From Alkalinema sp. FACHB-956 (GTDB lineage: Bacteria; Cyanobacteriota; Cyanobacteriia; Leptolyngbyales; Leptolyngbyaceae): a stretch of 64,000 nucleotides of DNA. Position 1 is the stretch's first letter. Each line of letters opens with the position of its first letter. Positions 1 to 64,000 of this stretch are shown here, piece by piece. Under the pieces are notes generated by a model. That model saw nothing but the letters and a program-made list of their open reading frames with translations, searched no databases and was not told the origin of the DNA. Location of the stretch: positions 1-64,000 of the forward strand of contig NZ_JACJRC010000026.1 of NCBI RefSeq assembly GCF_014697025.1, in the 5' to 3' direction. The translations under genes were made by a program, and so were the position numbers.

Positions 1-75
1 ATCAGCATTGCCTGGAGCGCTTTATTGCAAGGTTAGACCTTGACCCAACTTTGATTAAATCACACCCCAACTACC

Positions 76-276
76 CTAGCCTGCTCCACTACGGGGCTTT
101 GGCTCCATAAATCTGTCCGGACCATTGAAGACCAAATCCTCAGCAGGCAAATCCCGAACGGAAATAATATCTACGTTGATCCCTTCCTGCTGCAAGCGCT
201 GCGCCGCTAAGGATAACAATCCATAGGTTCTCGATGGATGGGTGGGACTCCCTGCGATCGCTAATACATTTGCCAT
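76..276 (-). pseudogene. Truncated SsuE-like NADPH:FMN reductase (N-terminal fragment)
   Basis: The 66-residue product matches only the start of the SsuE family of flavin reductases, which supply FMNH2 to SsuD. The flavodoxin-like phosphate loop is visible as AGSPTHPSR at residues 8-16, and the next strand/helix is family-like to about residue 52 (AEDLVF). After that the sequence turns into an unrelated Pro/Gly/Ser tail and stops. Family members are usually about 180-190 residues. None of the three minus-strand frames in bases 1-75 continues the SsuE sequence, so this is a truncation rather than a simple frameshift. It lies directly downstream of ssuD, the position expected for its partner. 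I infer a decayed gene; a functional short protein is unlikely because the FMN and NADPH sites would be incomplete. Confidence 0.6.
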
Positions 277-305
277 TGATGCAACTCCTAATACGATAAT
301 GACTG

Positions 306-391
306 TGTAACTAATAGCTATGTAACTAATAGCTATGTAACTAACAACTGTGTAATTAACAAGTAATTAACCACTGTGTAACTAACAACTG
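306..391. repeat. Tandem 15-bp direct repeat between ssuD and the ssuE fragment
   Basis: The 15-bp unit TGTAACTAATAGCTA occurs twice perfectly (306-320, 321-335). Diverged copies of the form TGTAACTAACAACTG follow at 336-350 and 377-391. The array fills almost the whole spacer between the two genes. It resembles the other short tandem duplications in this window and I see no gene or hairpin in it. Confidence 0.85.
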
Positions 392-403
392 ACGAGCAGC
401 GCC

Positions 404-1588
404 TTAACTAGGACTCGTTAACTCAGGCCACTGAACTTTTCCACCCGACTGATTCGCGATCGAGTTTGGGAAACTCTCATTCGCCACAATTTCACCAAAG
501 GGACTTAAGACTGCCTGCGTCTGCAAGCGGGCTTGATTCTCCAAGGGCAAACGGGGGAACAACAGTTCTGCGACACGATAGGCTTCCTCTAGGTGGGGAT
601 ACCCCGACAAAATAAAGGTCTCAACGCCAAGTTCCGCATATTCCAACATTCTGGCGGCTACGGTATCCGCATCCCCCACCAAGGCAGTCCCAGCACCACC
701 CCGCACTAAGCCCACCCCTGCCCATAGATTTGGGCTGACTTCCAAGGAGTCACGGCTGCCATTGTGCAACTGCGCCATCCGCTGTTGACCGACGGAATCC
801 ATACTGGCATAGGCTTTTTGGGCTTTAGCGATCGCCTCATCATCCACATAGCGAATGAGTTGATTGGCCGCATCCCACGCTTCAGCATTGGTTTCTCGTA
901 CAATCACATGGAGGCGAATGCCAAACCGCAGAGTTCGTCCTTGGGCTTCGGCTAGTTTGCGGACGGCGGCAATTTTTTCGGCTACTTGAGCGGGGGGTTC
1001 TCCCCAGGTTAAGTAAACATCCACATGCTTGGCTGCCACTTGCAATGCCGCATCGGAGGATCCCCCAAACCACAGCGGAGGATAGGGCGCTTGTACAGGC
1101 GGAAACATCAGCTTCCCATTCTGGATATCAATGTATTCGCCTTTAAAATTGACCGTTTCTCCAGCTTCCAACTGTCGCCATACCGTCAAAAACTCGTCGG
1201 TGAGATCATAGCGCGCGTCATGGTCAAGATGAACCCCATCTCCTGCTAACTCACTGGCACTGCCACCCGCCACCACATTAATCAGCAACCGTCCTGCGGA
1301 CAGGCGATCGAAGGTAGCCGCCATCCGAGCCGCCAATCCCGGTGACATCAAGCCGGGACGAATGGCCACCAAAAACTTCATGCGCTGGGTTACAGAAGCG
1401 AGGGCTGAGGCCAAAACCCAGGCATCTTCACACGATCGGCCCGTGGGCAGTAACGCACCTGTAAATCCCAAATTGTCCACTGCTTGAGCAATTTGTTTTA
1501 AATAGGGCAAGTCGGTCGATCGTCCCCCCTGGGCAGTTGCTAGATATCGTCCATCACCATGGGTGGGAATAAACCAAAGTAATTGCAT
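404..1588 (-). CDS. ssuD: FMNH2-dependent alkanesulfonate monooxygenase SsuD
   Basis: This bacterial luciferase-fold (LLM) enzyme uses FMNH2 and O2 to split C1-C14 alkanesulfonates into an aldehyde and sulfite in the cytoplasm. The full-length protein has 394 residues (E. coli SsuD is about 380). It begins [18 protein letters not shown], as in canonical SsuD, and carries the family stretches [17 protein letters not shown] and [11 protein letters not shown] and the later [11 protein letters not shown] loop. About 40 extra residues follow the usual C-terminal [14 protein letters not shown] region. It follows the permease gene of the same operon-like set after a 552-bp repeat-rich spacer, so it may have its own promoter. 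Its natural flavin reductase partner downstream is truncated, so FMNH2 must come from elsewhere. Confidence 0.95.
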
Positions 1589-1773
1589 TGCTTAAATCTA
1601 AACTCCTTTTTTTTGCCGAGGGCAGAGAACCGAAATGGGAAGCAGAGAACGTGAATGGGAATCCAATTGAATGGGAATCCAATTGAATATGTCAAGGTCA
1701 GCAAAGATGAGGCAAACCATGACACAGAGTTTCAAGCGAGCATTTCAAGCGTTTCAGGCGACTGAAATTCTCA

Positions 1774-1812
1774 ACTAAAATCCCAAACTAAAATCCCAAA
1801 CTAAAATCCCAA
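1774..1812. repeat. 13-bp tandem repeat, 3 perfect copies
   Basis: ACTAAAATCCCAA is repeated three times without a mismatch at 1774-1786, 1787-1799 and 1800-1812, in the ssuD upstream spacer. Confidence 0.9.
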
Positions 1813-2021
1813 AAGTACGGCTGCTGAAAAAGACAGAAGGCTCAGATGGAGGGGCCTGACGAGACTCCCCAAGGGATAACAGCCACTAGGAAAATCTACG
1901 ATCGCAGTGAAAATCAGTGAAACCTAGTAAAACGCAGTGAAAGCTTAATAAACTTCAAGCAAACCACGGTAACTTGATCGATATACCGTAGTTTCCATAG
2001 TTCAATATCTCAGAAATTTGG

Positions 2022-2069
2022 CAGAAAAGCAAGGTTGCAGAAAAGCCGGGTTACAGAAAAGCAAGGTTG
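2022..2069. repeat. 16-bp tandem repeat, 3 copies
   Basis: CAGAAAAGCAAGGTTG occurs at 2022-2037 and 2054-2069, flanking a variant copy (CAGAAAAGCCGGGTTA) at 2038-2053. Noncoding spacer upstream of ssuD. Confidence 0.9.
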
Positions 2070-2140
2070 AGGAAAAAATCGAAGCAAATAGCTTGTAGCT
2101 AAGAGAAGCCGAAAAGCAAAATATTCCTAGGTCTTAATTC

Positions 2141-2953
2141 CTAGAGCCTAGCATGGTGAATCCTTTGGAGCGATCGCACTGTAGCATCCAAGCCATAGCC
2201 CAGCGCACCAATTACTAAAATCACTGCCAGCAATTCAGAATAGGCCAAGCGATCGCGCGTATCTAGAATGTAGTATCCCAAGCCAGCGCTCACACCTAGC
2301 ATTTCCGCAGGAACTAAAACCACCCAAATAATGCCAATGGCTAACCGGATCCCCGTCAAAATATGCGGCACAATCGCTGGAAAAATCACCCGAATCAGGG
2401 TTTCCCAGGATGTTGCACAAAGACTGCGAGACAGCAATAGCCAGCGTCGATCGACGGCTGCTACCCCTGCGGCGGTATTGAGTAAAATCGGCCAAACCGC
2501 TGCGATGGTCAGCAGGAAATAAACTGGACGATCGCCCACTCCAAGAACCATCACTGCCAATGGCATCCAAGAAAGGGGAGAAATCATCCGAATGAACTGA
2601 AACAATGCTGAGGTGATTTGATCCAAAGCACGGGAAAGACCGATGAAAATTCCTAGGGGAATCCCTATCAGAGTGGCACCCAGCAATCCAACAAAAACAC
2701 GGCGGAGACTAGTCATCAAGTGGGGGAAAAGGGCTCCCGATCGTAGTAACTCTAATAATGTGCCTAAGGTTTTTTCAGGAGAAAAATCACTGAAAATCAT
2801 CCCCTGTTGCCAGGGTAATCCCTGGAAGAGTGGACTCGTCCACAGCCACCAAATCAGCCCTCCTACACCCAAACCAAGAATGGGTCGGAGCCAGCGCCAA
2901 TCGAATAATTTTTGAGAAGCGGATGGGTTGTTGGAAGAGGGTGCTAAAGCCAT
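2141..2953 (-). CDS. ABC transporter permease, SsuC/TauC/NrtB type
   Basis: This is the inner-membrane permease of a sulfonate/nitrate-type (BPD_transp_1) importer. It has 270 residues with several hydrophobic segments: the N-terminal one near residues 25-43, then the six-helix core. The ATPase-contacting EAA-type loop lies around residues 180-205 (LSRSLCATSWETLIRVIFPA). Its ATPase and binding protein are encoded upstream at 4926-5786 and 3667-4926, with the carbonic-anhydrase-like gene between them (38-bp gap). This internal placement suggests co-transcription of all four. Substrate is inferred from the neighbouring ssuD; sequence alone does not separate sulfonate from taurine or nitrate permeases. 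Confidence 0.9.
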   Translation of the reverse strand: MALAPSSNNPSASQKLFDWRWLRPILGLGVGGLIWWLWTSPLFQGLPWQQGMIFSDFSPEKTLGTLLELLRSGALFPHLMTSLRRVFVGLLGATLIGIPLGIFIGLSRALDQITSALFQFIRMISPLSWMPLAVMVLGVGDRPVYFLLTIAAVWPILLNTAAGVAAVDRRWLLLSRSLCATSWETLIRVIFPAIVPHILTGIRLAIGIIWVVLVPAEMLGVSAGLGYYILDTRDRLAYSELLAVILVIGALGYGLDATVRSLQRIHHARL

Positions 2954-2991
2954 AGATTTCTGGTTTCACTAGGCGGTCTGGCCAACTTGAA

Positions 2992-3573
2992 CTAGGCAGT
3001 CTGGCCAGCTTGCGTTGCTTCAGGGACTTCAATTAATCGCCCTGTTTTGACATCATAGATATAGCCATAAATTGGGATAGTCACAGGGACTAAAGGATGC
3101 GATCGAATCCGTTGCACATCCACCACGACACTCTGGGCTAAGTCTTGGAATGTCAGCCAATCGACAAATTCTGCTTCCGTTGATCCTGGCCCACTGCCCA
3201 CGTCTTTCCAGCCTTGATCATCCACAACAGCGGTCACTAAACTCTGGCCTAACAAATCACGAATAATTTGATCGGTGAATAATTGCATCCCGCAGTCCGT
3301 ATGGTGAATAACAAACCATTCACGGGTTCCCAACAATTTGTAGGAAATCACCAGCGATCGAATGGCATCATCACTCGCTCGCCCCCCCGCATTCCGAATC
3401 ACATGGGCATCCCCTTCTGCGAGGCCAGCGTAGCGTGCCGGGTCAAGGCGTGCGTCCATACAGGTCAAAATCGCAAATTGGCGACCTGGTGGTAAGGGCA
3501 GTTGCCCCTTTTCGCCAAATTGTTCAGCGTAGGTTTGGTTAGCAGCAAGGACTTCTTGCAGAAGTTGGCTCAT
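2992..3573 (-). CDS. Beta-carbonic anhydrase homologue (clade D, Rv1284-like)
   Basis: A 193-residue cytoplasmic zinc enzyme. The beta-CA zinc ligands are visible as Cys38, His91 and Cys94, with the Asp40-Arg42 dyad in CMDARLDP and the HHTDCGM motif at 90-96. The stretch AHVIRNAG followed by LLGTRE is close to the short mycobacterial Rv1284 subgroup (clade D). The known reaction is CO2/HCO3- interconversion, but the Thiobacillus carbonyl-sulfide hydrolase also belongs near this clade. The gene is embedded between binding protein and permease of a sulfonate-type ABC operon, which is unusual for a CO2 enzyme. A role in handling CO2, COS or CS2 during sulfur acquisition is inference. Confidence 0.9.
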
Positions 3574-3666
3574 GGGAATTGATGTGAATGGATAATTTCA
3601 GACCCCTAGCGGAGTGCCGTTGTCAACCTTCAGTGGAGATTTTCCGCGATCGCTCAAGCGATCAAA

Positions 3667-4926
3667 TTAAACTGCAAACGTCTCTGTGCGGGTTAAACTG
3701 TCGTCTAAACCGAATGCAGAGGGCCCACCCACTAACGGCAATGCATTTCTGACAAACGAAGCATCCACCAGATCCTGGGCAACTTGACTGGGTTGCAGGG
3801 CTTGCAAGAAGCTATTCTCCCCTTCTAGTTGGGTTTCTTGTAACAACTTCACTAAAGACTCTGTGTAGGAAGGAAAGGGATAGGGTTGGAAATCAATGCG
3901 GCTTCCAGGCCAATCAGGATGGATAATGGCCCCTTGTTTCCCATAGACCTCCTTATCGTAATAACTCAGGGTGCGTTGCAAAATTGGCAAGGGGTGAGGG
4001 GTATATTTCCCCCCATCCTTTGATAGGATTTGGGCAACTTCTCCACGGTGTTCCCGCATCCAATGCTGCGCTTTGACTAAAGCGTTGACCACTTTCTGTG
4101 ACCAATCTTTGCGCTGCGTTAAATCGTCTTCATGCATAAAGACAACACAGCAGGCATGATCTTTCCAAATATCTCCAGTGAAGCGCAAAATTTTTCCTTT
4201 TTCCTGGGTTTCTGCCGCTGCATTAAAGGGTTCCGCCACAATATACCCACCAATACTCTGATTGGCTAAGGCGGACACCATTTCAGGCGGGGGGAGTACC
4301 AGCAGATTCACTTCATTGGCGGCCAGGGGAGCGTCCTTGGGTTTCCGCACCACTTGCAATCCCGCTTGTTTGAGTACTTGTTGCAGAACTACGTTATGAA
4401 TTGAATACCAAAAAGGAACCGCGATCGATCGTCCGCCCAAATCTGCCACTGTGGAAATGCTGGGTAGCACCGTTAATGCAGAACCATTTGTATGATTCCA
4501 CGCCACCACTTTCCCAGGAAATTTTTTCCCGTAGCGAATCCAAATGGTTGCTGGCATGAGAACGTGAATCACATTTACCTGTCGAGCCAGAAACGCTTCT
4601 ACAATCTGTGCCCAAGAACGGAATAGGGTTGGCTGGTCAGCAGTTAACCCTTCGGCTTCATAGAGCTTCTGGGAGTGGGCAACCAGTAAGGGGGCCGCAT
4701 CTGTAATGGGTAAATAACCAATCTTGACGGCGGGATTTGCATTTTCTGGTGATGGTGAATTTAGCGTTCCTTGCTTGGATGCGGTATTCGATTGACACCC
4801 CCCGATCGCAGCGGTGGTTAATGCAGAAGTGCCTAGTAGGCCACTAAAGCGAAGGAAATCACGGCGACTCATGCCACAGCAAGCGCAATTGAGGGGATGG
4901 AGAAAAGATCGATTCGGTCTATACAT
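3667..4926 (-). CDS. ABC transporter substrate-binding protein, NrtA/SsuA-like, Tat lipoprotein
   Basis: A 419-residue periplasmic binding protein of the nitrate/sulfonate/bicarbonate group. The N-terminus has a twin-arginine motif (SRRDFLRFS, residues 20-28), a hydrophobic stretch and a lipobox IGGC at 41-44, so it is probably Tat-exported and lipid-anchored at Cys44. The mature part starts KIGYLPITDAAPLLVAH, typical of the NrtA/CmpA branch. Its ATG overlaps the TGA of the upstream ATPase gene by one base (TGATG), indicating translational coupling. The NrtA-like type would normally suggest nitrate or bicarbonate, but the ssuD-containing context argues for a sulfonate or related anion. Two extra cysteines (17-18 region, CACC) precede the Tat motif. 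Confidence 0.88.
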   Translation of the reverse strand: MYRPNRSFLHPLNCACCGMSRRDFLRFSGLLGTSALTTAAIGGCQSNTASKQGTLNSPSPENANPAVKIGYLPITDAAPLLVAHSQKLYEAEGLTADQPTLFRSWAQIVEAFLARQVNVIHVLMPATIWIRYGKKFPGKVVAWNHTNGSALTVLPSISTVADLGGRSIAVPFWYSIHNVVLQQVLKQAGLQVVRKPKDAPLAANEVNLLVLPPPEMVSALANQSIGGYIVAEPFNAAAETQEKGKILRFTGDIWKDHACCVVFMHEDDLTQRKDWSQKVVNALVKAQHWMREHRGEVAQILSKDGGKYTPHPLPILQRTLSYYDKEVYGKQGAIIHPDWPGSRIDFQPYPFPSYTESLVKLLQETQLEGENSFLQALQPSQVAQDLVDASFVRNALPLVGGPSAFGLDDSLTRTETFAV

Positions 4927-5786
4927 CAGTGATCTACTAGGGTGGAAAGTTCAGTCAAAATGGACAAACGTAAAGCTGCAAGGGCTTGGGTTTGGTGGAA
5001 TCGCGGTTTGGGGGGCGGAATTGACCATTCTCGGTGAATGCGTCCAGGCCGATGGTTCATTAAAATAATCCGATCGCCCAAGAGAAGTGCCTCATCAAGG
5101 TCATGGGTCACCATCACGACTGTACTGTGATGCTGTTCAATCACTTTTAAGAGCAATGTCTGCATTTCCAAGCGGGTCATGGCATCCAATGCACTAAACG
5201 GTTCGTCAAGCAGTAGGAGTTTAGGATGACGGATGAGAGTTCTGGCTAAGGCAACCCGCTGAGCCATGCCCCCAGACAGTTGATGGGGATAGGCAGATTC
5301 AAACCCCTCTAAATTGACGCTATGAATCACTTCTGCAAGGCGTGTTTTCACGTCCCGCCGAGAAAGGCGAGGCATATGTTTGAGTTGCAAACCCCAGACA
5401 ATATTTTGACTGACGGTCAACCAAGGCAAGAGAGCTGCATCTTGAAACACTAAACCCACTTGGGGTTGGGGTTGGTGAATGAGCTGACCTTTGAGGTAAA
5501 TCTCGCCCCGATCGGCGGATTGTAAACCCGCGATCGTAGACAGTAATGATGATTTGCCACAACCACTTAACCCTACTAAGCAAACCACTTCCTGGGCTTG
5601 AACCGTTAAATTAATATCGGTAAAAGCCGTCAGAGCCCGTCCGCGAACTAGATATTGTTTAGATAAATTTTCTACTCTTAAAAGACTCGTAGAGCGCTGG
5701 CGAAGGTGTAAGGATGAGTGTGATTGTGACGATTGTGATATATCGACTAATCCCAACTGATTCAGCTCGAAATGTGAGGGTTCCAA
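4926..5786 (-). CDS. ABC transporter ATP-binding protein, SsuB/TauB/NrtD type
   Basis: ATPase of the importer whose binding protein and permease follow. Walker A is GLSGCGKSS (72-80), the Q-loop is FQDAALLPW, the signature is LSGGMAQR (170-177), Walker B is LLLLDE (190-195), and the D-loop SALD and switch His in VMVTHDLDEA are present. All catalytic elements look intact. The start is TTG with GGAG about 8 bases upstream; the first 35 residues are a Ser/His/Gln-rich extension not typical of the family, so translation may begin later. The gene overlaps the binding-protein gene by one base. Substrate is inferred from context. Confidence 0.88.
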   Translation of the reverse strand: MEPSHFELNQLGLVDISQSSQSHSSLHLRQRSTSLLRVENLSKQYLVRGRALTAFTDINLTVQAQEVVCLVGLSGCGKSSLLSTIAGLQSADRGEIYLKGQLIHQPQPQVGLVFQDAALLPWLTVSQNIVWGLQLKHMPRLSRRDVKTRLAEVIHSVNLEGFESAYPHQLSGGMAQRVALARTLIRHPKLLLLDEPFSALDAMTRLEMQTLLLKVIEQHHSTVVMVTHDLDEALLLGDRIILMNHRPGRIHREWSIPPPKPRFHQTQALAALRLSILTELSTLVDH

Positions 5787-5895
5787 CGGAAGTACTCCCA
5801 GATATTCTACGGGAATGAATTTGCTAGATATTTTTGTGGATTAGATAGATCATTTCTTTGGAAATTCAGATTAATTACTCATTAGATAACTTTGA

Positions 5896-6990
5896 CTAGA
5901 CCGAGACATTGAAAGTAACTTTCTGTTCTCCTGAACTAGTTCGCTGTAATTCTGTTTCGAGCTGAACTAAACTCGGGGTTAAAACTGCCAGAAATCCAAC
6001 TTCTCGCAATCGTCGAGCAGTACCACTGGATTTAAAGTAGGCCATACCGCCCTTGGCTTCTAGTTCTAAGCCCACTGCATCAATCGCAAGGCGAGTGAAC
6101 GCGATTCGCAACTCAAAAATTTGACGTTCTTGTAATAGGGATCGATCGGGCAATTGACTGAGCGATCGTAGTTGCGCCTCCAGTTGCTCTAAGGTAATTT
6201 GAATGTATTGAATCCGAGGTTGCAGGATAGCAATATTGGGGTGGAGATGCGTTTTAATTTCTTGGAGGGCACGGCGAACCAGCCCTAAGCTGAGACCACA
6301 TTGCAACAGAATAAAGGCCGATCGAACTTGGGGCAAAAATGATTGCGCATCCTCACTAATAATCCATTGTGACGAGAGTTCTACATTATTCAACTTAAGG
6401 GTGCTTGTCCATGACGCCTGTAGACCTAATAACTGGAGATCTTCGCCCCGCTGCAAGCCCGGAGTGTGGGATGGTATCGCAACCACGATCGTATCCGCTG
6501 GACTGATTTGAGCCGCGACTGCCACCAAAAAGTTGTTCGGCTGTAGATTAGACACCCAAGGAAGAAAGCCCGTTAAGGTAACCGATTGAGCCGTCAGTTG
6601 CGCTTGTAACCGTAGGGGCTCAATTCCCGCTAAATGTTTCATCGCATTGGATAAACCCGTTGCGCCAGAAATCTCGGTTCGGAGCACCTTTGGCAAAATT
6701 TCCGATTGCAACCAAGAATTCTGAGTGCGTACTAAATATTCAATAAAGGCTCGCTGGCACCAAAATACGAAACCACTGGTCAAACAACACCCGGAAACCG
6801 TGGCGATCGCTTCAATGGTATCTAGCAAGGTTCCGCCGCTGCCGCCTAGGGATTCTGGCACTCCATAGCCCAGCCATCCTGCATCTGCAATGAGTGACAG
6901 CGAACGACCCACACTCGCTGTGGCTAGCCCTTCATCTAATGCATTAGCCTGTTGTTCAAGTAATGATTCCACTTGTTGAGTCTTCAGCAT
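5896..6990 (-). CDS. Acyl-CoA dehydrogenase-fold flavoprotein (DszC/SfnB-like)
   Basis: A 364-residue protein with the acyl-CoA dehydrogenase layout: an N-terminal helical domain with GYGVPESLGGSGGTLLD (residues 42-58), a middle beta domain, and a C-terminal helical bundle. The fold is shared by true dehydrogenases and by flavin-dependent monooxygenases such as DszC, and by SfnB of dimethyl-sulfone use. It lies 47 bases after the DUF4242 gene and 109 bases before the ABC ATPase, and it reads in the same direction. I infer an FMNH2-dependent oxygenase or dehydrogenase acting on an organosulfur compound. It is shorter than DszC (about 415 residues), and I cannot identify the catalytic residues with certainty. 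Confidence 0.7.
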   Translation of the reverse strand: MLKTQQVESLLEQQANALDEGLATASVGRSLSLIADAGWLGYGVPESLGGSGGTLLDTIEAIATVSGCCLTSGFVFWCQRAFIEYLVRTQNSWLQSEILPKVLRTEISGATGLSNAMKHLAGIEPLRLQAQLTAQSVTLTGFLPWVSNLQPNNFLVAVAAQISPADTIVVAIPSHTPGLQRGEDLQLLGLQASWTSTLKLNNVELSSQWIISEDAQSFLPQVRSAFILLQCGLSLGLVRRALQEIKTHLHPNIAILQPRIQYIQITLEQLEAQLRSLSQLPDRSLLQERQIFELRIAFTRLAIDAVGLELEAKGGMAYFKSSGTARRLREVGFLAVLTPSLVQLETELQRTSSGEQKVTFNVSV

Positions 6991-7037
6991 TCTCTTCCAT
7001 TCCCTGAATTAAGAGACATTAAGCTGTAAAGGGATGC

Positions 7038-7568
7038 CTAGTGCACATTCCGAATTTCAGTTAAACGATCGATCGGTGCCCCAACGACTTCCCGCGCAGC
7101 TTCAACGGTTTCTGCATCAGGGCTATCGTAAAAACAGAGGCATTTGCTAAGGTCTTCGCACACGTAAGTTCGCTCAAATTTCACCGCTGGCACCTGGGCA
7201 TAGAGAGGTGATTTCTCAGCCTTGCGTTGCAGGTAAGCCTCCATGGTTAACCCCGCAGGCAGATTCCATTCCACTAAGTAATTGGCCTGTGCTTTGCGAT
7301 CGTGCACAGTTTGTAGATCCTGACCAACTAACCGAACGGGTTGCAGGGACTCCACCGTCCAGCCAATGTCTCGAAAACTTGCTTGAGCCTGTTCTGGGCT
7401 AGGGGCTTTTAAGATAATAAATAGTTGCCGCAAATCTTGACTGACCTGTGCTTCAATCAGGTGACTAGATTGCTGAAGTGCATTCGCTGCAAGCTGATCC
7501 AATGAGGCTGTGAGAGCATCAGGGCTGTGAGTTTCGTCAAGCTTGCTTTCAATTAAATATAAGGTCAT
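7038..7568 (-). CDS. DUF4242 (SCO4226-like) protein, two-domain
   Basis: The C-terminal half (from about residue 97, YLVEWNLPAGLTMEAYLQ, to the end) matches the DUF4242 ferredoxin-like fold, whose characterised member SCO4226 binds nickel. The N-terminal half (residues 1-85) looks like a second, diverged copy of the same fold, with MTLYLIESKL and a long acidic helix. The ATG at 7568 is preferred over an upstream TTG because GGAG lies about 9 bases before it. It is the first gene of the operon-like set running down to ssuD. Biochemical role is unknown; a metal- or cofactor-binding accessory for the following flavoenzyme is only a guess. Confidence 0.72.
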   Translation of the reverse strand: MTLYLIESKLDETHSPDALTASLDQLAANALQQSSHLIEAQVSQDLRQLFIILKAPSPEQAQASFRDIGWTVESLQPVRLVGQDLQTVHDRKAQANYLVEWNLPAGLTMEAYLQRKAEKSPLYAQVPAVKFERTYVCEDLSKCLCFYDSPDAETVEAAREVVGAPIDRLTEIRNVH

Positions 7569-7822
7569 ACACAACGACTCCAGAACAGACTTGCAGAATG
7601 GATGACATTCCGCTGGTTATAAGCCTATGGGCAGGAGTCCATGGAGAAATAGTACAATGGATACAATTACAATGAGTTGTAATAATTCTCGTCTATGGGT
7701 CAAGCTGAAGGGTTGGCTAGTACAATCGATACAATTAGAGTCAATTTTGACAAATATTCTGATCAGGATTTTTAGCAACTCAGAAATTTCAGTGACTCAG
7801 AATTTTAGGCAATTTCAGAATT

Positions 7823-8446
7823 TTAGGTAATTAACGTCTGGAGCAATTCCTGAAGCCGATCGTGGCCATCTCGAAAAATAGACCACCCATCTCCCACCAA
7901 AACCGCTTCAATTCCCTCCAAGCTGGCTAGACGCTGTACCGATGCGATCGCGGCGGCTCGGTTCTGCAATTTAGCATCGGGTAACAGCGTTAAATCCCCT
8001 GCACGAGGGGCACGGATTAAATCCCCAGTAATCAGCGTATGGCCCCCTAACAATAGGGCTAATTCACCAGGGGTTTTAGAGCCGGATAGTTCCATCACTT
8101 GCAGTTGAGGAACCAATTCATCGCCATCGCCCAACCAGCGAATCTTAGACCCTAAGCTATCCTCAATTGTGATCAAAGCTGTCCGTTCGGCTTGGGGGGC
8201 TGCTACTTGGGCTCCCGTTTGCTGCGCGATCGCGATGGTATCCCGCAGGTGATCAGAATTTGTGATCACAATCCAATCTGCTCCGCCCAAGGATTGTAGA
8301 TGCCTCCAATCATGCGCACTTAAAGGTACTGGATCAATCAAAATATTGTCACTGGGGCGTATCCAGGCAATGCCATTAAAGTCTATATTTCGATTTGAGT
8401 CAAAAATTGACCAACCATACAGATCTGGGCGATGAAGAGACTTCAT
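7823..8446 (-). CDS. Metallo-beta-lactamase-fold protein with degenerate metal motif
   Basis: A 207-residue protein with the order of elements of an MBL-fold hydrolase: an IDPVP strand, a putative metal loop TNSDHLRD at about 61-68, then ELSGSKTPGELALLL, and LITGDLIRAP near 140. The usual HxHxDH signature is replaced by NSDHLRD, and the His normally in the PGHTPG loop is Lys (SKTPGE), so classical dinuclear zinc binding is doubtful. Related cyanobacterial and proteobacterial proteins with TNxDHxRD exist and are uncharacterised. It stands alone, 254 bases from the DUF4242 gene and divergent from the GST gene. Confidence 0.65.
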   Translation of the reverse strand: MKSLHRPDLYGWSIFDSNRNIDFNGIAWIRPSDNILIDPVPLSAHDWRHLQSLGGADWIVITNSDHLRDTIAIAQQTGAQVAAPQAERTALITIEDSLGSKIRWLGDGDELVPQLQVMELSGSKTPGELALLLGGHTLITGDLIRAPRAGDLTLLPDAKLQNRAAAIASVQRLASLEGIEAVLVGDGWSIFRDGHDRLQELLQTLIT

Positions 8447-8838
8447 AACATCTTCATAACATCTAGGAGGCGTAAACTTTAAAGTGCTCTTTCTAAGATC
8501 CTAATGCATCGGTAGAGGAGCGCTTTCAACTAGCTTTTGTACCATTTTAGAGCAAGTGACAGATTCTAGAGTTAGTTTTTTATTCAAATTTGTATCTTAA
8601 ATACTTGTATTGGGAGTAAGACTATGAAATACTCCCATTCAATTCACCTGTAACTATTTCCAATGCTTATGGAGTGAGTGTAAAAATTCAGTTATTTTTT
8701 ATTTCAGAGTCTCCCGATCGATTTGCCGAGTAGACCTCTGCTGCAAATTTAGCCTCTTCAGTTAGGCTTTTAGCCCTCTTCACTCACAGCCGTATCAGTA
8801 TTCGTTCAATTACCTTAGTTTCTAAAGGAAAATTCACC
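8447..8838. other. Divergent intergenic region (MBL-like / GST)
   Basis: A 392-base spacer between two divergently transcribed genes, AT-rich, presumably holding both promoters. I see no gene, strong hairpin or repeat in it. The GST gene at its right end has the ribosome-binding site AAAGGAAAA before ATG 8839. Confidence 0.5.
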
Positions 8839-9531
8839 ATGGCAACATTAGAACTCTACTTTGCAAAGGTTTCAACGTTTTCTCAACGTACGCGCGTCGT
8901 TCTCCTGGAAAAGGGGATTGCCTTTACTCCCATTGAGGTGGATTTTCAAAATAAATCACCAGAGTTTTTACAGATTTCTCGGTATGGCAAAGTGCCAGCT
9001 ATTCAGCATGGAGAAGTTAGGCTCTATGAATCTTCAATCATTAATGAGTACCTAGAAGAAGTATTTCCAGACCCAGCACTGCTTCCGAAATCCCCTGCCC
9101 AGAGAGCGATCGCGCGGATTTGGATCGACTATGCCAACACTCGTTTTGTGCCCGCTTTTACTAAGTTGCTGCGGGGAAAGAACAGCGAAGAACAGGAACA
9201 AGGGCGGCGAGAACTACTCGAATCGCTGCTCTATTTAGAGCAGGAAGGGTTTGCTAAACTGTCAGGTCATGGGCCTTATTGGTTGGGCGAGCACCTTAGC
9301 TTGATTGATATCAGCCTCTATCCTTGGTTTGAGCGACTACCTGTGTTGGAACATTTTCGTCAGTTTAGCCTGCCAGATGAAACTCCTCATTTACAATCGT
9401 GGTGGCAGGAATTACAAAAACGCCCTTCCATTCAAGCCGTCGCTAATCCAGCTAGCTTGTATATTGAGCGATTTACTAAGATTTTGGGGAATGCCATACC
9501 GACGGTTCCAGTCCCTAATAATCCGCACTAA
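8839..9531 (+). CDS. Glutathione S-transferase family protein
   Basis: A 230-residue two-domain GST. The N-terminal thioredoxin-fold domain spans about 1-82, with the cis-Pro in KVPAIQHG (about 51-58) and the glutathione gamma-Glu-binding [12 protein letters not shown]. The helical C-terminal domain starts near 90 with [12 protein letters not shown]. The catalytic position carries no cysteine (VSTFSQRTR), unlike the paralogue at 50041, which has ACPYAHRTR. That suggests Ser/Thr-type conjugation chemistry or a loss of thiol-transferase activity. It is a monocistronic gene followed by a repeat array and a hairpin. Role unknown; thiol or xenobiotic handling linked to organosulfur metabolism is plausible. 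Confidence 0.88.
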
Positions 9532-9532
9532 A

Positions 9533-9612
9533 GCTAGTGCATTCAGGCTAGTACATTTAGGCTGGTACATTTAGACTAGCACATTCAGGCTAGTGCATTC
9601 AGGCTAGTGCAT
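9533..9612. repeat. 14-bp tandem repeat array, about 5.7 copies
   Basis: GCTAGTGCATTCAG-like 14-bp units run head to tail at 9533, 9547, 9561, 9575, 9589 and 9603, with one to four differences per copy. The array starts immediately after the GST stop codon and ends just before a hairpin. Confidence 0.92.
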
Positions 9613-9619
9613 CACTGAA

Positions 9620-9651
9620 TTCTGGGCTCTTCCACGAGGAAGAACCCAGAA
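9620..9651 (+). terminator. Hairpin after the GST gene, possible terminator
   Basis: The arms TTCTGGGCTCTTCC (9620-9633) and GGAAGAACCCAGAA (9638-9651) pair over 14 bp with one G-U and a 4-base loop (ACGA). A short T run (CTTTTT) follows about 10 bases later, so termination is plausible but not textbook. Confidence 0.55.
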
Positions 9652-9756
9652 ATAAAGAAACTTTTTCGCTGGATTGAGTAGCATTTTTGCTTCCCTATTG
9701 TTTACTTCCTCTTACACCTGTTTACTTCCTCTTACACCGTCTTAGGAGCCCTCCCC

Positions 9757-10611
9757 ATGCAGCTCAGCTACTTTCCCTTCGAACGTCCTATCAGTCGCCG
9801 TAATTTTTTTGCAACAGCTACAGTGGCAACAGGATTTACCCTAGCCGTGCAACCCATTTCTGCCGAAGTGATTAAAACTGATGCGAAGGGCATAGTAGCA
9901 GGACCTGTGACGATTCCAGTCAAAGGGGGCACGATTCCTGCTTATCGATCTGTTCCTACCGAAGGCAACAATTTTCCGATCGTGTTAGTGATTCAAGAAA
10001 TTTTTGGGGTACATGAACATATTCAGGATATTACCCGTCGGTTGGCAAAGTTAGGCTATTTAGCGATCGCTCCAGAACTATTTGCACGGCAAGGAGATGT
10101 TTCTAAACTTAGCAATATTGATGACATTCGTAAAATTGTGAGTACGGTCCCTGATAACCAGGTCTTGACTGATCTGGATTCGACCGTGGATTGGGCCCTT
10201 CGATCGGCCAAAGGTGATGGCAACCGAGTTGGCATTACGGGTTTCTGCTGGGGAGGACGGATTACCTGGCTATATGCAGCTCATAATCCCAAAATCAAAG
10301 CAGGGGTTGCTTGGTATGGCCGCTTGGTGGGGAACGCCACAGAACTGACTCCTAAACATCCAGTGGATGTTGCTGCCAACCTAACAGTTCCTGTACTAGG
10401 GCTTTATGGGGGGCAGGATACAGGCATTCCATTAGAGACTGTGGAGCAACTCCGTGAGCAACTGAAATCGAGCCAGAGTAGATCGGAGGTTGTGGTCTAT
10501 CCTGATGCGCCCCATGCCTTTTTTGCTGATTATCGTTCCTCCTACCGTAAAGCTGATGCGCAGGATGGCTGGAAGCGGCTACAGGCATGGTTTAAGCAGC
10601 ATGGAGTTTGA
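9757..10611 (+). CDS. Exported dienelactone hydrolase family protein
   Basis: An alpha/beta hydrolase of the dienelactone hydrolase family, 284 residues. A twin-arginine motif (SRRNFFATA, 13-21) and a hydrophobic stretch to about 35 indicate Tat export. The catalytic triad is visible: Cys164 in the nucleophile elbow GFCWGG, Asp221 in GGQDTGIP, and His253 in DAPHAFF. The family cleaves dienelactones and other small esters or lactones. It has its own leader, with the sequence GGAGCCCTCCCC before ATG. It lies convergent to the TauD-type gene. Substrate unknown. Confidence 0.88.
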
Positions 10612-10860
10612 TCTGTTTGATTTAAACTTTTGATTTAAACTTTGGATTGAAACTAATGCTCAACTAATGCTCCCCGAGAATAGCGAGAATAGTAAAAATA
10701 GTACGATCGTAAAACCAACTACTCCCAATCTCTGGGCGGAATTACGATCGCACTATCAACGATGAAGTTCGCACAACTATGAAGTTCGCAGTTAAGAGCC
10801 CACGGCGATTAGAAACGCTAATTCTTAGGATTTCTAATGGCTTGAACTTTTTGCTAGCAG

Positions 10861-11727
10861 TTAAAATGGGCGGCTGCCTGCGAGACTCACCCGCTTCAAC
10901 ACTCGACGATAATGCGAATCGAAGGGTTCACGGTAATGTAGGGTTGCTTGATTATCCCAGTAAACGATATCCCCTACCGACCATTGATGCTGGTAATAAA
11001 ACTGTGGTTGATTGAGGTGTTTGCGCAACTTCGCAATCAATGCAGCGCCTTCCTCGGGTTCTAGCCCAACGACTTCCACCTCCGTCTCAGCCCCCAAGAA
11101 CAGAATTTTTTTGCCACTTTCTGGGTGGGTGCGGACTAGGGGATGGGGAAACACTGGGCTAATCAGCGGAATACTACGATCGTGTCGATATAACGGTGCA
11201 GGCTGGCTCCGATCGCGCACAAAAGGGTTATAGGTGATGAGCTTCAACTCAGCAATCTGCTCTTTGGTTGCATCATCCAGAGTTTCATAGGCTAGATTTA
11301 AATTCAACCAGTAGGTATTACCCCCCACGGGAGGAATTTCTTCCGCATACAAGAGGGAGCCACTCGACGGATAGGGCGTCCAATGATGATCGGCATGAAA
11401 AGATAATTCACCGGTTCCTGTATAGCCGCCTTCAATGTTAGCCACCGGAATAACGCGGGGGGTTACACCAGGTGCAGAAGCCAAAACGGGGGTTTCATCA
11501 GAGGGAACAAAGAGATCACCAAAATAGGTTGCAAAATTAAAGAGCTGATCATCGGTGAGTTTTTGATCTTTAAAGATCAGAATATGTCGATCGCGCAGGG
11601 CTTGCTTGAGTTGCAGAATCACCTCGGGCGGCACGGGACGACTCACATCTAATCCTCTGATCACTGCACCTAGGGGAGCTTCTAAGGGCTGAATCTGGAG
11701 TTCATCACGAATTAATGTCGTCGTCAT
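10861..11727 (-). CDS. tauD: TauD/TfdA-family Fe(II)/2-oxoglutarate dioxygenase, taurine dioxygenase-like
   Basis: A non-haem iron oxygenase of 288 residues. Iron ligands are His111 and Asp113 (FHADHHW) and His264 (ATLHYRE); the 2-oxoglutarate-binding Arg is probably Arg274 or Arg275. The N-terminus (GAVIRGLDVSRPV) and the HPLVRTHPESGKK block match TauD. TauD hydroxylates taurine next to sulfur, giving aminoacetaldehyde and sulfite. ATG 11727 is chosen over a GTG ten codons upstream because AGGA lies at a suitable distance. It is a stand-alone gene, not in the taurine-type ABC operon at 27964-30778. Alkylsulfonate or sulfate-ester substrates are possible. Confidence 0.88.
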   Translation of the reverse strand: MTTTLIRDELQIQPLEAPLGAVIRGLDVSRPVPPEVILQLKQALRDRHILIFKDQKLTDDQLFNFATYFGDLFVPSDETPVLASAPGVTPRVIPVANIEGGYTGTGELSFHADHHWTPYPSSGSLLYAEEIPPVGGNTYWLNLNLAYETLDDATKEQIAELKLITYNPFVRDRSQPAPLYRHDRSIPLISPVFPHPLVRTHPESGKKILFLGAETEVEVVGLEPEEGAALIAKLRKHLNQPQFYYQHQWSVGDIVYWDNQATLHYREPFDSHYRRVLKRVSLAGSRPF

Positions 11728-12714
11728 AGTTTTCAATCCTGAATGATTTTCTAACACAAATCTCAGACTTACAGGGAGACTTGCAGGGCTTAAGTACTGA
11801 ACAGCCCAGCAAAATTGAGCCGCAGGAGTATTTCATCAACTGCAAGCTCTATTGTTGCGAATGCAATGGTACAGCGGCTTGCGTAACGACAAGAAACAGA
11901 TGCAACGCCTGAAGCCTTTTCTGCTGTGGGTTGCTGTATCGATCAGTCAAGCAAAGGGCTGTAAATTTTGCCAACTATTTAGACTCAAGTTATTAGTTAT
12001 AGCAAAACATCAAACACTCAATTCTTCTTTCCAATCTTTTTAGAGAAGAAATAATTTTTAGAATTACCATGAATAACAGTTCCATACTCCCCCCCAAAAG
12101 ACAAGTAACAGGATATACATTTTTTCAATTTTGCGAATTCTTTAATCATCCTTTAGAGTGATTCATAATTTGTTTCTCACCGTCAGCTTGACGAACTTCT
12201 GTCGTCAGCCCATAGCATTACTCGATCCTCACAAAATAATTATTCATCTAGTGATTATCAATCAAAATTACAAAATATTATGAGAGCGTAAAATAACCCA
12301 CAGGATCAAGAACGTATTGACTGTGACATATAAAACGATCGTAGAGAGGACAGATAATTGCAGAAGGAACAGCATGAATGTTTACCAGGCTAAACGTCCA
12401 ATTGAAGAAGCACCTGAGTTCTAGTTTTTGTATAATTTTTTGTATGATAGATGATAGCCTCATCAACGAGGTGTAGTTTTCCGCACGCTTGAGTTATATA
12501 ATTCGGCTGATATGATGCTGATATGATAAGGTGCCTTTAGACAGGATCGTTGATCCTTAAAGAATTTCTGCCTGCAATTTCTGCCTACAAATTAGAATTC
12601 TACAAATTAGAATTCTTGTATTGGAATTCTTGCATTGTCCGATCGACTTTGATCCAGCTACTATCCAGCGACCTCTCTCTGTGTTATTTGACTTCACCAC
12701 CCTTTAATTGATCC
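11728..12714. other. AT-rich intergenic region of about 1 kb
   Basis: No convincing gene on either strand; the open frames present have no recognisable protein features. It holds a short duplicated stretch around 12585-12640 (CTACAAATTAGAATT units). Promoters for the divergent TauD-type and aldo/keto reductase genes must lie at its two ends. Confidence 0.5.
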
Positions 12715-13758
12715 ATGAAATATAACCAGCTTGGCAATAGTGATTTGAAGGTCTCAGAAATTTGTCTGGGAACTATGACCTTCGGCAATCAAAATACGAT
12801 CGACGAAGCACGCCAACAACTCGATTATGCCTTTGGTCGCGGTATTAATTTCCTAGATACCGCTGAAATGTATCCCGTGCCTCCCCAGGAGAAAACCTAC
12901 GGGATTACGGAAACCTTTGTAGGCGAGTGGTTAAAACATCAGCAGCGCGATCGAGTCATCGTAGCAACCAAACTGGTGGGTGCAGGCCGACCATTTACCT
13001 GGGTGCGGGGCGGCTCCAATCAGGTGAATCGTAGCAACATTGAAGCAGCCATTGATGCCAGTTTAAAGCGCCTGCAAACTGACTATGTCGATCTCTATCA
13101 AATTCACTGGCCCGATCGCTATGTTCCGACCTTTGGGCAAACGGTTTTTCATCCAGAACACGATCGGGATACCGTTCCCATTGCCGAACAGCTTGAAGTG
13201 TTTGCAGACATTATTAAAGCAGGCAAAGTCCGCTACATTGGTGTCAGCAACGAAACCCCCTGGGGAATTGCAACCTTTAGCCAAGTCGCGCAGCAACTCA
13301 ACCTACCCAAAATCATCTCGATTCAGAACGCCTACAATTTACTCAACCGAGTCTTTGATTCAGCCTTAGCGGAAGCCAGCTATCGAGAAAAGGTTGGCTT
13401 GTTAGCCTATAGTCCCTTAGCCTTTGGCTTTTTAACGGGGAAGCATTTGCCTGGGGCTACGGATCCCGGTGCAACCCGCATTTCTCTGTTTGAGAATTTC
13501 GGTCAGCGATATTTCAAACCTCGAGTGACGGCTGCTGTGGCCGAGTACGTTGAAATTGCCAAACGTCATAACCTGAGTCCCGCCCAACTCGCGATCGCCT
13601 TTGTCCGGAGTCGTTGGTTTGTTTCCAGTACGATCATTGGCGCAACTACGCTGGCACAACTTCAGGAAAACATTGATGCTATCAATGTCCATCTAGATGA
13701 CGCTATTCTGGCTGAGATTGAAGCGGTCCATGAAAAAATTCCCAATCCCGCACCATAG
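12715..13758 (+). CDS. Aldo/keto reductase (Tas-like)
   Basis: A 347-residue NADPH-dependent aldo/keto reductase. The tetrad is readable as Asp/Tyr in FLDTAEMYP, Lys in VATKLVG and His in YQIHWPD, and the C-terminal NADP-binding region contains STIIGATTLAQLQENI. The insert between DTAEMYP and the Lys (PPQEKTYGITETFVGEWLK) matches the Tas group. It could reduce the aldehydes produced by SsuD and TauD; this is inference from context. The next gene (DUF442) follows after 62 bases on the same strand. A second, shorter aldo/keto reductase lies at 42752. Confidence 0.92.
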   Translation: MKYNQLGNSDLKVSEICLGTMTFGNQNTIDEARQQLDYAFGRGINFLDTAEMYPVPPQEKTYGITETFVGEWLKHQQRDRVIVATKLVGAGRPFTWVRGGSNQVNRSNIEAAIDASLKRLQTDYVDLYQIHWPDRYVPTFGQTVFHPEHDRDTVPIAEQLEVFADIIKAGKVRYIGVSNETPWGIATFSQVAQQLNLPKIISIQNAYNLLNRVFDSALAEASYREKVGLLAYSPLAFGFLTGKHLPGATDPGATRISLFENFGQRYFKPRVTAAVAEYVEIAKRHNLSPAQLAIAFVRSRWFVSSTIIGATTLAQLQENIDAINVHLDDAILAEIEAVHEKIPNPAP

Positions 13759-13820
13759 TTTTGCAGGGTTATTTTTTTAACCGGTTCGACTTGAGTAGTT
13801 GATTTAGGAGCAGATATGTG

Positions 13821-14267
13821 ATGGTTAAGCGAATTAATCATGAGTTTAGTGTTGCAGGGCAAGTCACCCCCCATGATTTACAAGCTGCTGCACAGGATGG
13901 GTTTAAGTCAGTTTTTAATCTGCGTGCACCGGATGAACAGGGCTTTGTGGCAGATGAAGCGGATATTGCCGCAACTTTTGGTTTGAGCTATGGAAATGCA
14001 CCTTTAGTAACTGCCAGTGTAGATGAAGCCAGATTACTAGAAATTGTCGCTGAACTCGATCGCTTGCCCAAACCAACGTTGATTCACTGTGCAGGAGGAT
14101 TGCGGGCAACAGCGATCGCCCTTTTGAGTATTGCCCAACGCGGCGATCTAACCCCAGAACAAGCGATCGCCCAAGCCACAGAAGCAGGTTTTGATCTCAA
14201 CGCCAACCCCAAGTTAAAGCAGTTGCTAGAAGCTGTAATTGAACAGCGAGAAAAAGTTGCAACTTAA
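13821..14267 (+). CDS. DUF442 / beta-lactamase-hydrolase-like phosphatase-fold protein
   Basis: A 148-residue protein of the DUF442 (TIGR01244-type) family with a tyrosine-phosphatase-like fold. The signature HCAGGLRA contains Cys90 and Arg95. In several bacteria this domain is fused to a persulfide dioxygenase-like MBL domain (the Blh protein) and linked to sulfide metabolism; here it stands alone. ATG 13821 is used rather than the GTG just before it, with AGGAG upstream at 13806. It is probably co-transcribed with the aldo/keto reductase. The substrate is unknown. Confidence 0.8.
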   Translation: MVKRINHEFSVAGQVTPHDLQAAAQDGFKSVFNLRAPDEQGFVADEADIAATFGLSYGNAPLVTASVDEARLLEIVAELDRLPKPTLIHCAGGLRATAIALLSIAQRGDLTPEQAIAQATEAGFDLNANPKLKQLLEAVIEQREKVAT

Positions 14268-14304
14268 CAATCAATTTTTGGTTTGGTCGCTGGAGATTGT
14301 CTCG

Positions 14305-14613
14305 TTAGATTTCCAATAAATTGCAGTGTCGAATGATCAGTGATGCTGCTTCAGTAGCTTCATAGTATGAAGAATCGATCGTTAACTCTGAAGGAATCTC
14401 AGGATAGTCAAATGCGCTTTCCTCTATCAAACTCTTCAGTAGTTCTAATGATGTTAGTTTATTGAATTCTGTTCGAGATTTTTGCCCGATCCTTTCTTCT
14501 ATAATCTGCCAGGGGCAAGCGATTTCAACAAAGTGAACGCGCCCCCCTGCGCCTTCAATGCAGAAAAATGATTTGCATGGGGTGATTGGATGAAAAATCC
14601 TCAGATTGTTAAT
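14305..14613 (-). pseudogene. C-terminal remnant of a P-loop kinase (AAA_33-like)
   Basis: Reading the minus strand from just after a TGA at 14616-14614 to a TAA at 14307-14305 gives about 102 codons without an ATG. The translation contains GGRVHFVEIACPWQIIEERI, a later FDYPEIPSELTIDSS and EATEAASLIIRHC. That order (strand, ERxxxR-type helix, P-E-x-L-x-IDTS, EA..I) is the C-terminal half of small zeta-toxin/AAA_33-type kinases. The P-loop half is missing. This explains most of the otherwise empty 14268-14608 stretch. Identification is by pattern, not by alignment. Confidence 0.5.
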
Positions 14614-14854
14614 TCAATAGATTGTATTTCCGAATATCGCCGGGAATTACAATTGATGCATCAACTTGGGCGATCGCTGCCTGAATACGTGCCGTTTGCA
14701 TAGGAGTCTGCCATTGTGCCACGGTAGCCCACTCCTGTACAACGGTAAAATCGGTCGGATCATTTTGGTTTTGCAACAGTTCGTTAAACTGTAACGATTG
14801 CCAACTGACCGATAGCCCGTTCCGCTCGGATACTGACTTCCCGATCGGGATCAT
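14609..14854 (-). pseudogene. Fragment resembling an antibiotic-biosynthesis-monooxygenase (ABM) domain
   Basis: The frame encodes about 80 residues whose middle, NDPTDFTVVQEWATVAQWQT, resembles the second half of ABM-type ferredoxin-like domains (ND-P-x-F-x-x-x-E-x-W). The first strand-helix half of the domain is absent and the open frame runs 71 bases into the 3' end of the HEAT-repeat gene in another frame. I read it as a truncated ABM gene joined to the HEAT gene by a deletion. A frameshifted HEAT-ABM fusion is the alternative. Confidence 0.4.
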
Positions 14855-15770
14855 CTAAAGCCTGTTGGAGGGCTTGTAGAGCTAGGGGATCGCCCAGTTT
14901 GCCTAGACCGATCGCAGCTTCCTTGCGGACATCGGACACTGCATCAGTTAGTGCATGAATCAGAATTTCGAGGGTTTGTGCGATCGACTCGCTGGGAACG
15001 ACTTGGGCTTGCAATGCCTGAATCGCAAACCTCCGCACCTGCCAATCTTGATCCTGAATTGCTATGAGCAATCCGGGAATCGCTTCGGGAGCGGGATGCA
15101 AGGCCAGCGACTTCGCCGCATTACGGCGCACCTGCCAATCTTGATCCTGGCCCAATGCCTGGATTAACCAGGGCACGGCTTCATCACTGGCTAAATGCCC
15201 TAAAGTTAATGCGACTTCCCGTCGGACGGCATCCACGGGATCCTGGATCAGTGGCAAAATGGGTGGACAGCGATCGAGTTGATTTAAATACCGCAGGGTA
15301 ATCACTGCCGCTTCCCGCAGCTCCCAATTCGGGGCTGACAAAAAGGGCAAAATGTAGGGCAGCGCCTGCACATCATGGATCTTGCGCAACAAATACAACA
15401 CACTCAATTGCACAGTTGGCTGATTCTGTTGCAATCTGTCCAATAGTAATAACAAATGATCGGGCCTCACCAATTCACCCAAAGCCGACTGCGCCTCTTG
15501 CCGCACCTCAGCATCGGGCGATTGCAGGACATCCAGTAAGGCTGGAACCGCGATCGGATTAGCCAATTCCCAAAGCGCTGTTACCGCTAATTGCTGCACG
15601 ATCTCGTATTCATCCTGCAAAGCCTGAATCAAGGGTGCTACAGCCACTTCATCGCCCAAATGTTGCAGGGTTTTAATCGCGACCAAACGATCGCTCACTT
15701 CCGGCGATCGTAATTGTTCCAGCGCTTCTAGAACGTCTGGATCGCTTTCTAGCCCACCATGACCTAGCAT
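14784..15770 (-). CDS. HEAT-repeat protein
   Basis: A 328-residue all-helical protein built of about ten HEAT repeats of roughly 31 residues. Recurring features are VRREVALTLGHL, WQVRRNAAKSLA, WQVRRFAIQAL, VRKEAAIGLGKL and VSIRAERAIGQL. Such solenoids serve as scaffolds or chaperones and, in cyanobacteria, as bilin-lyase-like proteins; no catalytic motif is visible. It begins 7 bases after the stop of the AprB-like ferredoxin gene, so it is the fourth member of the SsuA-flavoprotein-ferredoxin operon. I infer an assembly or docking role for that redox pair. The 3' end overlaps an ABM-like remnant. Confidence 0.88.
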   Translation of the reverse strand: MLGHGGLESDPDVLEALEQLRSPEVSDRLVAIKTLQHLGDEVAVAPLIQALQDEYEIVQQLAVTALWELANPIAVPALLDVLQSPDAEVRQEAQSALGELVRPDHLLLLLDRLQQNQPTVQLSVLYLLRKIHDVQALPYILPFLSAPNWELREAAVITLRYLNQLDRCPPILPLIQDPVDAVRREVALTLGHLASDEAVPWLIQALGQDQDWQVRRNAAKSLALHPAPEAIPGLLIAIQDQDWQVRRFAIQALQAQVVPSESIAQTLEILIHALTDAVSDVRKEAAIGLGKLGDPLALQALQQALDDPDREVSIRAERAIGQLAIVTV

Positions 15771-15777
15771 CACTCAA

Positions 15778-16005
15778 TTACCTTAAGAGAAACGGAATCT
15801 GCACCGTAATTGCCTTCGTTGGACATTCCTTTTCGCAGGGAAGACAGAACCAACATTCGTCATATTTCATGTAAGCCTTACCTGTCTCAGGATTTTTAGC
15901 CAACACATCCAATGGACAAACATCAATGCACACGGTACATTTTTCCAAACACTTCGATTCATCCACCACCACCGGAACATCTACCCGTTGATTGGTTAAT
16001 GCCAT
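15778..16005 (-). CDS. Two-cluster [4Fe-4S] ferredoxin, AprB-like
   Basis: A 75-residue protein with eight cysteines for two [4Fe-4S] clusters: Cys19, 23, 26, 30 and Cys51, 54, 57, 61. The second motif (KAYMKYDECWFCLPCEKECP) is close to the corresponding part of AprB, the beta subunit of adenylylsulfate reductase, which passes electrons to the FAD of AprA. This protein lacks the C-terminal AprB tail. It starts 6 bases after the flavoprotein stop and is followed within 7 bases by the HEAT gene. It very likely forms an electron-transfer pair with the flavoprotein; direction and substrate are unknown. Confidence 0.9.
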   Translation of the reverse strand: MALTNQRVDVPVVVDESKCLEKCTVCIDVCPLDVLAKNPETGKAYMKYDECWFCLPCEKECPTKAITVQIPFLLR

Positions 16006-16011
16006 AACACC

Positions 16012-17757
16012 TTACCTCATAGCGACATCGTAAACTTCTGTTTGCACATCCACATCAATGATGTAGGGATCAATCGATCGCTTAAACAATTGCATTTCGT
16101 TGGGTGCAACTTGTTTCAAATTAACATGACAAAACCATTCTGCGTCATTACGATCGGGATAATCTACGCGGTAATGATACAATCCCCAACGGCTTTCACG
16201 ACGATAGAGCGAAGCCCTAGCGGCCATTTCCGCACAATCCCGAATAAAATGTACCTCCATACACCGCATTAGTTCATGGGGATCACGCGCCCCCATTTGC
16301 TCTAAGGTGTCGTGGTAGCGGACAAAATGCTGCAAGCCTATTTCCATCTTATTCGTGACCTTGGGCGGCTGTAGGTAATCATTCACCAAACGCCGTAGTT
16401 TGTATTCCACCTGGGTATGGGGAATCCCATTGGGACGGGTTAAGGGGGCATAAACTCGGTTGCGTTCTGTAGCTAAGACATCCCCATCTGGCTCTAAATG
16501 AGGAACCGATCGGGCATATTGCGCTGCCTGTTCTCCCGCAATCCGACCGTAAACAAAAGCGCCAATCATGTAATTATGCGGCACACTGGCCATATCCCCC
16601 GCCGCATACAACCCCGGAATGGTCGTTTCCGCCCGCTCATTCACCCAAACGCCAGACGCACTGTGGCCACTGCATAGCCCAATTTCCGAAATATTCATCT
16701 CAATGCCATGGGTACGGTAATTTTCCCCACGGCCTGCATGGAAACGATCGCGGCTAGGCCGTTCATTGCTCCAAAGAATCGACTCAATTTCGGCAATGGT
16801 AGCTTCATCCAAATGGGTCATCTGCAATTGGATCGGGCCTTTGCCGGAGTTCAGCTCCTTCCAAATTTCCAGCATCATTTGGCCACTCCAATAATCACAA
16901 TTAATGAAGCGGTGGCCCTCAGCATTGGTTGTATAGGCCCCAAAGGGGCCCGCCACATAGGCGCAAGCAGGGCCGTTGTAATCCTTAATCAGCGGGTTAA
17001 TTTGAAAGCATTCGATGTTGGATAACTCAGCTCCGGCATGGTAGGCCATGGAATAGCCATCCCCCGCGTTGGTGGGGTTTTCGTAGGTGCCGTAGAGATA
17101 ACCCGAAGCGGGCAGTCCCAAACGGCCACAAGCACCCGTAGACAGAATGACTGCCTTCGCCTGAATCACTACAAAATTGCCATTGCGCACATCAAAGCCG
17201 ATCGCGCCGATCGCCCGCCCCTCCTGCACGATGACCCGCGTCGCCATCACCCGATTCAGAACCCGCACTTTATGGCGTTTAACCTGGCGCGTCAGAATCG
17301 GTTTGAGGTCTTTGCCCTGGGGCATCGGCAGCACATATTTACCTACCCGATGCACCTGCTTAACGTCGTAGTTCCCGTCGGGATCCTTTTGGAATTGGAC
17401 GCCCCAACCTTCGAGTTCTTGAATGGTTTCGTAGCCCAGGGTTGCGGTTTGCAAAACGGCTTTCTGTTGAACGATGCCATCATTGGCGATCGTCACTTCC
17501 CGCACATATTTTTCCGGAGTGGCATGGCCGGGAATCACCGCAGTATTGACCCCATCCATGCCCATCGCGATCGCGCCACTGCGGCGAATATTAGCCTTTT
17601 CCAGAATCAACACATCCGCATCGGGATTGGCTTGTTTTGCCTTAATCCCAGCCATGGTGCCCGCCGTTCCCCCACCAATTACCAAAACATCAGTAATCAG
17701 GCGATCGGTCGTCATATTTTGGACATCAAAAGCAACATCCGCCCCAGTAGTTTGCAT
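16012..17757 (-). CDS. Fumarate-reductase/AprA-like FAD flavoprotein
   Basis: A 581-residue member of the FAD_binding_2 / succinate dehydrogenase-fumarate reductase flavoprotein superfamily, which includes AprA. The dinucleotide fold GGGTAGT is at 28-34, TGACGRLG is in the middle, and the second FAD stretch is GLYAAGDMASV. A C-terminal helical domain contains RCMEVHFIRDCAEMAARASLYR-like sequence. I prefer ATG 17757 over 17775: GGAAGGGGA lies 8 bases upstream and the ATG overlaps the ssuA TAA by one base (TAATG). Its neighbours are an SsuA lipoprotein upstream and an AprB-like ferredoxin downstream. I infer a soluble redox enzyme acting on a sulfur compound delivered by the importer, but the substrate is unknown. 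Confidence 0.88.
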   Translation of the reverse strand: MQTTGADVAFDVQNMTTDRLITDVLVIGGGTAGTMAGIKAKQANPDADVLILEKANIRRSGAIAMGMDGVNTAVIPGHATPEKYVREVTIANDGIVQQKAVLQTATLGYETIQELEGWGVQFQKDPDGNYDVKQVHRVGKYVLPMPQGKDLKPILTRQVKRHKVRVLNRVMATRVIVQEGRAIGAIGFDVRNGNFVVIQAKAVILSTGACGRLGLPASGYLYGTYENPTNAGDGYSMAYHAGAELSNIECFQINPLIKDYNGPACAYVAGPFGAYTTNAEGHRFINCDYWSGQMMLEIWKELNSGKGPIQLQMTHLDEATIAEIESILWSNERPSRDRFHAGRGENYRTHGIEMNISEIGLCSGHSASGVWVNERAETTIPGLYAAGDMASVPHNYMIGAFVYGRIAGEQAAQYARSVPHLEPDGDVLATERNRVYAPLTRPNGIPHTQVEYKLRRLVNDYLQPPKVTNKMEIGLQHFVRYHDTLEQMGARDPHELMRCMEVHFIRDCAEMAARASLYRRESRWGLYHYRVDYPDRNDAEWFCHVNLKQVAPNEMQLFKRSIDPYIIDVDVQTEVYDVAMR

Positions 17758-18836
17758 TACGAATTCCCCTTCCAAACGGCTTCTTGAACTTTGATTTCCT
17801 TAGGAATCAGCTTAATCTTGCTAAAGGTATCAGCAATTTCCTGCTGCTTCGCAATCACTTCATCAGTCAGCGGTAATACGCCATATTCACGCCGCTTTTC
17901 CGCCAGTTCTAGGGGAGCCGGATCAATACCCAAACTTGGTGCCAAAAACTTTGTCACTTCCGAAGGATTACTCTTAGCCCAATCGCTGCGTTTCCTCACT
18001 TCATCCAAGACAATTTTCAAGGCCGCAGGATTCTTATCAATAAAAGTTTGCGAAGCCAGATAGTAGCCCTTGTTCGGGGCCAATCCTGTTGCATCAGCTA
18101 TCTGCTTAGCTCCGATCTTGGTTTCTGCCACAGCCAAATAGGGATCCCAGATGGCCCAGGCATCCACTTTGCCAGTTTCAAAGGCAGCACGGGCATCAGC
18201 CGGGGTTAAATGCACCACTTCCACATCGCTTAAACTTAAGCCAACGGACTCCAACGCCTTGACTACCAAATAATTGGTATTTGATCCTTTCGCAAAGGCC
18301 AGTTTCTTCCCTTTCAAATCCTCTAATTTTTGAATGGATGAATCCTTGGGAACTACGATCGCTTCGGCTTTGGTGGATAGGGGATCGTAGGCCACATAGC
18401 GCACAGGCGTCCCCGCAGCCTGGGCAAAAATGGGGGGGGCTTCTCCGGTATAGCCAAAATCAACGGAACCCGAATTCATGGCTTCCAACAGCGGCGGCCC
18501 TGCTGGAAATTCAGCCCACTGGACTGTTCCTCCAGAAGCTGCAAGGGCTGTTTCCAAATCCTTGTTTTCCTTTAGCAAACTCAGAATGGTGGCCGCCTTT
18601 TGATAGCCAATTTTGACAACTAAGCCGCTGGCAGGGGGAGTAGCATTGTTGTTCGGCAAATTGCCGGGGGAAGCAGCCTGATTACTTTGATTCCCAGAAG
18701 AACAGGCTGAGACAACTAAACTGAGGCTCAACCCGATCGCCATGAATGATAAAAAGGCTTGCGACGACGATCGGGTAAAGCGAGTCTGAATGCGCTGCCA
18801 AAACGCTGTAAAAAAAACATGTGGTTGTAATGCCAT
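17757..18836 (-). CDS. ssuA: Aliphatic sulfonate ABC transporter substrate-binding lipoprotein
   Basis: A 359-residue periplasmic binding protein of the SsuA group. Signal and lipobox VVSAC place the lipid anchor at Cys45. The mature part has KIGYQKAATILSLLKENKD, VQWAEFPAGPPLLEAMNSGS and YTGEAPPIFAQAAGTP, all hallmark SsuA segments. ATG 18836 is supported by GAGG about 9 bases upstream; a GTG seven codons earlier is less likely. It is translationally coupled to the flavoprotein gene. No permease or ATPase gene accompanies it here, so it must share one of the window's importers, for example the SsuBC set at 47649-49400. Confidence 0.93.
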   Translation of the reverse strand: MALQPHVFFTAFWQRIQTRFTRSSSQAFLSFMAIGLSLSLVVSACSSGNQSNQAASPGNLPNNNATPPASGLVVKIGYQKAATILSLLKENKDLETALAASGGTVQWAEFPAGPPLLEAMNSGSVDFGYTGEAPPIFAQAAGTPVRYVAYDPLSTKAEAIVVPKDSSIQKLEDLKGKKLAFAKGSNTNYLVVKALESVGLSLSDVEVVHLTPADARAAFETGKVDAWAIWDPYLAVAETKIGAKQIADATGLAPNKGYYLASQTFIDKNPAALKIVLDEVRKRSDWAKSNPSEVTKFLAPSLGIDPAPLELAEKRREYGVLPLTDEVIAKQQEIADTFSKIKLIPKEIKVQEAVWKGNS

Positions 18837-18942
18837 AAACTTAAACCTCACACACACAAATCAAGTCATCAATCAGAAAATTACTCACCAGCATTGGAAA
18901 AGGACTCACAAAGGACTCACAAAGGACTCATCATGGGCAACC

Positions 18943-19494
18943 CTAAAGAGAAACGGGTTGAAAGTTCACGTCCCGGCCTGTATATTCTGGTACCCAACCA
19001 TCCGTCCCAGTAAAGTAACGGATAGCCTTAATTTGAAGAGTTTCCGTCAAAACAAACCAATGTTCAGTACCCGCTGGAACGTTGATATATTCTTCAGGAT
19101 AAACCGTCAGCTCAACTTGACTCTCATCGGGTAAAACAAAGCCAAAAATGCCTTCTCCATCAATGATGTAGCGGATTTCATCATCAGCATGAGTATGAAT
19201 TTTATCAAATTTTGCCAACAATTCATTGAGATTGGGAACCTTTGGATGCAAAACCACCAAATCCCGATTCTGATAACCATCAGATTGTTGAAGTTGTTGA
19301 AAATAGTGATCCAAAGTCACTAATACCGCTTCTTTTTCTGTATCGTTGAGGCTATCCTGGGCCAAAAGCGCCTTGAGTTCAGGATTATCTTCGATCGGCC
19401 AATGGTGTAACTGAATATCTAGAGGTTGCAGAACCTCCGTAATGCGATCTAACTCTGTGAGCACTTGACCATTTTCTAGCCTGAGTCTTGCCAC
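18943..19494 (-). CDS. mtnD: Acireductone dioxygenase (methionine salvage)
   Basis: A cupin enzyme of 183 residues, the usual length. The metal ligands His100, His102 and Glu106 (HTHADDEIRY) and His145 (HWF) are all present, so it should convert acireductone plus O2 to 2-keto-4-methylthiobutyrate and formate (Fe form). The start is GTG, with a strong GGAGG about 5 bases upstream. It sits between ssuA and a BASS transporter gene, with no other mtn genes in view. Its place among sulfur-acquisition genes suggests a role in recycling methylthio sulfur; co-regulation is inference. Confidence 0.95.
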   Translation of the reverse strand: MARLRLENGQVLTELDRITEVLQPLDIQLHHWPIEDNPELKALLAQDSLNDTEKEAVLVTLDHYFQQLQQSDGYQNRDLVVLHPKVPNLNELLAKFDKIHTHADDEIRYIIDGEGIFGFVLPDESQVELTVYPEEYINVPAGTEHWFVLTETLQIKAIRYFTGTDGWVPEYTGRDVNFQPVSL

Positions 19495-19593
19495 AATAGC
19501 CTCCAGAAATGATTGAAATTCATTCGAGAACTAAGTTGATTCCCCCATCCCCCGGTAGCGAGCTAATCAATGCATTCATCCACCCATTTGTCA

Positions 19594-20517
19594 TTAAGAA
19601 GCCTCCGCTTGCTCAACTTTGATCGTTTCAGCTTTGATCGTTTCAGCGTTGCTAAAGACTTGCTTAGCAATCAGACGGATGATGATAAACAGTGAAAAAC
19701 TCGTTACTACAATTACACTGACGACGGTGGGATCATCAAAATTTGTCCCTGCAACCAGCAACGCGGCAGCAATGTTACGCTGGGCCGTTCCAACGGCGAG
19801 AGTGCGTTTGGTGTCTTCTTCTGGGCCACCCAGCAGATAACCAATTAAAAAGGATACCAGAATAAATCCCGCGATCGCTAAAATTGCACCTGTTTTGATC
19901 ATAAGGATTAAGCTATCCACTTGGAGCAGAAACGAACTCGTCAACCCAACCACTAAACCAATGCTAGAAATTTTCCGCATCCAGGGTTGTAGGGTTGCAG
20001 CGATCGACGCATTGGTGGCCCGGATAACCAAGCCCAAGGCCAGCGGAATTAGCATTAGGGTCAAGAGGGGTTTGACAATATCCCAGGGGCTGACCTGCAC
20101 ATCCTGGAGGACAAAGGAAAAGGCAAAGGGCATATAAATTGCCGTCAGCCCCATCATCAATAACATCACACCAGCGGCATAGGCTAAATTCCCTTGCACG
20201 AGCTGGGCCAGCTTGGGCAAAACGGGCGGGCCTGCGGCCACTGCCAAAATCGTTAAACCAATCTGAACGGAATGATCTAAGGGGGCAACCTGCAAGAGCC
20301 CATACACAAAGAGCGGAACCAGGATAAAGTTAGCGAGCAGTGACTTCAGGATGAGTCGCACATTCCGCAGGGGTTCCCAGATTTGCTGGAGCGTGAGGCT
20401 AAAGCCGGTGTCCAGGAGCATGGACAAAATGAGAACGAGGAAGGTGAGCTTATTGACTAGGCGCAGATCAATAGCGCCTTCGATCGTTCTCAAGAGTTCG
20501 TGGAAAGTGTCATGCAT
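19594..20517 (-). CDS. Bile acid:sodium symporter (BASS/SBF) family transporter
   Basis: An integral membrane protein of about 307 residues with eight to ten hydrophobic segments from residue 20 onward. The SBF-type stretch AVAAGPPVLPKLAQLVQGN and a late TAQRNIAAALLVAGTNF correspond to the conserved sodium-site region of the family. Members import organic anions such as pyruvate, glycolate, bile acids or pantoate; in plants BASS5 relates to 2-keto acids of Met-derived pathways. ATG 20517 is chosen over a TTG at 20538 that would overlap the methyltransferase gene. The substrate here may be a sulfonate or a keto acid; the sequence does not decide. Confidence 0.82.
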   Translation of the reverse strand: MHDTFHELLRTIEGAIDLRLVNKLTFLVLILSMLLDTGFSLTLQQIWEPLRNVRLILKSLLANFILVPLFVYGLLQVAPLDHSVQIGLTILAVAAGPPVLPKLAQLVQGNLAYAAGVMLLMMGLTAIYMPFAFSFVLQDVQVSPWDIVKPLLTLMLIPLALGLVIRATNASIAATLQPWMRKISSIGLVVGLTSSFLLQVDSLILMIKTGAILAIAGFILVSFLIGYLLGGPEEDTKRTLAVGTAQRNIAAALLVAGTNFDDPTVVSVIVVTSFSLFIIIRLIAKQVFSNAETIKAETIKVEQAEAS

Positions 20518-20524
20518 GGGGTTT

Positions 20525-21190
20525 TCAGGTAGGAGCAACCGCTCGATCGGGACTGCCAGAAAAAACGAAGAGGTGCTGATTGGCCGGTAGGGGAGCGGGG
20601 GTGCCTACATAGCGATGCAACCCAACCCCCATATCGCCCGTGGCGGTTAACTGGAAGTCCACTTCTTCAAACTGAGCGGATTGGAAGGTCTGCCGCACAA
20701 GGTCGGAATAGGCGATGCCATCCCGATGTCCTCGCGTCCAAGCGACCAAGGCACCCGTTTTCGCCAAGAATTTTAGGTTGCCAATGAGTTGCTGTAGGGC
20801 CGCTTCATCGGCCAAGTTGCCAAAAATTCCGCACACGAGCACGATATCCGCAGGAACCGCCCCTGCGTAGTTATCCGAGAGGGTGGCATCGCCCTGAAGT
20901 AACTCAATTTGGTTGGCTAAACCGGTCTGCCCGATCGCGGATTGACCCTGTTCCACCAATTGCGGATTGAGTTCAATTAATCGGGCAGAAACCTCAGCGC
21001 GGCGGGGATGGTTGAGCAATGCCCCCCGTAAATCGCGCCCGTCCCCCGCGCAGGCACTCACGATCTGAATCGGGCCAGGGGGCTGGGCATCCAGCGATCG
21101 GGTAATATACCCCTGCACGATTTCAAGGCGTTGTTGGAGGCGTTCCTCGCGCTGATAGAGGTTATGCCATTCAAACCAATCCTTAGGCAT
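20525..21190 (-). CDS. Class I SAM-dependent methyltransferase-like protein
   Basis: A 221-residue Rossmann-fold protein. SAM-binding motif I is IVSACAGDGRDLRG (about 43-56), the acidic motif is LIELNPQLVEQG, and motif IV-like DIVLVCGIFGN follows. AGGAG sits 8 bases before ATG. It lies between the arylsulfatase and BASS genes on the same strand, with the BASS start only a few bases beyond its stop, so co-transcription is likely. Substrate unknown; I see no domain that identifies small-molecule versus protein targets. Confidence 0.78.
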   Translation of the reverse strand: MPKDWFEWHNLYQREERLQQRLEIVQGYITRSLDAQPPGPIQIVSACAGDGRDLRGALLNHPRRAEVSARLIELNPQLVEQGQSAIGQTGLANQIELLQGDATLSDNYAGAVPADIVLVCGIFGNLADEAALQQLIGNLKFLAKTGALVAWTRGHRDGIAYSDLVRQTFQSAQFEEVDFQLTATGDMGVGLHRYVGTPAPLPANQHLFVFSGSPDRAVAPT

Positions 21191-21343
21191 CTTGATTGCT
21201 CCTGCGTAGTCGTTGTGAAGTGGTTATTGTGATTTGCTGTTGTCAACCAGACTGATTGCCTTGCTAATTGCGCTGGTATCAGTCTGGCAAACTGACGGGT
21301 AGGTTCGATGATAGGAATGTTGATGGGAATTGTGATAGGAATG

Positions 21344-23773
21344 TTAAGCCTGTTTGAGATCAAGGGTGACTTTCTGTAAGTTGCCGGTGAAGGCAAAGGG
21401 TACCTTGTAGTTCTCAAGGACAGGGGTTCCCAAATCCCGACCAATATCAAAGGTTTCATCCAAGCCCCAACGGTAGGCAACGGTGTGGGGAATGCGGCCT
21501 TCTCCAACCTGCTGGCCGTTGATCCATAATTTGCCAATGCCCCCGGCTCCGGGCTTACCCCCATCGGACTGGAACTCAAATTTCAATTGAGTTGTTCCTT
21601 GACTCACTTTTTCCGAGGCTTGGATGACGGTGCGATCGTTGCCTAGGAAGTTGTACGCAAAGGTGGGTTTGCCCTCGTCCAAAAAGAAGCTCCATCCCGC
21701 AAACCGTCCCCCCTGGGAGACTAATACGCCTTCTGCGTCATCATCCTGAAGCTCCACATCCGCGGTAATGCTAAAGGATTTATTTTTAATATCCGGTGCG
21801 CTGGCTTCGGGGACTCCCTCCGTACCGGGATAATAAACAAAATGGGTTCGTCCCTGAACTAGGCTTGGTCGGGTGCTAACATCAAACCGCTTGAGAAGAC
21901 GATCGTCTAACGGCAAGACTTTATGCTTCTGCGCCTCCGTCAGAAAGAGTTTTTGCAATTGCTGCAATTTGGTTGGATTTTGTGCCGCTAGATTGTTCGC
22001 TTCACTGAAGTCTTCAGCAATGTTGTATAGCTCCCAGGTATCTTGATCAAAGGTGGTTTTGGAAACGGCTTCCCAAGGTAACCGACCATGGCGTGCCGCC
22101 GCCACCCAACCCCGATCGTAGATTGCCCGATTCCCAAACATTTCAAAGTACTGGGTGGTGCGGTGGGAGGGTTCCTCTGGATGGTCAAAGGTATAAACTA
22201 GGCTGGTGCCTTCGATCGGTTGTTGTTCTACCCCATTGACCACCGTGGGAGCGGTAATTCCAGCGGCTTCCAAAATCGTGGGTGCAATGTCAATCACATG
22301 GTGAAATTGTGTGCGCAGTCCCCCCCGTTCCTGAATCCGATCGCCCCAGGCAATCACCAAGGGATCGCGGGTACCGCCAAAGTGGGAGGCAATTTGTTTC
22401 GTCCATTGGAAGGGCGTGTTGACGGCCCAGGCCCAAGCCGCATGGAAATGATTAAAGGTTTTGGGGCTGCCTAAATCATCCAAGGCTGCTAGGACCTGTT
22501 GGCGATCTTCGGGCACCCCGTTGAACACCTTCAATTCGTTAACGCTACCTGTTAAGCCTCCTTCTGCACTGGCTCCGTTATCCCCAGCAATGTAGATCAC
22601 GAGGGTGTTATCTAATTCACCTAACTGATCGATCGCGTGAATGACCCGTCCCACTTGGGCATCGGTATGGGCGGTAAATCCCGCAAAAACTTCCGCTTGA
22701 TGGGCAAATAGCTTTTGGTCTTCTTTGGACAGGGAATCCCATGCGGGCAGTTCAGCGGGGCGCGGCGTTAACTGTGCATTGGCAGGAATCACCCCTAACT
22801 GTTTCTGGCGGGCAAAGGTTTCCTCACGCAATTTATCCCAACCCTGATCAAATTTCCCTTTGTACCGTTCAATCCACTCCTTGGGGGCATGGTGGGGGGC
22901 GTGGGTTGCACCCGTCGCAAAGTAGGCGAAGAAGGGCTTATCTGGGGCGATCGATTGCTGGGTCTGAATCCAATGAATGGCGTGATCGGCGAGGTCGTGG
23001 GTAAGGTGATAGTTGGGGTCGTTGAGGGGTGCTTGAATGTGCTTCGTATTTTCGACTAAAGCAGGACTCCACTGGTTTGTATCACCGCCTAAAAAGCCGT
23101 AGAAGTAATCAAAGCCGAGATGGGTTGGCCAACGATCGAAGGGCCCAGCGGCACTGGTTTCATAATCCGGGGTGTTATGCCATTTGCCAAAGGCGGCAGT
23201 ACTGTACCCATTTTGTTGGAGCACCTCTGCCACGGTGGCGGCACTCCTCGGCAAAATGCTGTTATAGCCGGGATAGCCTGAGGCGATTTCCTGGACGACC
23301 CCTGTGCCGACGGAATGGTGGTTCCGCCCGGTGAGTAAGGCCGCTCGGGTGGGGGAACAGAGGGCCGTGACGTGGAATTGGTTGTAGCGCAATCCCCGAT
23401 CGGCGAGGGCGGTCAGTTCCGGGGTCGCGATCGGGCCCCCAAAGGTGCTGGTTTGCCCAAAGCCTTCGTCATCCAGCAGCACGAGCAAAACGTTGGGGGC
23501 TTTGGCCGGGGCGGTGATGGGTTTGGGAAAGTCCGGCTGGGAGTCTTTGTAGGTGAGGCCAATTTTGCCTTGGAACGGGGGCTCAGGAATGGGGAGGACT
23601 TTGGAGGTTGCGGCCCAGGCGGGTAACGGCAGCAAGCTCGTGAGGCTGAGCACCGCGATCGTCAAAAATTTTGTCATGCGTCCCAGGAGCGATCGTAATT
23701 GCAGCATGGCTAGCCACCGCCAGCGAGTCCGGTGCTGAGTCTGGAACCCTTGAATGAAACGAACTATTTTCAT
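21344..23773 (-). CDS. Arylsulfatase (formylglycine-dependent), exported
   Basis: An 809-residue sulfatase that hydrolyses sulfate esters. Residues 33-55 form a signal-like segment ending LPAWAA. The metal-binding Asp101-Asp102 pair is in LLDDEGFG. The signature [12 protein letters not shown] at 139-150 contains Cys139, the residue oxidised to C-alpha-formylglycine. Downstream there are KWHNTPDYE and [14 protein letters not shown], typical of the family. The last 180 residues form a beta-rich LamG-like domain. The next gene upstream is its formylglycine-generating enzyme, 54 bases away. Location is periplasmic or extracellular. It supplies free sulfate and so fits the sulfur-scavenging theme. 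Confidence 0.95.
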
Positions 23774-23827
23774 GGTTTATCTTTCTGGATATCGAACTGG
23801 ATGTAGAATGGTTGTTTGAACTGGAAA

Positions 23828-24889
23828 TCAACCTGCCTGGCCGATCGTGGGTGCGTGGCTTGAAGGAAGATTCTTGACTAAGCGAAATCCAATGTGGGTC
23901 GTGCCAGTGTCGGGGGATTCGGACTCCCGCGCCGCCGGACGGAACCGACTGCAATAATTCAGCGCACAGAGGTAAGAGCCTCCTTTGATGACGTGCAGCG
24001 CCCCATCCCTGGGTTTATTGGGATCAAAACTCTGGGAGGCTTGGGGGCCGGTGGGATTGTGTTGGTGGGCGTGGCTAGCGTGTCCTGGGTGATACCAATC
24101 CGCTGTCCATTCCCACACATTCCCGGTCATGTCATACAGTCCATAGCCGTTCGCAGGAAAAGAACCAACGGGAGCCGTGCCGCTGTAGCCATCGGCTTGG
24201 GTATTCAAGATCGGAAACAACCCTTGCCAAGTATTGGCTTTGTCGGCTGCATACTGGTTACCCCAACTGTAGGTGGCACCGTCCAAGCCACCCCTCGCCG
24301 CGAATTCCCATTGGGCTTCCGTCGGCAGGGATTTTCCGGCCCATTGGGCATAGGCAACCGCATCTTCGTAGGCGATATGCACGACGGGATAGTTCTCTTG
24401 ACCCACGATCGTGCTGTCTGGGCCAGAGGGATGTCGCCAGTTAGCGCCGACTGTCCAATACCACCAACTCAAAAGGGGCACGGATTTTGCATCGGCGGCG
24501 GGGGGACGAAACACTAAGGAACCGGGCGATCGTTGATCATCGGGCAAGTCAGGAAACTGTGCTGGAGAGAGTGGCCGTTCTGCGACAGTTCGGTATCCCG
24601 TTGCTTGGACAAATTCCGCAAATTGGGAATTGGTGACTTCGGTTTGATCAATACAAAAGCTATCTAGCGTGACCTGATCCGCCGATCGCTCCTCTGGAAA
24701 GCGCGGATCCTCTGAACCCATTTGAAAGCTTCCCCCTGCAATCCATTGCATTCCCGCTGGACAGGGGAGATCCGCCCAGGCATTAGGACTGAGCCACAGA
24801 GAACCAACCCACAGCATCCCGATCGTGAGTAGACAAGGGAACCATTGGGTTTTGCTCAGGGAAGTGATGGCCATGATCAGGGTTTGCAT
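23828..24889 (-). CDS. Formylglycine-generating enzyme (FGE/SUMF1 family), exported
   Basis: A 353-residue FGE-sulfatase domain protein. The N-terminal hydrophobic segment ends near residue 39 (NAWADLPC), so it appears exported. The domain begins with MQWIAGGSFQMGSED and contains LPTEAQWEFAARGG and GNVWEWTADWY. The copper-binding cysteine pair of true FGEs is conserved as Cys308 and Cys313 in GGSYLCALNYCSRFRPAAR; EgtB- and PvdO-like relatives lack it. It oxidises the sulfatase Cys to formylglycine; the adjacent downstream gene encodes a Cys-type sulfatase. The start is uncertain: ATG 24889, ATG 24874 or TTG 24916. Confidence 0.93.
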   Translation of the reverse strand: MQTLIMAITSLSKTQWFPCLLTIGMLWVGSLWLSPNAWADLPCPAGMQWIAGGSFQMGSEDPRFPEERSADQVTLDSFCIDQTEVTNSQFAEFVQATGYRTVAERPLSPAQFPDLPDDQRSPGSLVFRPPAADAKSVPLLSWWYWTVGANWRHPSGPDSTIVGQENYPVVHIAYEDAVAYAQWAGKSLPTEAQWEFAARGGLDGATYSWGNQYAADKANTWQGLFPILNTQADGYSGTAPVGSFPANGYGLYDMTGNVWEWTADWYHPGHASHAHQHNPTGPQASQSFDPNKPRDGALHVIKGGSYLCALNYCSRFRPAARESESPDTGTTHIGFRLVKNLPSSHAPTIGQAG

Positions 24890-24980
24890 GGGAGCCCGGT
24901 CAAACAGGGGATTCAAGGGAGAAATACAAGGGAGAAATACAAGAGAGAGCCTTCAAGGGCGCGCATTCGAGGGCGGAAAC

Positions 24981-25652
24981 TCAAGGTTGCCAATGGTATT
25001 TCACATTGGGTTGACCATTAAATGCATTCACGGACAATTGCCCTGGTTTAAACCCATGGTGTTCGTAAAATTTGCGGGCTTTGAGATTGATCTGCAAGGT
25101 ATCCAGCGTTAGTCCTTGGGGGCAGAGTTGCTTAGCCCGATTGAGCAAAGCAGCGCCAATGCCCTGGTTGTGGTAACGAGAATCAACAAATAGCTGATCC
25201 ACAAATTGCGTTTCTAGTACAACGGCAACAAATCCAATAATTCGATCGCTGGCTGCCTGCTGAGGGATCCCGATCGTTTGATGATGAAGCTGATCCCCAA
25301 TAGGATCCCCAGTAGGATTGCCAATGGAGTTGCTAACAGGAGTACCCATTAAATTCCCAATCGAATCATTAATTGGGTCATTAATTGGATCATTAATTAG
25401 ATTATTGGCTTGCTCGGCGATCGTGGCGACCCAGATAACAGCTTGGGCCAGAAGCTCCTGCTGAAATTTGGTTTGCCAACCGGCGTAGGATTGGGGATGT
25501 TGTAGATCGGGGAAGGTTTGATGCCAAGTACGATGCCAAAGATCGACAACGGCTGGGGCATCCTGGGACTGGTAGGGACGAAGGATGAAGGGGATTTTCT
25601 GGGACGGGAATTCCGAATCAAGGACCCCAGGATGATCAGAGATTGTATGCAT
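24981..25652 (-). CDS. GNAT N-acetyltransferase with a repetitive insert
   Basis: A 223-residue acetyltransferase of the GNAT fold. The acetyl-CoA-binding motif A is FVDSRYHNQGIGAALLNRA (about 155-173), and the C-terminal ARKFYEHHGF is typical of RimI-like members. Between the second and third core strands (about residues 83-130) there is an insert of short hydrophilic repeats (IND-P, SIGN-P/TGDPIGD) not found in the family. The insert looks like an expanded microsatellite that stayed in frame. The gene begins 9 bases after the ferredoxin stop and is probably in its operon. Acceptor unknown. Confidence 0.82.
   Translation of the reverse strand: MHTISDHPGVLDSEFPSQKIPFILRPYQSQDAPAVVDLWHRTWHQTFPDLQHPQSYAGWQTKFQQELLAQAVIWVATIAEQANNLINDPINDPINDSIGNLMGTPVSNSIGNPTGDPIGDQLHHQTIGIPQQAASDRIIGFVAVVLETQFVDQLFVDSRYHNQGIGAALLNRAKQLCPQGLTLDTLQINLKARKFYEHHGFKPGQLSVNAFNGQPNVKYHWQP
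25278..25406. repeat. In-frame degenerate tandem repeat inside the GNAT gene
   Basis: Imperfect 12-base units of the type ATTAATTGGGTC / ATTAATTGGATC and related ATTCCCAATnGGA units encode Ile-Asn-Asp-Pro- and Ile-Gly-Asn-Pro-like repeats. Unit length is a multiple of three, so the reading frame is preserved. Confidence 0.7.
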
Positions 25653-25661
25653 AGGCGCGGG

Positions 25662-26009
25662 TTATGCCTGACTTTGGTAGGGACGGGGCAATTGTCGGAG
25701 TTGATGGGCTGTGTCTTGGTCGCTATTATTTTTTCTGCCATAGCCCCACCCCAAAATCCGGCGATACTCCCCTAGGATGCCACGATCGATGAGTGCCGCT
25801 TCATCCACGGGAATCTGGGTGTGGGACTGCGGTGCTACATAGAGGGCATCCGCTGGACAATAGGCTTCACACATGAAACAGGTTTGACAATCTTCTTGGC
25901 GAGCAATCACTGGCGGTTGGTCAGGCACTGCATCAAACACATTGGTTGGACAGACCTGAACGCAAACATCACAATTAATGCAACGATGATGGCTGACTAG
26001 CTCGATCAT
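25662..26009 (-). CDS. Two-cluster [4Fe-4S] ferredoxin paired with flavoprotein (second module)
   Basis: A 115-residue protein with Cys10, 13, 16, 20 and Cys41, 44, 47, 51 in two CxxCxxCxxxCP motifs, plus a C-terminal tail of about 60 residues containing LGEYRRILGW. The ATG overlaps the stop of the flavoprotein gene (ATGA), so the two are translationally coupled. A second copy of this ferredoxin type, with the same tail pattern (LLGSYRRDVGW), is cut by the window's right edge at 63778. It is presumably the electron partner of the 574-residue flavoprotein. It differs from the shorter AprB-like protein at 15778 in cluster spacing and tail. Confidence 0.9.
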   Translation of the reverse strand: MIELVSHHRCINCDVCVQVCPTNVFDAVPDQPPVIARQEDCQTCFMCEAYCPADALYVAPQSHTQIPVDEAALIDRGILGEYRRILGWGYGRKNNSDQDTAHQLRQLPRPYQSQA

Positions 26010-27730
26010 AGGGATCCTCCGGCAGCGATGGTGAGTTCAGACTGATTGCCCGCTGGATTAATCGTTGCAATGGGGGTTGGATTAGAGGAAGTGATGGTAG
26101 CAGCGATAGCGTTTTCTCTCGTATCTTCTCGATCGCGAATCCAGTCGCGCCGCACCCAGAGCCGATCTAAGCCGCCCGATGCTTGGTAATAACGCTGCTG
26201 GGGATCGGTATCGGGATAATCGACGCGCAGATGTTCCCCCCGACTTTCGGTGCGATGGAGCGCACTAAAGTAACCCCAGCGGGCCACCGCAGTGAGGGCA
26301 GCGGCACGGCGCGAAAATTCCACATCCCGTACGGTATCTTGTTTGGGGGTTCCCTGAACCTGTCGCCATAGGGTTTCCAATTGGGCTAAGGAATGAACCA
26401 AACCGGCCTCAGATCGGAAGTGATTTTTTTCTAAAGGAAAGACCTCCGCCTGTACCCCTTCAACGATCGCCGCACTATCAAAGGAGTCCTGATGGGTCGA
26501 TCGTAATCCGGCCTGTCCTGCGGGAAAAACCTCCCTGGCATGAATTTGATCCCCCAGACCCTTGGCAAAGGTCGCTGCCCCCGCCCCCGCCCATTGCCCT
26601 GTGGAGATGGCCCAAGCGGCATTGGGACCTCCACCCCCAGAGCTGAGTCCTGCTAAAAATTCTCGGGAAGCCGCATCCCCCGCTGCATACAAACCGGGAA
26701 CCGTCGTCGCGCAGTCATCAGCCACAAGCCGAATGCCTCCCGTCCCCCGCACAGTTCCCTCCAACAGCATTGTCACAGGTACCCGTTCTGTGTAGGGATC
26801 AATCTCTGCTTTTTTGTAGGGCAAGAAGGCAATAAAGTGCGATTTCTCAATCACTGCTTTGACTTCGGGGGTGGCTCGATCCAACTGGGCATAGACTGGG
26901 CCTTGCAGCAGCGCCTTGGGCAAAAAGCTTGGGTCACGACGACCATTGATATAACCGCCCAAATCATTGCCCGCTTCATCGGTAAAGGTGGCCCAACCAA
27001 AGGGCACTCCCCGCGTCACCGTGGCATTAAAGGCCGTCGAAATGGCATAGTGATTGGATGCCTCCATACTGGACAGTTCGCCCCCCACCTCTGCGGCCAT
27101 CAGGAGCCCATCCCCCGTATTGGTATTGCAACCCAAGGCTTTACTTAGAAAAGCACAGCCCCCATTGGCTAACACCACGGCTCCAGCCCGAACGGTATAG
27201 GCCCGATCGTGTTGTCGCTGGATACCCCGTGCACCGGCCACGGCCCCATCCTGGGTGAGTAACAGCTCTAAGGCGGGGCTTTGATCGAGAATTTGCACCC
27301 CAGCGCGCAGCAAGGTCTTGCGCAGAATCCGCATATATTCAGGGCCGTAGTAACTCTGCCGCACCGATTTCCCATTTTCCTTAGGAAAGCGATACCCCCA
27401 ACTTTCTACGAGGGGCAAACTAAGCCAGGTTTTTTCAATGACACGCTCAATCCAACGACGATTGGCGAGGTCTTTTCCCAGGCGATAACGCTCCTGGCTA
27501 ATCCGTTCCCAATGCTCGGGGCTCGGAGCCATAATGCCATTGCCACTGGCGGCGGCGGCTCCACTCGTGCCTAAAAATCCCTTATCCACTACAACCACTC
27601 TTGCGCCTTGGCTGGCCGCAGACCAAGCCGCCCAAGCCGCAGCAGGCCCCCCGCCCACAACTAGGACATCGGCAGTGAGTTGCAATTCCGTTTCAGCCTG
27701 AATCGATACATGAGTAGACACGGACATCAT
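26006..27730 (-). CDS. Fumarate-reductase/AprA-like FAD flavoprotein (second module)
   Basis: A 574-residue flavoprotein with the FAD-binding fold VVGGGPAAAWAAWSAA (24-39), a central VLANGGCAFLSKALG stretch and the C-terminal FAD contact GLYAAGDAASREF. The helical domain includes RRAAALTAVARWGYFSALHRTESRGEH. It is only distantly similar to the flavoprotein at 16012, mainly in the FAD elements and in the ESRxxxxxxRxDYPDxD region, which both share. The last 45 residues are a Ser/Thr/Asn/Pro-rich tail. Two adjacent ATGs (27730, 27727) are possible starts after AAGGGA. It lies downstream of a taurine-type ABC operon and is coupled to the ferredoxin gene. Substrate unknown; a sulfur-linked oxidoreduction is inferred. 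Confidence 0.85.
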   Translation of the reverse strand: MMSVSTHVSIQAETELQLTADVLVVGGGPAAAWAAWSAASQGARVVVVDKGFLGTSGAAAASGNGIMAPSPEHWERISQERYRLGKDLANRRWIERVIEKTWLSLPLVESWGYRFPKENGKSVRQSYYGPEYMRILRKTLLRAGVQILDQSPALELLLTQDGAVAGARGIQRQHDRAYTVRAGAVVLANGGCAFLSKALGCNTNTGDGLLMAAEVGGELSSMEASNHYAISTAFNATVTRGVPFGWATFTDEAGNDLGGYINGRRDPSFLPKALLQGPVYAQLDRATPEVKAVIEKSHFIAFLPYKKAEIDPYTERVPVTMLLEGTVRGTGGIRLVADDCATTVPGLYAAGDAASREFLAGLSSGGGGPNAAWAISTGQWAGAGAATFAKGLGDQIHAREVFPAGQAGLRSTHQDSFDSAAIVEGVQAEVFPLEKNHFRSEAGLVHSLAQLETLWRQVQGTPKQDTVRDVEFSRRAAALTAVARWGYFSALHRTESRGEHLRVDYPDTDPQQRYYQASGGLDRLWVRRDWIRDREDTRENAIAATITSSNPTPIATINPAGNQSELTIAAGGSL

Positions 27731-27963
27731 TCCCTTATTACAAACAAACGCTAAACAATGGAAAGGGACATGTCAGCAGAGTCAAATAGAGTAATACTAT
27801 TTACCCGATTCCATTGAAGTTCGCAAAGCTAGATGCGTGTTAGAGCAGCAACATACCAGATATAAAAAGCCTAACAGTCCCTCAATATTATAGAAATGGC
27901 ATCCGATCGAGGGAGTTGTCTGTAATACAAATTTTATGTATCCCATACTATTCGTGTATCTAA

Positions 27964-28785
27964 CTATTCCATCTGATCAGTCCGGATGCTATTAACCAGC
28001 AGTTCTCGCATTGCGATAAAGTCTTGGGAAAGTCGCAGGGTCGAGGCGGATTCATCGAGCGATCGCTGGGCAAATGGATTAGCAATTTCCTTGACAATCC
28101 GACCAGGACGAGCGTGCATCACGAGAATCCGGGTGGATAGGAGCAATGCCTCCTCGACATCGTGGGTGATAAAAAAGATAGTTTTCTGGGTTTTTTGCCA
28201 AATCCCCCGCAGGTGAGTTTGCATTGACTCGCGGGTTAGGGCATCTAATGCCCCAAAGGGTTCATCCATGAGGATGATTTGGGGCTCGGCGGCTAAGGTG
28301 CGAGCGATCGCGGCTCGTTGCTGCATACCGCCAGACAGTTGATAGGGCAACAAATGGGCTGCATGGGCCAGATCCACCATGTCCAGTACGGCTGAGGCCC
28401 GCTGTTTGCGCTCTAGTTTGGCAACCCGTTTCATCTGTAGGCCGAATTCAACATTGCGGGCGATCGAGAGCCAAGGAAACAAATTGGGTCGCTGAAATAC
28501 CACGCCAACATCGGCATTCGGTGCGGTATGGGGTTTGCCTGCCACCCAAATGGAGCCTTGAGTTGGTTTTTGATAAGCTGCAAGTACCCGCAGTAGGGTG
28601 GTTTTGCCACAACCGGAGGAACCCAGAACACAGACAAAATCACCAGTGGCTAAGGCTAGATTAATATCCTGTAAAACTTCGTTACGATCAGTGCCATTAC
28701 CAAAGCTAACGCTAACATTCACAAGCTTGGCAACACTAGGGGTGATCTGTGCTGATGTAACGGGTCTGCTACTTTGGACTGTCAT
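27964..28785 (-). CDS. tauB: Taurine/sulfonate-type ABC transporter ATP-binding protein
   Basis: A 273-residue ATPase with intact elements: Walker A GSSGCGKT (55-62), Q-loop FQRPNLFPW, signature LSGGMQQR (150-157), Walker B IILMDE (170-175), D-loop GALD and switch His in [18 protein letters not shown] lies just before ATG. It is the last gene of amidase-permease-binding protein-ATPase, and the TauA-type binding protein next to it supports the taurine assignment. The gene symbol rests on that context rather than on ATPase sequence alone. Confidence 0.88.
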   Translation of the reverse strand: MTVQSSRPVTSAQITPSVAKLVNVSVSFGNGTDRNEVLQDINLALATGDFVCVLGSSGCGKTTLLRVLAAYQKPTQGSIWVAGKPHTAPNADVGVVFQRPNLFPWLSIARNVEFGLQMKRVAKLERKQRASAVLDMVDLAHAAHLLPYQLSGGMQQRAAIARTLAAEPQIILMDEPFGALDALTRESMQTHLRGIWQKTQKTIFFITHDVEEALLLSTRILVMHARPGRIVKEIANPFAQRSLDESASTLRLSQDFIAMRELLVNSIRTDQME

Positions 28786-28844
28786 CCTCTAGGTTCCTCG
28801 ATGCGAGACGGGTTAGAAATGAGAGGTCGCTCAATGAGCGATGG

Positions 28845-29921
28845 CTATTTGTTGGTATAAATGGCCTGTTGATAGGTCGCCAAATCCGGAGCGCTATTGA
28901 TCTTTTTCTGGGTTACGGCAAAATCAGCTGAACTCTTGAGGATTTTGGCAAAATCCCCCGGCTGACTGGCTGCACCTAGGTATTTAGCCTCTTTTTGTTC
29001 CGATGAATCCAGCCAAATGACGCCGTTACTCCCAGCTTCTGTGTCCGCTGGGGTGATGTTAATTTCCTTGGCTAGGGCCGCGATCGCAGTTTTTGGATCG
29101 GTGCGATAGAGTTTGACTGCTTCATCGAGGAGGCTGATGTACTGTTTCACCACGTCTGGATATTTCTCAGCAAACTCCTTGCGCACCACCCCGACATCAG
29201 CGGTGATAATGCCTTTCTTGGCAACATCGGCGGAGGTGGTGATAATCTGGCCGCCATCTTTTTTCAGCTTGCCAAGATTTGGTTCCCACACATAACTCGC
29301 ATCAATGTCCCCCCGTTGCCATGCAGCCACAATATCCGGCGGTTGCAGATCGAGGATGGTCACATCCTTCTGATCAATTTTTTCCTGGAGTAATAGGGAT
29401 TCTAGGGAGAAGTGGGCGGTTGAACCAAAGGGGGTTGCGACTTTCTTACCCTTGAGATCGGCGATCGATTGCACTCCATTTTTGCCAATCAGAGCCTCCG
29501 CTGAACCAATAATGTCGTGAATAAAGTAAACCTGGTAGGCCAAGCCCTGGGCAATCCCTACACTCGCTGGTACCGATCCGACTAAACCAAAGTCAATGCC
29601 ATTGGCCGCGATCGCCGTATTCACATCGCGTCCAGAGTCAAAACTGGTGTATTGAACTTGGGAGTTTGGAAAGGCTTTCGCTGCTAGGCCCAAGGCTTTC
29701 ACTAAGAGCTCTCCGTTGGGAATCACTTGGTAGCCAATCCGAATCTTATCCGGCACGGAGCCACCGGAGCTATTCACAGTAGAAGGATTGCCGCTAGCCG
29801 TAGGTGAGCTGCTAGAACTCGATCGACCCGTTTGCTCACTAGCGCAACTGGACAAAATGACTGGTACTGTAGCACCCACCAAACCCAACAACAGATTTCG
29901 ACGTTTCAAATTCACAATCAC
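28845..29921 (-). CDS. tauA: Taurine ABC transporter substrate-binding lipoprotein, TauA-like
   Basis: A 358-residue binding protein with signal NLLLGLVGATVPVILSSC (lipobox LSSC). The body follows TauA closely in order: IGYQVIPNGELLVKALGL, FDSGRDVNTAIAANGIDFG, GSAEALI, LKGKKVATPFGSTAHFSL, LDLQPPDIVAAWQRGDIDA, YVWEPNLGKLKKDG. The QPPxIxAAWQRGDID block is diagnostic. The start is GTG at 29921 or 29915, downstream of GAGGAG. It delivers taurine or a close analogue to the TauBC complex encoded on either side. The gene lies 26 bases after the permease stop. Confidence 0.93.
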   Translation of the reverse strand: MIVNLKRRNLLLGLVGATVPVILSSCASEQTGRSSSSSSPTASGNPSTVNSSGGSVPDKIRIGYQVIPNGELLVKALGLAAKAFPNSQVQYTSFDSGRDVNTAIAANGIDFGLVGSVPASVGIAQGLAYQVYFIHDIIGSAEALIGKNGVQSIADLKGKKVATPFGSTAHFSLESLLLQEKIDQKDVTILDLQPPDIVAAWQRGDIDASYVWEPNLGKLKKDGGQIITTSADVAKKGIITADVGVVRKEFAEKYPDVVKQYISLLDEAVKLYRTDPKTAIAALAKEINITPADTEAGSNGVIWLDSSEQKEAKYLGAASQPGDFAKILKSSADFAVTQKKINSAPDLATYQQAIYTNK

Positions 29922-29947
29922 TCACTCCTCGCTCAAACTCTTATCAA

Positions 29948-30778
29948 CTACGCATCGCGACCAATCCAGGGAAGCTGACTTTTCTCGACCCAACGAATCA
30001 CGGTGTCGATCAAGATTGCAATCGTTCCCATGATGATAATGCCAACAAAAATTACATCACTTCGGAGAAATTTACTCGCATCTAAGACCATCCAGCCGAT
30101 CCCGGAAACGGCAGCGACCATTTCCGCTGCCACTAGTGTGGAATAGGCAACGCCGATCGCGGTTCGTAACCCCGTAAAAATTTCTGGTAGACAGGAGGGC
30201 AAGATGACATAGACAAATAGCTGCCAGCCCGATGCTCCCAGCGATCGTGCGCCATTGATGCGATCGATGGAAATCCGCTGCACCCCCGAGACAACCGCCA
30301 GAAATAAGGGTGCAAACGCAGCGAGAAATAACAGCGCAATCTTCGAGGGATTTTCAATTCCCAGCCAAATGACCAGTAAGGTGTAATAGGCTAGGGGAGG
30401 TAGGGGCCGGTAAAATTCAATCAGGGGATCAAGGGCCGCTCGTGCTGGTTTGAAGAAACCACACAGCATACCCAACGGAATCGCGGTCACGATCGCGAAT
30501 ACTAGGGCGGCAAATAGCCGATACATACTTTGGAAAATGTGATACCCTAACGAGTTACCTTTGTAGCCCTCACTCAAAATTCTCAGGAAGGCTGACCATA
30601 CAGCGATCGGTGAGGGTAAGAATAGCGGGCTGACCCACTTGAAGGATGTCGCGATCGTCCACAAGACTAAGATTACCAGAACCGAGGTAATGGAAATCAA
30701 TCGTTCTGAAGTCCAGAATCGCCGATTCAACTGAACCCAATTCACCGCATTATCGATTTGCTTCGTCCTGAGGTTCAT
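29948..30778 (-). CDS. tauC: Taurine/sulfonate-type ABC transporter permease
   Basis: A 276-residue inner-membrane permease of the SsuC/TauC type. The first transmembrane segment is near residues 30-47 (LISITSVLVILVLWTIAT); the core follows, with the EAA-type loop NGARSLGASGWQLFVYVILPS around 173-193. GIGWMVLDASKFLRSDVIFVG near the end is characteristic of the group. It begins 2 bases after the amidase stop codon, so it is tightly coupled to that gene. Confidence 0.9.
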   Translation of the reverse strand: MNLRTKQIDNAVNWVQLNRRFWTSERLISITSVLVILVLWTIATSFKWVSPLFLPSPIAVWSAFLRILSEGYKGNSLGYHIFQSMYRLFAALVFAIVTAIPLGMLCGFFKPARAALDPLIEFYRPLPPLAYYTLLVIWLGIENPSKIALLFLAAFAPLFLAVVSGVQRISIDRINGARSLGASGWQLFVYVILPSCLPEIFTGLRTAIGVAYSTLVAAEMVAAVSGIGWMVLDASKFLRSDVIFVGIIIMGTIAILIDTVIRWVEKSQLPWIGRDA

Positions 30779-30780
30779 GA

Positions 30781-32220
30781 CTATCGTAGTGTTGGGGTTG
30801 TAAAGGGATGCACTGTTTCGTATGCCTTTGCCGCTTGTAGTACTAGAGCATCGTTATATTTGGCCCCAACAATTTGTAAGCCAACGGGTAAACCGGCTGC
30901 GGTAAATCCGATCGGCACCGAGGCAGCGGGTTGTTGGGTCAAATTAAAGGGATAGGTAAAGGGTGTCCAGTGTAATCCTGGGGGATACAAAGCGGATTGT
31001 GGCCCCCCTTGGCCCACGGGAAAAGCCACGATCGGTAAAGTCGGCGTGAGCAATAAATCATAGTTCTGATGAAACAGGCTGAGTTGTCGTCCGAGTGCTT
31101 CCCGCGCCTCCAGAGCCTGCTGATATTCGGCGAGGGTCACGGCTTCTCCGGCTGCGGCTGAAGCTTGCAGGCCATCTTCAACTAACGCCCGTTGTTCCGC
31201 TGTGAACGATCGCAGTAACTTGGCTGCCCCCGTAATCCAGAACGTCCGAAAAATAGGATAGGGATTCTCAAATCCTGGATCAACTGGCTCCACGATCGCC
31301 CCTAATGTGGCAAATACCTGCACTGCCTTTTCCACCAGCGCCGCCACCTCTGGCTCCACTGCGGCATAACCCAAATTTGGACTATAGGCAATTCGCAACC
31401 CTTTCACACCTCGCCCTAAATTCAGGCGATAGTCTTGGCCAGATTCCGGCAGTGCATACCAGTCACGGGGATCGGGATGGGCGATCGCCGTTAACCCCAG
31501 CGCCGCATCCTCAACATGGCGCGTTATTACCCCAATGTGAAACAGGGTTCCCGTATGGGCGGACGGATAGCCCGCAACCCGCCCAAAGGTGGGTTTGAAC
31601 CCAAAAACGCCTGTAAATGCAGCCGGTTGGCGAGTCGAGCCACCCCCATCGGTACTAATGTGCAACATGCCTAGGTTTAAGGCCGCTGCAACCGCTGCAC
31701 CGCCACTGCTACCACCGGGTGTCAGTTCTAGGTTCCAAGGATTGCGCGTAATTCCGCTCAAAGGGGATTCCGTTACCCCTTTCCAGCCAAATTCGGAAGT
31801 GGTTGTTTTGCCTAAAAAAATTGCACCCTGCGATCGTAACTGAGCTACGGCTGGTGCATCTTCCTGCCATGATTGCTGAAGGGAAATGGCCCGACTGCCT
31901 CGCAGGGTTGGCCAGTTTTTTGTGAGCAGTAAATCCTTAACGGTGGTGGGAATACCATCCACTAAGCCCAACGGCTCACCCCGCTGCCAACGGGCTTCTG
32001 AAGCTCTTGCTGCGGTTAATGCACGGGCTTCATCAACTAGAACAAAGGCATTCACTGAGCGATTGGTGAGTCGAATCTGGCGGAGTACCGCCTGCGTCAC
32101 TTCTACGGGTGAGAGCGATCGATTTCTATAATGATGCAGTAAATCGATCGCATTGAGGTTTTGAACATCCGTGGGTGTAGAAGATGAGCTGGTTTGAGGT
32201 GCCGCCGCCTGAAGGTTCAT
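30781..32220 (-). CDS. Amidase-signature hydrolase at the head of the taurine ABC operon
   Basis: A 479-residue amidase-signature enzyme with the full catalytic triad: Lys95 (TTVKDLL), cis-Ser171 (GGSSGG, 169-174) and the nucleophile Ser195 (DGGGSTRQPA). The sequence fits free-standing amidases rather than GatA, as no GatB/C genes are nearby. It has no signal peptide, so it should act in the cytoplasm. Only 2 bases separate it from tauC, and the direction is the same. I infer that it hydrolyses an amide brought in by the transporter, such as an N-acyl-taurine. Vertebrate FAAH, of the same family, does cleave N-acyl-taurines, but the substrate here is untested. Confidence 0.9.
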   Translation of the reverse strand: MNLQAAAPQTSSSSTPTDVQNLNAIDLLHHYRNRSLSPVEVTQAVLRQIRLTNRSVNAFVLVDEARALTAARASEARWQRGEPLGLVDGIPTTVKDLLLTKNWPTLRGSRAISLQQSWQEDAPAVAQLRSQGAIFLGKTTTSEFGWKGVTESPLSGITRNPWNLELTPGGSSGGAAVAAALNLGMLHISTDGGGSTRQPAAFTGVFGFKPTFGRVAGYPSAHTGTLFHIGVITRHVEDAALGLTAIAHPDPRDWYALPESGQDYRLNLGRGVKGLRIAYSPNLGYAAVEPEVAALVEKAVQVFATLGAIVEPVDPGFENPYPIFRTFWITGAAKLLRSFTAEQRALVEDGLQASAAAGEAVTLAEYQQALEAREALGRQLSLFHQNYDLLLTPTLPIVAFPVGQGGPQSALYPPGLHWTPFTYPFNLTQQPAASVPIGFTAAGLPVGLQIVGAKYNDALVLQAAKAYETVHPFTTPTLR

Positions 32221-32261
32221 AAGTTGAGCCAGATACTGAATGAACGCGAAAATGCTAGAGC

Positions 32262-33434
32262 CTAGGAGGGTTGCTTTTGCCAGGTAATAATCACCACACC
32301 ATCCCCGGCCTTTGAGGGTAATAAACTAAGAAACAGGGGGGTATTGCCTGATTTTTCAATGCGATAAAGTTTGCCCCCACCAAAATCTGGCAAATCAATG
32401 ACCGTATAGCCATTACTTTTTAGCTGTTCACCAAAGAACTCGCTCATCATGTTGTCAGTATAGCCAGTGCCCAAACTGATATTGACCACTTCCGGCTTGG
32501 GTACAGCGGCACCCGCAGCAAACCCCTTTTCCTTGGAGGGGGCATAGGCTAACGCAGGCTGTACCAAGTTGCTCGGGTCCGCTTTTTCAACCGCCAAACC
32601 ATTCAATAGCGCCGCCACTTCTGGTGGGACTTCCACAGCTTTCCGTAGGTCATCCAAGGTGCGGGGGGCATCCGATAGCACGATCGCCTGCCCATTCTCG
32701 GTTTGCAAAATGCTCAAAAACTGCGTTTCTCCCTTGCGTGACACCTGAAATACTTGGCGCAGTGGATCTTGTTCAGCGAGCTTGATTGCATATTGTTTAG
32801 TGGGTAATTCCTTGGTGTAGTACTGTGCGATTTGTGTGAGGGGATCAGCGGTGTGTAAACAGGCCGCTAATCCAAAACAATTTGGCTGTGCTCCAGGATA
32901 ATTAGGAAAGTCGTCCCAGGAAGAAGTTGATTCATCCCCAGATGCAGGACTTGTGGGTGCAGCTTCTTCAGGCTTGGCCTCTGGTTTAAGCGCGGGAGGC
33001 TCTTCCGGTTTGGGCTGGGGCTTGGGTTCAAGTTGCGAAATGGGGGGAATGACCGTAGGGCTTGGAATCACTGGTTTGGGCGCGGGTGGCTGAACCAACT
33101 TTGTAGGTGGCTTGATGCGTTTCAGCTTCGGTATTTTTGTAATTCTAATTTGCTTTTCCTTGGCTTCAGTCTTGGGTGGTGACTTCGCCTCATACTGGGT
33201 GGGAACAAATAACAAAACACTATGGAGAGCAAACGACACGAGGAATGCCAGCCCTACCCATTTAGAAGCAGGACTCGTTTTGCTCGTGGTGAGGCAGAAT
33301 TTAGGTGCAAAATCATCCGAGACCGTTTGTTCCGGCACGATCGTCAAAGATTGAGCGGCTGGGCGATCAATCACTGCCACATTGCTGTCTAAAACGCTGT
33401 CTAAAACTGCCGATTCGGGCTGATTCGGGTGCAT
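32262..33434 (-). CDS. TonB-like proline-rich inner-membrane protein
   Basis: A 390-residue protein with a short cytoplasmic N-terminus, one transmembrane helix near residues 58-77 (VGLAFLVSFALHSVLLF), then a Pro/Lys/Glu-rich stretch (about 80-165) of the kind that spans the periplasm in TonB proteins. The globular C-terminal region (about 175-390) has two similar halves, each with a FxGQLKxNGY- or QYYTKELPTKQY-like element, and is not a recognisable TonB_C domain. I see no ExbB/ExbD or outer-membrane receptor gene nearby. It lies between the amidase and an orphan SsuA gene; a link to outer-membrane uptake is conjecture. Confidence 0.6.
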   Translation of the reverse strand: MHPNQPESAVLDSVLDSNVAVIDRPAAQSLTIVPEQTVSDDFAPKFCLTTSKTSPASKWVGLAFLVSFALHSVLLFVPTQYEAKSPPKTEAKEKQIRITKIPKLKRIKPPTKLVQPPAPKPVIPSPTVIPPISQLEPKPQPKPEEPPALKPEAKPEEAAPTSPASGDESTSSWDDFPNYPGAQPNCFGLAACLHTADPLTQIAQYYTKELPTKQYAIKLAEQDPLRQVFQVSRKGETQFLSILQTENGQAIVLSDAPRTLDDLRKAVEVPPEVAALLNGLAVEKADPSNLVQPALAYAPSKEKGFAAGAAVPKPEVVNISLGTGYTDNMMSEFFGEQLKSNGYTVIDLPDFGGGKLYRIEKSGNTPLFLSLLPSKAGDGVVIITWQKQPS

Positions 33435-33556
33435 AGAATTTCCTGCCTAAATCATCGATCAATTACCCAACAATGACCAATAGAGGAGGATATTACCTCC
33501 TCCCTCGACCTCAGTAGGCACAAATGGATAGGTCACTGATTGACTCAAGTGCATAT

Positions 33557-34585
33557 TTACTTTTGGCTGATATTAGCCGGTGTAATTTCAGCGTATTGCT
33601 CCGGAGTGAGTAAGGCCTCACTCACATTGACCTGCTTAGGAATCACACCATTCTTAAAGAAGTAATCAGCGACGCGTTGCTGTTCCTTGATCAGATCTGG
33701 GCTAATGGCTCTCCGTCCAAAGGTGCGTCGATCGACAATGCGTTTTGCCACATCTAAATCCACCTTTTGAGCCTCAGCATAAATCTTGATGAACTCATCT
33801 CGATTTCGCTCGGCCCACTGATCAACATTCTCAATTTCTTGGACGATGTGTTTCAAGAGCCCAATATTTTCCTGGGCCCAAGGTTTGTATGCAACGTAAT
33901 AGCCCCCTGGAGACTGAATCCCAACTGAATCTCGGATCACCCGAATTTTGTTGAATTTCTCAGCGATCGCATAATGGGGATCTCCCGTCGCCCAAACTCC
34001 AATCTTATCGGCCAAGAACGCTCCCCGAGCTTCCACATTCGACAAGCTCTTGATATTAATGTCTTTAATCCCTAAACCAGCCTCTTCTAACGCACGGAGA
34101 ATCAGATAATGGGAGGCAGAGGCGGCTTGGAACACGACATCCTTGCCTTTAATATCCCGCACCGATTTAATTGGCGAATCCGGGGGTACAGCAATCACAC
34201 TCCCTCTTCCGGTTTCCGGTGTGGTTTTTGCACCGACAATGTAAACGATCGGCCCGCCAGATGCTTGGGTAAAAATGGGAGGCGTTTCACCCACTGAGCC
34301 AATGTCAATCCTGCCAATTTTCAGGGCCTCCATCAGTTGAGGCCCTTGGGCAAACTGTGACCACTCTACTTTCACGCCTAGGGGTTCTAGCTTCTTTTCG
34401 AGTGCACGGGAAATCTTGAGAATATCACCGGAGGTCTGAAATCCAACTCGCAGCACATTTGCTTTAAAGTTCTTAGCCCCCCCTTGAGCGAGACCCTTCG
34501 ATGCCAATACTGTGGAAAACCCGATCGCGCCTGGCACAATTAGATGATTAAACTTACGCCGGGAAATGTTGAATTGGGAACCCAT
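33557..34585 (-). CDS. ssuA: Aliphatic sulfonate ABC transporter substrate-binding protein (orphan)
   Basis: A 342-residue SsuA-type binding protein. The N-terminus has a twin-arginine-like SRRKFNHLIVPGAIGFS (9-25) and a cleavage-like LAQG near 34, with no lipobox. The body has LRVGFQTSGDILKISRALEK, VEWSQFAQGPQLMEALKIG and SVGETPPIFTQASGGP, all SsuA hallmarks. It differs from the lipoprotein SsuA at 17757 in export signal, so the two may serve different substrates with one importer. No permease or ATPase gene lies in the same transcription unit. Confidence 0.9.
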   Translation of the reverse strand: MGSQFNISRRKFNHLIVPGAIGFSTVLASKGLAQGGAKNFKANVLRVGFQTSGDILKISRALEKKLEPLGVKVEWSQFAQGPQLMEALKIGRIDIGSVGETPPIFTQASGGPIVYIVGAKTTPETGRGSVIAVPPDSPIKSVRDIKGKDVVFQAASASHYLILRALEEAGLGIKDINIKSLSNVEARGAFLADKIGVWATGDPHYAIAEKFNKIRVIRDSVGIQSPGGYYVAYKPWAQENIGLLKHIVQEIENVDQWAERNRDEFIKIYAEAQKVDLDVAKRIVDRRTFGRRAISPDLIKEQQRVADYFFKNGVIPKQVNVSEALLTPEQYAEITPANISQK

Positions 34586-34972
34586 GATTCATCTAACCTC
34601 AAAATACACAAATTGCTGTCAAAAATGACTGAGCCAAAAAGTAACTTGAACGTATAACTTGAACGTGATTGAGCAAAACAAACCAAGAGAGACTAGGAAA
34701 AATTGACTGTGAACTAACGCAATTCTGAGCCAACGCAATTCTGAACCAATGCAATTCTGATCAGCTCTGATCAGCTACAAAATTCGAATCAACTACAAAT
34801 GAGTCAAGATGTCACATATTTTGATTAGAAAACTCATCACAACTCTTCGCAAACAGAGGCTTTTCAATCACACGATTGCAGAGCTTTCAAGCTTATTATC
34901 GTACTTCCTGGAGATTCTCTCAGTATATTCAGCAGCAATAATTTTGTACTTTAAATACAATTTGGCTCCGTA
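34586..34972. other. Intergenic spacer upstream of the orphan ssuA
   Basis: No gene recognised in these 387 bases. It contains short duplicated stretches (AACGCAATTCTGA-type units around 34715-34762; TGATCAGCT repeats around 34758-34780). The promoter of ssuA should lie here. Confidence 0.5.
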
Positions 34973-35785
34973 TTACACTCCCGGTGTTGTCCCCCCATCT
35001 ACGAGGATTTCGGCCCCTGTAATTGAAGCCGCTAAATCTGACACGAGAAATAAAACCAGGTTGGCAATTTCTTCAGGTGGGATAATGCGCCCCAGGGGAA
35101 TGCTACGGAGAATCTCAGCCTTGTACTGCTCTACCGAAATTCCTAAGGATTGAGAGGTTTGCTCTGCCAAGTGTTCTGCCCGTTCTGTCGCGGTGAGTCC
35201 TGGGGAAATGGCATTAATGCGAATGTTGTACTGTGCCAATTCCTTGGAAATTCCGCGAGTAAAATTCAGTAAGGCTGCATTGGTGGTGCCACCGGGAAGA
35301 AAATTAGCCCGAGGTGTTCGTCCAGCGCCGCCAACAATGTTAATAATTTGTCCGTTCCGACGCTCAATCAAATCGGGAACGATCGCCCGGACGAGGCGAA
35401 TATATCCCAGCAATTTCAGATTCCATGCCTCTACAAACGCATCATCCCCCAGGTCTAGAAAGGATCCAGCCCGAGCGGAGCCTGCATTATTGACCAAGAT
35501 ATCAACTTGCCCGAAGTGTGAGAGGGTCTGACTGACAATCTTCTCGATGCCTTCTGCTTGGCTCACGTCCGCTGAGATAGCAATCACATCCCCGATCGGC
35601 TGACTGGCTGAGGTTGGCGAAAGTTCACGAATACTATTCACCGCTTGCTCTAACCGTTCTGGATTGCGTGCGGCGATCGCGACTTTGACTCCTTCGCGGT
35701 AGAGAGCCTTCGCGGTTGCCAAGCCAATCCCTGCACTCCCACCTGTGACAATTGCGGTTTTACCATTTAACCCAAATTCCACCAT
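34973..35785 (-). CDS. SDR-family protein with substituted catalytic residues
   Basis: A 270-residue short-chain dehydrogenase/reductase fold. The cofactor loop TGGSAGIG (14-21) and NNAG (99-102) are intact, and SPGLTATERAE is present. The active-site YxxxK is replaced by Gly165 and Asn169 (PGGTTNAALLNFTRG), and the usual catalytic Ser strand reads INIVGGAGR with no Ser. The protein should bind NAD(P) but is unlikely to work by normal SDR chemistry. The start is ATG 35785; the 44 upstream codons in frame do not resemble the family. It is transcribed divergently from the small secreted-protein gene. Confidence 0.85.
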   Translation of the reverse strand: MVEFGLNGKTAIVTGGSAGIGLATAKALYREGVKVAIAARNPERLEQAVNSIRELSPTSASQPIGDVIAISADVSQAEGIEKIVSQTLSHFGQVDILVNNAGSARAGSFLDLGDDAFVEAWNLKLLGYIRLVRAIVPDLIERRNGQIINIVGGAGRTPRANFLPGGTTNAALLNFTRGISKELAQYNIRINAISPGLTATERAEHLAEQTSQSLGISVEQYKAEILRSIPLGRIIPPEEIANLVLFLVSDLAASITGAEILVDGGTTPGV

Positions 35786-35939
35786 TAGCTTTGACCTTCT
35801 TCGCAATATTGTTGGAAAAATTGTTTGACAGGTTCTCAGGAGATTCCAACTACTTTGAAGTGACGGGGTAATCTCCATAAACTCCTGCGAATATTGAGAA
35901 ATTAAAAATTTTCCCAAAAGTCCTAGAACCTGATTAAAT

Positions 35940-35955
35940 TCCCTAAATTTAGGGA
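35940..35955. promoter_or_regulatory. 16-bp perfect palindrome in a divergent promoter region
   Basis: TCCCTAAATTTAGGGA reads identically on both strands. It lies between the divergent SDR gene (start 35785) and the secreted-protein gene (start 36047), about 90 bases from the latter. A regulator operator is a reasonable guess; no regulator gene is adjacent. Confidence 0.45.
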
Positions 35956-36046
35956 TGAAAAATTAGGAAAAATTGTTGAAACTAGTAGTAGGGATCTGGC
36001 AAGTTCCTAACTACTGTTTCAACAATTCAAAACTGAGAGAACCGAA

Positions 36047-36397
36047 ATGAAACTGTTAACCTCTACAACTCTGTCGGCTGCTTTGCTGTTGGCGATCGTT
36101 CCGACTGCCTTGGCTACTGGAGAACCCTCAGCTGTAACGAGCCAAGTCACCCCTCCTGTGACCCTGGTTCAATTGGCACAACAAGGCTACCTGACTCAGC
36201 AAGGGATTCCCTCCAATGGAGATCTGGTTTATGCAGTGCAAATCGGTCGAATTACTCCAGAGACCCTTGTACAAGCAGGGATTCAAGCAGGACAAGTTCC
36301 ATCGGATACGTTGCAAAATGAAGCCTATCTGAATGTTGTTCGAGAACAGCTCCGAGACTTGATTTCTATGACCTTGAGCAAAAATATTGCCCCCTAG
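36047..36397 (+). CDS. Small secreted protein of unknown function
   Basis: A 116-residue protein with a clear Sec signal peptide (residues 1-23, ending TALATG). The mature part is about 90 residues, Gln- and Val-rich, with two similar segments (VQLAQQGYLTQQGIP and VYAVQIGRITPETLVQAG). There is no cysteine and no recognised domain. GAGAACCGAA precedes ATG. It is followed by a strong rho-independent terminator, so it is a single-gene unit. Confidence 0.7.
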   Translation: MKLLTSTTLSAALLLAIVPTALATGEPSAVTSQVTPPVTLVQLAQQGYLTQQGIPSNGDLVYAVQIGRITPETLVQAGIQAGQVPSDTLQNEAYLNVVREQLRDLISMTLSKNIAP

Positions 36398-37969
36398 GGA
36401 TAATGCTCACTGGATAAAGACCTCAAGTATAAAGATCCAAGTCTCAAGACCGGGCAATGTTACCCATTTAACGTCGCCCATTCAATCTACGTCAGCGTGT
36501 GATGAATAGCGCTAAGGTAGATTCATGCCAATCTTTGAGTGAGTTAATCCATTTGAGTGAGTTGATCCAAATGATTGACTCACTTTTTTGTGAGTGGTTC
36601 GATCTTTGAGTAGTCTGATTTTTGAGTGGTCTGACAAGTAGCGGTAGATCCTAGTAAGTTTACACGACATAAATGGATACGAGGCTTGTACGATCGCCTA
36701 TCCGGTGCAGGGACAAAATGAACAATGTACAAACTGTGTAACAGTCCAAGCTAACAGTCCGGGCTAACAGTCCAGACTGTATAATCCAATCCCATACCTA
36801 TCGAGACCCTAGATACCTGCAAGAAACCTAACAGAGTAAAAGTTTCCTGCGTGGATTAGCATGAACCTTCCTACAATCCAGACAACTAGTACAGAGACTG
36901 AGTACAAGAGTTTAGTACAAGAGTTTAGTACAAGAGCTTAGTACAAAAACTGAGTCCAGCAAGTCCAGGGCAGAATGTCTAGCGCAAAAGGTTCAGGGCG
37001 GAGAACCACAATGGAATCCACGGCTGGAATCCACGGCTGGAATCCACGGTTTATCTATCGGATTAGTAGACTTAGGATAATGTCCCACACATTACTTGTG
37101 AAGACAAGCCTTGCCGTTAACATAAAACGTGTATTCTAAATCACATTATTTGACAGCTGAGCCTATGGCTGAGTCACCGATCGAGTCCATGGGCGTCAAG
37201 TTCAAAAATTACTTTTAGTCAGAAGTTTTTCTCAAAAATTGTTGTTTTTGGTGGCTAATTGTCAATTGTTATCAAATTAAATCTTTCTTCGCGATTAATC
37301 TTGCCTTTTTCAAGACCCTATGCAACGATGAACTCTACGGTTACCTCGGTAATCCTATCGGTTTAGTGTAGATTTGTCCTTCCCCAATTCAGCCTCGATC
37401 GCCCTGTGCATTGAGCGAATAACTAACCCGTCATTGTGATCCATCATTAGGCTGCTGAGAATCTGTAGGGTACGACAGACTGGCAGGCTGATGGATGGTA
37501 ATGGGTAGATGACACCCAGTAGACAGTAATTAGCAGACAGTAATCAGTAGATAGCAATATTGAGATGACAATTCGTAGATGGCAGGTAGTTCGTACCGTA
37601 GACGGTAATTCGTAGACGGTAATTCAATGGCCATTTAGTAATGATATCAACTTGCTATTAAATGGCGATCCACTGCGATCGACAGGGTATTGCTCGCTAT
37701 CAATATTGTGCTCTACATCAGACTAGACAATCTTCAAAATTGCAAGATGGACTTTTGAAAAATTGCAAGGATTGAAATGTGACACCTGTGAAGGTGATTG
37801 CCCGGAGAAGTCATTGGAAGTCACTTAAAACTTCGAAATCACTTAAAACTTTTGAAGTCACTTAAAACTGCTGACAGTTGCTGAAACCGTTGTTGAAAAT
37901 TGCTAGCTCTTAACTTAAAAGCTAGTTGGACATCCTTTTGTATGTGAATCCGTGTTGTGAGGCATCGTA
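36398..37969. other. Repeat-rich 1.6-kb intergenic region upstream of the porin
   Basis: Apart from the terminator at 36557 there is no supported gene. The region contains many short direct repeats: CTAACAGTCC units near 36755-36775, AGTTTAGTACAAG units near 36905-36950, GGAATCCACGGCT units near 37012-37050, GACAGTAAT/GACGGTAATTCGTA units near 37515-37625 and AGTCACTTAAAACT units near 37815-37870. A 30-codon minus-strand frame (37355-37447) has protein-like composition but no family. The length suggests a long porin leader or decayed sequence. Confidence 0.55.
36557..36589 (+). terminator. Rho-independent terminator of the secreted-protein gene
   Basis: The arms GTGAGTTGATC (36557-36567) and GATTGACTCAC (36573-36583) form an 11-bp stem with two G-U pairs and a 5-base loop, followed directly by six T (36584-36589). 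Confidence 0.85.
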
Positions 37970-39880
37970 ATGAATCTTCAGTCGTCCGTTAGTCATCGTT
38001 CACCATTTCCTTTGAAAAAAGTTCGCCTAGGGCGTGGCATGACCACCTCCCTTGGGTTGAGCCTACTGATCACAACATTGTCAACAGTCTTGTCAACAGT
38101 CTTGTCAACGGCACTGTCCGTTGTGGTATCTGACTCCTTTGCGATCGCCTCAGACAAGATCGCCTCAGACAAGATCGCCTCAGATAAGATCGTTTCAGGT
38201 AAGCCAGAGTCAGCCCTGCCTTCCTCACTTCCCCCCTCCGGTCAAGCTCCCCAGGACTCGGACTCTCTGAAAGCTGACTCATCTAGAATTCCCCAAACCC
38301 AGCCTCCGCAATCCCTGCTATCTGCCCTCACCAATGCAGATTCGATCGGAGGCCCAGGGGATGGGACGTTGGGAAATGAGGGCTTAGGACAAGTCACGTC
38401 TGTTTCCCAATTGTCAGATGTCAAACCAACGGATTGGGCATTTCAGGCATTACAGTCCTTGGTCGAGCGGTATGGGGTGATTGCTGGATACCCCGATAGA
38501 ACCTACCGAGGCAATCGAGCCCTCACGCGCTATGAGTTTGCCGCTGGACTCAATGCAACCTTAGATCGCATCAATGAGTTGCTATCAGCAACAACTAAGG
38601 ATTTGGTGCGGAAGGAAGACTTGGTAACCTTACAGAAGTTGCAGGAAGAATTTGCAGCGGAACTGAGTACTTTGCGAGGCCGAATTGATAAGCTTGAAGC
38701 AAAGACGGCAACCTTAGAGAAGCAACAATTTAGCACAACAACGAAGCTGCGTGGGAGTGCAACTTTTCTGGTTGGGGATACCTTTGGCGATCGGGCAAAC
38801 AATACACCTGCCAAGGATACTAGCGATCAAACCAATACCTTCGCTGCCTATGATGTTCGCCTAGATTTGCAGACTAGCTTTACGGGCAAAGATTTGCTGA
38901 ATACAGGTTTTCGGGCAACCAATGTCCCTGAACCCGGCATTGCGAACCTCGCTGGAACCCAAATGACACGATCGAGTTTCGATGGTTCAGGATCCTTTGG
39001 GGATAATGCGTTTTATTTAGCGCGACTTTATTATCGATTTCCAGTTGGGGATAAGTTGACCGTCTGGGTGGGCCCGCGTGCATTGCAACCAGCGGTTTCT
39101 GTGCCAACGCTCAATCCCTTGGTGGGTGGGGCGAATGGAGCGACTTCCCGCTTTGCAATTTTCAACCACACTGTGTATCGACCGGGCTTTGATGGGGCGG
39201 GAGCCGCCTTAGCCTATCAGTTGAATCCGCAGCTACGCTTGAATTTTTCCTATATTGCTGACGGTACCCAAGCCAATTCACCAGAACAGGGTCGTGGGTT
39301 ATTCGGGAGCAATAATTTTGTCCTTGGCCAAATCACCTATTCCCCATCTAAAGCTCTGGACGTTGCCTTTACCTATAGCCGCAAGTACTTTGGTTCCAAC
39401 ACCGGGTTTAACCTGACTGGGGGGACTGGTAGCACCTTTGCGAGAAACCCCTTTGAGCAAAATGCAACGGTTTCAGATAACTTTGGTTTGCAATTCAATT
39501 GGCGTACCAGTCCTACTTTTCAGTTAGGTGGATGGTTCGGGTATACCCAAGCCCATCAAGTGAGAGGTCGGAGCAATGATGCCACGATCGTGCATGGAGC
39601 TGTCTTCCTAGCGTTTCCTGATCTGTTTGCTAAGGGGAACTTGGGTGGATTTATTATTGGGGTTCCGCCCAAAGTCACGAGCAATGAATACCGGCCCCGA
39701 GCAGGTGCAGCTAGACGTCAGGATGTGGATACCTCTCTGCATTTAGAGGCGTTCTACACCTTCCGGGTCACCAATGGAGTGACGGTGACTCCCAGCGTGT
39801 ACGTGATCACCAATCCAGAGCATAATGCTGCCAATGATGCCATTTGGGTGGGAGCTCTCCGTACCAACTTCTCCTTCTAA
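37970..39880 (+). CDS. SLH-domain OprB-type outer-membrane porin
   Basis: A 636-residue cyanobacterial porin. A signal-like segment lies near 25-55, a low-complexity linker follows, an SLH domain spans about 148-205 (PTDWAFQALQSLVERYGVIAGYPD and TRYEFAAGLNATLDRI), then a coiled coil (about 205-250, ending LEAKTATLEKQQ), and an OprB-like beta-barrel ends in the terminal aromatic NFSF. Such porins anchor to pericellular polymer by the SLH domain and pass small solutes, including iron and organic anions. The N-terminal part carries two in-frame microduplications. It has its own terminator. In this context it could admit sulfonates, but that is inference. Confidence 0.92.
   Translation: MNLQSSVSHRSPFPLKKVRLGRGMTTSLGLSLLITTLSTVLSTVLSTALSVVVSDSFAIASDKIASDKIASDKIVSGKPESALPSSLPPSGQAPQDSDSLKADSSRIPQTQPPQSLLSALTNADSIGGPGDGTLGNEGLGQVTSVSQLSDVKPTDWAFQALQSLVERYGVIAGYPDRTYRGNRALTRYEFAAGLNATLDRINELLSATTKDLVRKEDLVTLQKLQEEFAAELSTLRGRIDKLEAKTATLEKQQFSTTTKLRGSATFLVGDTFGDRANNTPAKDTSDQTNTFAAYDVRLDLQTSFTGKDLLNTGFRATNVPEPGIANLAGTQMTRSSFDGSGSFGDNAFYLARLYYRFPVGDKLTVWVGPRALQPAVSVPTLNPLVGGANGATSRFAIFNHTVYRPGFDGAGAALAYQLNPQLRLNFSYIADGTQANSPEQGRGLFGSNNFVLGQITYSPSKALDVAFTYSRKYFGSNTGFNLTGGTGSTFARNPFEQNATVSDNFGLQFNWRTSPTFQLGGWFGYTQAHQVRGRSNDATIVHGAVFLAFPDLFAKGNLGGFIIGVPPKVTSNEYRPRAGAARRQDVDTSLHLEAFYTFRVTNGVTVTPSVYVITNPEHNAANDAIWVGALRTNFSF
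38078..38113. repeat. 12-bp in-frame tandem repeat in the porin signal region
   Basis: TTGTCAACAGTC occurs at 38078-38089 and 38090-38101, with a variant at 38102-38113, encoding repeated Leu-Ser-Thr-Val/Ala. Confidence 0.85.
38144..38203. repeat. 15-bp in-frame tandem repeat in the porin linker
   Basis: ATCGCCTCAGACAAG occurs at 38144 and 38159, with variants at 38174 and 38189, encoding four IASDK-like pentapeptides after the signal segment. Confidence 0.9.
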
Positions 39881-39941
39881 TGGCTACCTAGCAGGCTAAT
39901 GGGTCTCTAGCAGGTCGTTTGATTTTTCCCTTCTAGTGTTT

Positions 39942-40021
39942 ACCCCTTCCTTTCCCAGATCTCTGAATTAGTTGTTGAATTAACTTCTGAACTAATCTGA
40001 GTCGGGCGGAAAGGAAGGGGT
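39942..40021 (+). terminator. Rho-independent terminator of the porin gene
   Basis: ACCCCTTCCTTTCC (39942-39955) pairs perfectly with GGAAAGGAAGGGGT (40008-40021), and CTTTTTT follows. The long loop holds a second inverted repeat (ATTAGTT ... AACTAAT), so the structure is a large nested hairpin. Confidence 0.85.
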
Positions 40022-40172
40022 CTTTTTTGATCTAATTTGATCTAACGGTGCGGATTTTTCTGTGGGGATTTTTGCCTATGTTTAATGCTGAGTTTAATGC
40101 TGGTTTAATGCTGACCTGTGTTGCTAGTAGAGTTCCTACGGTCTGTCCTACTCTTTCCTGCGGGGCAACTGC

Positions 40173-42041
40173 TTACCGGATGGAGATCACCGCTTTCTGG
40201 TTGTCTTCCTCGGGCAAGAACCCACCGGCCTGCATCATCCATAGGCGATGGTAAGCCCCCCCAAGGGCTAATAATTGGGCATGGGTTCCATCTTCAATAA
40301 TCTGGCCTTGGTCAAACACAAGAATCCGATCGAGATGGGCGATCGTAGATAGCCGATGGGCTACAACAATCACCGTTTTATTGGCCATTGCGACATCCAG
40401 CGTTTCTTGGATGGCTTTTTCTGTAATCGAATCTAGGCTCGAAGTTGCTTCATCCAAAATCAAGATCGGTGCATCTTTGAGAATCACGCGGGCGATCGCA
40501 ATGCGCTGCCGTTGGCCACCGGACAATTTAACGCCCCGTTCCCCCACCAAGGAATCGTAACCCTCGGACATGGGCACAATAAAATCATGGGCGTAGGCTT
40601 TGCGGGTTGCCTCAATGATTTCTGCTTCCGTGGCATCCAAACGTCCGTAGCGGATGTTGTCCCACAGGGTCCGGTGAAACAGTGAGGGATCTTGAGGAAT
40701 GAGGCTAATCTGGCCGTGGAGGGCATCCTGGGACATGTCGCGGATATCGACCCCGTCAATTAAAATTTGGCCTGAGAGGGGATCAAATAATCGCAAAATC
40801 AGATTAACAAAACTGGACTTGCCAGAACCGGAAAAGCCTACCAATCCAACGCGCTGACCGGGGTGAATGGTAACGGATAGGTTTTTAAAGACCTGTTTTT
40901 CAGGGGAGTAGCCGAAATTAACTTGACGAAACTCAATACTGCCTTGGGTGATGGGATGGTCGATCGCGGCCTCTCGATCGATAATTTCGTGGGGCTGGAT
41001 AATCGTACCGACCCCATTACTGACGTTACCCACATGTTCAAAAAATTCGAGAAAGCGTTTACTTAAGTTCCGGGCCTCACTAATCAGGAGTAGCGAGAGA
41101 CTAGTTGCCACCACAAAATCCGCTGCTACAATCTTTCCCTGACTCCACAGCGACAGTGAGTAATACACCGTGCCAATTTTGAGGATGGCGGCGGAAATAA
41201 ACTGAAACCAACGAATTCGCTCGGAATACCCATTGGATTTTCTGACTTCCTTCAATTCACGCCGGAGTTGTTCGTTCAAGTAACGCCGTTCAAACCCAAG
41301 GCGGGCAAATAGCTTTGTATTCATCAAGTTAGTGACAGCATCTACAATGATCCCCGTGGTATCACTGCGGGCGGCGGCGGCTTTGCGGGCATAGATCCGG
41401 CAGCGCATAGCCAACCAAAAGGAAATGGTGATAAACAAAACGGCCCAGGTGCCCACAAAGGCTGCGAGGGGGGGATAGGCCCGGTATAGTAAGGTCGTTG
41501 AAACGATGTATCCAATGATGACGGGCATAAACTCAGAAATCAGCATCTGTAGCGTCTGAGTTACGCCGAGGGACGTTTCACTAATGCGGTGGGCTAAGGC
41601 TCCTGCAAAACTGCTGCTCAAATAGCGGTGGGAATGGTGCTGCAAGTAAGCATAGAGCGATCGCACAATCTGTTGACGATGGATGGGATGGCGAATCGTT
41701 TGTAAGAGACCCGCAGAACGTCCAAAAACGACTTCCCCAAGACTCAAACTCATAAACAACAGTAGAGGTTGGCTGAGTCCGTCAACAATCAGTTTGCTAT
41801 CCCCAGCAGATTTCGTGACACTACGGATAATTTCGCCGATCGCGTAGGGCAACATAATGCCGCAGACGGTATGGAAAATCTCCAATGTAACGATCGCTGC
41901 ATACCAACCCCGAAATTGTTTGACAAAATAATAGATAAATCCAAAGGTTGTATTGGGCAAGGGTTGGACGCCCTCGGCTCGTTGGTAAGACGCTAAAGAA
42001 CGAGACGTTCGGTTTAGAAATCGACGATCGTGACGTATCAA
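40173..42041 (-). CDS. ABC exporter, fused transmembrane and ATPase domains (MsbA-like half-transporter)
   Basis: A 622-residue half-transporter. A six-helix type IV exporter transmembrane domain spans about 40-330; the nucleotide-binding domain follows from about 365. Walker A is GFSGSGKSS, the signature is LSGGQRQR, Walker B is ILILDE, and the switch His is in VVAHRLSTI. A TTG start at 42041 is preferred because GAGGGAGAG lies 6 bases upstream; an earlier in-frame TTG at 42068 has no such site. It overlaps nothing and lies about 30 bases after the HAD gene stop. The substrate is unknown. Confidence 0.88.
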   Translation of the reverse strand: MIRHDRRFLNRTSRSLASYQRAEGVQPLPNTTFGFIYYFVKQFRGWYAAIVTLEIFHTVCGIMLPYAIGEIIRSVTKSAGDSKLIVDGLSQPLLLFMSLSLGEVVFGRSAGLLQTIRHPIHRQQIVRSLYAYLQHHSHRYLSSSFAGALAHRISETSLGVTQTLQMLISEFMPVIIGYIVSTTLLYRAYPPLAAFVGTWAVLFITISFWLAMRCRIYARKAAAARSDTTGIIVDAVTNLMNTKLFARLGFERRYLNEQLRRELKEVRKSNGYSERIRWFQFISAAILKIGTVYYSLSLWSQGKIVAADFVVATSLSLLLISEARNLSKRFLEFFEHVGNVSNGVGTIIQPHEIIDREAAIDHPITQGSIEFRQVNFGYSPEKQVFKNLSVTIHPGQRVGLVGFSGSGKSSFVNLILRLFDPLSGQILIDGVDIRDMSQDALHGQISLIPQDPSLFHRTLWDNIRYGRLDATEAEIIEATRKAYAHDFIVPMSEGYDSLVGERGVKLSGGQRQRIAIARVILKDAPILILDEATSSLDSITEKAIQETLDVAMANKTVIVVAHRLSTIAHLDRILVFDQGQIIEDGTHAQLLALGGAYHRLWMMQAGGFLPEEDNQKAVISIR

Positions 42042-42070
42042 GGCAGACTCTCCCTCGTTATTGTCCAAAG

Positions 42071-42751
42071 TTATTGTCCAAAGTTATTGTCAAACTGTTG
42101 CAGAATGGCAGGAATCTCATGCAGATGGTCAATCGTGGCATCGGCGGTTGACGTTTCCAGCCAATAGAAATCCCGTTTCCAAATCGTCTTCATCCCAACC
42201 CCTTTTGCTCCCTCAATATCTGCTTTTGGATGATCCCCAATAAAAACACTGTGTTGGGCAGTGGTTCCCAATCGCTCTAAGGCTCGCCAAAAAATCTCCG
42301 GCTCCGGTTTTCTGACTTGTTCCACTTCCGAAATCAGGATGGTATCAAAGTAATCTCGAATGCCCAATCCATCGATCGAACGATTCTGAACATGCCCTAA
42401 CCCATTGGTCACAATCCCTAGCAAGTATCCTTGTTGTTTCAACTGATGCAACGTTTCGATGAGAAAGGGCAACGGAAGACAATGCCCCTGAAACTGAGTT
42501 TCGTAATCCTCAAGCAAGGCTTGCCAAGGAATCGCCTCAATGCCAAATTCCGCCACCAGCGCTTGATAAACCTGATCTTTCCCAGCGCGACCATGGCAGT
42601 CTAGCTCAATAAATCGACTCGTATAATCCGTTTTAGAGACGTGACTAAAAGCGCTAGAAAGCCGATCGTACTGGTTTGCAATGAACCGCTGAATCGATGC
42701 ATTGCGATCGAGCAAAGTATCATCCAAATCAAACAGAATTGCCTTCACCAT
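42071..42751 (-). CDS. HAD-superfamily hydrolase
   Basis: A 226-residue HAD-type phosphatase. Motif I is FDLDDTLLD (about 7-15), motif II is GIVTNGLG, motif III Lys is in VRKPEPEIF, and motif IV is IGDHPKADIEGA. The last residues (QQFDNNFGQ) are encoded in a 13-bp tandem repeat (TTATTGTCCAAAG) that runs across the boundary with the exporter gene. Its ATG directly abuts the TAA of the aldo/keto reductase gene, so the two form a tight pair. Substrate unknown; the HAD-IA group includes pyrimidine 5'-nucleotidases and haloacid dehalogenases. Confidence 0.88.
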   Translation of the reverse strand: MVKAILFDLDDTLLDRNASIQRFIANQYDRLSSAFSHVSKTDYTSRFIELDCHGRAGKDQVYQALVAEFGIEAIPWQALLEDYETQFQGHCLPLPFLIETLHQLKQQGYLLGIVTNGLGHVQNRSIDGLGIRDYFDTILISEVEQVRKPEPEIFWRALERLGTTAQHSVFIGDHPKADIEGAKGVGMKTIWKRDFYWLETSTADATIDHLHEIPAILQQFDNNFGQ

Positions 42752-43750
42752 TTACCGCACAGCATCCCCTCGACGGTATTCAGCCGTAATGTCATCTAAT
42801 TTTTGTTTCAAGCTTTCATCCAATTTGACTTCGATCGCTTTCAAACTATCGGTCAATTGCTCAGGACGACTCGCCCCAATAATCGGAGCCGTAATCACCG
42901 GATTTGCGAGTACCCAAGCTAGAGAAAGCGTCGTCAACGACAAACCAGCCGCATCTGCAACCGTTCGGAGTTCTTCCACGGTATTGAATTCACGATCGTG
43001 CCAATAGCGGTCTTGATAGCGTTCTGCTGCCGCACCGAGCGTAAATCGAGTGCCTGGAGTGGGTGCACCGGCTCGATGATGCTTACCGGTCAAAAGTCCG
43101 CCTGCTAATGGATTGTAGGGAATTACGCCCAAGCCTTCTTCCTGAGCCAGCGGCAACAACTCTCGCTCAATTTCACGAAACAGTAAGTTATAGCGCGGCT
43201 GAATCGAAACAAAGCGCGTCAGATTGCGAACCTCTGCCCGACCCAAAGCGCGACTCAACCGATACGCCAGAAAGTTAGAAACGCCGATGTAGCGTGCTTT
43301 TCCCGATCGAACAATAATGTCCAATGCCTCTAGAGTTTCATCAAGGGGTGTTGAAACATCATCCCAGTGGAGTTGGTACAGATCCACATAATCGGTGTTC
43401 AAGCGACGCAGAGAAGCTTCGATCGCATCGAGAAGATGTTTACGAGAAGCCCCCTGATCCCAAGGTGCAGTTCCCACTCGTCCAACGGCTTTCGTTGCCA
43501 GAATAAACTGATCCCGTTTGCCCTGTAGCCAACGCCCCACAATTTCTTCTGTCCGTCCAACCGTTTCCAGGCTACCTCCCAATGGGTAAACATCCGCCGT
43601 ATCGAGGAAGTTGATACCCGCTTCCGCAGCCGTATCTAGAATTTGCTGGGAGGTCGCTTCATCCGTCTGTAAGCCAAAGGTCATTGTCCCCAGAACGAGA
43701 CGAGAGATGGTTAATCCAGTATTGCCGAATGTAGTGGTTGGTAGTGTCAT
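42752..43750 (-). CDS. Aldo/keto reductase
   Basis: A 332-residue NADPH-dependent aldo/keto reductase. The tetrad is visible as Asp/Tyr in FLDTADVYP, Lys in LATKAVG and His in YQLHWDD. The C-terminal cofactor-binding region contains APIIGASRPEQL. It is related to, but clearly distinct from, the one at 12715. It is the first gene of a unit continuing into the HAD hydrolase and perhaps the ABC exporter. A role in reducing aldehydes from desulfonation is inferred from location only. Confidence 0.92.
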   Translation of the reverse strand: MTLPTTTFGNTGLTISRLVLGTMTFGLQTDEATSQQILDTAAEAGINFLDTADVYPLGGSLETVGRTEEIVGRWLQGKRDQFILATKAVGRVGTAPWDQGASRKHLLDAIEASLRRLNTDYVDLYQLHWDDVSTPLDETLEALDIIVRSGKARYIGVSNFLAYRLSRALGRAEVRNLTRFVSIQPRYNLLFREIERELLPLAQEEGLGVIPYNPLAGGLLTGKHHRAGAPTPGTRFTLGAAAERYQDRYWHDREFNTVEELRTVADAAGLSLTTLSLAWVLANPVITAPIIGASRPEQLTDSLKAIEVKLDESLKQKLDDITAEYRRGDAVR

Positions 43751-43972
43751 AAATTCTGTTGAGGAATTTTGTTGAGGAATTCTGTTGAGGACTCTGATTC
43801 TGTTGGAAATCTGGACAAGGATTCCGGTGGAAACCTATTGCTCCCACCGGAAACTGTTAGTCGTTTTAGTCGTTTTAGTCGTTGCTCCAGGAACCGTTGC
43901 TTTGGCAAGACAGGACTTCGTGGCGCTTCACCAAGTCATCCTTAAGCCATAGCCAATTAAACATTAGCCAAA

Positions 43973-45511
43973 TTAAACATTAGCCAGTGTTTTGTTCGGT
44001 AACGTTGACTCCCCACGGGGCAATTTAGATTCGATCGCCGTTCCCTTGAAGAAGTCAGGATTCGCTTCGGTGTAGAGTCGGTAGGGATTCTCAAACACGT
44101 AAGCTTGGAAGTCTGCTTCAGAAATGACCCCTTCTTCCACCAATTCCCAGCTTTCTGCCAGGGGCAAGGTGATATCAGGCACATCCCAGTGACCCACATC
44201 CGAGGAATAGATGGCGTTAATCTTGGCCCCCAAGGGATTCGCTTTGTCGTTGAAGGCGGCGGCGATCGTACGATCGTCGGATTCAGACCCAAAGAAGAAG
44301 GGATTCACCCAGCGATCGCGAATATCTTCAACACGCTCAATTCCAGCCGCTGCAAAGTCCTCCAGTTCGCTGCCGACGGGTTCACGGCTATAGCGGTTAA
44401 ATGAGGCTCCCAGGACCGTCCGAGTCAGTTCCTCAGGGTTCAGGTCATAGCCCTTTGTGATTTCCCCACCAAAGCGCTCAAACAGTTGGTACAGTTCATT
44501 CGAGTTGGTTAGCGCTGGGTTATAGTTTTGCAGCGCCTTGAGATTGCGTTTGCCGTAGCGATCGACCAAGTGAATATAAACATGGGCACCCCAATCTGCA
44601 CCGCCTTCCAAAAACGCTGCCCGCAGTTTCGGGAAACGCTTCGTCACTCCCCCAAAGAATAGGGCCTTGGCAAAGGCTTGGGAGCCATCGGCAAAGTGAC
44701 CGATGTGGTTATTCATGTAATTGCTAATGGAGGAACGACCTGTCCAGCCTTGGCTGCCGTAGTGGGTTGTAATGGGTACACCCAGTTCCACCACCTTGGC
44801 CCAGAAGGGATCGTAATCATATTCACTATCTAGGCCAAAGAAGTCGATGTAGGAAGCGTATTTAGCAATTTCGGGGAACTGTTCGGCGGGATATTTGTCA
44901 GCGATCGATTTAATGGGTCGCCGTACCCCCCCCGGAATGTTGATGACCTTCAATCCCAGGGTGTTTACTGCGAACTCTAAATCCTCGATCGCTTCTTGGG
45001 GCGTGGTCATGGTGATGCCCGCCACAGGGGTTAAACGATCGCTATACTTGCGATAAATGTCGGCATGGTAGTGATTGATCGCCCGTTGTAACGCCTGACG
45101 ATTTTCGGGTTTTGCGCCACCGGCAGCTAAGGCGTTGTTGGGAAACAGGACGGAATAATCTGAACCCTGTTCTGCCTGACGTTCATAGAGTAACTCCGGT
45201 AGCGTATAGGTTGCTAGATCCAACGTGTTGCGGGTTACCCGTGCCCACCAGGGCGATCGGAGGGTGCGATAGTATTGGCGTTCCTCTGGCGTTTGCTGAT
45301 ACCAATCTTTACCATCTGCCTTAGAATTCAGGCGATAGTTCTCAGCTTTGCGTAATTCATCCACCAGATGGGATCCGCCATAATGGGCAATATAGTCCTC
45401 AAACGCAGGCGTAAAATCATTGGTGTGCACATCCGTATCAATCACGGGATAATCAAGATTGGTGCGGATAGCAGCAGAACGGGAAGTATTCAAGCGGCTA
45501 GATTCAACCAT
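43973..45511 (-). CDS. Amidohydrolase-family protein (Amidohydro_2 / ACMSD-like)
   Basis: A 512-residue metal-dependent TIM-barrel hydrolase or decarboxylase. The N-terminal metal motif is VIDTDVHT (Asp27, His29), a later His is in PITTHYGSQG, and the C-terminal catalytic Asp is in IYSSDVGHWD. It matches large amidohydrolases related to aminocarboxymuconate-semialdehyde decarboxylase. ATG 45511 is chosen over GTG 45547 because GGAG lies 9 bases upstream. It follows the DszA-like monooxygenase gene on the same strand, after a 259-bp repeat-containing spacer. It could process a ring-cleavage or desulfurised product; substrate unknown. Confidence 0.8.
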   Translation of the reverse strand: MVESSRLNTSRSAAIRTNLDYPVIDTDVHTNDFTPAFEDYIAHYGGSHLVDELRKAENYRLNSKADGKDWYQQTPEERQYYRTLRSPWWARVTRNTLDLATYTLPELLYERQAEQGSDYSVLFPNNALAAGGAKPENRQALQRAINHYHADIYRKYSDRLTPVAGITMTTPQEAIEDLEFAVNTLGLKVINIPGGVRRPIKSIADKYPAEQFPEIAKYASYIDFFGLDSEYDYDPFWAKVVELGVPITTHYGSQGWTGRSSISNYMNNHIGHFADGSQAFAKALFFGGVTKRFPKLRAAFLEGGADWGAHVYIHLVDRYGKRNLKALQNYNPALTNSNELYQLFERFGGEITKGYDLNPEELTRTVLGASFNRYSREPVGSELEDFAAAGIERVEDIRDRWVNPFFFGSESDDRTIAAAFNDKANPLGAKINAIYSSDVGHWDVPDITLPLAESWELVEEGVISEADFQAYVFENPYRLYTEANPDFFKGTAIESKLPRGESTLPNKTLANV

Positions 45512-45770
45512 GGTAGGTGTCTCCAAAAGTACAGTATTTCCCAGCACCTAGATTGACTAGGGACTAGATGGGCTCTGATCTGGGGTGATCTAGATCTGGG
45601 GCGATCTGGATCTGGGGTGACCAGCGGGGGTATCGAATGTAGCCCTCAAATGTGGCCATCGAATGTGACGAGCGAACCATTTGGTATGGTTAGGTTTTCT
45701 GCTTGTGCAAAAGAGTGAAATACAGGATGGGGTTGGATTTCACCCATGACTAGCCATACCAAAGCCTTTG

Positions 45771-47135
45771 CTATACGGCGACTAATTGCTTCTGCGATCG
45801 CGCAATTGCCAGTTGATTGTCTGGCCGCCGTAGACCGAGGTTTTCCCGCAGCGTCTTGCCTTCATACTCAGTCCGAAATAGGCCGCGCTTTTGTAACACG
45901 GGAATCACCAGGTTAACGAAATCCTCTAAGCCTGTGGGTAGGATCGGCGGCATGATGTTAAATCCATCCGCTGCACCGTTGTTAAACCATTCTTCTAACT
46001 GGTCTGCAATCCCTTCAGGAGTTCCGATAATAGTACGATGGCCTCGGGCGGTAGCCAGTGCCAGATACAACTGACGCAGGGTAAGATTTCCGCGTGTTGC
46101 TAGATCCGCGACTAATTTCAGCCGACTCTTATTGTTGTTAGTGTCGTTGGGAAGTTCTGGTGCAGGATCATCTAGGGAATATTGGGTTAAATTAACCCCT
46201 TTGTAATACTGCCTCAAAATGCCCCAGGCAACCTCATCATGGATTAAGGATTGCAGAAATTCGTATTTCTCTTGGGCTTCTGCTTCCGTGCGACCAATGA
46301 TTGGAAAAGCACCGGGCATAATTTTCAGATCATCCGGCGATCGGCCATATTGGGCTAATCGACCCTTAACATCTGCATAAAATGCCTGGGCATCTTCTAG
46401 GGTTTGATTGGCTGTGAAAATCACTTCAGCAGTCCGTGCCGCCAAATCTCGCCCTGCTTCGGACGCTCCTGCTTGCACAATTACCGGATATCCCTGGGGG
46501 GGACGACCCACGTTCAGGGGCCCTTTGACAGAAAAATGTTTGCCTTGATGGTTGAGGATGTGGAGTTTCTCCGGCTCAAAATAGATCCCTGACTCCCGAT
46601 CGCGAATGAACGCATCATCTTCCCAACTATCCCAGAGCCCTTTCACCACTTCCACAAACTCTTCAGCCCGCTCATACCGCTGACTATGTTCTGGATGGTG
46701 CGCGAGTCCAAAGTTGGCCGCCGCATTTTCATTCCCAGTGGTCACCACATTCCACCCAGCGCGCCCGTTGCTGAGATAGTCCAACGAAGCAAACTTCCGG
46801 GCTAGGGTATAGGGATCTTCATAGGTAGTGGACGCCGTGGCGATAAACCCAATCCGCTCCGTGACTGCCGAAAGCGCCGAGAAGAGCGTCACGGGTTCAA
46901 AATGGACAATCTTACCATTTCGACTTTGGCTTTCAGGAGCCCCACCCCAAACACCAGGACTATCGGCCAGAAACACCGCATCAAACAACCCTCGTTCAGC
47001 CGTTTGAGCAATGTGTTTGTAGTGGGCAAAGTTTAATCCAGCATCAATTTGGGCATCGGGATGTCGCCATGCCGAAACATGATGGCCTGTGGCTTGAATA
47101 AATGCCCCTAAACGCAACTGACGTAGCTTACTCAT
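45771..47135 (-). CDS. NtaA/SnaA/DszA-family FMN-dependent monooxygenase
   Basis: A 454-residue two-component flavin monooxygenase of the LLM class, group of DszA (dibenzothiophene sulfone), SnaA (pristinamycin) and NtaA (nitrilotriacetate). Family segments are HVSAWRHPDAQIDAGLNF near the start, ARKFASLDYLSNGRAGWNVV (about 112-131), YPVIVQAGASEAGRDLAA and a C-terminal NIMPPILPTGLEDFV. It needs FMNH2 from a separate reductase, and none is intact here. An inverted repeat (47315) and a 15-bp repeat array lie upstream. A C-S bond cleaving role fits the neighbourhood; the exact substrate is not identifiable. Confidence 0.92.
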   Translation of the reverse strand: MSKLRQLRLGAFIQATGHHVSAWRHPDAQIDAGLNFAHYKHIAQTAERGLFDAVFLADSPGVWGGAPESQSRNGKIVHFEPVTLFSALSAVTERIGFIATASTTYEDPYTLARKFASLDYLSNGRAGWNVVTTGNENAAANFGLAHHPEHSQRYERAEEFVEVVKGLWDSWEDDAFIRDRESGIYFEPEKLHILNHQGKHFSVKGPLNVGRPPQGYPVIVQAGASEAGRDLAARTAEVIFTANQTLEDAQAFYADVKGRLAQYGRSPDDLKIMPGAFPIIGRTEAEAQEKYEFLQSLIHDEVAWGILRQYYKGVNLTQYSLDDPAPELPNDTNNNKSRLKLVADLATRGNLTLRQLYLALATARGHRTIIGTPEGIADQLEEWFNNGAADGFNIMPPILPTGLEDFVNLVIPVLQKRGLFRTEYEGKTLRENLGLRRPDNQLAIARSQKQLVAV

Positions 47136-47227
47136 GTTCTTTGACGTTATTTTTCACGGTGCTGTACAAAAACAGAATCGCTAGCCTGGTCAACTATCTG
47201 TAGCCTGTAGCGATGACTTTCGTAGTG

Positions 47228-47280
47228 CTGATTCTCGTAACACTGATTCTCGTAACGCTGATTCTCGTAACGCTGATTTC
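47228..47280. repeat. 15-bp tandem repeat, 3.5 copies
   Basis: CTGATTCTCGTAACG units start at 47228, 47243, 47258 and (partial) 47273, with one mismatch in the first copy. They lie about 100 bases upstream of the DszA-like gene. Confidence 0.92.
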
Positions 47281-47314
47281 TGTAGTGATCGCTTAAGTAG
47301 CTACACACTAATTA

Positions 47315-47327
47315 TTAGATAGTCTAA
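47315..47327. promoter_or_regulatory. TTAGA-TAG-TCTAA dyad, putative MarR-type operator
   Basis: Perfect 5-bp arms TTAGA (47315-47319) and TCTAA (47323-47327) with a 3-base spacer, inside an AT-rich region upstream of the monooxygenase gene. The same core with longer arms occurs at 53239-53261 in front of the operon encoding the MarR protein. Confidence 0.45.
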
Positions 47328-47524
47328 CTTTATAGAAAGCCAATCACCTTGTCAATCCTAAATATTTTATTTTAGTGATATTAAAAACTTGTTTATGTTG
47401 CTTAGTTTTTGCAGTTTTAACATCTGTAGAAATGTTTTTTATATTGCAATTAGCACGTGTTAGATTCTATTGAATCGATATTGTATTGATGGGTCAAGGA
47501 AGATCGATTTAACATATAAATCCG

Positions 47525-47552
47525 AATAAAAAAGCCTCCAAATTTGGAGGCT
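47525..47552 (-). terminator. Rho-independent terminator of ssuBC
   Basis: The perfect 20-bp palindrome AGCCTCCAAATTTGGAGGCT (47533-47552) is followed, on the minus strand, by a run of T residues (AATAAAAA on the plus strand). It lies about 100 bases beyond the ssuC stop codon. Confidence 0.88.
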
Positions 47553-47648
47553 GAGAGAGGATAGTAAGGCTAAAGAAAGCACTTAATTGATCTTGATTTT
47601 ACGACATCCTTGAACCAGCTTTTGACTAGTCTACTACCAGGATAAAGT

Positions 47649-48485
47649 CTATGACTTTTGGTAGTTAGGATGCCAACGTAACCAAGAACGTTCCAAATAT
47701 CTAGCAACACTATCTGCTAGTTTTCCAAATAGAGCATACATGACGATCGCAAGAACAATCACATCCGTTTGCATAAATTCCCTTGCATTAGTTGCCATAT
47801 AACCGATGCCGGAATCTGCAGCGATCGTTTCAGCTACAATCAGAGTAAGCCACATAATGCCAAGGGAAAACCTGACACCCACAAGGATGGATGACATAGC
47901 TCCTGGAAGAATAATTTTCCAGAATAACTGCCAAGCATTTAAACCATAAACACGACCCATCTCAATCAAACCAGGATCAACTTGCCGAATGCCATGGAAG
48001 GTGTTTAGGTAAAGTGGGAACATAACCCCTAGGGAAACTAGAAATAACCGAGCTTCATCACCGATTCCAAACCATAGAATCACCAAAGGTAAAAGTGCAA
48101 GGTTAGGAATCGTCCGCAACATTTGCAGGGTGGTATCAAACAGCGACTCTGAAACCCGTGAGATTCCGTTAATAATACCTAGGGTAAACCCAATTCCGCC
48201 GCCAATAATAAAGCCACTAATTGCCCGTAGGGAACTAATGCCTATATTTCTGGGCAGTTCACCAGATTGAGTCAGCTTAATCGCTGCTGTCACAACACTA
48301 AGGGGGGCTGGAAGAACCTGTGGAGGAATAACCCCCATGACTGCAAGCAATTGCCAAAGCAAAAGAACAGTAATGGGAAATATCCAGGGTAGGAAAACTT
48401 TAACCTTAGGGTGCTCCAAGTTAATTTGAGGCTTTTCCTGAGAGTAATGCTTCCTTAAAGAAGCTTTGATTCTGAAGGTACTCAT
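47649..48485 (-). CDS. ssuC: Aliphatic sulfonate-type ABC transporter permease
   Basis: A 278-residue permease of the SsuC group. Hydrophobic segments start near residue 30 (VFLPWIFPITVLLLWQLLAV). The EAA-type loop MGRVYGLNAWQLFWKIILPGA is near 176-196, and GIGYMATNAREFMQTDVIVLAI is near the C-terminus. It lies 141 bases after the ATPase gene and ends at a strong terminator. No binding-protein gene is in this unit, so one of the orphan SsuA proteins (17757 or 33557) probably serves it. Confidence 0.9.
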   Translation of the reverse strand: MSTFRIKASLRKHYSQEKPQINLEHPKVKVFLPWIFPITVLLLWQLLAVMGVIPPQVLPAPLSVVTAAIKLTQSGELPRNIGISSLRAISGFIIGGGIGFTLGIINGISRVSESLFDTTLQMLRTIPNLALLPLVILWFGIGDEARLFLVSLGVMFPLYLNTFHGIRQVDPGLIEMGRVYGLNAWQLFWKIILPGAMSSILVGVRFSLGIMWLTLIVAETIAADSGIGYMATNAREFMQTDVIVLAIVMYALFGKLADSVARYLERSWLRWHPNYQKS

Positions 48486-48626
48486 GGAAGTAAAAGAAAC
48501 TCATAGAACGGTAAAATTGCTCGGGAACAACCACTTGTTTCCTTGCTGGGACAGCTTGCGATATACACCCTCTAAGAATCTATTTTCGTAGGCGTACATA
48601 CTTTCCCAATGAACCCCAAATAGGAA

Positions 48627-49400
48627 CTATGCTTGAGCACCCACTAAAGTCTCAACTGAAAGATCATTCTTTCGCATCACTCGTTGCAAAATAATTTCAA
48701 CCGTTGCTGCAAAAGCTGCACTGGCTCGGTGTCTGGGACGAGGTAAGTCAACCGGAATATCCATCACAACTTCACCATGCTCAATTAAAATCACGCGATC
48801 GGCTAAGGCGACAGCTTCTTCAACGTCATGGGTAATCAGAAGTGAAGTAAATTGTTGCTCCTGCCACAGATCTTCTAGCAATTGCTGCATTTCAATCCGA
48901 GTTAACGCATCTAATGCCCCTAAGGGTTCATCCAGCAAAAGTAAGTGAGGTTGGCTAGCCAGAGCTCGAGCGAGGGCGACTCGTTGGCGCTGCCCCCCAG
49001 AGAGCGCAGCAGGCCACTCATTAGCTTTTTCTTCAAGCCCAACGGATTGTAAAACCTGCAAAGCCCGAGGTTGGCTGCCAACTGCGCCCAGTAATCCCAA
49101 CTCAACATTTGCCAAGACCCGTTGCCAGGGCAGCAGTCGAGCATCCTGAAACATCATCCGTACTGTAGGGTTCAGTCTTTGGGTTCGTTGTCCATCTAGT
49201 AAAACACCACCTGCACTTGGTGTTTCTAGACCAGCAATCAGGCGTAGTAGGGTACTTTTACCACACCCACTGCGACCCACGATCGCGACAAATTCTCCTG
49301 GCTTTACCTCCAAATTCAATTCTTTGAGAACGTTATTTGTCCCAAAAGACTTTCCTAACCCTTCAATAACCAGATGTGTTCCAAGACGCTCATAGCTCAT
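48627..49400 (-). CDS. ssuB: Aliphatic sulfonate-type ABC transporter ATP-binding protein
   Basis: A 257-residue ATPase with Walker [10 protein letters not shown] (42-50), Q-loop [12 protein letters not shown], signature LSGGQRQR (133-140), Walker B LLLLDE and D-loop GALD, plus the switch His in [13 protein letters not shown]. The [16 protein letters not shown] stretch is characteristic of SsuB. GAGG lies about 9 bases before ATG. It is the first gene of a two-gene ssuBC unit. Confidence 0.92.
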
Positions 49401-50040
49401 ACCGCAACCTCTAGTGAGAACCCCAGGTGATTAATTATCTTAGTCATAGATTAGCTATAGAGAAATACAATCTAAATCACTAGCACTAATAGAAAAGCTA
49501 ACAGTAAAATATAAATGGGTACGTTTACTGTGAGCCTGTTTCTATCGGATTAGACACCCGTTGATTAGGATGCATCACTCTTAATCCATAACCAAGAAAT
49601 TTTTCACAATACTGTCATAGCCTTTCCTAAAAACTTTATTAATCAAGTGGTCTTTACTAATAAAGCAAGAAGACTAATCAAGTAGAAAGTGGCAATTTCT
49701 ACCCGATGCTTCTCAGTATAGGTGGATGACTTTGCGAACACAAAGTACGTTCAATACTAAATAAAAGTACTTTTTATACAAAATACTGAGTTCGCCCCCA
49801 TCCCCTAGTTACGCTGGTTTTATTAAATTTTTCTAAAAAAATACCCCATCAACACTGGATGAGGTATCAGTATCAGCAAATAGCAAGTACCTGAAGTCGA
49901 TGCCTGCTATCAAGTTTGATTTGGTCTAACCAACATATTTGGGTCGTCACCATACCTTTAGCTAGAAACAGCAAAAGTTAGAGGTTACTAGTTAGAAGTC
50001 ACAAAGATGATTGCCCAAAGATGATTACCTAGGAAAAAGT
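49401..50040. other. AT-rich intergenic region upstream of ssuBC
   Basis: No gene recognised in 640 bases. The right part contains a terminator for the GST gene (49834-49866); the left part should hold the ssuB promoter. I see no clear -35/-10 pair or known activator site. Confidence 0.5.
49834..49866 (-). terminator. Rho-independent terminator downstream of the second GST gene
   Basis: On the minus strand TACCTCATC (49866-49858) pairs with GATGGGGTA (49850-49842) with one wobble and a 7-base loop, followed by seven T. It lies about 175 bases beyond the GST stop. Confidence 0.75.
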
Positions 50041-50724
50041 TTATCTCGAGGTTGAACCGATCGCAACCGAAGATGACACAAACTTAGCATACCGTTCTAT
50101 GTAAAAATCTACAGAATTGGCAATGGATTGAATAGCGGGACGAGCTTCTAATGTCTTCCACCAATGCTGTAATTGAGGGGTATCTTGAGGAATTGTAAAC
50201 TGACGTAAAGATTGAAGGGCTGGAAGGCGCTCAAACCAAGGATAAAACGCTAAATCCACTAAAGTAAGCTGATCCCCAAGCCAGTAAGTTCCATCCCCCG
50301 ATCGTTTCCCAAAGACTTCAGATTCGATGGAGAGTAATGCTTCAGTTAATGCTTGTCTGCCTTGCTCTTGTTCCTCTGTATCCTTACCACGGAGTAACTT
50401 GCCAAAGGCGCTGGTGAAATGGGTATTGGCATAATCAATCCAGATGCGAGCGATCGCCCGCTGACTAGGATGACTCGGGAGTAATGGGGGTTCTGGAAAA
50501 ACCTCCTCTAAGTACTCGTTAATGATGGCAGATTCATAGATTTCTGCATCCCCGTGTTGAAGGGCCGGAACCTTTCCATAGCGGGAAATTTGGGAAAACC
50601 AAGCTGGCTTATTTTGAAGATCGATCTCAGTTAACTCAAAGGGAATCTGCTTTTCTAAGAGCACTAAGCGAGTTCGGTGGGCGTAGGGGCAAGCAGTGGC
50701 ACTATACAGATGAACTTTGCTCAT
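50041..50724 (-). CDS. Glutathione S-transferase family protein with CPYA active site
   Basis: A 227-residue GST, paralogue of the protein at 8839. It shares [35 protein letters not shown] and [15 protein letters not shown]. The N-terminal active site is ACPYAHRTR, a Cys-Pro motif like omega-, lambda- or glutathionyl-hydroquinone-reductase-type GSTs, suggesting thiol transferase or reductive chemistry rather than conjugation. Its partner paralogue lacks this cysteine. It precedes ssuBC on the same strand but has its own terminator, and it follows the arylsulfotransferase-like gene after 107 bases. Confidence 0.9.
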
Positions 50725-50831
50725 GGTGTGATGGGGTTAAAGTTGTGGGATGGGGGTAAAGACGGCTCCGTTAAGAAGCAGTCTGATTTAAAAAGCAGCA
50801 TTAAGACACCGCCTCGTGCAAACAGCCCAGG

Positions 50832-52049
50832 TTATAACCAAGTAATTTCTTCCCGAAGATAGCGCAGGGCACCAAAAACGGTATTCTCTTCATCTCCCGA
50901 GTGGGGTGGGTCGCCTTCAGCCGTCGATCGCGGGTGAAAGTGCGGGTTAATATACTCCCAAACGATATCCCCCTCGGGTGTGATTTCAAAGAATCGACCG
51001 CAATCTCCTTCCGTAATGAGTGTATTGCCGTTGGATAGGCGCTGAACCCCAGCAAAATTAGGACTAAAAAAGGAAGAGGGCCGTCGATCGTGATATTCCC
51101 AGACAATGGTTTGCGTTAGGCGATCGACTTCAATCACCCGGGAATAATGCTGGAATGGAAACTGGTTTTGGATGCAATGATCAAGAATTAAGAAATGACC
51201 ATTGGGTAGCTCCTGGGGGCGCTGTTGGTGGGTCAAAACTGCTTGCCCCAATTGCCAAACCACTTGACCTGTGGCGCGATCGATAATCGCCATCGTAGAA
51301 TGCTGACCCGAGCTGATCAGAATATGGCCATCGGATAATTCCTGGACAGAATTACCAGCGACCCATTCTAAACAATCCTGGTGACTATGAAGCCAATCCC
51401 TGCCCGAATCAAGGTGCTCATAGGCATACCAACTCCAGACCCGATGCCCCTCCGGTGTGACTTCGTGCAGGACATGCCCATAGATTGCTTCATCGGCGAT
51501 GGAGGTGTCTTGCTCCTGGCTTGGTAGCTTGACGGTAGGTGGTAATTTCTCAATGCAAAATATGAGAAAGTTCCCGTTGCGTAAACAACAGGCATCATAG
51601 TGATGATTGGGATGGCGATATTCCCAAACAACATTTCCCCTACGATCGATTTCAGCAACGACCCCTTCAGACCGACTGTTTTCCACCCCTAGACTCCCCT
51701 GCAAGTCGGAGGAATTGGGGGTTGGCAGCTCATCTGCTGCAACGTTTCTATCTGCCCTAACGGTCCCATTGTAGAAAAGGTTTCCATTGGGGAGGAGAGA
51801 GGCGCAGGAAATCGGCGGATAGGGAAGCTGCCATTCCTGAATCATCCGACCTTTGAGATCAATTAAGTAGACCTCCTGTGCCGACCCAGCGGGGGTAAAC
51901 AGGGTATAACCCGGACATAGGCGGTAGTGATCGAAGGCCCGTAGGCCAGCACCACGACGACGAATCGTATTTTGATCAGCGGTGGAAAAAGAGGGATGAA
52001 TGCTCAGTGGAACGGTTGATGGAACGGTGAGTTGCAATCCAAGGGTCAT
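50832..52049 (-). CDS. Arylsulfotransferase-like (ASST family) beta-propeller protein
   Basis: A 405-residue protein of repeated four-stranded blades. Blade ends show the pattern L-x-NGNxL: SLLPNGNLFYNG, CCLRNGNFLIF, ELSDGHILISSG, ELPNGHFLILDH and RLSNGNTLITEG, each followed by a V-V-W-x-Y/L strand. This is the propeller layout of aryl-sulfate sulfotransferases, which move sulfate between phenols in the periplasm. There is no signal peptide, so it appears cytoplasmic. His residues HHYDACCLRNG and LHSHQDCLEWV could be catalytic, but I cannot align the ASST active-site His. The neighbouring nitroreductase gene lies 29 bases upstream. Confidence 0.75.
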   Translation of the reverse strand: MTLGLQLTVPSTVPLSIHPSFSTADQNTIRRRGAGLRAFDHYRLCPGYTLFTPAGSAQEVYLIDLKGRMIQEWQLPYPPISCASLLPNGNLFYNGTVRADRNVAADELPTPNSSDLQGSLGVENSRSEGVVAEIDRRGNVVWEYRHPNHHYDACCLRNGNFLIFCIEKLPPTVKLPSQEQDTSIADEAIYGHVLHEVTPEGHRVWSWYAYEHLDSGRDWLHSHQDCLEWVAGNSVQELSDGHILISSGQHSTMAIIDRATGQVVWQLGQAVLTHQQRPQELPNGHFLILDHCIQNQFPFQHYSRVIEVDRLTQTIVWEYHDRRPSSFFSPNFAGVQRLSNGNTLITEGDCGRFFEITPEGDIVWEYINPHFHPRSTAEGDPPHSGDEENTVFGALRYLREEITWL

Positions 52050-52078
52050 AGGAAACGTCAGAAGATTAAGAGAGGATG

Positions 52079-52924
52079 TTAGCGGAGTTTAAAACCCAAA
52101 GCATTGAGGGTGTCTCGTAAATGAGCGCGATTGCGGAGGGCGTCGGCAGTGGCAATTCGATCGCTCGAATGTTCTGACCAATCTCCTTGGGCGGTCATAT
52201 TCTGTTCAGCGTAAAACTTCTGCATAATTTCATCGTAGGTTTTGATGGCAGATTCCTGGATGGCTAAACTATATTGCTCTCGGTGCAACACAACGGACTG
52301 AGGCAGGCGAGGTTTAATGGCCGTTGGTTGGCTGGGATCGGGATAACCAATACATAGCCCAAACACAGGAAACACCTTAGGGGGAAGGCCAAGCTCGTCA
52401 GCTACTGCTTGAACACTATTGCGCAGTGCACCAATATAAACAGTTCCTAGCCCGAGGGATTCTGCCGCAATAGCCGCATTTTGTGCCGCTAAGCTTGCAT
52501 CGATCGCAGACATTAAAAACATTTCGAAGTAGTCTAATCCCTCATGGGGTAAGCCTCGCTGTTCAGCAATGGAATTGAGGCGAGCCAGATCCGCTAACCA
52601 GACTAAAAATAGGGGAACTTGGCGAATATGGGCCTGACCATTGGCGAGCTGGGCTAACCGATCTTTGCGATCGGGATCTTCCACTGCAATGACACTCCAA
52701 GTCTGAAGGTTAGAAGACGTTGCGGCGGACTGTGCTGCTGCAATGAGAACCTCCAAGGTTCCCACAGGTAAAGGTTTACTGAGATAGGCTCTCACAGAAG
52801 AGTGAGACAACAGAGTAGTAAGGCTCGTATTCCAAGCCTCATCAAACACAAGGTCTAGGGCATACCCATACCGCTGGTTCAGCAATGTTTCTTGGAGATA
52901 AGGCATCTCTGCAATTGAGGTCAT
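52079..52924 (-). CDS. Nitroreductase-family FMN oxidoreductase (NfsA-like)
   Basis: A 281-residue flavoprotein of the nitroreductase fold. The N-terminal FMN-binding segment is HSSVRAYLSKPLP (about 41-53), AAQSAATSSNLQTWSVIAVED is the next conserved stretch, and the central AAESLGLGTVYIGALRN and the HREQY at the C-terminal arm fit NfsA/FRP. Such enzymes can release reduced FMN. Since SsuE is truncated, this protein is a possible FMNH2 source for SsuD and the DszA-like enzyme; that is conjecture. ATG 52924 is used rather than a TTG three codons before it. Confidence 0.88.
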   Translation of the reverse strand: MTSIAEMPYLQETLLNQRYGYALDLVFDEAWNTSLTTLLSHSSVRAYLSKPLPVGTLEVLIAAAQSAATSSNLQTWSVIAVEDPDRKDRLAQLANGQAHIRQVPLFLVWLADLARLNSIAEQRGLPHEGLDYFEMFLMSAIDASLAAQNAAIAAESLGLGTVYIGALRNSVQAVADELGLPPKVFPVFGLCIGYPDPSQPTAIKPRLPQSVVLHREQYSLAIQESAIKTYDEIMQKFYAEQNMTAQGDWSEHSSDRIATADALRNRAHLRDTLNALGFKLR

Positions 52925-53238
52925 AGGTGGCAATCGGCGTTACAAAGGAGAGGAGCGCAAAACTTGCAAAAATGAAGCGTATAATTCTGATCCATCTTCA
53001 GCAAAATGGGTACTGTAGCTAATTCCGCTATCACTGGGCCAACGCAGAACAAGATGTGTGTAGGTGGGATTCTAGCCACCTTCCCATTCCACTAATTGCC
53101 CGCTGACTGGCCTATCCCCACAATTACCCACAAGCTTTTTTAGTCAAATAGGTTAGTCAAATAGATTGAATAGTGTCAGTCTTGCACAGATGATCTGCAA
53201 GCTCATGTATATCGAGTTACCAAATTATCTGCTGATCG

Positions 53239-53261
53239 TATAGTTAGAATATCTAACTATA
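53239..53261. promoter_or_regulatory. 23-bp inverted repeat, putative MarR operator
   Basis: TATAGTTAGA (53239-53248) and TCTAACTATA (53252-53261) are perfect 10-bp arms with a 3-base spacer. Long AT-rich palindromes of this kind, with TTAGA-TCTAA cores, are typical of MarR-family sites, and a MarR gene ends the operon starting at 53527. Confidence 0.65.
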
Positions 53262-53333
53262 TGCTACAAATAAATATAGGAGTCGATTAGGAGCTTAATA
53301 GAAACTAACTTGGGCACTGCTCCAACAGCTTGC

Positions 53334-53386
53334 CAGTCATTTAATTTTTGACAGTCATTTAATTTTTGACAGTCATTTAATTTAGG
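53334..53386. repeat. 18-bp tandem repeat, 3 copies
   Basis: CAGTCATTTAATTTTTGA copies start at 53334, 53352 and 53370 (the third diverges at its end). They are spaced 18 bases apart, upstream of the ABC exporter operon. Confidence 0.9.
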
Positions 53387-53526
53387 TCACGTAAATTAGC
53401 TTCAGCAGTTTTCTGATGATGACTGGTTGCCGGGGATTGGCTCAAAGCTCAAGCGCCTTCTATCTGACTTTCCGCCACAGCCAAGATACATTGACTCAAT
53501 AGACAAGGACTTAATAAACAAGAGGG

Positions 53527-54408
53527 ATGAACAACCGCAGACAATCGCTTAAGCAAGATGCCTCAGAACCGACAACTTTGGAGAGTACAACCTTGGATAA
53601 CCACCTGTCAGGGGCGATTTTGACCACTCACAACCTAAGTCGCCAGTTTGGCTCCTTAACAGCCGTCAATGATTTAAATATCAGAGTTGCTCCTGGCGAA
53701 GTCTTCGGTTTGCTAGGCCCCAATGGTGCAGGCAAAAGTACCGCCATTAAAATGCTCACGACGTTACTGCCACCTAGTAGAGGTCGCGCAACGATCGCCG
53801 GATTTGATGTGGTACACCAAGCATCAGCTGTGCGTCGGTTAATTGGGTACGTTCCTCAAGCCCTTTCCGCCGATGGCACGCTAACAGGTTATGAAAACCT
53901 GCTGATTTTTGCCAAGTTGTACGATATTCCAACCGCCCAGCAACGACACCGCATTGATGATGTGTTGGCCTTTATGGGGCTACAGGACGCGGCCCATCGC
54001 TTAGTTAGAACCTATTCTGGGGGAATGATCCGTCGTTTAGAAGTTGCGCAATCAATTTTGCATCGTCCTAAGTTGCTGTTTCTGGATGAACCTACCGTAG
54101 GACTGGATCCCTTAGCTCGTAGCTATGTGTGGGCCTTGGTTCGCCAGCTCTGCGCGGAGTATGGCACAACGATTTTTCTCACCACTCACTTCCTGGAGGA
54201 AGCCGATCATCTCTGCCAAAGGGTCGCGATCATGCATGGCGGGCAAGTAATTGTGACGGGTTCCCCAACGGATTTGAAAGCATCCCTCGATCAGCCAAAT
54301 GCCACGTTGGATGACGTTTTTATTCACTACACCGGGAATCAAATGACTTCAGGAGTCAATTATCATGAAACTTCAAGAACTCGGCGAACCGCACAACGCT
54401 TGGGTTAA
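53527..54408 (+). CDS. ABC exporter ATP-binding protein, DrrA-like
   Basis: A 293-residue ATPase of the drug-exporter (DrrA/CcmA) type. Walker A is GPNGAGKS (64-71), signature SGGMIRRLEVAQ, Walker B LLFLDE followed by PTVGLDPLAR, and the switch His in FLTTHFLEEADHLC. The 30 N-terminal residues are a variable Thr/Ser-rich leader. AGAGG lies just before ATG. The 3' end overlaps the permease gene by 44 bases, indicating coupling. It is the first gene of an exporter-regulator operon ending with a MarR gene. Confidence 0.9.
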   Translation: MNNRRQSLKQDASEPTTLESTTLDNHLSGAILTTHNLSRQFGSLTAVNDLNIRVAPGEVFGLLGPNGAGKSTAIKMLTTLLPPSRGRATIAGFDVVHQASAVRRLIGYVPQALSADGTLTGYENLLIFAKLYDIPTAQQRHRIDDVLAFMGLQDAAHRLVRTYSGGMIRRLEVAQSILHRPKLLFLDEPTVGLDPLARSYVWALVRQLCAEYGTTIFLTTHFLEEADHLCQRVAIMHGGQVIVTGSPTDLKASLDQPNATLDDVFIHYTGNQMTSGVNYHETSRTRRTAQRLG

Positions 54409-55219
54409 CCCTTCCTTACGCCATCCAGAGACTTGGTGGCGGGCGATCGCGGAATTAGTTCGTAAAACCCTGGTGATTAATGAGCTGGAAATTCGGAAGC
54501 TGCGCCATGATCCCAGTGATCTGTTCCTACGGGCTGCTCAACCTACCCTTTGGTTACTGATCTTTGGGCAAGTCTTTACCCGACTGCGAGGCATCCCCAC
54601 GGGCAATTTACCCTATTTGGATTTCATGGCCGCTGGAATCCTAGCCCAGAGTGTCCTATTTGTGGCAATTTTTAACGGCGGAATGACTATTATTTGGGAA
54701 CGGGACTTGGGGATTGTTCACAAGTTTTTGGTCAGTCCCACGCCCCGATCGGCGATGGTTTTGGGTAAGGCTTTGGCGTCGGGGATTCGCAGTCTATCCC
54801 AAGTGATTGTGATTTATGGCCTTTCGCTCCTGTTGGGGGTGAAGTTGAATTTTCATCCCTTCGCGATCGCGGGTGTGATTTTAATCGTTCTGCTGGGAGC
54901 CGCTTGTTTTTCCATCTTTTCGCTGATTGTTGCCTGCTTGGTTAAGTCGCGGGAACGGTTTAATGGGATGGGGCAACTGATGACCATGCCGCTCTTTTTC
55001 GCGAGCAATGCCATTTATCCCATCAGCCTCATGCCCCCCTGGTTACAGTTTATCTCCCACCTCAATCCGCTGACCTATCAGGTGGATGCTTTACGGGGAG
55101 TCATGCTGGCAAACGGTCAGACCACCTATGGCTTGGGGTTGGACTGTGCAGTCCTATTTTTTGCGGTGGCGGTGTTGACGGTGATCTGTGCGCGGCTGTA
55201 TCCGAATGTAGGCAGATAG
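54365..55219 (+). CDS. ABC-2 type exporter permease, DrrB-like
   Basis: A 284-residue ABC-2 permease with six hydrophobic segments from about residue 55, starting PTLWLLIFGQVF. The family stretch LPYLDFMAAGILAQSVLF and the C-terminal motif FFASNAIYPISLMPPWLQFISHLNPLTY are clear. It pairs with the ATPase encoded upstream. Substrate unknown: organic toxin, antibiotic or a sulfur compound sensed by the MarR protein. Confidence 0.9.
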   Translation: MKLQELGEPHNAWVNPSLRHPETWWRAIAELVRKTLVINELEIRKLRHDPSDLFLRAAQPTLWLLIFGQVFTRLRGIPTGNLPYLDFMAAGILAQSVLFVAIFNGGMTIIWERDLGIVHKFLVSPTPRSAMVLGKALASGIRSLSQVIVIYGLSLLLGVKLNFHPFAIAGVILIVLLGAACFSIFSLIVACLVKSRERFNGMGQLMTMPLFFASNAIYPISLMPPWLQFISHLNPLTYQVDALRGVMLANGQTTYGLGLDCAVLFFAVAVLTVICARLYPNVGR

Positions 55220-55458
55220 TCTGGGCTAGCCGCTAAATCCTAGTATCCTCCAGAATCTTGGTGTCTATTAAGGGCACTGATTCCCGGTAGAACGACTTTC
55301 CGAGCGAGAAGGCTGCACCCAGAAGAATACCTACACAAAAGTATCCCTCTGCGACGACAATAAGGTAAGCTCCTAATTTAACAAATTGGCGGATCCAATT
55401 ATGGATAGGTTGGGAGTTTCTCTACCTTCTTACGGGTTTTTAGAACCGTTATTAGCCA

Positions 55459-55932
55459 ATGGGATTGCGAAAAACAGCTCAGAAAACTGTATCTAATAAC
55501 TGTGCTGCCAAGGTCATGGAAACCGTTCCAATGGTGATGCGCTTTATCCGCGCGGATATGCGTGCACGAGGTTCCTATGAGGAACTATCGGTACCACAGT
55601 TTCGTACACTCGCGTTTCTCGATCGCAATCCAGGGGCTTCTCTTTCAGAATTAGCGGAACATTTGGGAGTAACGCGAGCCACAGCCTCTGCCAATACTGA
55701 GAGGCTGGTACAACGGCAATTCATCGATCGTTGTGATCATCCTGAAGAACGTCGTCGGGTGGTCTTAAAGCTAACGACTGCTGGCCGGGAACATCTCCAA
55801 GCGAATCGTGAACAGACTCGTAAATATATTGCGAATCTATTGAGTTCCTTAACAGAGGAACAAATTTTGGCCATTGATGAGGGGTTGACTCTACTGCGAG
55901 ATGTTTTTGAACAACAGCCAGGGACAAAGTAA
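55459..55932 (+). CDS. MarR-family transcriptional regulator
   Basis: A 157-residue winged-helix regulator. The recognition region is GASLSELAEHLGVTRATASANTERLVQ (about 74-100), followed by the wing RCDHPEERRRVVLKLT with the conserved DPxxRR-like Asp and Arg pair. It lies 239 bases downstream of the exporter permease on the same strand. It probably represses the exporter and itself through the dyad at 53239, and may also act on the monooxygenase gene through 47315. It has one Cys in the DNA-binding wing (CDHPEER) and one in the N-terminal helix (NNCAAK), so redox or persulfide sensing is possible but unproven. Confidence 0.92.
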   Translation: MGLRKTAQKTVSNNCAAKVMETVPMVMRFIRADMRARGSYEELSVPQFRTLAFLDRNPGASLSELAEHLGVTRATASANTERLVQRQFIDRCDHPEERRRVVLKLTTAGREHLQANREQTRKYIANLLSSLTEEQILAIDEGLTLLRDVFEQQPGTK

Positions 55933-55965
55933 GATTTTAGGGATAAACTCCTGATATACCGTGAG

Positions 55966-58320
55966 TTAAATATACATGGCGAAATAACTCTCGTAGATCT
56001 CTGCATTGGTTGATAGCGTCAGTTCTACTTGTTCATGATCGGAGTCGATCGCAAGATCAGTCCTATCGATCTCTTGGTGGTTGGAAAGAAAATCGCCACA
56101 AGACTCATTGGCTGGAATCGCTTCATTCATTTTTTTAGGATAACTGAGTCCTAAATGGCTCATGATTGTAATGAATTGTTCGCGGCTACGATCGGCAAAT
56201 CTTGGATTGAATCGCTTTTCTTCTCCGATCGTCGAAACTGAACGTCCTTTGTAATCATGGCCGGGATAGACTAGGGTTGGCTCCGGTAGGGTGAATAGTC
56301 TTTGCGTGACTGCATCATAGAGTTTTCCGGCATCCCCTCCTTGCAGGTCAGTTCGCCCACATCCCCGAATTAATAAAGCATCTCCCGTTAACAAATGGTT
56401 ATTATTGACTAAATAAGCCAGATGGCTATGGGTATGACCCGGTGTAGCGATCGCTTCTACTTGGATTGATCCCACCAGCAAAACCTCACGATCGGCCAGA
56501 GTGTGATCTGCGGATTGAGCAGTCGCGTTTTGCGGGACCATTACGCGACACCCGGTTTGCTGTCGTAGCCTTCCGGCTCCAGTGATATGATCAGCGTGAA
56601 TATGTGTTTCCAAGCAGTAGCGAAGACTTAACCCGAGATCATGGAGGGTTTCTAAATCTCGCTCAACTTGTTCCAAAACCGGATCGACCAAAATTGCATC
56701 CTTAGTTTGACTGTCGGCAATCAGGTAAGTGTAGGTACTCGTTTCTGGATCAAGGAACTGGCGAAATAGTAATGTCGATAGTAATGTCGATGGGAGTCTT
56801 GCTGAAGTTGTCGCTACTGCTTGATTGGAAATCACCGCAGTGGTTGGCTCTGCTATAGGCGTGTACACATCGTACACATAAGGTGTAACGGGAAGCACAC
56901 GTACAGGGAGAGATTGTAAAACCGTTGCGGCTAATGCCTGAGCCTGCTCTCGCAACTCTGGAACCGCTATCGTTTCCCATAAATTTCCTTTGCGTGGCGT
57001 GCCTAACGTATAAAGGGTGCGCGAGGATCGCCCCTGAGCGTCTAGTATTGCGCCGTCATCCGCTGTTTCTAAGCCTAAACCCATGGGATTGGGGGCAATG
57101 AGTCCCTGCTGACGCAAACTGATCATCAGGGGGTGCAACGATCGTTGGTAATCCGTTTGAATCCCGGTACAATTCACTACCCGCTGAACGGACAAAATCC
57201 AATTCTTAGTTTGGAAACGTGGTCGTATTGTAACTGCGATGCCATCCTGATTGCGTTGATAGTCCTGAATTCGACCTGCTGCGATGGTCAATTGCCCAGA
57301 ATCCAGCATGGCTTGCACCCGCTGACCGATTTCCGGGGCAATGCGGTGGCGATGCACATCCCAATAGGGAACGACATGGCGCAAAAAGCGTTGCTGTTCT
57401 GTCGGCGGCAATTGTTGCCAAAGTTGTTGCGTGATCGGACGCAGAGAGTCAATGACCGATCGCCAATCGTAATCCTGCGTTTTGGCTGATGTGATTTCGA
57501 CGCAAACCTGTTGCCATAGACCGCGAATGCTTTTTGCAGCATTATCTTGGGTGATGAAAGTTGGATAGGGTTTGGTCGATTGATGGGCTAGCGGCAATAG
57601 CCCTCGGCGCGAGACTGCATAAATTTTGCCACGATGTTGGCGTTCGTGGAGGGATACCACCATATCCACCATTGTTAACCCAGTCCCAATCAGTAATATT
57701 GGGGCATCCGGGTCGAGTTCTGCTAAGGCATCGGTTGACCAGGCATGGCGTAGGTCGATCGAATCTGTGCATCTCGAATCTGCACTTCCCAAAGCTGGCA
57801 ATGATGGTGCAGGCGTGACTGCATTGCCCAAGGCCAAGACGACCCTATCAGCATTAAAACTATCGCCATAACGGAGAGAGACGATCGCGCCTTGGATGGT
57901 AGGTTCTATGGCGATGACTTCATCAATCACACGCTTCAGACGGACTTGGGTCGCAGCAGTAGCCTCAGCTTCCTCCAAAATAGATTGAATATAGAGGCCG
58001 TAGATTGGGCGGGGAATGAAGCTGCTGGCGTTTAGGTCATCGGGTAAAAATGCGGCTAATTCATTGCGATTATAGTAAAGCCAGCGGAGCAAATGCCCAG
58101 GGGCATTGGGAAAGGCACTCATTTTCCCAGCAGATACATTCAGTAGGTGCCGATTCGTATTGGTACTATAGGCCACGCCTTTCCCGACCTCGTGACTGCG
58201 CTCAATGAGCTTGATCAGCAAGGGTCGATTTGCAGTTTTCAGGAGATGGGCAGCGACGAGAGAACCACTAAAGCCTGCTCCAACGATCGCGATCGTGGTT
58301 GGAGAATCAGAAGTTAGCAT
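55966..58320 (-). CDS. Fusion: FAD/NAD(P)-binding oxidoreductase + ETHE1-type persulfide dioxygenase
   Basis: A 784-residue two-part protein. Residues 1-480 form an FAD/NAD(P)-binding (NAD_binding_9-type) oxidoreductase: GAGFSGS (14-20), GKGVAYS, LALGNAV, a second dinucleotide site IGTGLTMVD (211-219) and VNCTGIQTDY. Residues about 505-730 form a metallo-beta-lactamase domain with every ETHE1 hallmark: HIHADH (573-578), His629 (PGHTH), Asp647 (TGDALL), RGCGRTDLQGGDA, His688 in YPGHDYKGR and EEKRFNPRF. Persulfide dioxygenases oxidise glutathione persulfide to sulfite. Residues 731-784 are an unrelated acidic tail. The gene is convergent with the MarR gene (33-bp gap). No stop or frameshift separates the halves. 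Confidence 0.88.
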   Translation of the reverse strand: MLTSDSPTTIAIVGAGFSGSLVAAHLLKTANRPLLIKLIERSHEVGKGVAYSTNTNRHLLNVSAGKMSAFPNAPGHLLRWLYYNRNELAAFLPDDLNASSFIPRPIYGLYIQSILEEAEATAATQVRLKRVIDEVIAIEPTIQGAIVSLRYGDSFNADRVVLALGNAVTPAPSLPALGSADSRCTDSIDLRHAWSTDALAELDPDAPILLIGTGLTMVDMVVSLHERQHRGKIYAVSRRGLLPLAHQSTKPYPTFITQDNAAKSIRGLWQQVCVEITSAKTQDYDWRSVIDSLRPITQQLWQQLPPTEQQRFLRHVVPYWDVHRHRIAPEIGQRVQAMLDSGQLTIAAGRIQDYQRNQDGIAVTIRPRFQTKNWILSVQRVVNCTGIQTDYQRSLHPLMISLRQQGLIAPNPMGLGLETADDGAILDAQGRSSRTLYTLGTPRKGNLWETIAVPELREQAQALAATVLQSLPVRVLPVTPYVYDVYTPIAEPTTAVISNQAVATTSARLPSTLLSTLLFRQFLDPETSTYTYLIADSQTKDAILVDPVLEQVERDLETLHDLGLSLRYCLETHIHADHITGAGRLRQQTGCRVMVPQNATAQSADHTLADREVLLVGSIQVEAIATPGHTHSHLAYLVNNNHLLTGDALLIRGCGRTDLQGGDAGKLYDAVTQRLFTLPEPTLVYPGHDYKGRSVSTIGEEKRFNPRFADRSREQFITIMSHLGLSYPKKMNEAIPANESCGDFLSNHQEIDRTDLAIDSDHEQVELTLSTNAEIYESYFAMYI

Positions 58321-58698
58321 TTTGGAGACCTTATCATCAAGTCATATCAGAAGTAGCGTGAATAGATTTTAAAAGTGAACGTCCTCTTAGTACTGGAATA
58401 ATTCAGATTAGCATTGATTCAAGCATACTGATCTCTTACGTTAATTTTCAGAAAATTATTTCAATTTTGTATCCCAGACAACTATAAATCTGTATATAAA
58501 TAACTTTCTTTTAGCTGAATTATGTGAGAAACTTGGAAAAATTTTTGTGATTTATTCAATTAATTACATGCAATTAATCGCATGCAATTAATCAAAAGGA
58601 TGAACCTATGGGGTAAGCCCCGATTGGTATTGCGCCTCAAGAGACAGGGAATAAACCCAAAGAGATTCAAGAAAATCCTCGCAATTGCTAAACCTTGT

Positions 58699-59532
58699 AT
58701 GGTGAATCAAAAAAGTCGTAGAGTTTTTTGGGGTATTTTGCTCGGTATCACTACTATCTTGGTATCTAGCTGTACCAAAAAGTTGGATACCACCAAACTA
58801 GAGGGAGAAATTCAACAGCAGGTTACGCAACAAGGAGGGAGTTCACTCAAGACGGTCACCTGCCCTAAAAACATTGAATTGTTAGCAGAAAAAGGATTTG
58901 AATGTGTTGGAAAACTCGAATCGGGAGAATTATTTGCAATCCCTATAAAACAAACTGATGGCCAAGGTACAACCACTTGGGAAGTCTCCAACACCCAGGG
59001 GCTATTAAACCTAGCTCAATTAGAATCACTATTTCAAGAAACCCTTCAGAGAGAAGGACAATCTTTAAAGATTGATTGTGGTGAGGGGTACCGATCGGTC
59101 AAACCTGGAGATCGGTTTGAATGTAAGGTAGCTAAAAGTACGCAGGAGACGGCTCAAGCAGAACGTCCAGAGACATCTGATGTAGCAAAGATGGCGCAAG
59201 CGACCACTGGGAATCAGCCTAAAAATCCAGTTAATCCAAAAATTGGGAAAACTCAGGTACCAGAAACGATCGTAGTCACGATCGATCCGCAAAACAATGT
59301 GAACTGGCAGCAGGTTCTCCCCGCCTCAACGGTACAAGTTGCGAGTGCAAGGTTATCAGGGGCTGAAGCAAAATCAGCGAATGCTGCCGGAACGGTTATG
59401 ACGACTCAAGATTCGCTCGAAAAATCAGGTGAATCCCCCACAACTTCAAAGATCGCTCCAGAGGATAGGTTGAAACTATCTGCTGAGATGATTAAGGATC
59501 TCGATCGTATGGGTGGTGGAGATGCTGAGTAG
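58699..59532 (+). CDS. DUF4333-domain lipoprotein
   Basis: A 277-residue lipoprotein. The N-terminus has a hydrophobic stretch ending in the lipobox VSSC, so it is probably anchored in the membrane. Two DUF4333-like segments follow, each with LEGEIQQQVTQQGGSSLKTV / LESLFQETLQREGQSLKID and a CP/CG...FECVG/FECKV cysteine pair. The C-terminal third is low-complexity. ATG 58699 is chosen because it gives a proper signal; a longer frame from 58582 adds 39 basic residues. Function unknown. Confidence 0.78.
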   Translation: MVNQKSRRVFWGILLGITTILVSSCTKKLDTTKLEGEIQQQVTQQGGSSLKTVTCPKNIELLAEKGFECVGKLESGELFAIPIKQTDGQGTTTWEVSNTQGLLNLAQLESLFQETLQREGQSLKIDCGEGYRSVKPGDRFECKVAKSTQETAQAERPETSDVAKMAQATTGNQPKNPVNPKIGKTQVPETIVVTIDPQNNVNWQQVLPASTVQVASARLSGAEAKSANAAGTVMTTQDSLEKSGESPTTSKIAPEDRLKLSAEMIKDLDRMGGGDAE

Positions 59533-59684
59533 ATCTCAATCTGTGATTAAGAACTGTAATTAAGTTATGAGTATTCTATTGAGTAGGAGCTATAGCCCGA
59601 TCGAGGGAACCAGAAACAACCAATCAATGTTCATTGGCTAGTAATGGTACCGTTTCTCCTAGATAACGGTGTAGTCAACGCTAT

Positions 59685-60368
59685 TCATACTAAATTTAAG
59701 CCAAACAATTGGAGAAGCTCTGTCGGTGAGGCTACAATCCAATTTGCGCCTTGAGCTTGCAATTCTTGGAGTGAACCATAACCATAGGTTACCCCAATCG
59801 CCGCCACCTGATTGAGTTTCGCGCCAATGATGTCATGCTCCCGATCTCCAATCATGACAGTTGTAGTGGCTGACAGATTTTCTGTCTGGAGAATATACCG
59901 AATCAAATCCCCTTTTTCACTACGTGTACCATCGAACTCACTGCCATAAACCCGATCGAAGAGTGATGATATCGAAAAATAGCTAATAATCTGATTTGCA
60001 TAAACCTGCGGTTTTGAGGTTGCAACAAATGTACGATAGCCTGCGACTCGAAGAGCTTTGAGGGTGTCTGGAACCTGAGGATACAAAGTACTTTCAAACA
60101 TTCCTAAGGTGGCATATCGTTGACGATATAAAGTCAGCGCTTGCTGAATTAGGCTGTCTTCAACACAATGATGCCCCTCTACAGGCTCGTCTCTATTCAG
60201 TAATCGGGCAAAGCTCCGATGTAATGGTGGCCCTACACACCAGCCTAGGGCTTCAGGATCAGGAACTGCATATCCCATCTCCGATAGAGCATATTGAATA
60301 GACCGGACGATACCGGGTTTGGCATCCGTCAAGGTTCCGTCTAGATCAAATAAAATCGCACCAGGCAT
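59685..60368 (-). CDS. HAD-superfamily phosphatase (phosphoglycolate-phosphatase-like)
   Basis: A 227-residue HAD-IA hydrolase. Motif I is FDLDGTLTD (7-15), motif II FVATSKPQ, motif III Lys in RSEKGDLI, and motif IV MIGDREHDIIGA. The cap domain lies between about 16 and 85. The YGYGSLQELQAQGA ending fits the Gph/PphP-like group. It is a single gene between the DUF4333 lipoprotein and a small gene. Substrate unknown; 2-phosphoglycolate is plausible in a cyanobacterium. Confidence 0.9.
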   Translation of the reverse strand: MPGAILFDLDGTLTDAKPGIVRSIQYALSEMGYAVPDPEALGWCVGPPLHRSFARLLNRDEPVEGHHCVEDSLIQQALTLYRQRYATLGMFESTLYPQVPDTLKALRVAGYRTFVATSKPQVYANQIISYFSISSLFDRVYGSEFDGTRSEKGDLIRYILQTENLSATTTVMIGDREHDIIGAKLNQVAAIGVTYGYGSLQELQAQGANWIVASPTELLQLFGLNLV

Positions 60369-60524
60369 AGATTAGCCCACTGAATCAGGTTGCACCGAAT
60401 TGCAAGCATTTTTGATTACTTTAATTTATCAATTTGAACAAAAAGACTATTTGCCTTTATTGAATCAAGTGCCTATCGTAAAAGTAGGCAGGATATATCT
60501 ATAAATCTTAACTCGGTGCACATC

Positions 60525-60743
60525 ATGTTTGACTCTATGTTCAATGCTTTAAATCAACAGCAATACCAACAAGGTCAGCACGATCGCGATGCTGGGCTCT
60601 TGCCCCAAAGTGAGAATTCTACCTACCTTGAAGGGTATCTCAAAGGTAGGCCAGCAGGGCTAGATGGGATTATTCAGTATTTTCCGACCGTTGACTTTTA
60701 TCTCAAATGGAAATTTGACAAAGTAGCACCACCATCCGCCTAA
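60525..60743 (+). CDS. Small conserved-looking protein with Y-x2-G-x2-D/R motifs
   Basis: A 72-residue protein with QQYQQGQHDRDAGLLP and STYLEGYLKGRP, a pattern like that of ribosome-modulation-factor-type small proteins (A-Y-x-x-G-x-x-A), followed by an aromatic tail (FPTVDFYLKWKF). There are no Cys residues and no signal. ATG 60525 is preferred over a GTG three codons earlier. Function unknown; the resemblance to RMF-like motifs is weak. Confidence 0.6.
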   Translation: MFDSMFNALNQQQYQQGQHDRDAGLLPQSENSTYLEGYLKGRPAGLDGIIQYFPTVDFYLKWKFDKVAPPSA

Positions 60744-60801
60744 GTCAGGCTTAGTCGAAAGATGGTGCTTGATGCATCGGCTATCTAGAACAATAAACTA
60801 T

Positions 60802-61788
60802 CTAGACGAGTGCTGCCACAGCCTGATCAGCTTGGTTTTCAGCGGATTGCTGGAATGCTTTTGGTAAGCTTCTATTGAACACTGCACCTTCCACAACTTC
60901 CGACTTGAAGCCATTCGGCCCAACGGGAATATCACCCGTGATAGTCGTGCGGTAGAGCACACGCTCTACGTCAATATGGTCAAGATCTTGGGGAGCCAAG
61001 TGCGCTGTGGCACGGTTATCCCAAAAGGCAATATCGCCATTGTTCCAACGGAAGCGGGTGGTATAGGCGGGTTTGGTGATTTGATTGAAAAATAGCTCTA
61101 GTAAGAGATCACTTTCTTGGCGCGAGACATCGAGAATCCGCGCTGTAAAGCCAGGATTAACGAATAAAGCGCGTTCTCCAGTTTCTGGATGCACTCGGAC
61201 AACTGGATGGATTGAGACAAGGGGATTCTTGCCAATCCGTTCAGCAAATTTGCTGGTCGGCGGAATATTGTAGCGAGCCCCAAACCGATGCTCTGCTTTT
61301 AAGTTATCTGCTAATTCCCGCAGTGGTGCTGATAATCCTTCATAGGCCGCAACCAAGTTCGTCCAGGTGGTGTCCCCTCCAACTTCGGGCACATTAACGG
61401 CGCGTAAAATTGAACCCGCCGGTGGATTGACGGCTGCTGTTACATCCGTATGCCACTGGTTTTCGTAGCTGGTGCGCCGCAATCCATAACGCTGTTCAAA
61501 GCGGCTACGATCGATCGGCAGAATTTGCTCAAATCCTTCAGGCGGCTCATCTTCGTGGGGGTGAGCATAGGTCACTTCACCAAACCGAGAGGTAAAGGCA
61601 ATTTGCCCTGCATGATCAAGATGTTGGTTTCGGAAAAATACCACTTTCCATTGCAATAACGCCTGTCGGATTTCTCCGATGACTTCATCACTCAGTTGCG
61701 CAGACAGATCAATCCCCTCAATTTCTGCGCCTGTAAAACCAGAGGTAGGCTTCACTTGAATATGATTGTAAATGTGATTGTCGCTCAT
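60802..61788 (-). CDS. TauD/TfdA-family dioxygenase, alkylsulfatase/taurine-type
   Basis: A 328-residue Fe(II)/2-oxoglutarate oxygenase. Ligands His113 and Asp115 (QWHTDVTA) and His263 (TAHLAPQD) are present, with Arg276 or Arg280 for 2-oxoglutarate. The block ENQWHTDVTAAVNPPAGSIL and HPVVRVHPETGERALFVN is typical of the AtsK/TauD branch, which cleaves sulfate esters or sulfonates to release sulfate or sulfite. ATG 61788 is supported by GGGAGAA upstream; a TTG five codons earlier is unlikely. It is a stand-alone gene with a 500-bp AT-rich spacer upstream. It is distinct from the TauD-like gene at 10861. Confidence 0.88.
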   Translation of the reverse strand: MSDNHIYNHIQVKPTSGFTGAEIEGIDLSAQLSDEVIGEIRQALLQWKVVFFRNQHLDHAGQIAFTSRFGEVTYAHPHEDEPPEGFEQILPIDRSRFEQRYGLRRTSYENQWHTDVTAAVNPPAGSILRAVNVPEVGGDTTWTNLVAAYEGLSAPLRELADNLKAEHRFGARYNIPPTSKFAERIGKNPLVSIHPVVRVHPETGERALFVNPGFTARILDVSRQESDLLLELFFNQITKPAYTTRFRWNNGDIAFWDNRATAHLAPQDLDHIDVERVLYRTTITGDIPVGPNGFKSEVVEGAVFNRSLPKAFQQSAENQADQAVAALV

Positions 61789-62304
61789 ACCCAATTCTCC
61801 CAATTCTCAATTGTATGGTGGCTAGAGTAATGGCAGTGAGTCCACGGTTACTTCATATCGACAACGCATTCCTAATGCATCCACCCTGAATTGCTGTAAT
61901 TTAAGACTAAGAACGTTTAATACTAAGAACATTGCTCTCCAGATCGATTCCAAAACTGTTGAGACAATTTTATTTCACTCTTCCTAGAATTAAATAAAAC
62001 AATGTATTCAGAGTTTTTGCTCTAGCAATGTCAGCCAATAGCTCAGTTAATGCTTCTTACAACTAAAATTTTTTGCAATCAGAAACCATTTCCAGCAAGA
62101 AAGCGATTGCAGAAGTATTCCGTGAAAAGCTTGTGTGGACTCGTTGAGGCCAGTCTAACGTAGTCCTATTCGAAATGCAGGTAACTCCTAGCACATTTTC
62201 CAGAAAACAATTGATTTAATTGATCATGGGGCAGAATACTGCAAATATACTTTGGGAACTAAGGCTTCAAGATAGGCTGGAACATCCCTCTTATTCCTCT
62301 AGTT
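61789..62304. other. AT-rich spacer upstream of the TauD/AtsK-type gene
   Basis: No gene seen in 516 bases. A short repeat (ACTAAGAAC, around 61906-61930) is present. The dioxygenase promoter should lie here, but I cannot locate it. Confidence 0.45.
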
Positions 62305-63603
62305 TTACTTAGCCCTTGCCGTCAGGAAATTTAATTCTGCCTTAATCCACACGGTGATTTGGGAAATCTGTGAAGAAAACCAAATTGCGCCCAAGATGCA
62401 GGCAGCACCACAGATCATGAGTGCCGTCGGTGCAGTCATCGCTTGAGCCATACTCCCTGCAATCAAATTTCCAAAGGGCATCATTCCTACCATGGCCAAT
62501 GCATAAAAACTCATGACACGCCCCCGTTTATCATCCGCCACCAAGGTTTGAATAATCGTATTGCTACTCGTGATTTGCAGGATGCTGAATCCGCCCACCA
62601 ACGTCAATAGCACCAACGATAAACTCAACTCTCGGGACAGGGCAAAGGCAATCAAGCTGAGACCGATCGCCGCTTGGCCAACCATAACTAATCGCTCAAG
62701 GCCCAAAATTCCCCGTCGCATACTGAGATAAATGCAAGCCACTAAAGACCCAACCGGGGCAGCAGTGCCTAGGGCCGCCATCGTACTCGCATTTCCCTGT
62801 AAGACCTCAGCCGCCACCACTGGCATGAGGGCAATATGGGACATACCCATCATGCTCTTCAAAGCCAGGAGTAACAAGATAGCCCAAATGGGCCGTATTG
62901 AGTGGACATATTCCCAGCCTTCCTGTAACTTCTGCCAGGTTTCCTGGAGATTCGTTTGCTGGGGTTCTACCTTCGCGGGCAGGTCCATCGCCTTTAGGGT
63001 CACGATCGCAGCAAGATAGGTCAATGTGTCGTAGAGAAAGCAAAACTTCACCCCAACGCTAGCAATGAGAATGCCACCGATCGCAGGCCCCAAGACCAGT
63101 GAGGAACTTAACATGACTGAATTGAGCGCAATTGCATTACTCCAGTCCGATCGTTCATCGACTGTCTCAGTCACGATCGTATGCCGCACCGGCATATCTA
63201 ACCCCTTCAATAGACCATTGAGGATGCTCAGAATCAAGAGTGATTCAAAGCGAATCATATCTAGAAATGTCAAAACGGTCAGCGTCATCGATACACTAAT
63301 GCCCAGTATCTGAACTAGCATTAGGAGATCCCGCCGACTCCAGCGATCGGCCAATACGCCTGAGAATGGGATTAACAACAGGGTGGGCAGAAATTGTAAA
63401 AATCCTGCTAAACCCAGCAACCACGAAGATTTAGTCAGGTCATACATCAACCAGGGAATCGTTAACTGCTGGGTCATAAAGGTACCCGACATCGACAGCA
63501 GTTGTCCTCCAAATAGCAACCGAAAATTACGCCATTTGAGGGCGGGTAAGCGCTGATAAAGCGTTTTGCTGACTCGATCCCCTAGTTGCTCGTAGTACTG
63601 CAT
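62305..63603 (-). CDS. Major facilitator superfamily exporter (EntS/MFS_3-like)
   Basis: A 432-residue transporter with 10-12 transmembrane helices. The start is FRLLFGGQLLSMSGTFMTQ, and the loop 2-3 motif is GVLADRWSRRDLLM (about 81-94). The layout fits the MFS_3 drug/enterobactin exporter group. Its promoter region (63604-63660) holds two inverted repeats. No siderophore genes are in view, so the substrate is unknown. Confidence 0.9.
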   Translation of the reverse strand: MQYYEQLGDRVSKTLYQRLPALKWRNFRLLFGGQLLSMSGTFMTQQLTIPWLMYDLTKSSWLLGLAGFLQFLPTLLLIPFSGVLADRWSRRDLLMLVQILGISVSMTLTVLTFLDMIRFESLLILSILNGLLKGLDMPVRHTIVTETVDERSDWSNAIALNSVMLSSSLVLGPAIGGILIASVGVKFCFLYDTLTYLAAIVTLKAMDLPAKVEPQQTNLQETWQKLQEGWEYVHSIRPIWAILLLLALKSMMGMSHIALMPVVAAEVLQGNASTMAALGTAAPVGSLVACIYLSMRRGILGLERLVMVGQAAIGLSLIAFALSRELSLSLVLLTLVGGFSILQITSSNTIIQTLVADDKRGRVMSFYALAMVGMMPFGNLIAGSMAQAMTAPTALMICGAACILGAIWFSSQISQITVWIKAELNFLTARAK

Positions 63604-63613
63604 GAAAATATAT

Positions 63614-63651
63614 TTCGTTTAACGAACTATTTGATTATCTAATAATAGTTC
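63614..63651. promoter_or_regulatory. Pair of inverted repeats upstream of the MFS gene
   Basis: TTCGTT-T-AACGAA (63614-63626) is a perfect 6+6 palindrome. It overlaps a second dyad with arms GAACTATT (63624-63631) and AATAGTTC (63644-63651). Both lie 10-50 bases upstream of the MFS start codon and look like regulator sites. Confidence 0.5.
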
Positions 63652-63684
63652 AGAATACGCTAGTCAATGGAATCATGAGAAAGC

Positions 63685-63732
63685 CTAAAAAATCTCGCGA
63701 TCGTTGTTACATACAAACAATCGCGAGATTTT
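63685..63732 (-). terminator. Rho-independent terminator downstream of the ferredoxin gene
   Basis: AAAATCTCGCGAT (63689-63701) and ATCGCGAGATTTT (63720-63732) are perfect 13-bp arms. On the minus strand the stem is followed by a T run (ATTTTTTAGG). It ends the ferredoxin transcript before the MFS gene. Confidence 0.85.
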
Positions 63733-63777
63733 GTGTCAACCTGCTTATTGGGCATCAAATTGTCATAGAGATTCGGA

Positions 63778-64000
63778 CTAGCGTTTCATCTTACTGAACT
63801 GAAACGACATATCCTCTTGAGCCTGGGGCATTTGTCCCTTCGACCAACCGACATCGCGACGATAACTTCCGAGCAATCCAGAAGCAATGAGTTCCGCTTC
63901 ATCCACAAAGGCTAAAGGATCCACTTCCGGTGAAACATAGAGGGCATCGACCGGACAATACAACTCACACATAAAGCAAGTTTGACAATCGCTTTGCCGC
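63778..64000 (-). CDS. Two-cluster [4Fe-4S] ferredoxin, third module (5' end outside window)
   Basis: Partial gene: the 5' part is cut by the window edge. The visible frame reads RQSDCQTCFMCELYCP and then VDALYVSPEVD, giving the second CxxCxxCxxxCP cluster motif. It closely matches the ferredoxin at 25662 (RQEDCQTCFMCEAYCP), and the C-terminal pattern VDEAELIASGLLGSYRRDVGW matches as well. An upstream flavoprotein gene, as at 26006, is expected beyond the right edge. The unit ends at the terminator near 63700. Confidence 0.88.
   Translation of the reverse strand, partial: RQSDCQTCFMCELYCPVDALYVSPEVDPLAFVDEAELIASGLLGSYRRDVGWSKGQMPQAQEDMSFQFSKMKR

Follow-up and report, generated by a model that had tools for sequence, protein, structure and literature searches.

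Gene arrangement in the Alkalinema window

The window analysed here, a stretch of 64,000 nucleotides from Alkalinema sp. FACHB-956, carries two flavoprotein–ferredoxin pairs, one of which (FP1–Fd1) lies between the genes for a sulfonate-binding lipoprotein and a HEAT-repeat protein:

HEAT-repeat protein, 14784..15773, minus strand: third member of the FP1 module (HEAT_2, 6e-60)
Fd1, 15778..16005, minus strand: 75-aa 2[4Fe-4S] ferredoxin with 8 Cys and Fer4 dicluster matches
FP1, 16012..17757, minus strand: FAD flavoprotein of the AprA/FrdA superfamily, NF006131 (PRK08275); presumed catalytic subunit
SsuA-family sulfonate-binding lipoprotein, 17757..18836 (from ATG), minus strand: TIGR01728, 240.7 bits
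Fd2, 25662..26009, minus strand: AsfB-type ferredoxin overlapping FP2, with Fer4 matches
FP2, 26006..27730, minus strand: AsfA-type flavoprotein of a separate paralogous system, outside the FP1 module

Positions 15778–17757 correspond exactly to FP1 (581 aa from ATG) plus Fd1. Coordinates and family scans agree with the order ssuA–flavoprotein–ferredoxin–HEAT and the tight spacing given in the initial annotation: the lipoprotein and FP1 genes overlap by 1 base, 6 bases separate FP1 from Fd1, and 7 bases separate Fd1 from the HEAT gene if the latter starts with the ATG at 15770 (4 bases with the GTG at 15773). We define the FP1 module as FP1 with an adjacent Fd1 and a HEAT gene, which is the order found in the window. 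The lipoprotein exceeds the cut-off of the SsuA_fam model (163.5 bits), and its lipobox was read by eye as VSAC. Genes of SsuD, NtaA and TauD type are present farther from the module, and searches of the window for Mrp, DUF971, YeiH and TauE gave no match (phmmer, E 1e-5). The second pair, of AsfAB type, lies at 25662–27730, 8 kb from the FP1 module, and went unmentioned in the initial annotation.

Family and phylogeny of FP1

FP1 is a member of the NF006131 family (988.7 bits, cut-off 587), contains the Pfam domains PF00890 and PF02910, and takes from PRK08275 the name ‘fumarate reductase/succinate dehydrogenase flavoprotein’. The names of NF006131 and NF010374 and the common Pfam domains would make FP1 a plain fumarate reductase, succinate dehydrogenase or L-aspartate oxidase, a reading that we regard as scarcely credible. 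FP1 falls well short of the curated thresholds of those FrdA, SdhA and NadB models that the scan listed (155.3 of 567.3 bits for TIGR01812; 115.9 of 452.75 for TIGR00551), the alignment lacks the HPTG and RGEG motifs of these enzymes, with NPLIKDYNGPACAYV in their place, as well as the RSH-motif His of SdhA/FrdA, and an AU test rejected joining FP1 to Sdh/Frd/NadB (p-AU 0.005); together these rule out the assignment. We take HPTG and RGEG to be dicarboxylate-site motifs, and likewise assume a role for the RSH His. NF006131/PRK08275 and NF010374/PRK13800 are defined by sequence and have taken their name from elsewhere, and the fumarate-reductase naming of the module genes is wrong; because databases use it, the role of the module is invisible to readers of annotation.

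The phylogeny proposed in the initial annotation thus placed the flavoprotein outside NadB, FrdA and SdhA. In a first tree FP1 grouped with the APS/PAPS reductases (94/92), with a very long row (X_L144) beside that group; this row alone was dropped before the tree was rebuilt, and the sister relation was unchanged. In the rebuilt tree FP1 forms its own clade, sister to the APS/PAPS reductase alpha subunits (99/98 support, 994 of 1000 bootstraps), with program warnings on long branches and on odd letter composition in some rows. The AU-test groups were defined after the first tree had been inspected; a joint side of FP1 and Asf was not rejected (p-AU 0.053), and FP1 rows and Asf rows each form one branch side in 200 of 200 bootstrap trees.

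The AprBA-like architecture suggested in the initial annotation is borne out by the nearest solved structures, the alpha subunit of the Methanothermococcus PAPS reductase (8a8o, E 5.8e-70) and Archaeoglobus fulgidus AprA, even as FP1 stays under the cut-offs of the AprA models (193.4 of 641.75 bits for TIGR02061; 321.2 of 557 for NF005331). Foldseek likewise ranked 8a8o first, a comparison of overall fold only, since the AlphaFold2 model behind it (32 rows) has a mean pLDDT of 63.8, with residues 208–368 below 50; for the same reason no pocket was read from it.

Pocket residues and the APS/PAPS reductases

FP1 shares with AprBA the N74 and the capping-domain His motif of A. fulgidus AprA (H398 being matched by motif alone, as the A. 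fulgidus segment compared stops at residue 294), but other residues of the AprA site are replaced. The R265 site is Leu (L256 in FP1) at 127 of 127 loci, whereas Arg is kept in six of six AprA/PAPSR-type rows, and the sites of E141, Q145 and W234 are occupied by Lys/Arg (K133), Val (V142) and Tyr (Y225), respectively. We assume a sulfate-holding role for R265 and active-site roles for H398, N74, E141 and W234, and part of our list of APS-site residues is assumed in the same way. With Leu at the R265 site throughout, the flavin–sulfite chemistry of FP1 cannot be taken for granted. Many pocket-facing positions of FP1 are invariant, in our view a sign that the substrate is a specific one.

These replacements bear on whether FP1–Fd1 could be an assimilatory APS/PAPS reductase such as that of Methanothermococcus thermolithotrophicus (MtPAPSR, 8a8o). 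This enzyme is the nearest solved relative of FP1 by sequence and by fold, belongs to the sister clade and has a comparable assimilatory setting, and FP1 keeps the N74 and His motif of A. fulgidus AprA. However, in the alignment it carries an Arg at the R265 site and the Lys120-Arg121-Ser122 loop (loop residues as named in PMC10322725), where FP1 has Leu and another loop. Furthermore, strong matches to PF01507 (CysH-type; best E 2.6e-46 or lower) occur in 17 of 17 FP1-bearing cyanobacterial genomes; only strong matches are counted, because at E 0.001 the family also matches in 14 of 14 control genomes. The annotation tables of ten plasmid loci, which are incomplete, name no sulfate-activation gene. 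We consider such a reductase highly improbable, and reject it on the pocket residues and the CysH-type matches.

Fd1 and the HEAT subunit

Like AprBA, FP1–Fd1 combines an FAD alpha subunit with a ferredoxin-type beta subunit. Fd1 has the two [4Fe-4S] motifs and the motif-II Trp expected of an AprBA beta subunit, and its structural-database matches are 3gyx_B, 8a8o_C and 1jnr_B. The resemblance of its second cluster motif to AprB, pointed out in the initial annotation, recurs in its relatives: in the two sets of loci described below, all 86 best-match and all 36 evenly drawn ferredoxins have CWxCxxCxxxCP. The likeness is one of the core, as Fd1 scores far under the TIGR02060 aprB cut-off (34.8 of 135.65 bits, 1.3e-8, and not its top match) and, unlike AprB, lacks the C-terminal tail. 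The module also differs from AprBA in its HEAT partner and its ABC importer genes. The window HEAT protein matches positions 609–895 of NF010374 (PRK13800; 1.2e-25), the C-terminal part of a fused family, and in Tsukamurella (locus L035) FP1 and HEAT are one fused protein of 893 aa (NF010374, 1568 bits).

AsfAB and the second pair

The initial annotation knew of no established function for such a pair; this needs correcting, as AsfAB, of the same make-up, has a mutant phenotype. According to PMC4267179, AsfAB (asfRABC of Pseudomonas putida S-313) is a flavoprotein–ferredoxin system of arylsulfonate desulfonation, asfA being needed for the use of arylsulfonates and not of aliphatic sulfonates, and is described as an electron-transfer system for C–S bond oxygenation, not as the desulfonating enzyme; PMC2864759 provides the same precedent for FP1–Fd1. 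In both systems a flavoprotein of the FrdA superfamily is paired with a small ferredoxin of the 2[4Fe-4S] type, and SsuA-type genes are close by: of 14 AsfA-type anchors, 7 have a substrate-binding protein gene no more than 7.5 kb away.

In Alkalinema it is the second pair that is of this type: FP2 falls inside the Asf group in the trees and is 49% identical to an AsfA-like protein on the megaplasmid of Cupriavidus metallidurans CH34, and Fd2 is 51% identical to the ferredoxin encoded beside it. FP1, in contrast, is 28% identical to the CH34 protein (over residues 16–391) and 30% to FP2 (over 11–539), and these low identities, with its separate clade, rule it out as an AsfA orthologue. FP1 keeps the N74 and His sites that AsfA-type rows lack, Fd1 has the motif-II Trp that Fd2 lacks, and HEAT accompanies FP1, not AsfA. 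AsfAB is a distant analogue of FP1–Fd1.

Distribution and genomic neighbours

We surveyed two sets of loci, an evenly drawn set of 37 (16 cyanobacteria and 21 Pseudomonadota; neighbours counted within 7.5 kb) and a best-match set of 90 (within 8 kb), labelling neighbours by phmmer, mostly with a single seed each, so that ‘absent’ means no match at E 1e-5 and distant oxygenases can be missed. The module ranges across Prochlorococcus, Nostoc, Pseudomonas, Bradyrhizobium, Thiobacillus and Tsukamurella, sulfur oxidisers included. Leptolyngbya sp. BL0902 (locus L033), a transformable cyanobacterium, carries it too. Fd1 and HEAT lie beside FP1 in 36 of the 37 evenly drawn loci, an arrangement that is therefore not due to chance; among best-match loci, Fd1 is near FP1 in 86 of 90 and HEAT in 85, plus the one fusion. 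As the initial annotation anticipated, the sulfonate/ABC neighbourhood is conserved in other genomes: an SsuA/NMT1-type binding protein is near the module in 33 of 37 evenly drawn loci.

Genes of Fe–S assembly and electron supply also accompany the module. Among evenly drawn loci, Mrp is near 15 of 16 in cyanobacteria and DUF971 near 21 of 21 in Pseudomonadota, the latter having ferredoxin-NADP reductase at 8 and FdxA at 4 of the 21. An Nfn-like fusion occurs in 8 of 49 non-cyanobacterial best-match loci and in none of the 37 evenly drawn ones. Genes of YeiH or TauE type, which we take to be sulfite exporters (a role also given by annotation names), lie near 8 of 37 evenly drawn loci.

FP1–Fd1 might instead be an electron-transfer pair for a desulfonating oxygenase of SsuD, NtaA or TauD type, with FP1 not touching the substrate, the role proposed for AsfAB. 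Consistent with this, SsuD/NtaA-type genes lie within 8 kb of 17 of 90 best-match loci, genes of all three types occur farther off in the window, and in three loci (L110, L092, L059) SsuA-D-C-B-type genes and an SsuE-like gene (SsuE labels assigned by eye) directly precede the module. In the evenly drawn set, however, an SsuD-type gene is near one of 16 cyanobacterial loci, an NtaA-type gene near one of 16, and neither near any of the 21 Pseudomonadota loci in single-seed searches, with a TauD-type gene near 7 of 37. The invariant pocket-facing positions would also argue for a substrate of FP1 itself, and SsuD already receives reduced flavin from SsuE (PMC4267179). We therefore judge this role unlikely.

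Unlikely, too, is that the module reduces a non-sulfonate delivered by an NMT1-type transporter (for instance an N-oxide, a compound with a sulfo group on N or S, or a different anion), serving nitrogen or carbon supply or detoxification. Desulfonation and action on what SsuA delivers, both proposed in the initial annotation, are hypotheses; two types of binding protein accompany the module in the evenly drawn set, the SsuA type being one of them. The dedicated binding protein scores 122.1 bits, under the SsuA cut-off of 163.5, and its permease resembles NtrB (nitrate; 3.4e-37) as well as TauC/SsuC (taurine/sulfonate). Linked regulators are GntR-UTRA, Crp or LysR-SBP rather than a single sulfur regulator, and an amidase lies within 8 kb of 3 of 90 best-match loci. 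The module cannot everywhere serve sulfur supply alone, because it is also present in Prochlorococcus and in sulfur oxidisers, for which sulfate should be plentiful. Against a non-sulfonate stand the exporter-type neighbours, the ssu-type genes adjoining the module in three loci, and the fact that, going upstream from FP1, the first gene with a label is of SsuA type in 9 of the 16 cyanobacteria of the evenly drawn set. The Alkalinema genome holds nine SsuA-family matches (E <= 1e-15; three over the cut-off). This contig, whose 65.6 kb make up 1.06% of the genome, has four of them (two over the cut-off).

PP_0204–PP_0211 of P. putida KT2440 are a putative FP1 module. The ‘ferredoxin’ PP_0206 was induced 7.5- and 8.5-fold at 1.5 and 2.5 mM zinc, according to PMC6066579. 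A search of the full-text literature, with subscription titles mostly outside its scope, returned no publication recognisably about FP1–Fd1–HEAT, and for the accessions NF006131/PRK08275 and NF010374/PRK13800 one paper was listed, on mycorrhizal fungi.

A proposed role for the module

Gene order, co-conservation, the FP1–HEAT fusion, phylogeny and the loss of the APS/PAPS pocket form the basis of our reading of the module, with electron-supply and exporter-type genes also observed in a minority of genomes. We tentatively favour, at somewhat less than even chance, an AprBA-like, ferredoxin-fed complex of FP1, Fd1 and HEAT that frees sulfite from an imported organosulfur compound, in parallel to AsfAB. 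In the scheme that we infer, which covers the formation of the complex, the way in which electrons flow, the substrate and reaction, the FAD–sulfite chemistry and the role of HEAT, an SsuA/NMT1-type importer would take up a sulfonate or related sulfo-compound. Electrons would come from photosynthetic ferredoxin in cyanobacteria, and in part of the proteobacteria from NADPH via ferredoxin-NADP reductase, FdxA or the Nfn-like fusion, and would reach the FAD of FP1 by way of the two [4Fe-4S] clusters and the conserved Trp of Fd1. The reduced FAD would accept the sulfo group in the manner of APS reductase, and the released sulfite would be assimilated or, in genomes with an exporter, expelled. The HEAT subunit is probably a clamp that holds Fd1 on FP1, substituting for the AprB tail, and Mrp or DUF971 partners probably assist cluster insertion. 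Telling against this reading are the Leu at the R265 site, the published description of AsfAB as an electron-transfer system, the SsuA score of the dedicated binding protein below the cut-off and the mixed likeness of its permease, the occurrence in organisms with plentiful sulfate, the window without matches to Mrp, DUF971, YeiH or TauE, the evenly drawn loci without the Nfn-like fusion, and the joint FP1–Asf side that the AU test did not reject. In addition, most evenly drawn loci have no match (E 1e-5) to a labelled sulfonate monooxygenase or exporter.

A more specific version, possible though on balance doubtful, is that FP1–Fd1–HEAT is an AprBA-derived, ferredoxin-dependent and O2-independent reductive desulfonase acting on a C-SO3 or N-/S-SO3 substrate, with HEAT in the place of the AprB clamp, an importer of its own and, in certain lineages, an exporter for sulfite. 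Such a desulfonase would add a third route to those of the oxygenases and of the lyase or glycyl-radical enzymes. The FP1 module is now distinguished from asfA, the marker used in soil ecology. If sulfite is indeed freed from sulfonates with ferredoxin electrons, the module would offer a defined system open to testing in laboratory strains, would account for the actinobacterial ‘fumarate reductase’ that is fused to HEAT, and would represent a new enzyme route in the organic sulfur cycle.

A conserved flavoprotein–ferredoxin–HEAT module

The genes that the initial annotation set in a row, with a 1-base overlap and gaps of 6 and 7 bases, lie as it described, and domain-level family scans confirm the family of each:

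17757-18836 (-), SsuA-type lipoprotein
16012-17757 (-), flavoprotein (FP1)
15778-16005 (-), ferredoxin (Fd1)
14784-15773 or 15770 (-), HEAT-repeat protein (HEAT)

With 988.7 bits, FP1 passes the cut-off (587) of NCBIfam NF006131, which bears the name 'fumarate reductase/succinate dehydrogenase flavoprotein subunit'. A contig scan for FP1 returned at least 592 relatives among 598 stretches, and the best 80 of these, together with 10 plasmid loci, made up a best-match set of 90 loci. There, Fd1 lies on the same strand as FP1 in 86 loci and HEAT is found in 85, with one further locus fused; in the four lacking both, the sequence stops within 1.6 kb of FP1 (three loci) or within 5.3 kb (L049). As these are best matches, the count was redone on evenly drawn genomes, of which 17 of 386 cyanobacteria (own genome counted) and 21 of 398 Pseudomonadota carry NF006131 above cut-off; the 21 include G396, around which the draw was centred and which is also a best-match locus. 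Without the own genome this gave 37 loci (16 cyanobacterial, 21 from Pseudomonadota), 36 of which have Fd1 and HEAT near FP1, the exception (L219) being a contig end, and 33 an SsuA/NMT1-type binding protein.

As a control, 14 AsfA-type anchors from eight genomes had HEAT within 7.5 kb in two cases, and the three HEAT genes seen were members of neighbouring FP1 modules, which ties HEAT to FP1 and not to flavoprotein–ferredoxin pairs generally. In Tsukamurella, FP1 and HEAT form a single 893-aa protein (NF010374, 1568 bits), with whose family the window HEAT protein aligns in the C-terminal portion. In Nostoc edaphicum (L032:11716-14897), HAD, methyltransferase, GNAT and VOC genes sit between FP1 and Fd1, and Fd1, HEAT and Mrp remain together despite them; a wider FP1–Fd1 gap is also seen in other Nostoc loci.

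AsfAB-type pairs on the same contig

A search of the own genome found a second, AsfAB-type pair in the window:

26006-27730, flavoprotein (FP2), overlaps Fd2
25662-26009, ferredoxin (Fd2), overlaps FP2

Upstream of it (27964-32220; whole stretch 25662-32220) lie genes for an ABC ATPase, a taurine-type binding protein, a permease and an amidase. FP2 shares 49% identity with a flavoprotein of the Cupriavidus metallidurans CH34 megaplasmid, and the product of the adjoining gene there is 51% identical to Fd2. These are presumably Rmet_4334/5, matched without a gene tag as the record is unannotated there, and named as the AsfA/AsfB pair of that strain (PMC2864759). FP1, in contrast, shares just 28% identity with the same megaplasmid protein, over residues 16-391. 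A review reports that Pseudomonas putida S-313 with a transposon insertion in asfA could no longer use aromatic sulfonates, its use of aliphatic ones being unchanged (PMC4267179); a flavoprotein–ferredoxin pair with a sulfonate function was thus already established, and the earlier statement to the contrary was wrong. A third, AsfAB-like pair (about 63.77-65.43 kb of the contig, L005) straddles the window end, its ferredoxin and flavoprotein 57% and 54% identical to Fd2 and FP2 over the matched parts; since the flavoprotein match contains a stop and the contig ends nearby, it may be broken or cut.

Phylogeny and pocket of FP1

The 19 FP1 rows formed one group in 200/200 bootstrap trees when analysed together with AprA, PAPS reductase, AsfA-like, SdhA, FrdA and NadB rows. 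Without the long-branch row X_L144, this group is sister to APS/PAPS reductase (support 99/98, 994/1000 bootstraps); in that tree, joining FP1 to Sdh/Frd/NadB was rejected (p-AU 0.005) and joining it to AsfA was not (p-AU 0.053). The row left out, L144 (G394, C19), is a deep-branching AprA/FP1-like flavoprotein of no recognised kind on a very long branch. By sequence, the closest solved protein to FP1 is the alpha subunit of the Methanothermococcus PAPS reductase (E 5.8e-70), which is also closest by fold, the FP1 model having a poor capping domain. An Ilyobacter polytropus plasmid (L162:4390-9721) carries a row of cysC, AprA-like, ferredoxin, cysD and GTP-binding genes that probably encodes a bacterial counterpart of the Methanothermococcus PAPS reductase; its AprA-like protein groups with 8a8o.

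Aligned with AprA (Archaeoglobus fulgidus numbering), FP1 keeps N74 and has a His in the motif matching the capping-domain His, but carries Leu for R265, Lys or Arg for E141, Val for Q145, Tyr for W234 and Cys for G274. FP1 residues L256, C265, N71, R212 and H365 are invariant across 127 loci (90 best-match and 37 evenly drawn, with five contigs common to both sets; 122 distinct core sequences). From this residue comparison and these invariant sites, the FP1 pocket is judged to be conserved, yet to differ from those for APS, PAPS and dicarboxylates.

Fd1 matches APS reductase beta subunits (3gyx_B, 4.9e-9; 1jnr_B, 4.1e-6) and PAPS reductase beta (8a8o_C, 2.2e-6); formylmethanofuran dehydrogenase polyferredoxins outscore these as solved relatives, and its aprB model match falls under that model's cut-off. 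Since it has 75 aa, where 1jnr_B has 150 and 8a8o_C 104, it lacks the AprB tail. A Trp directly follows the first Cys of motif II in all Fd1 relatives (86/86 best-match, 36/36 evenly drawn); in the Methanothermococcus enzyme, a Trp is proposed to participate in electron transfer (PMC10322725).

Partners of the module

Mrp is near FP1 in 15 of the 16 evenly drawn cyanobacteria and DUF971 (GBBH-like N) in all 21 Pseudomonadota. Mrp-type proteins are P-loop NTPases that serve in iron-sulfur cluster assembly; HCF101 joins such a domain to DUF971 (PMC7980591, PMC5890173), whose role one of these sources calls elusive (PMC7980591). Because the two alternate beside FP1-Fd1-HEAT, they suggest a dedicated [4Fe-4S] assembly for the module.

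In the same Pseudomonadota, ferredoxin-NADP reductase (FNR) is near FP1 in eight of 21 and FdxA in four. A GltD/PyrK-like fusion of the 1153-aa type occurs in eight of the 49 non-cyanobacterial best-match loci (best 80 of at least 592, plus 10 plasmid) and in none of the 37 evenly drawn ones. Two loci of sulfur oxidisers (L034:10574-14035, L118:15739-19329) have Nfn-like frames of 1153-1196 aa, with GltD-like and PyrK-like parts, and FdxA beside FP1. That FNR, FdxA and the fusion adjoin suggests that electrons run towards FP1; these partners would not be needed in cyanobacteria. An exporter-type gene, YeiH or TauE, is near FP1 in eight of the 37 loci. Mrp, DUF971, YeiH and TauE have no match in the 64-kb window and so do not belong to the neighbourhood of this copy.

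In many cyanobacterial loci, a LysR regulator whose C-terminal part is an NMT1-like binding domain (as in L031:7676-9676 and L073:6785-8761) is divergent from FP1; the ligand it senses may be that of the importer.

Links to sulfur and proposed function

Of the 16 evenly drawn cyanobacterial loci, nine have an SsuA-type gene as the next labelled one upstream of FP1, and in L110, L092 and L059 SsuA-D-C-B-type genes and an SsuE-like gene immediately precede the module; exporter-type genes near it were also counted as a sulfur link. The whole window (1-64000) is rich in organosulfur genes, including four SsuA-family binding proteins; four of the genome's nine SsuA-family matches fall on this contig (65,564 of 6,161,523 bases). 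The window also contains a sulfatase with its activating enzyme (FGE), an arylsulfotransferase-like protein, luciferase-type monooxygenases and two TauD-type proteins.

FP1 relatives are present in Prochlorococcus, Thiobacillus and Halothiobacillus (among the matches listed), for which sulfate should be abundant, and the module's transporter parts resemble nitrate permeases too, which together disfavour a simple role in sulfur starvation. Most likely, the module would form an AprBA-like enzyme complex, fed by ferredoxin, that would free sulfite from an imported sulfo-compound; gene order, conservation, fusion, clade and residues are the observations behind this reading, from which the complex itself, the direction of the electrons, the substrate and the chemistry are inferred. 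Two less likely readings are that FP1-Fd1 passes electrons to an oxygenase that does the desulfonation, and that the module reduces an imported compound other than a sulfonate. Such a complex would work like AsfAB but is no member of it, and would be AprBA-like but a member of neither AprBA nor the Methanothermococcus PAPS reductase. Judged from listings of the open literature, we found no recognisable description of the FP1-Fd1-HEAT arrangement with Fe-S assembly and importer. The superfamilies themselves are already known.
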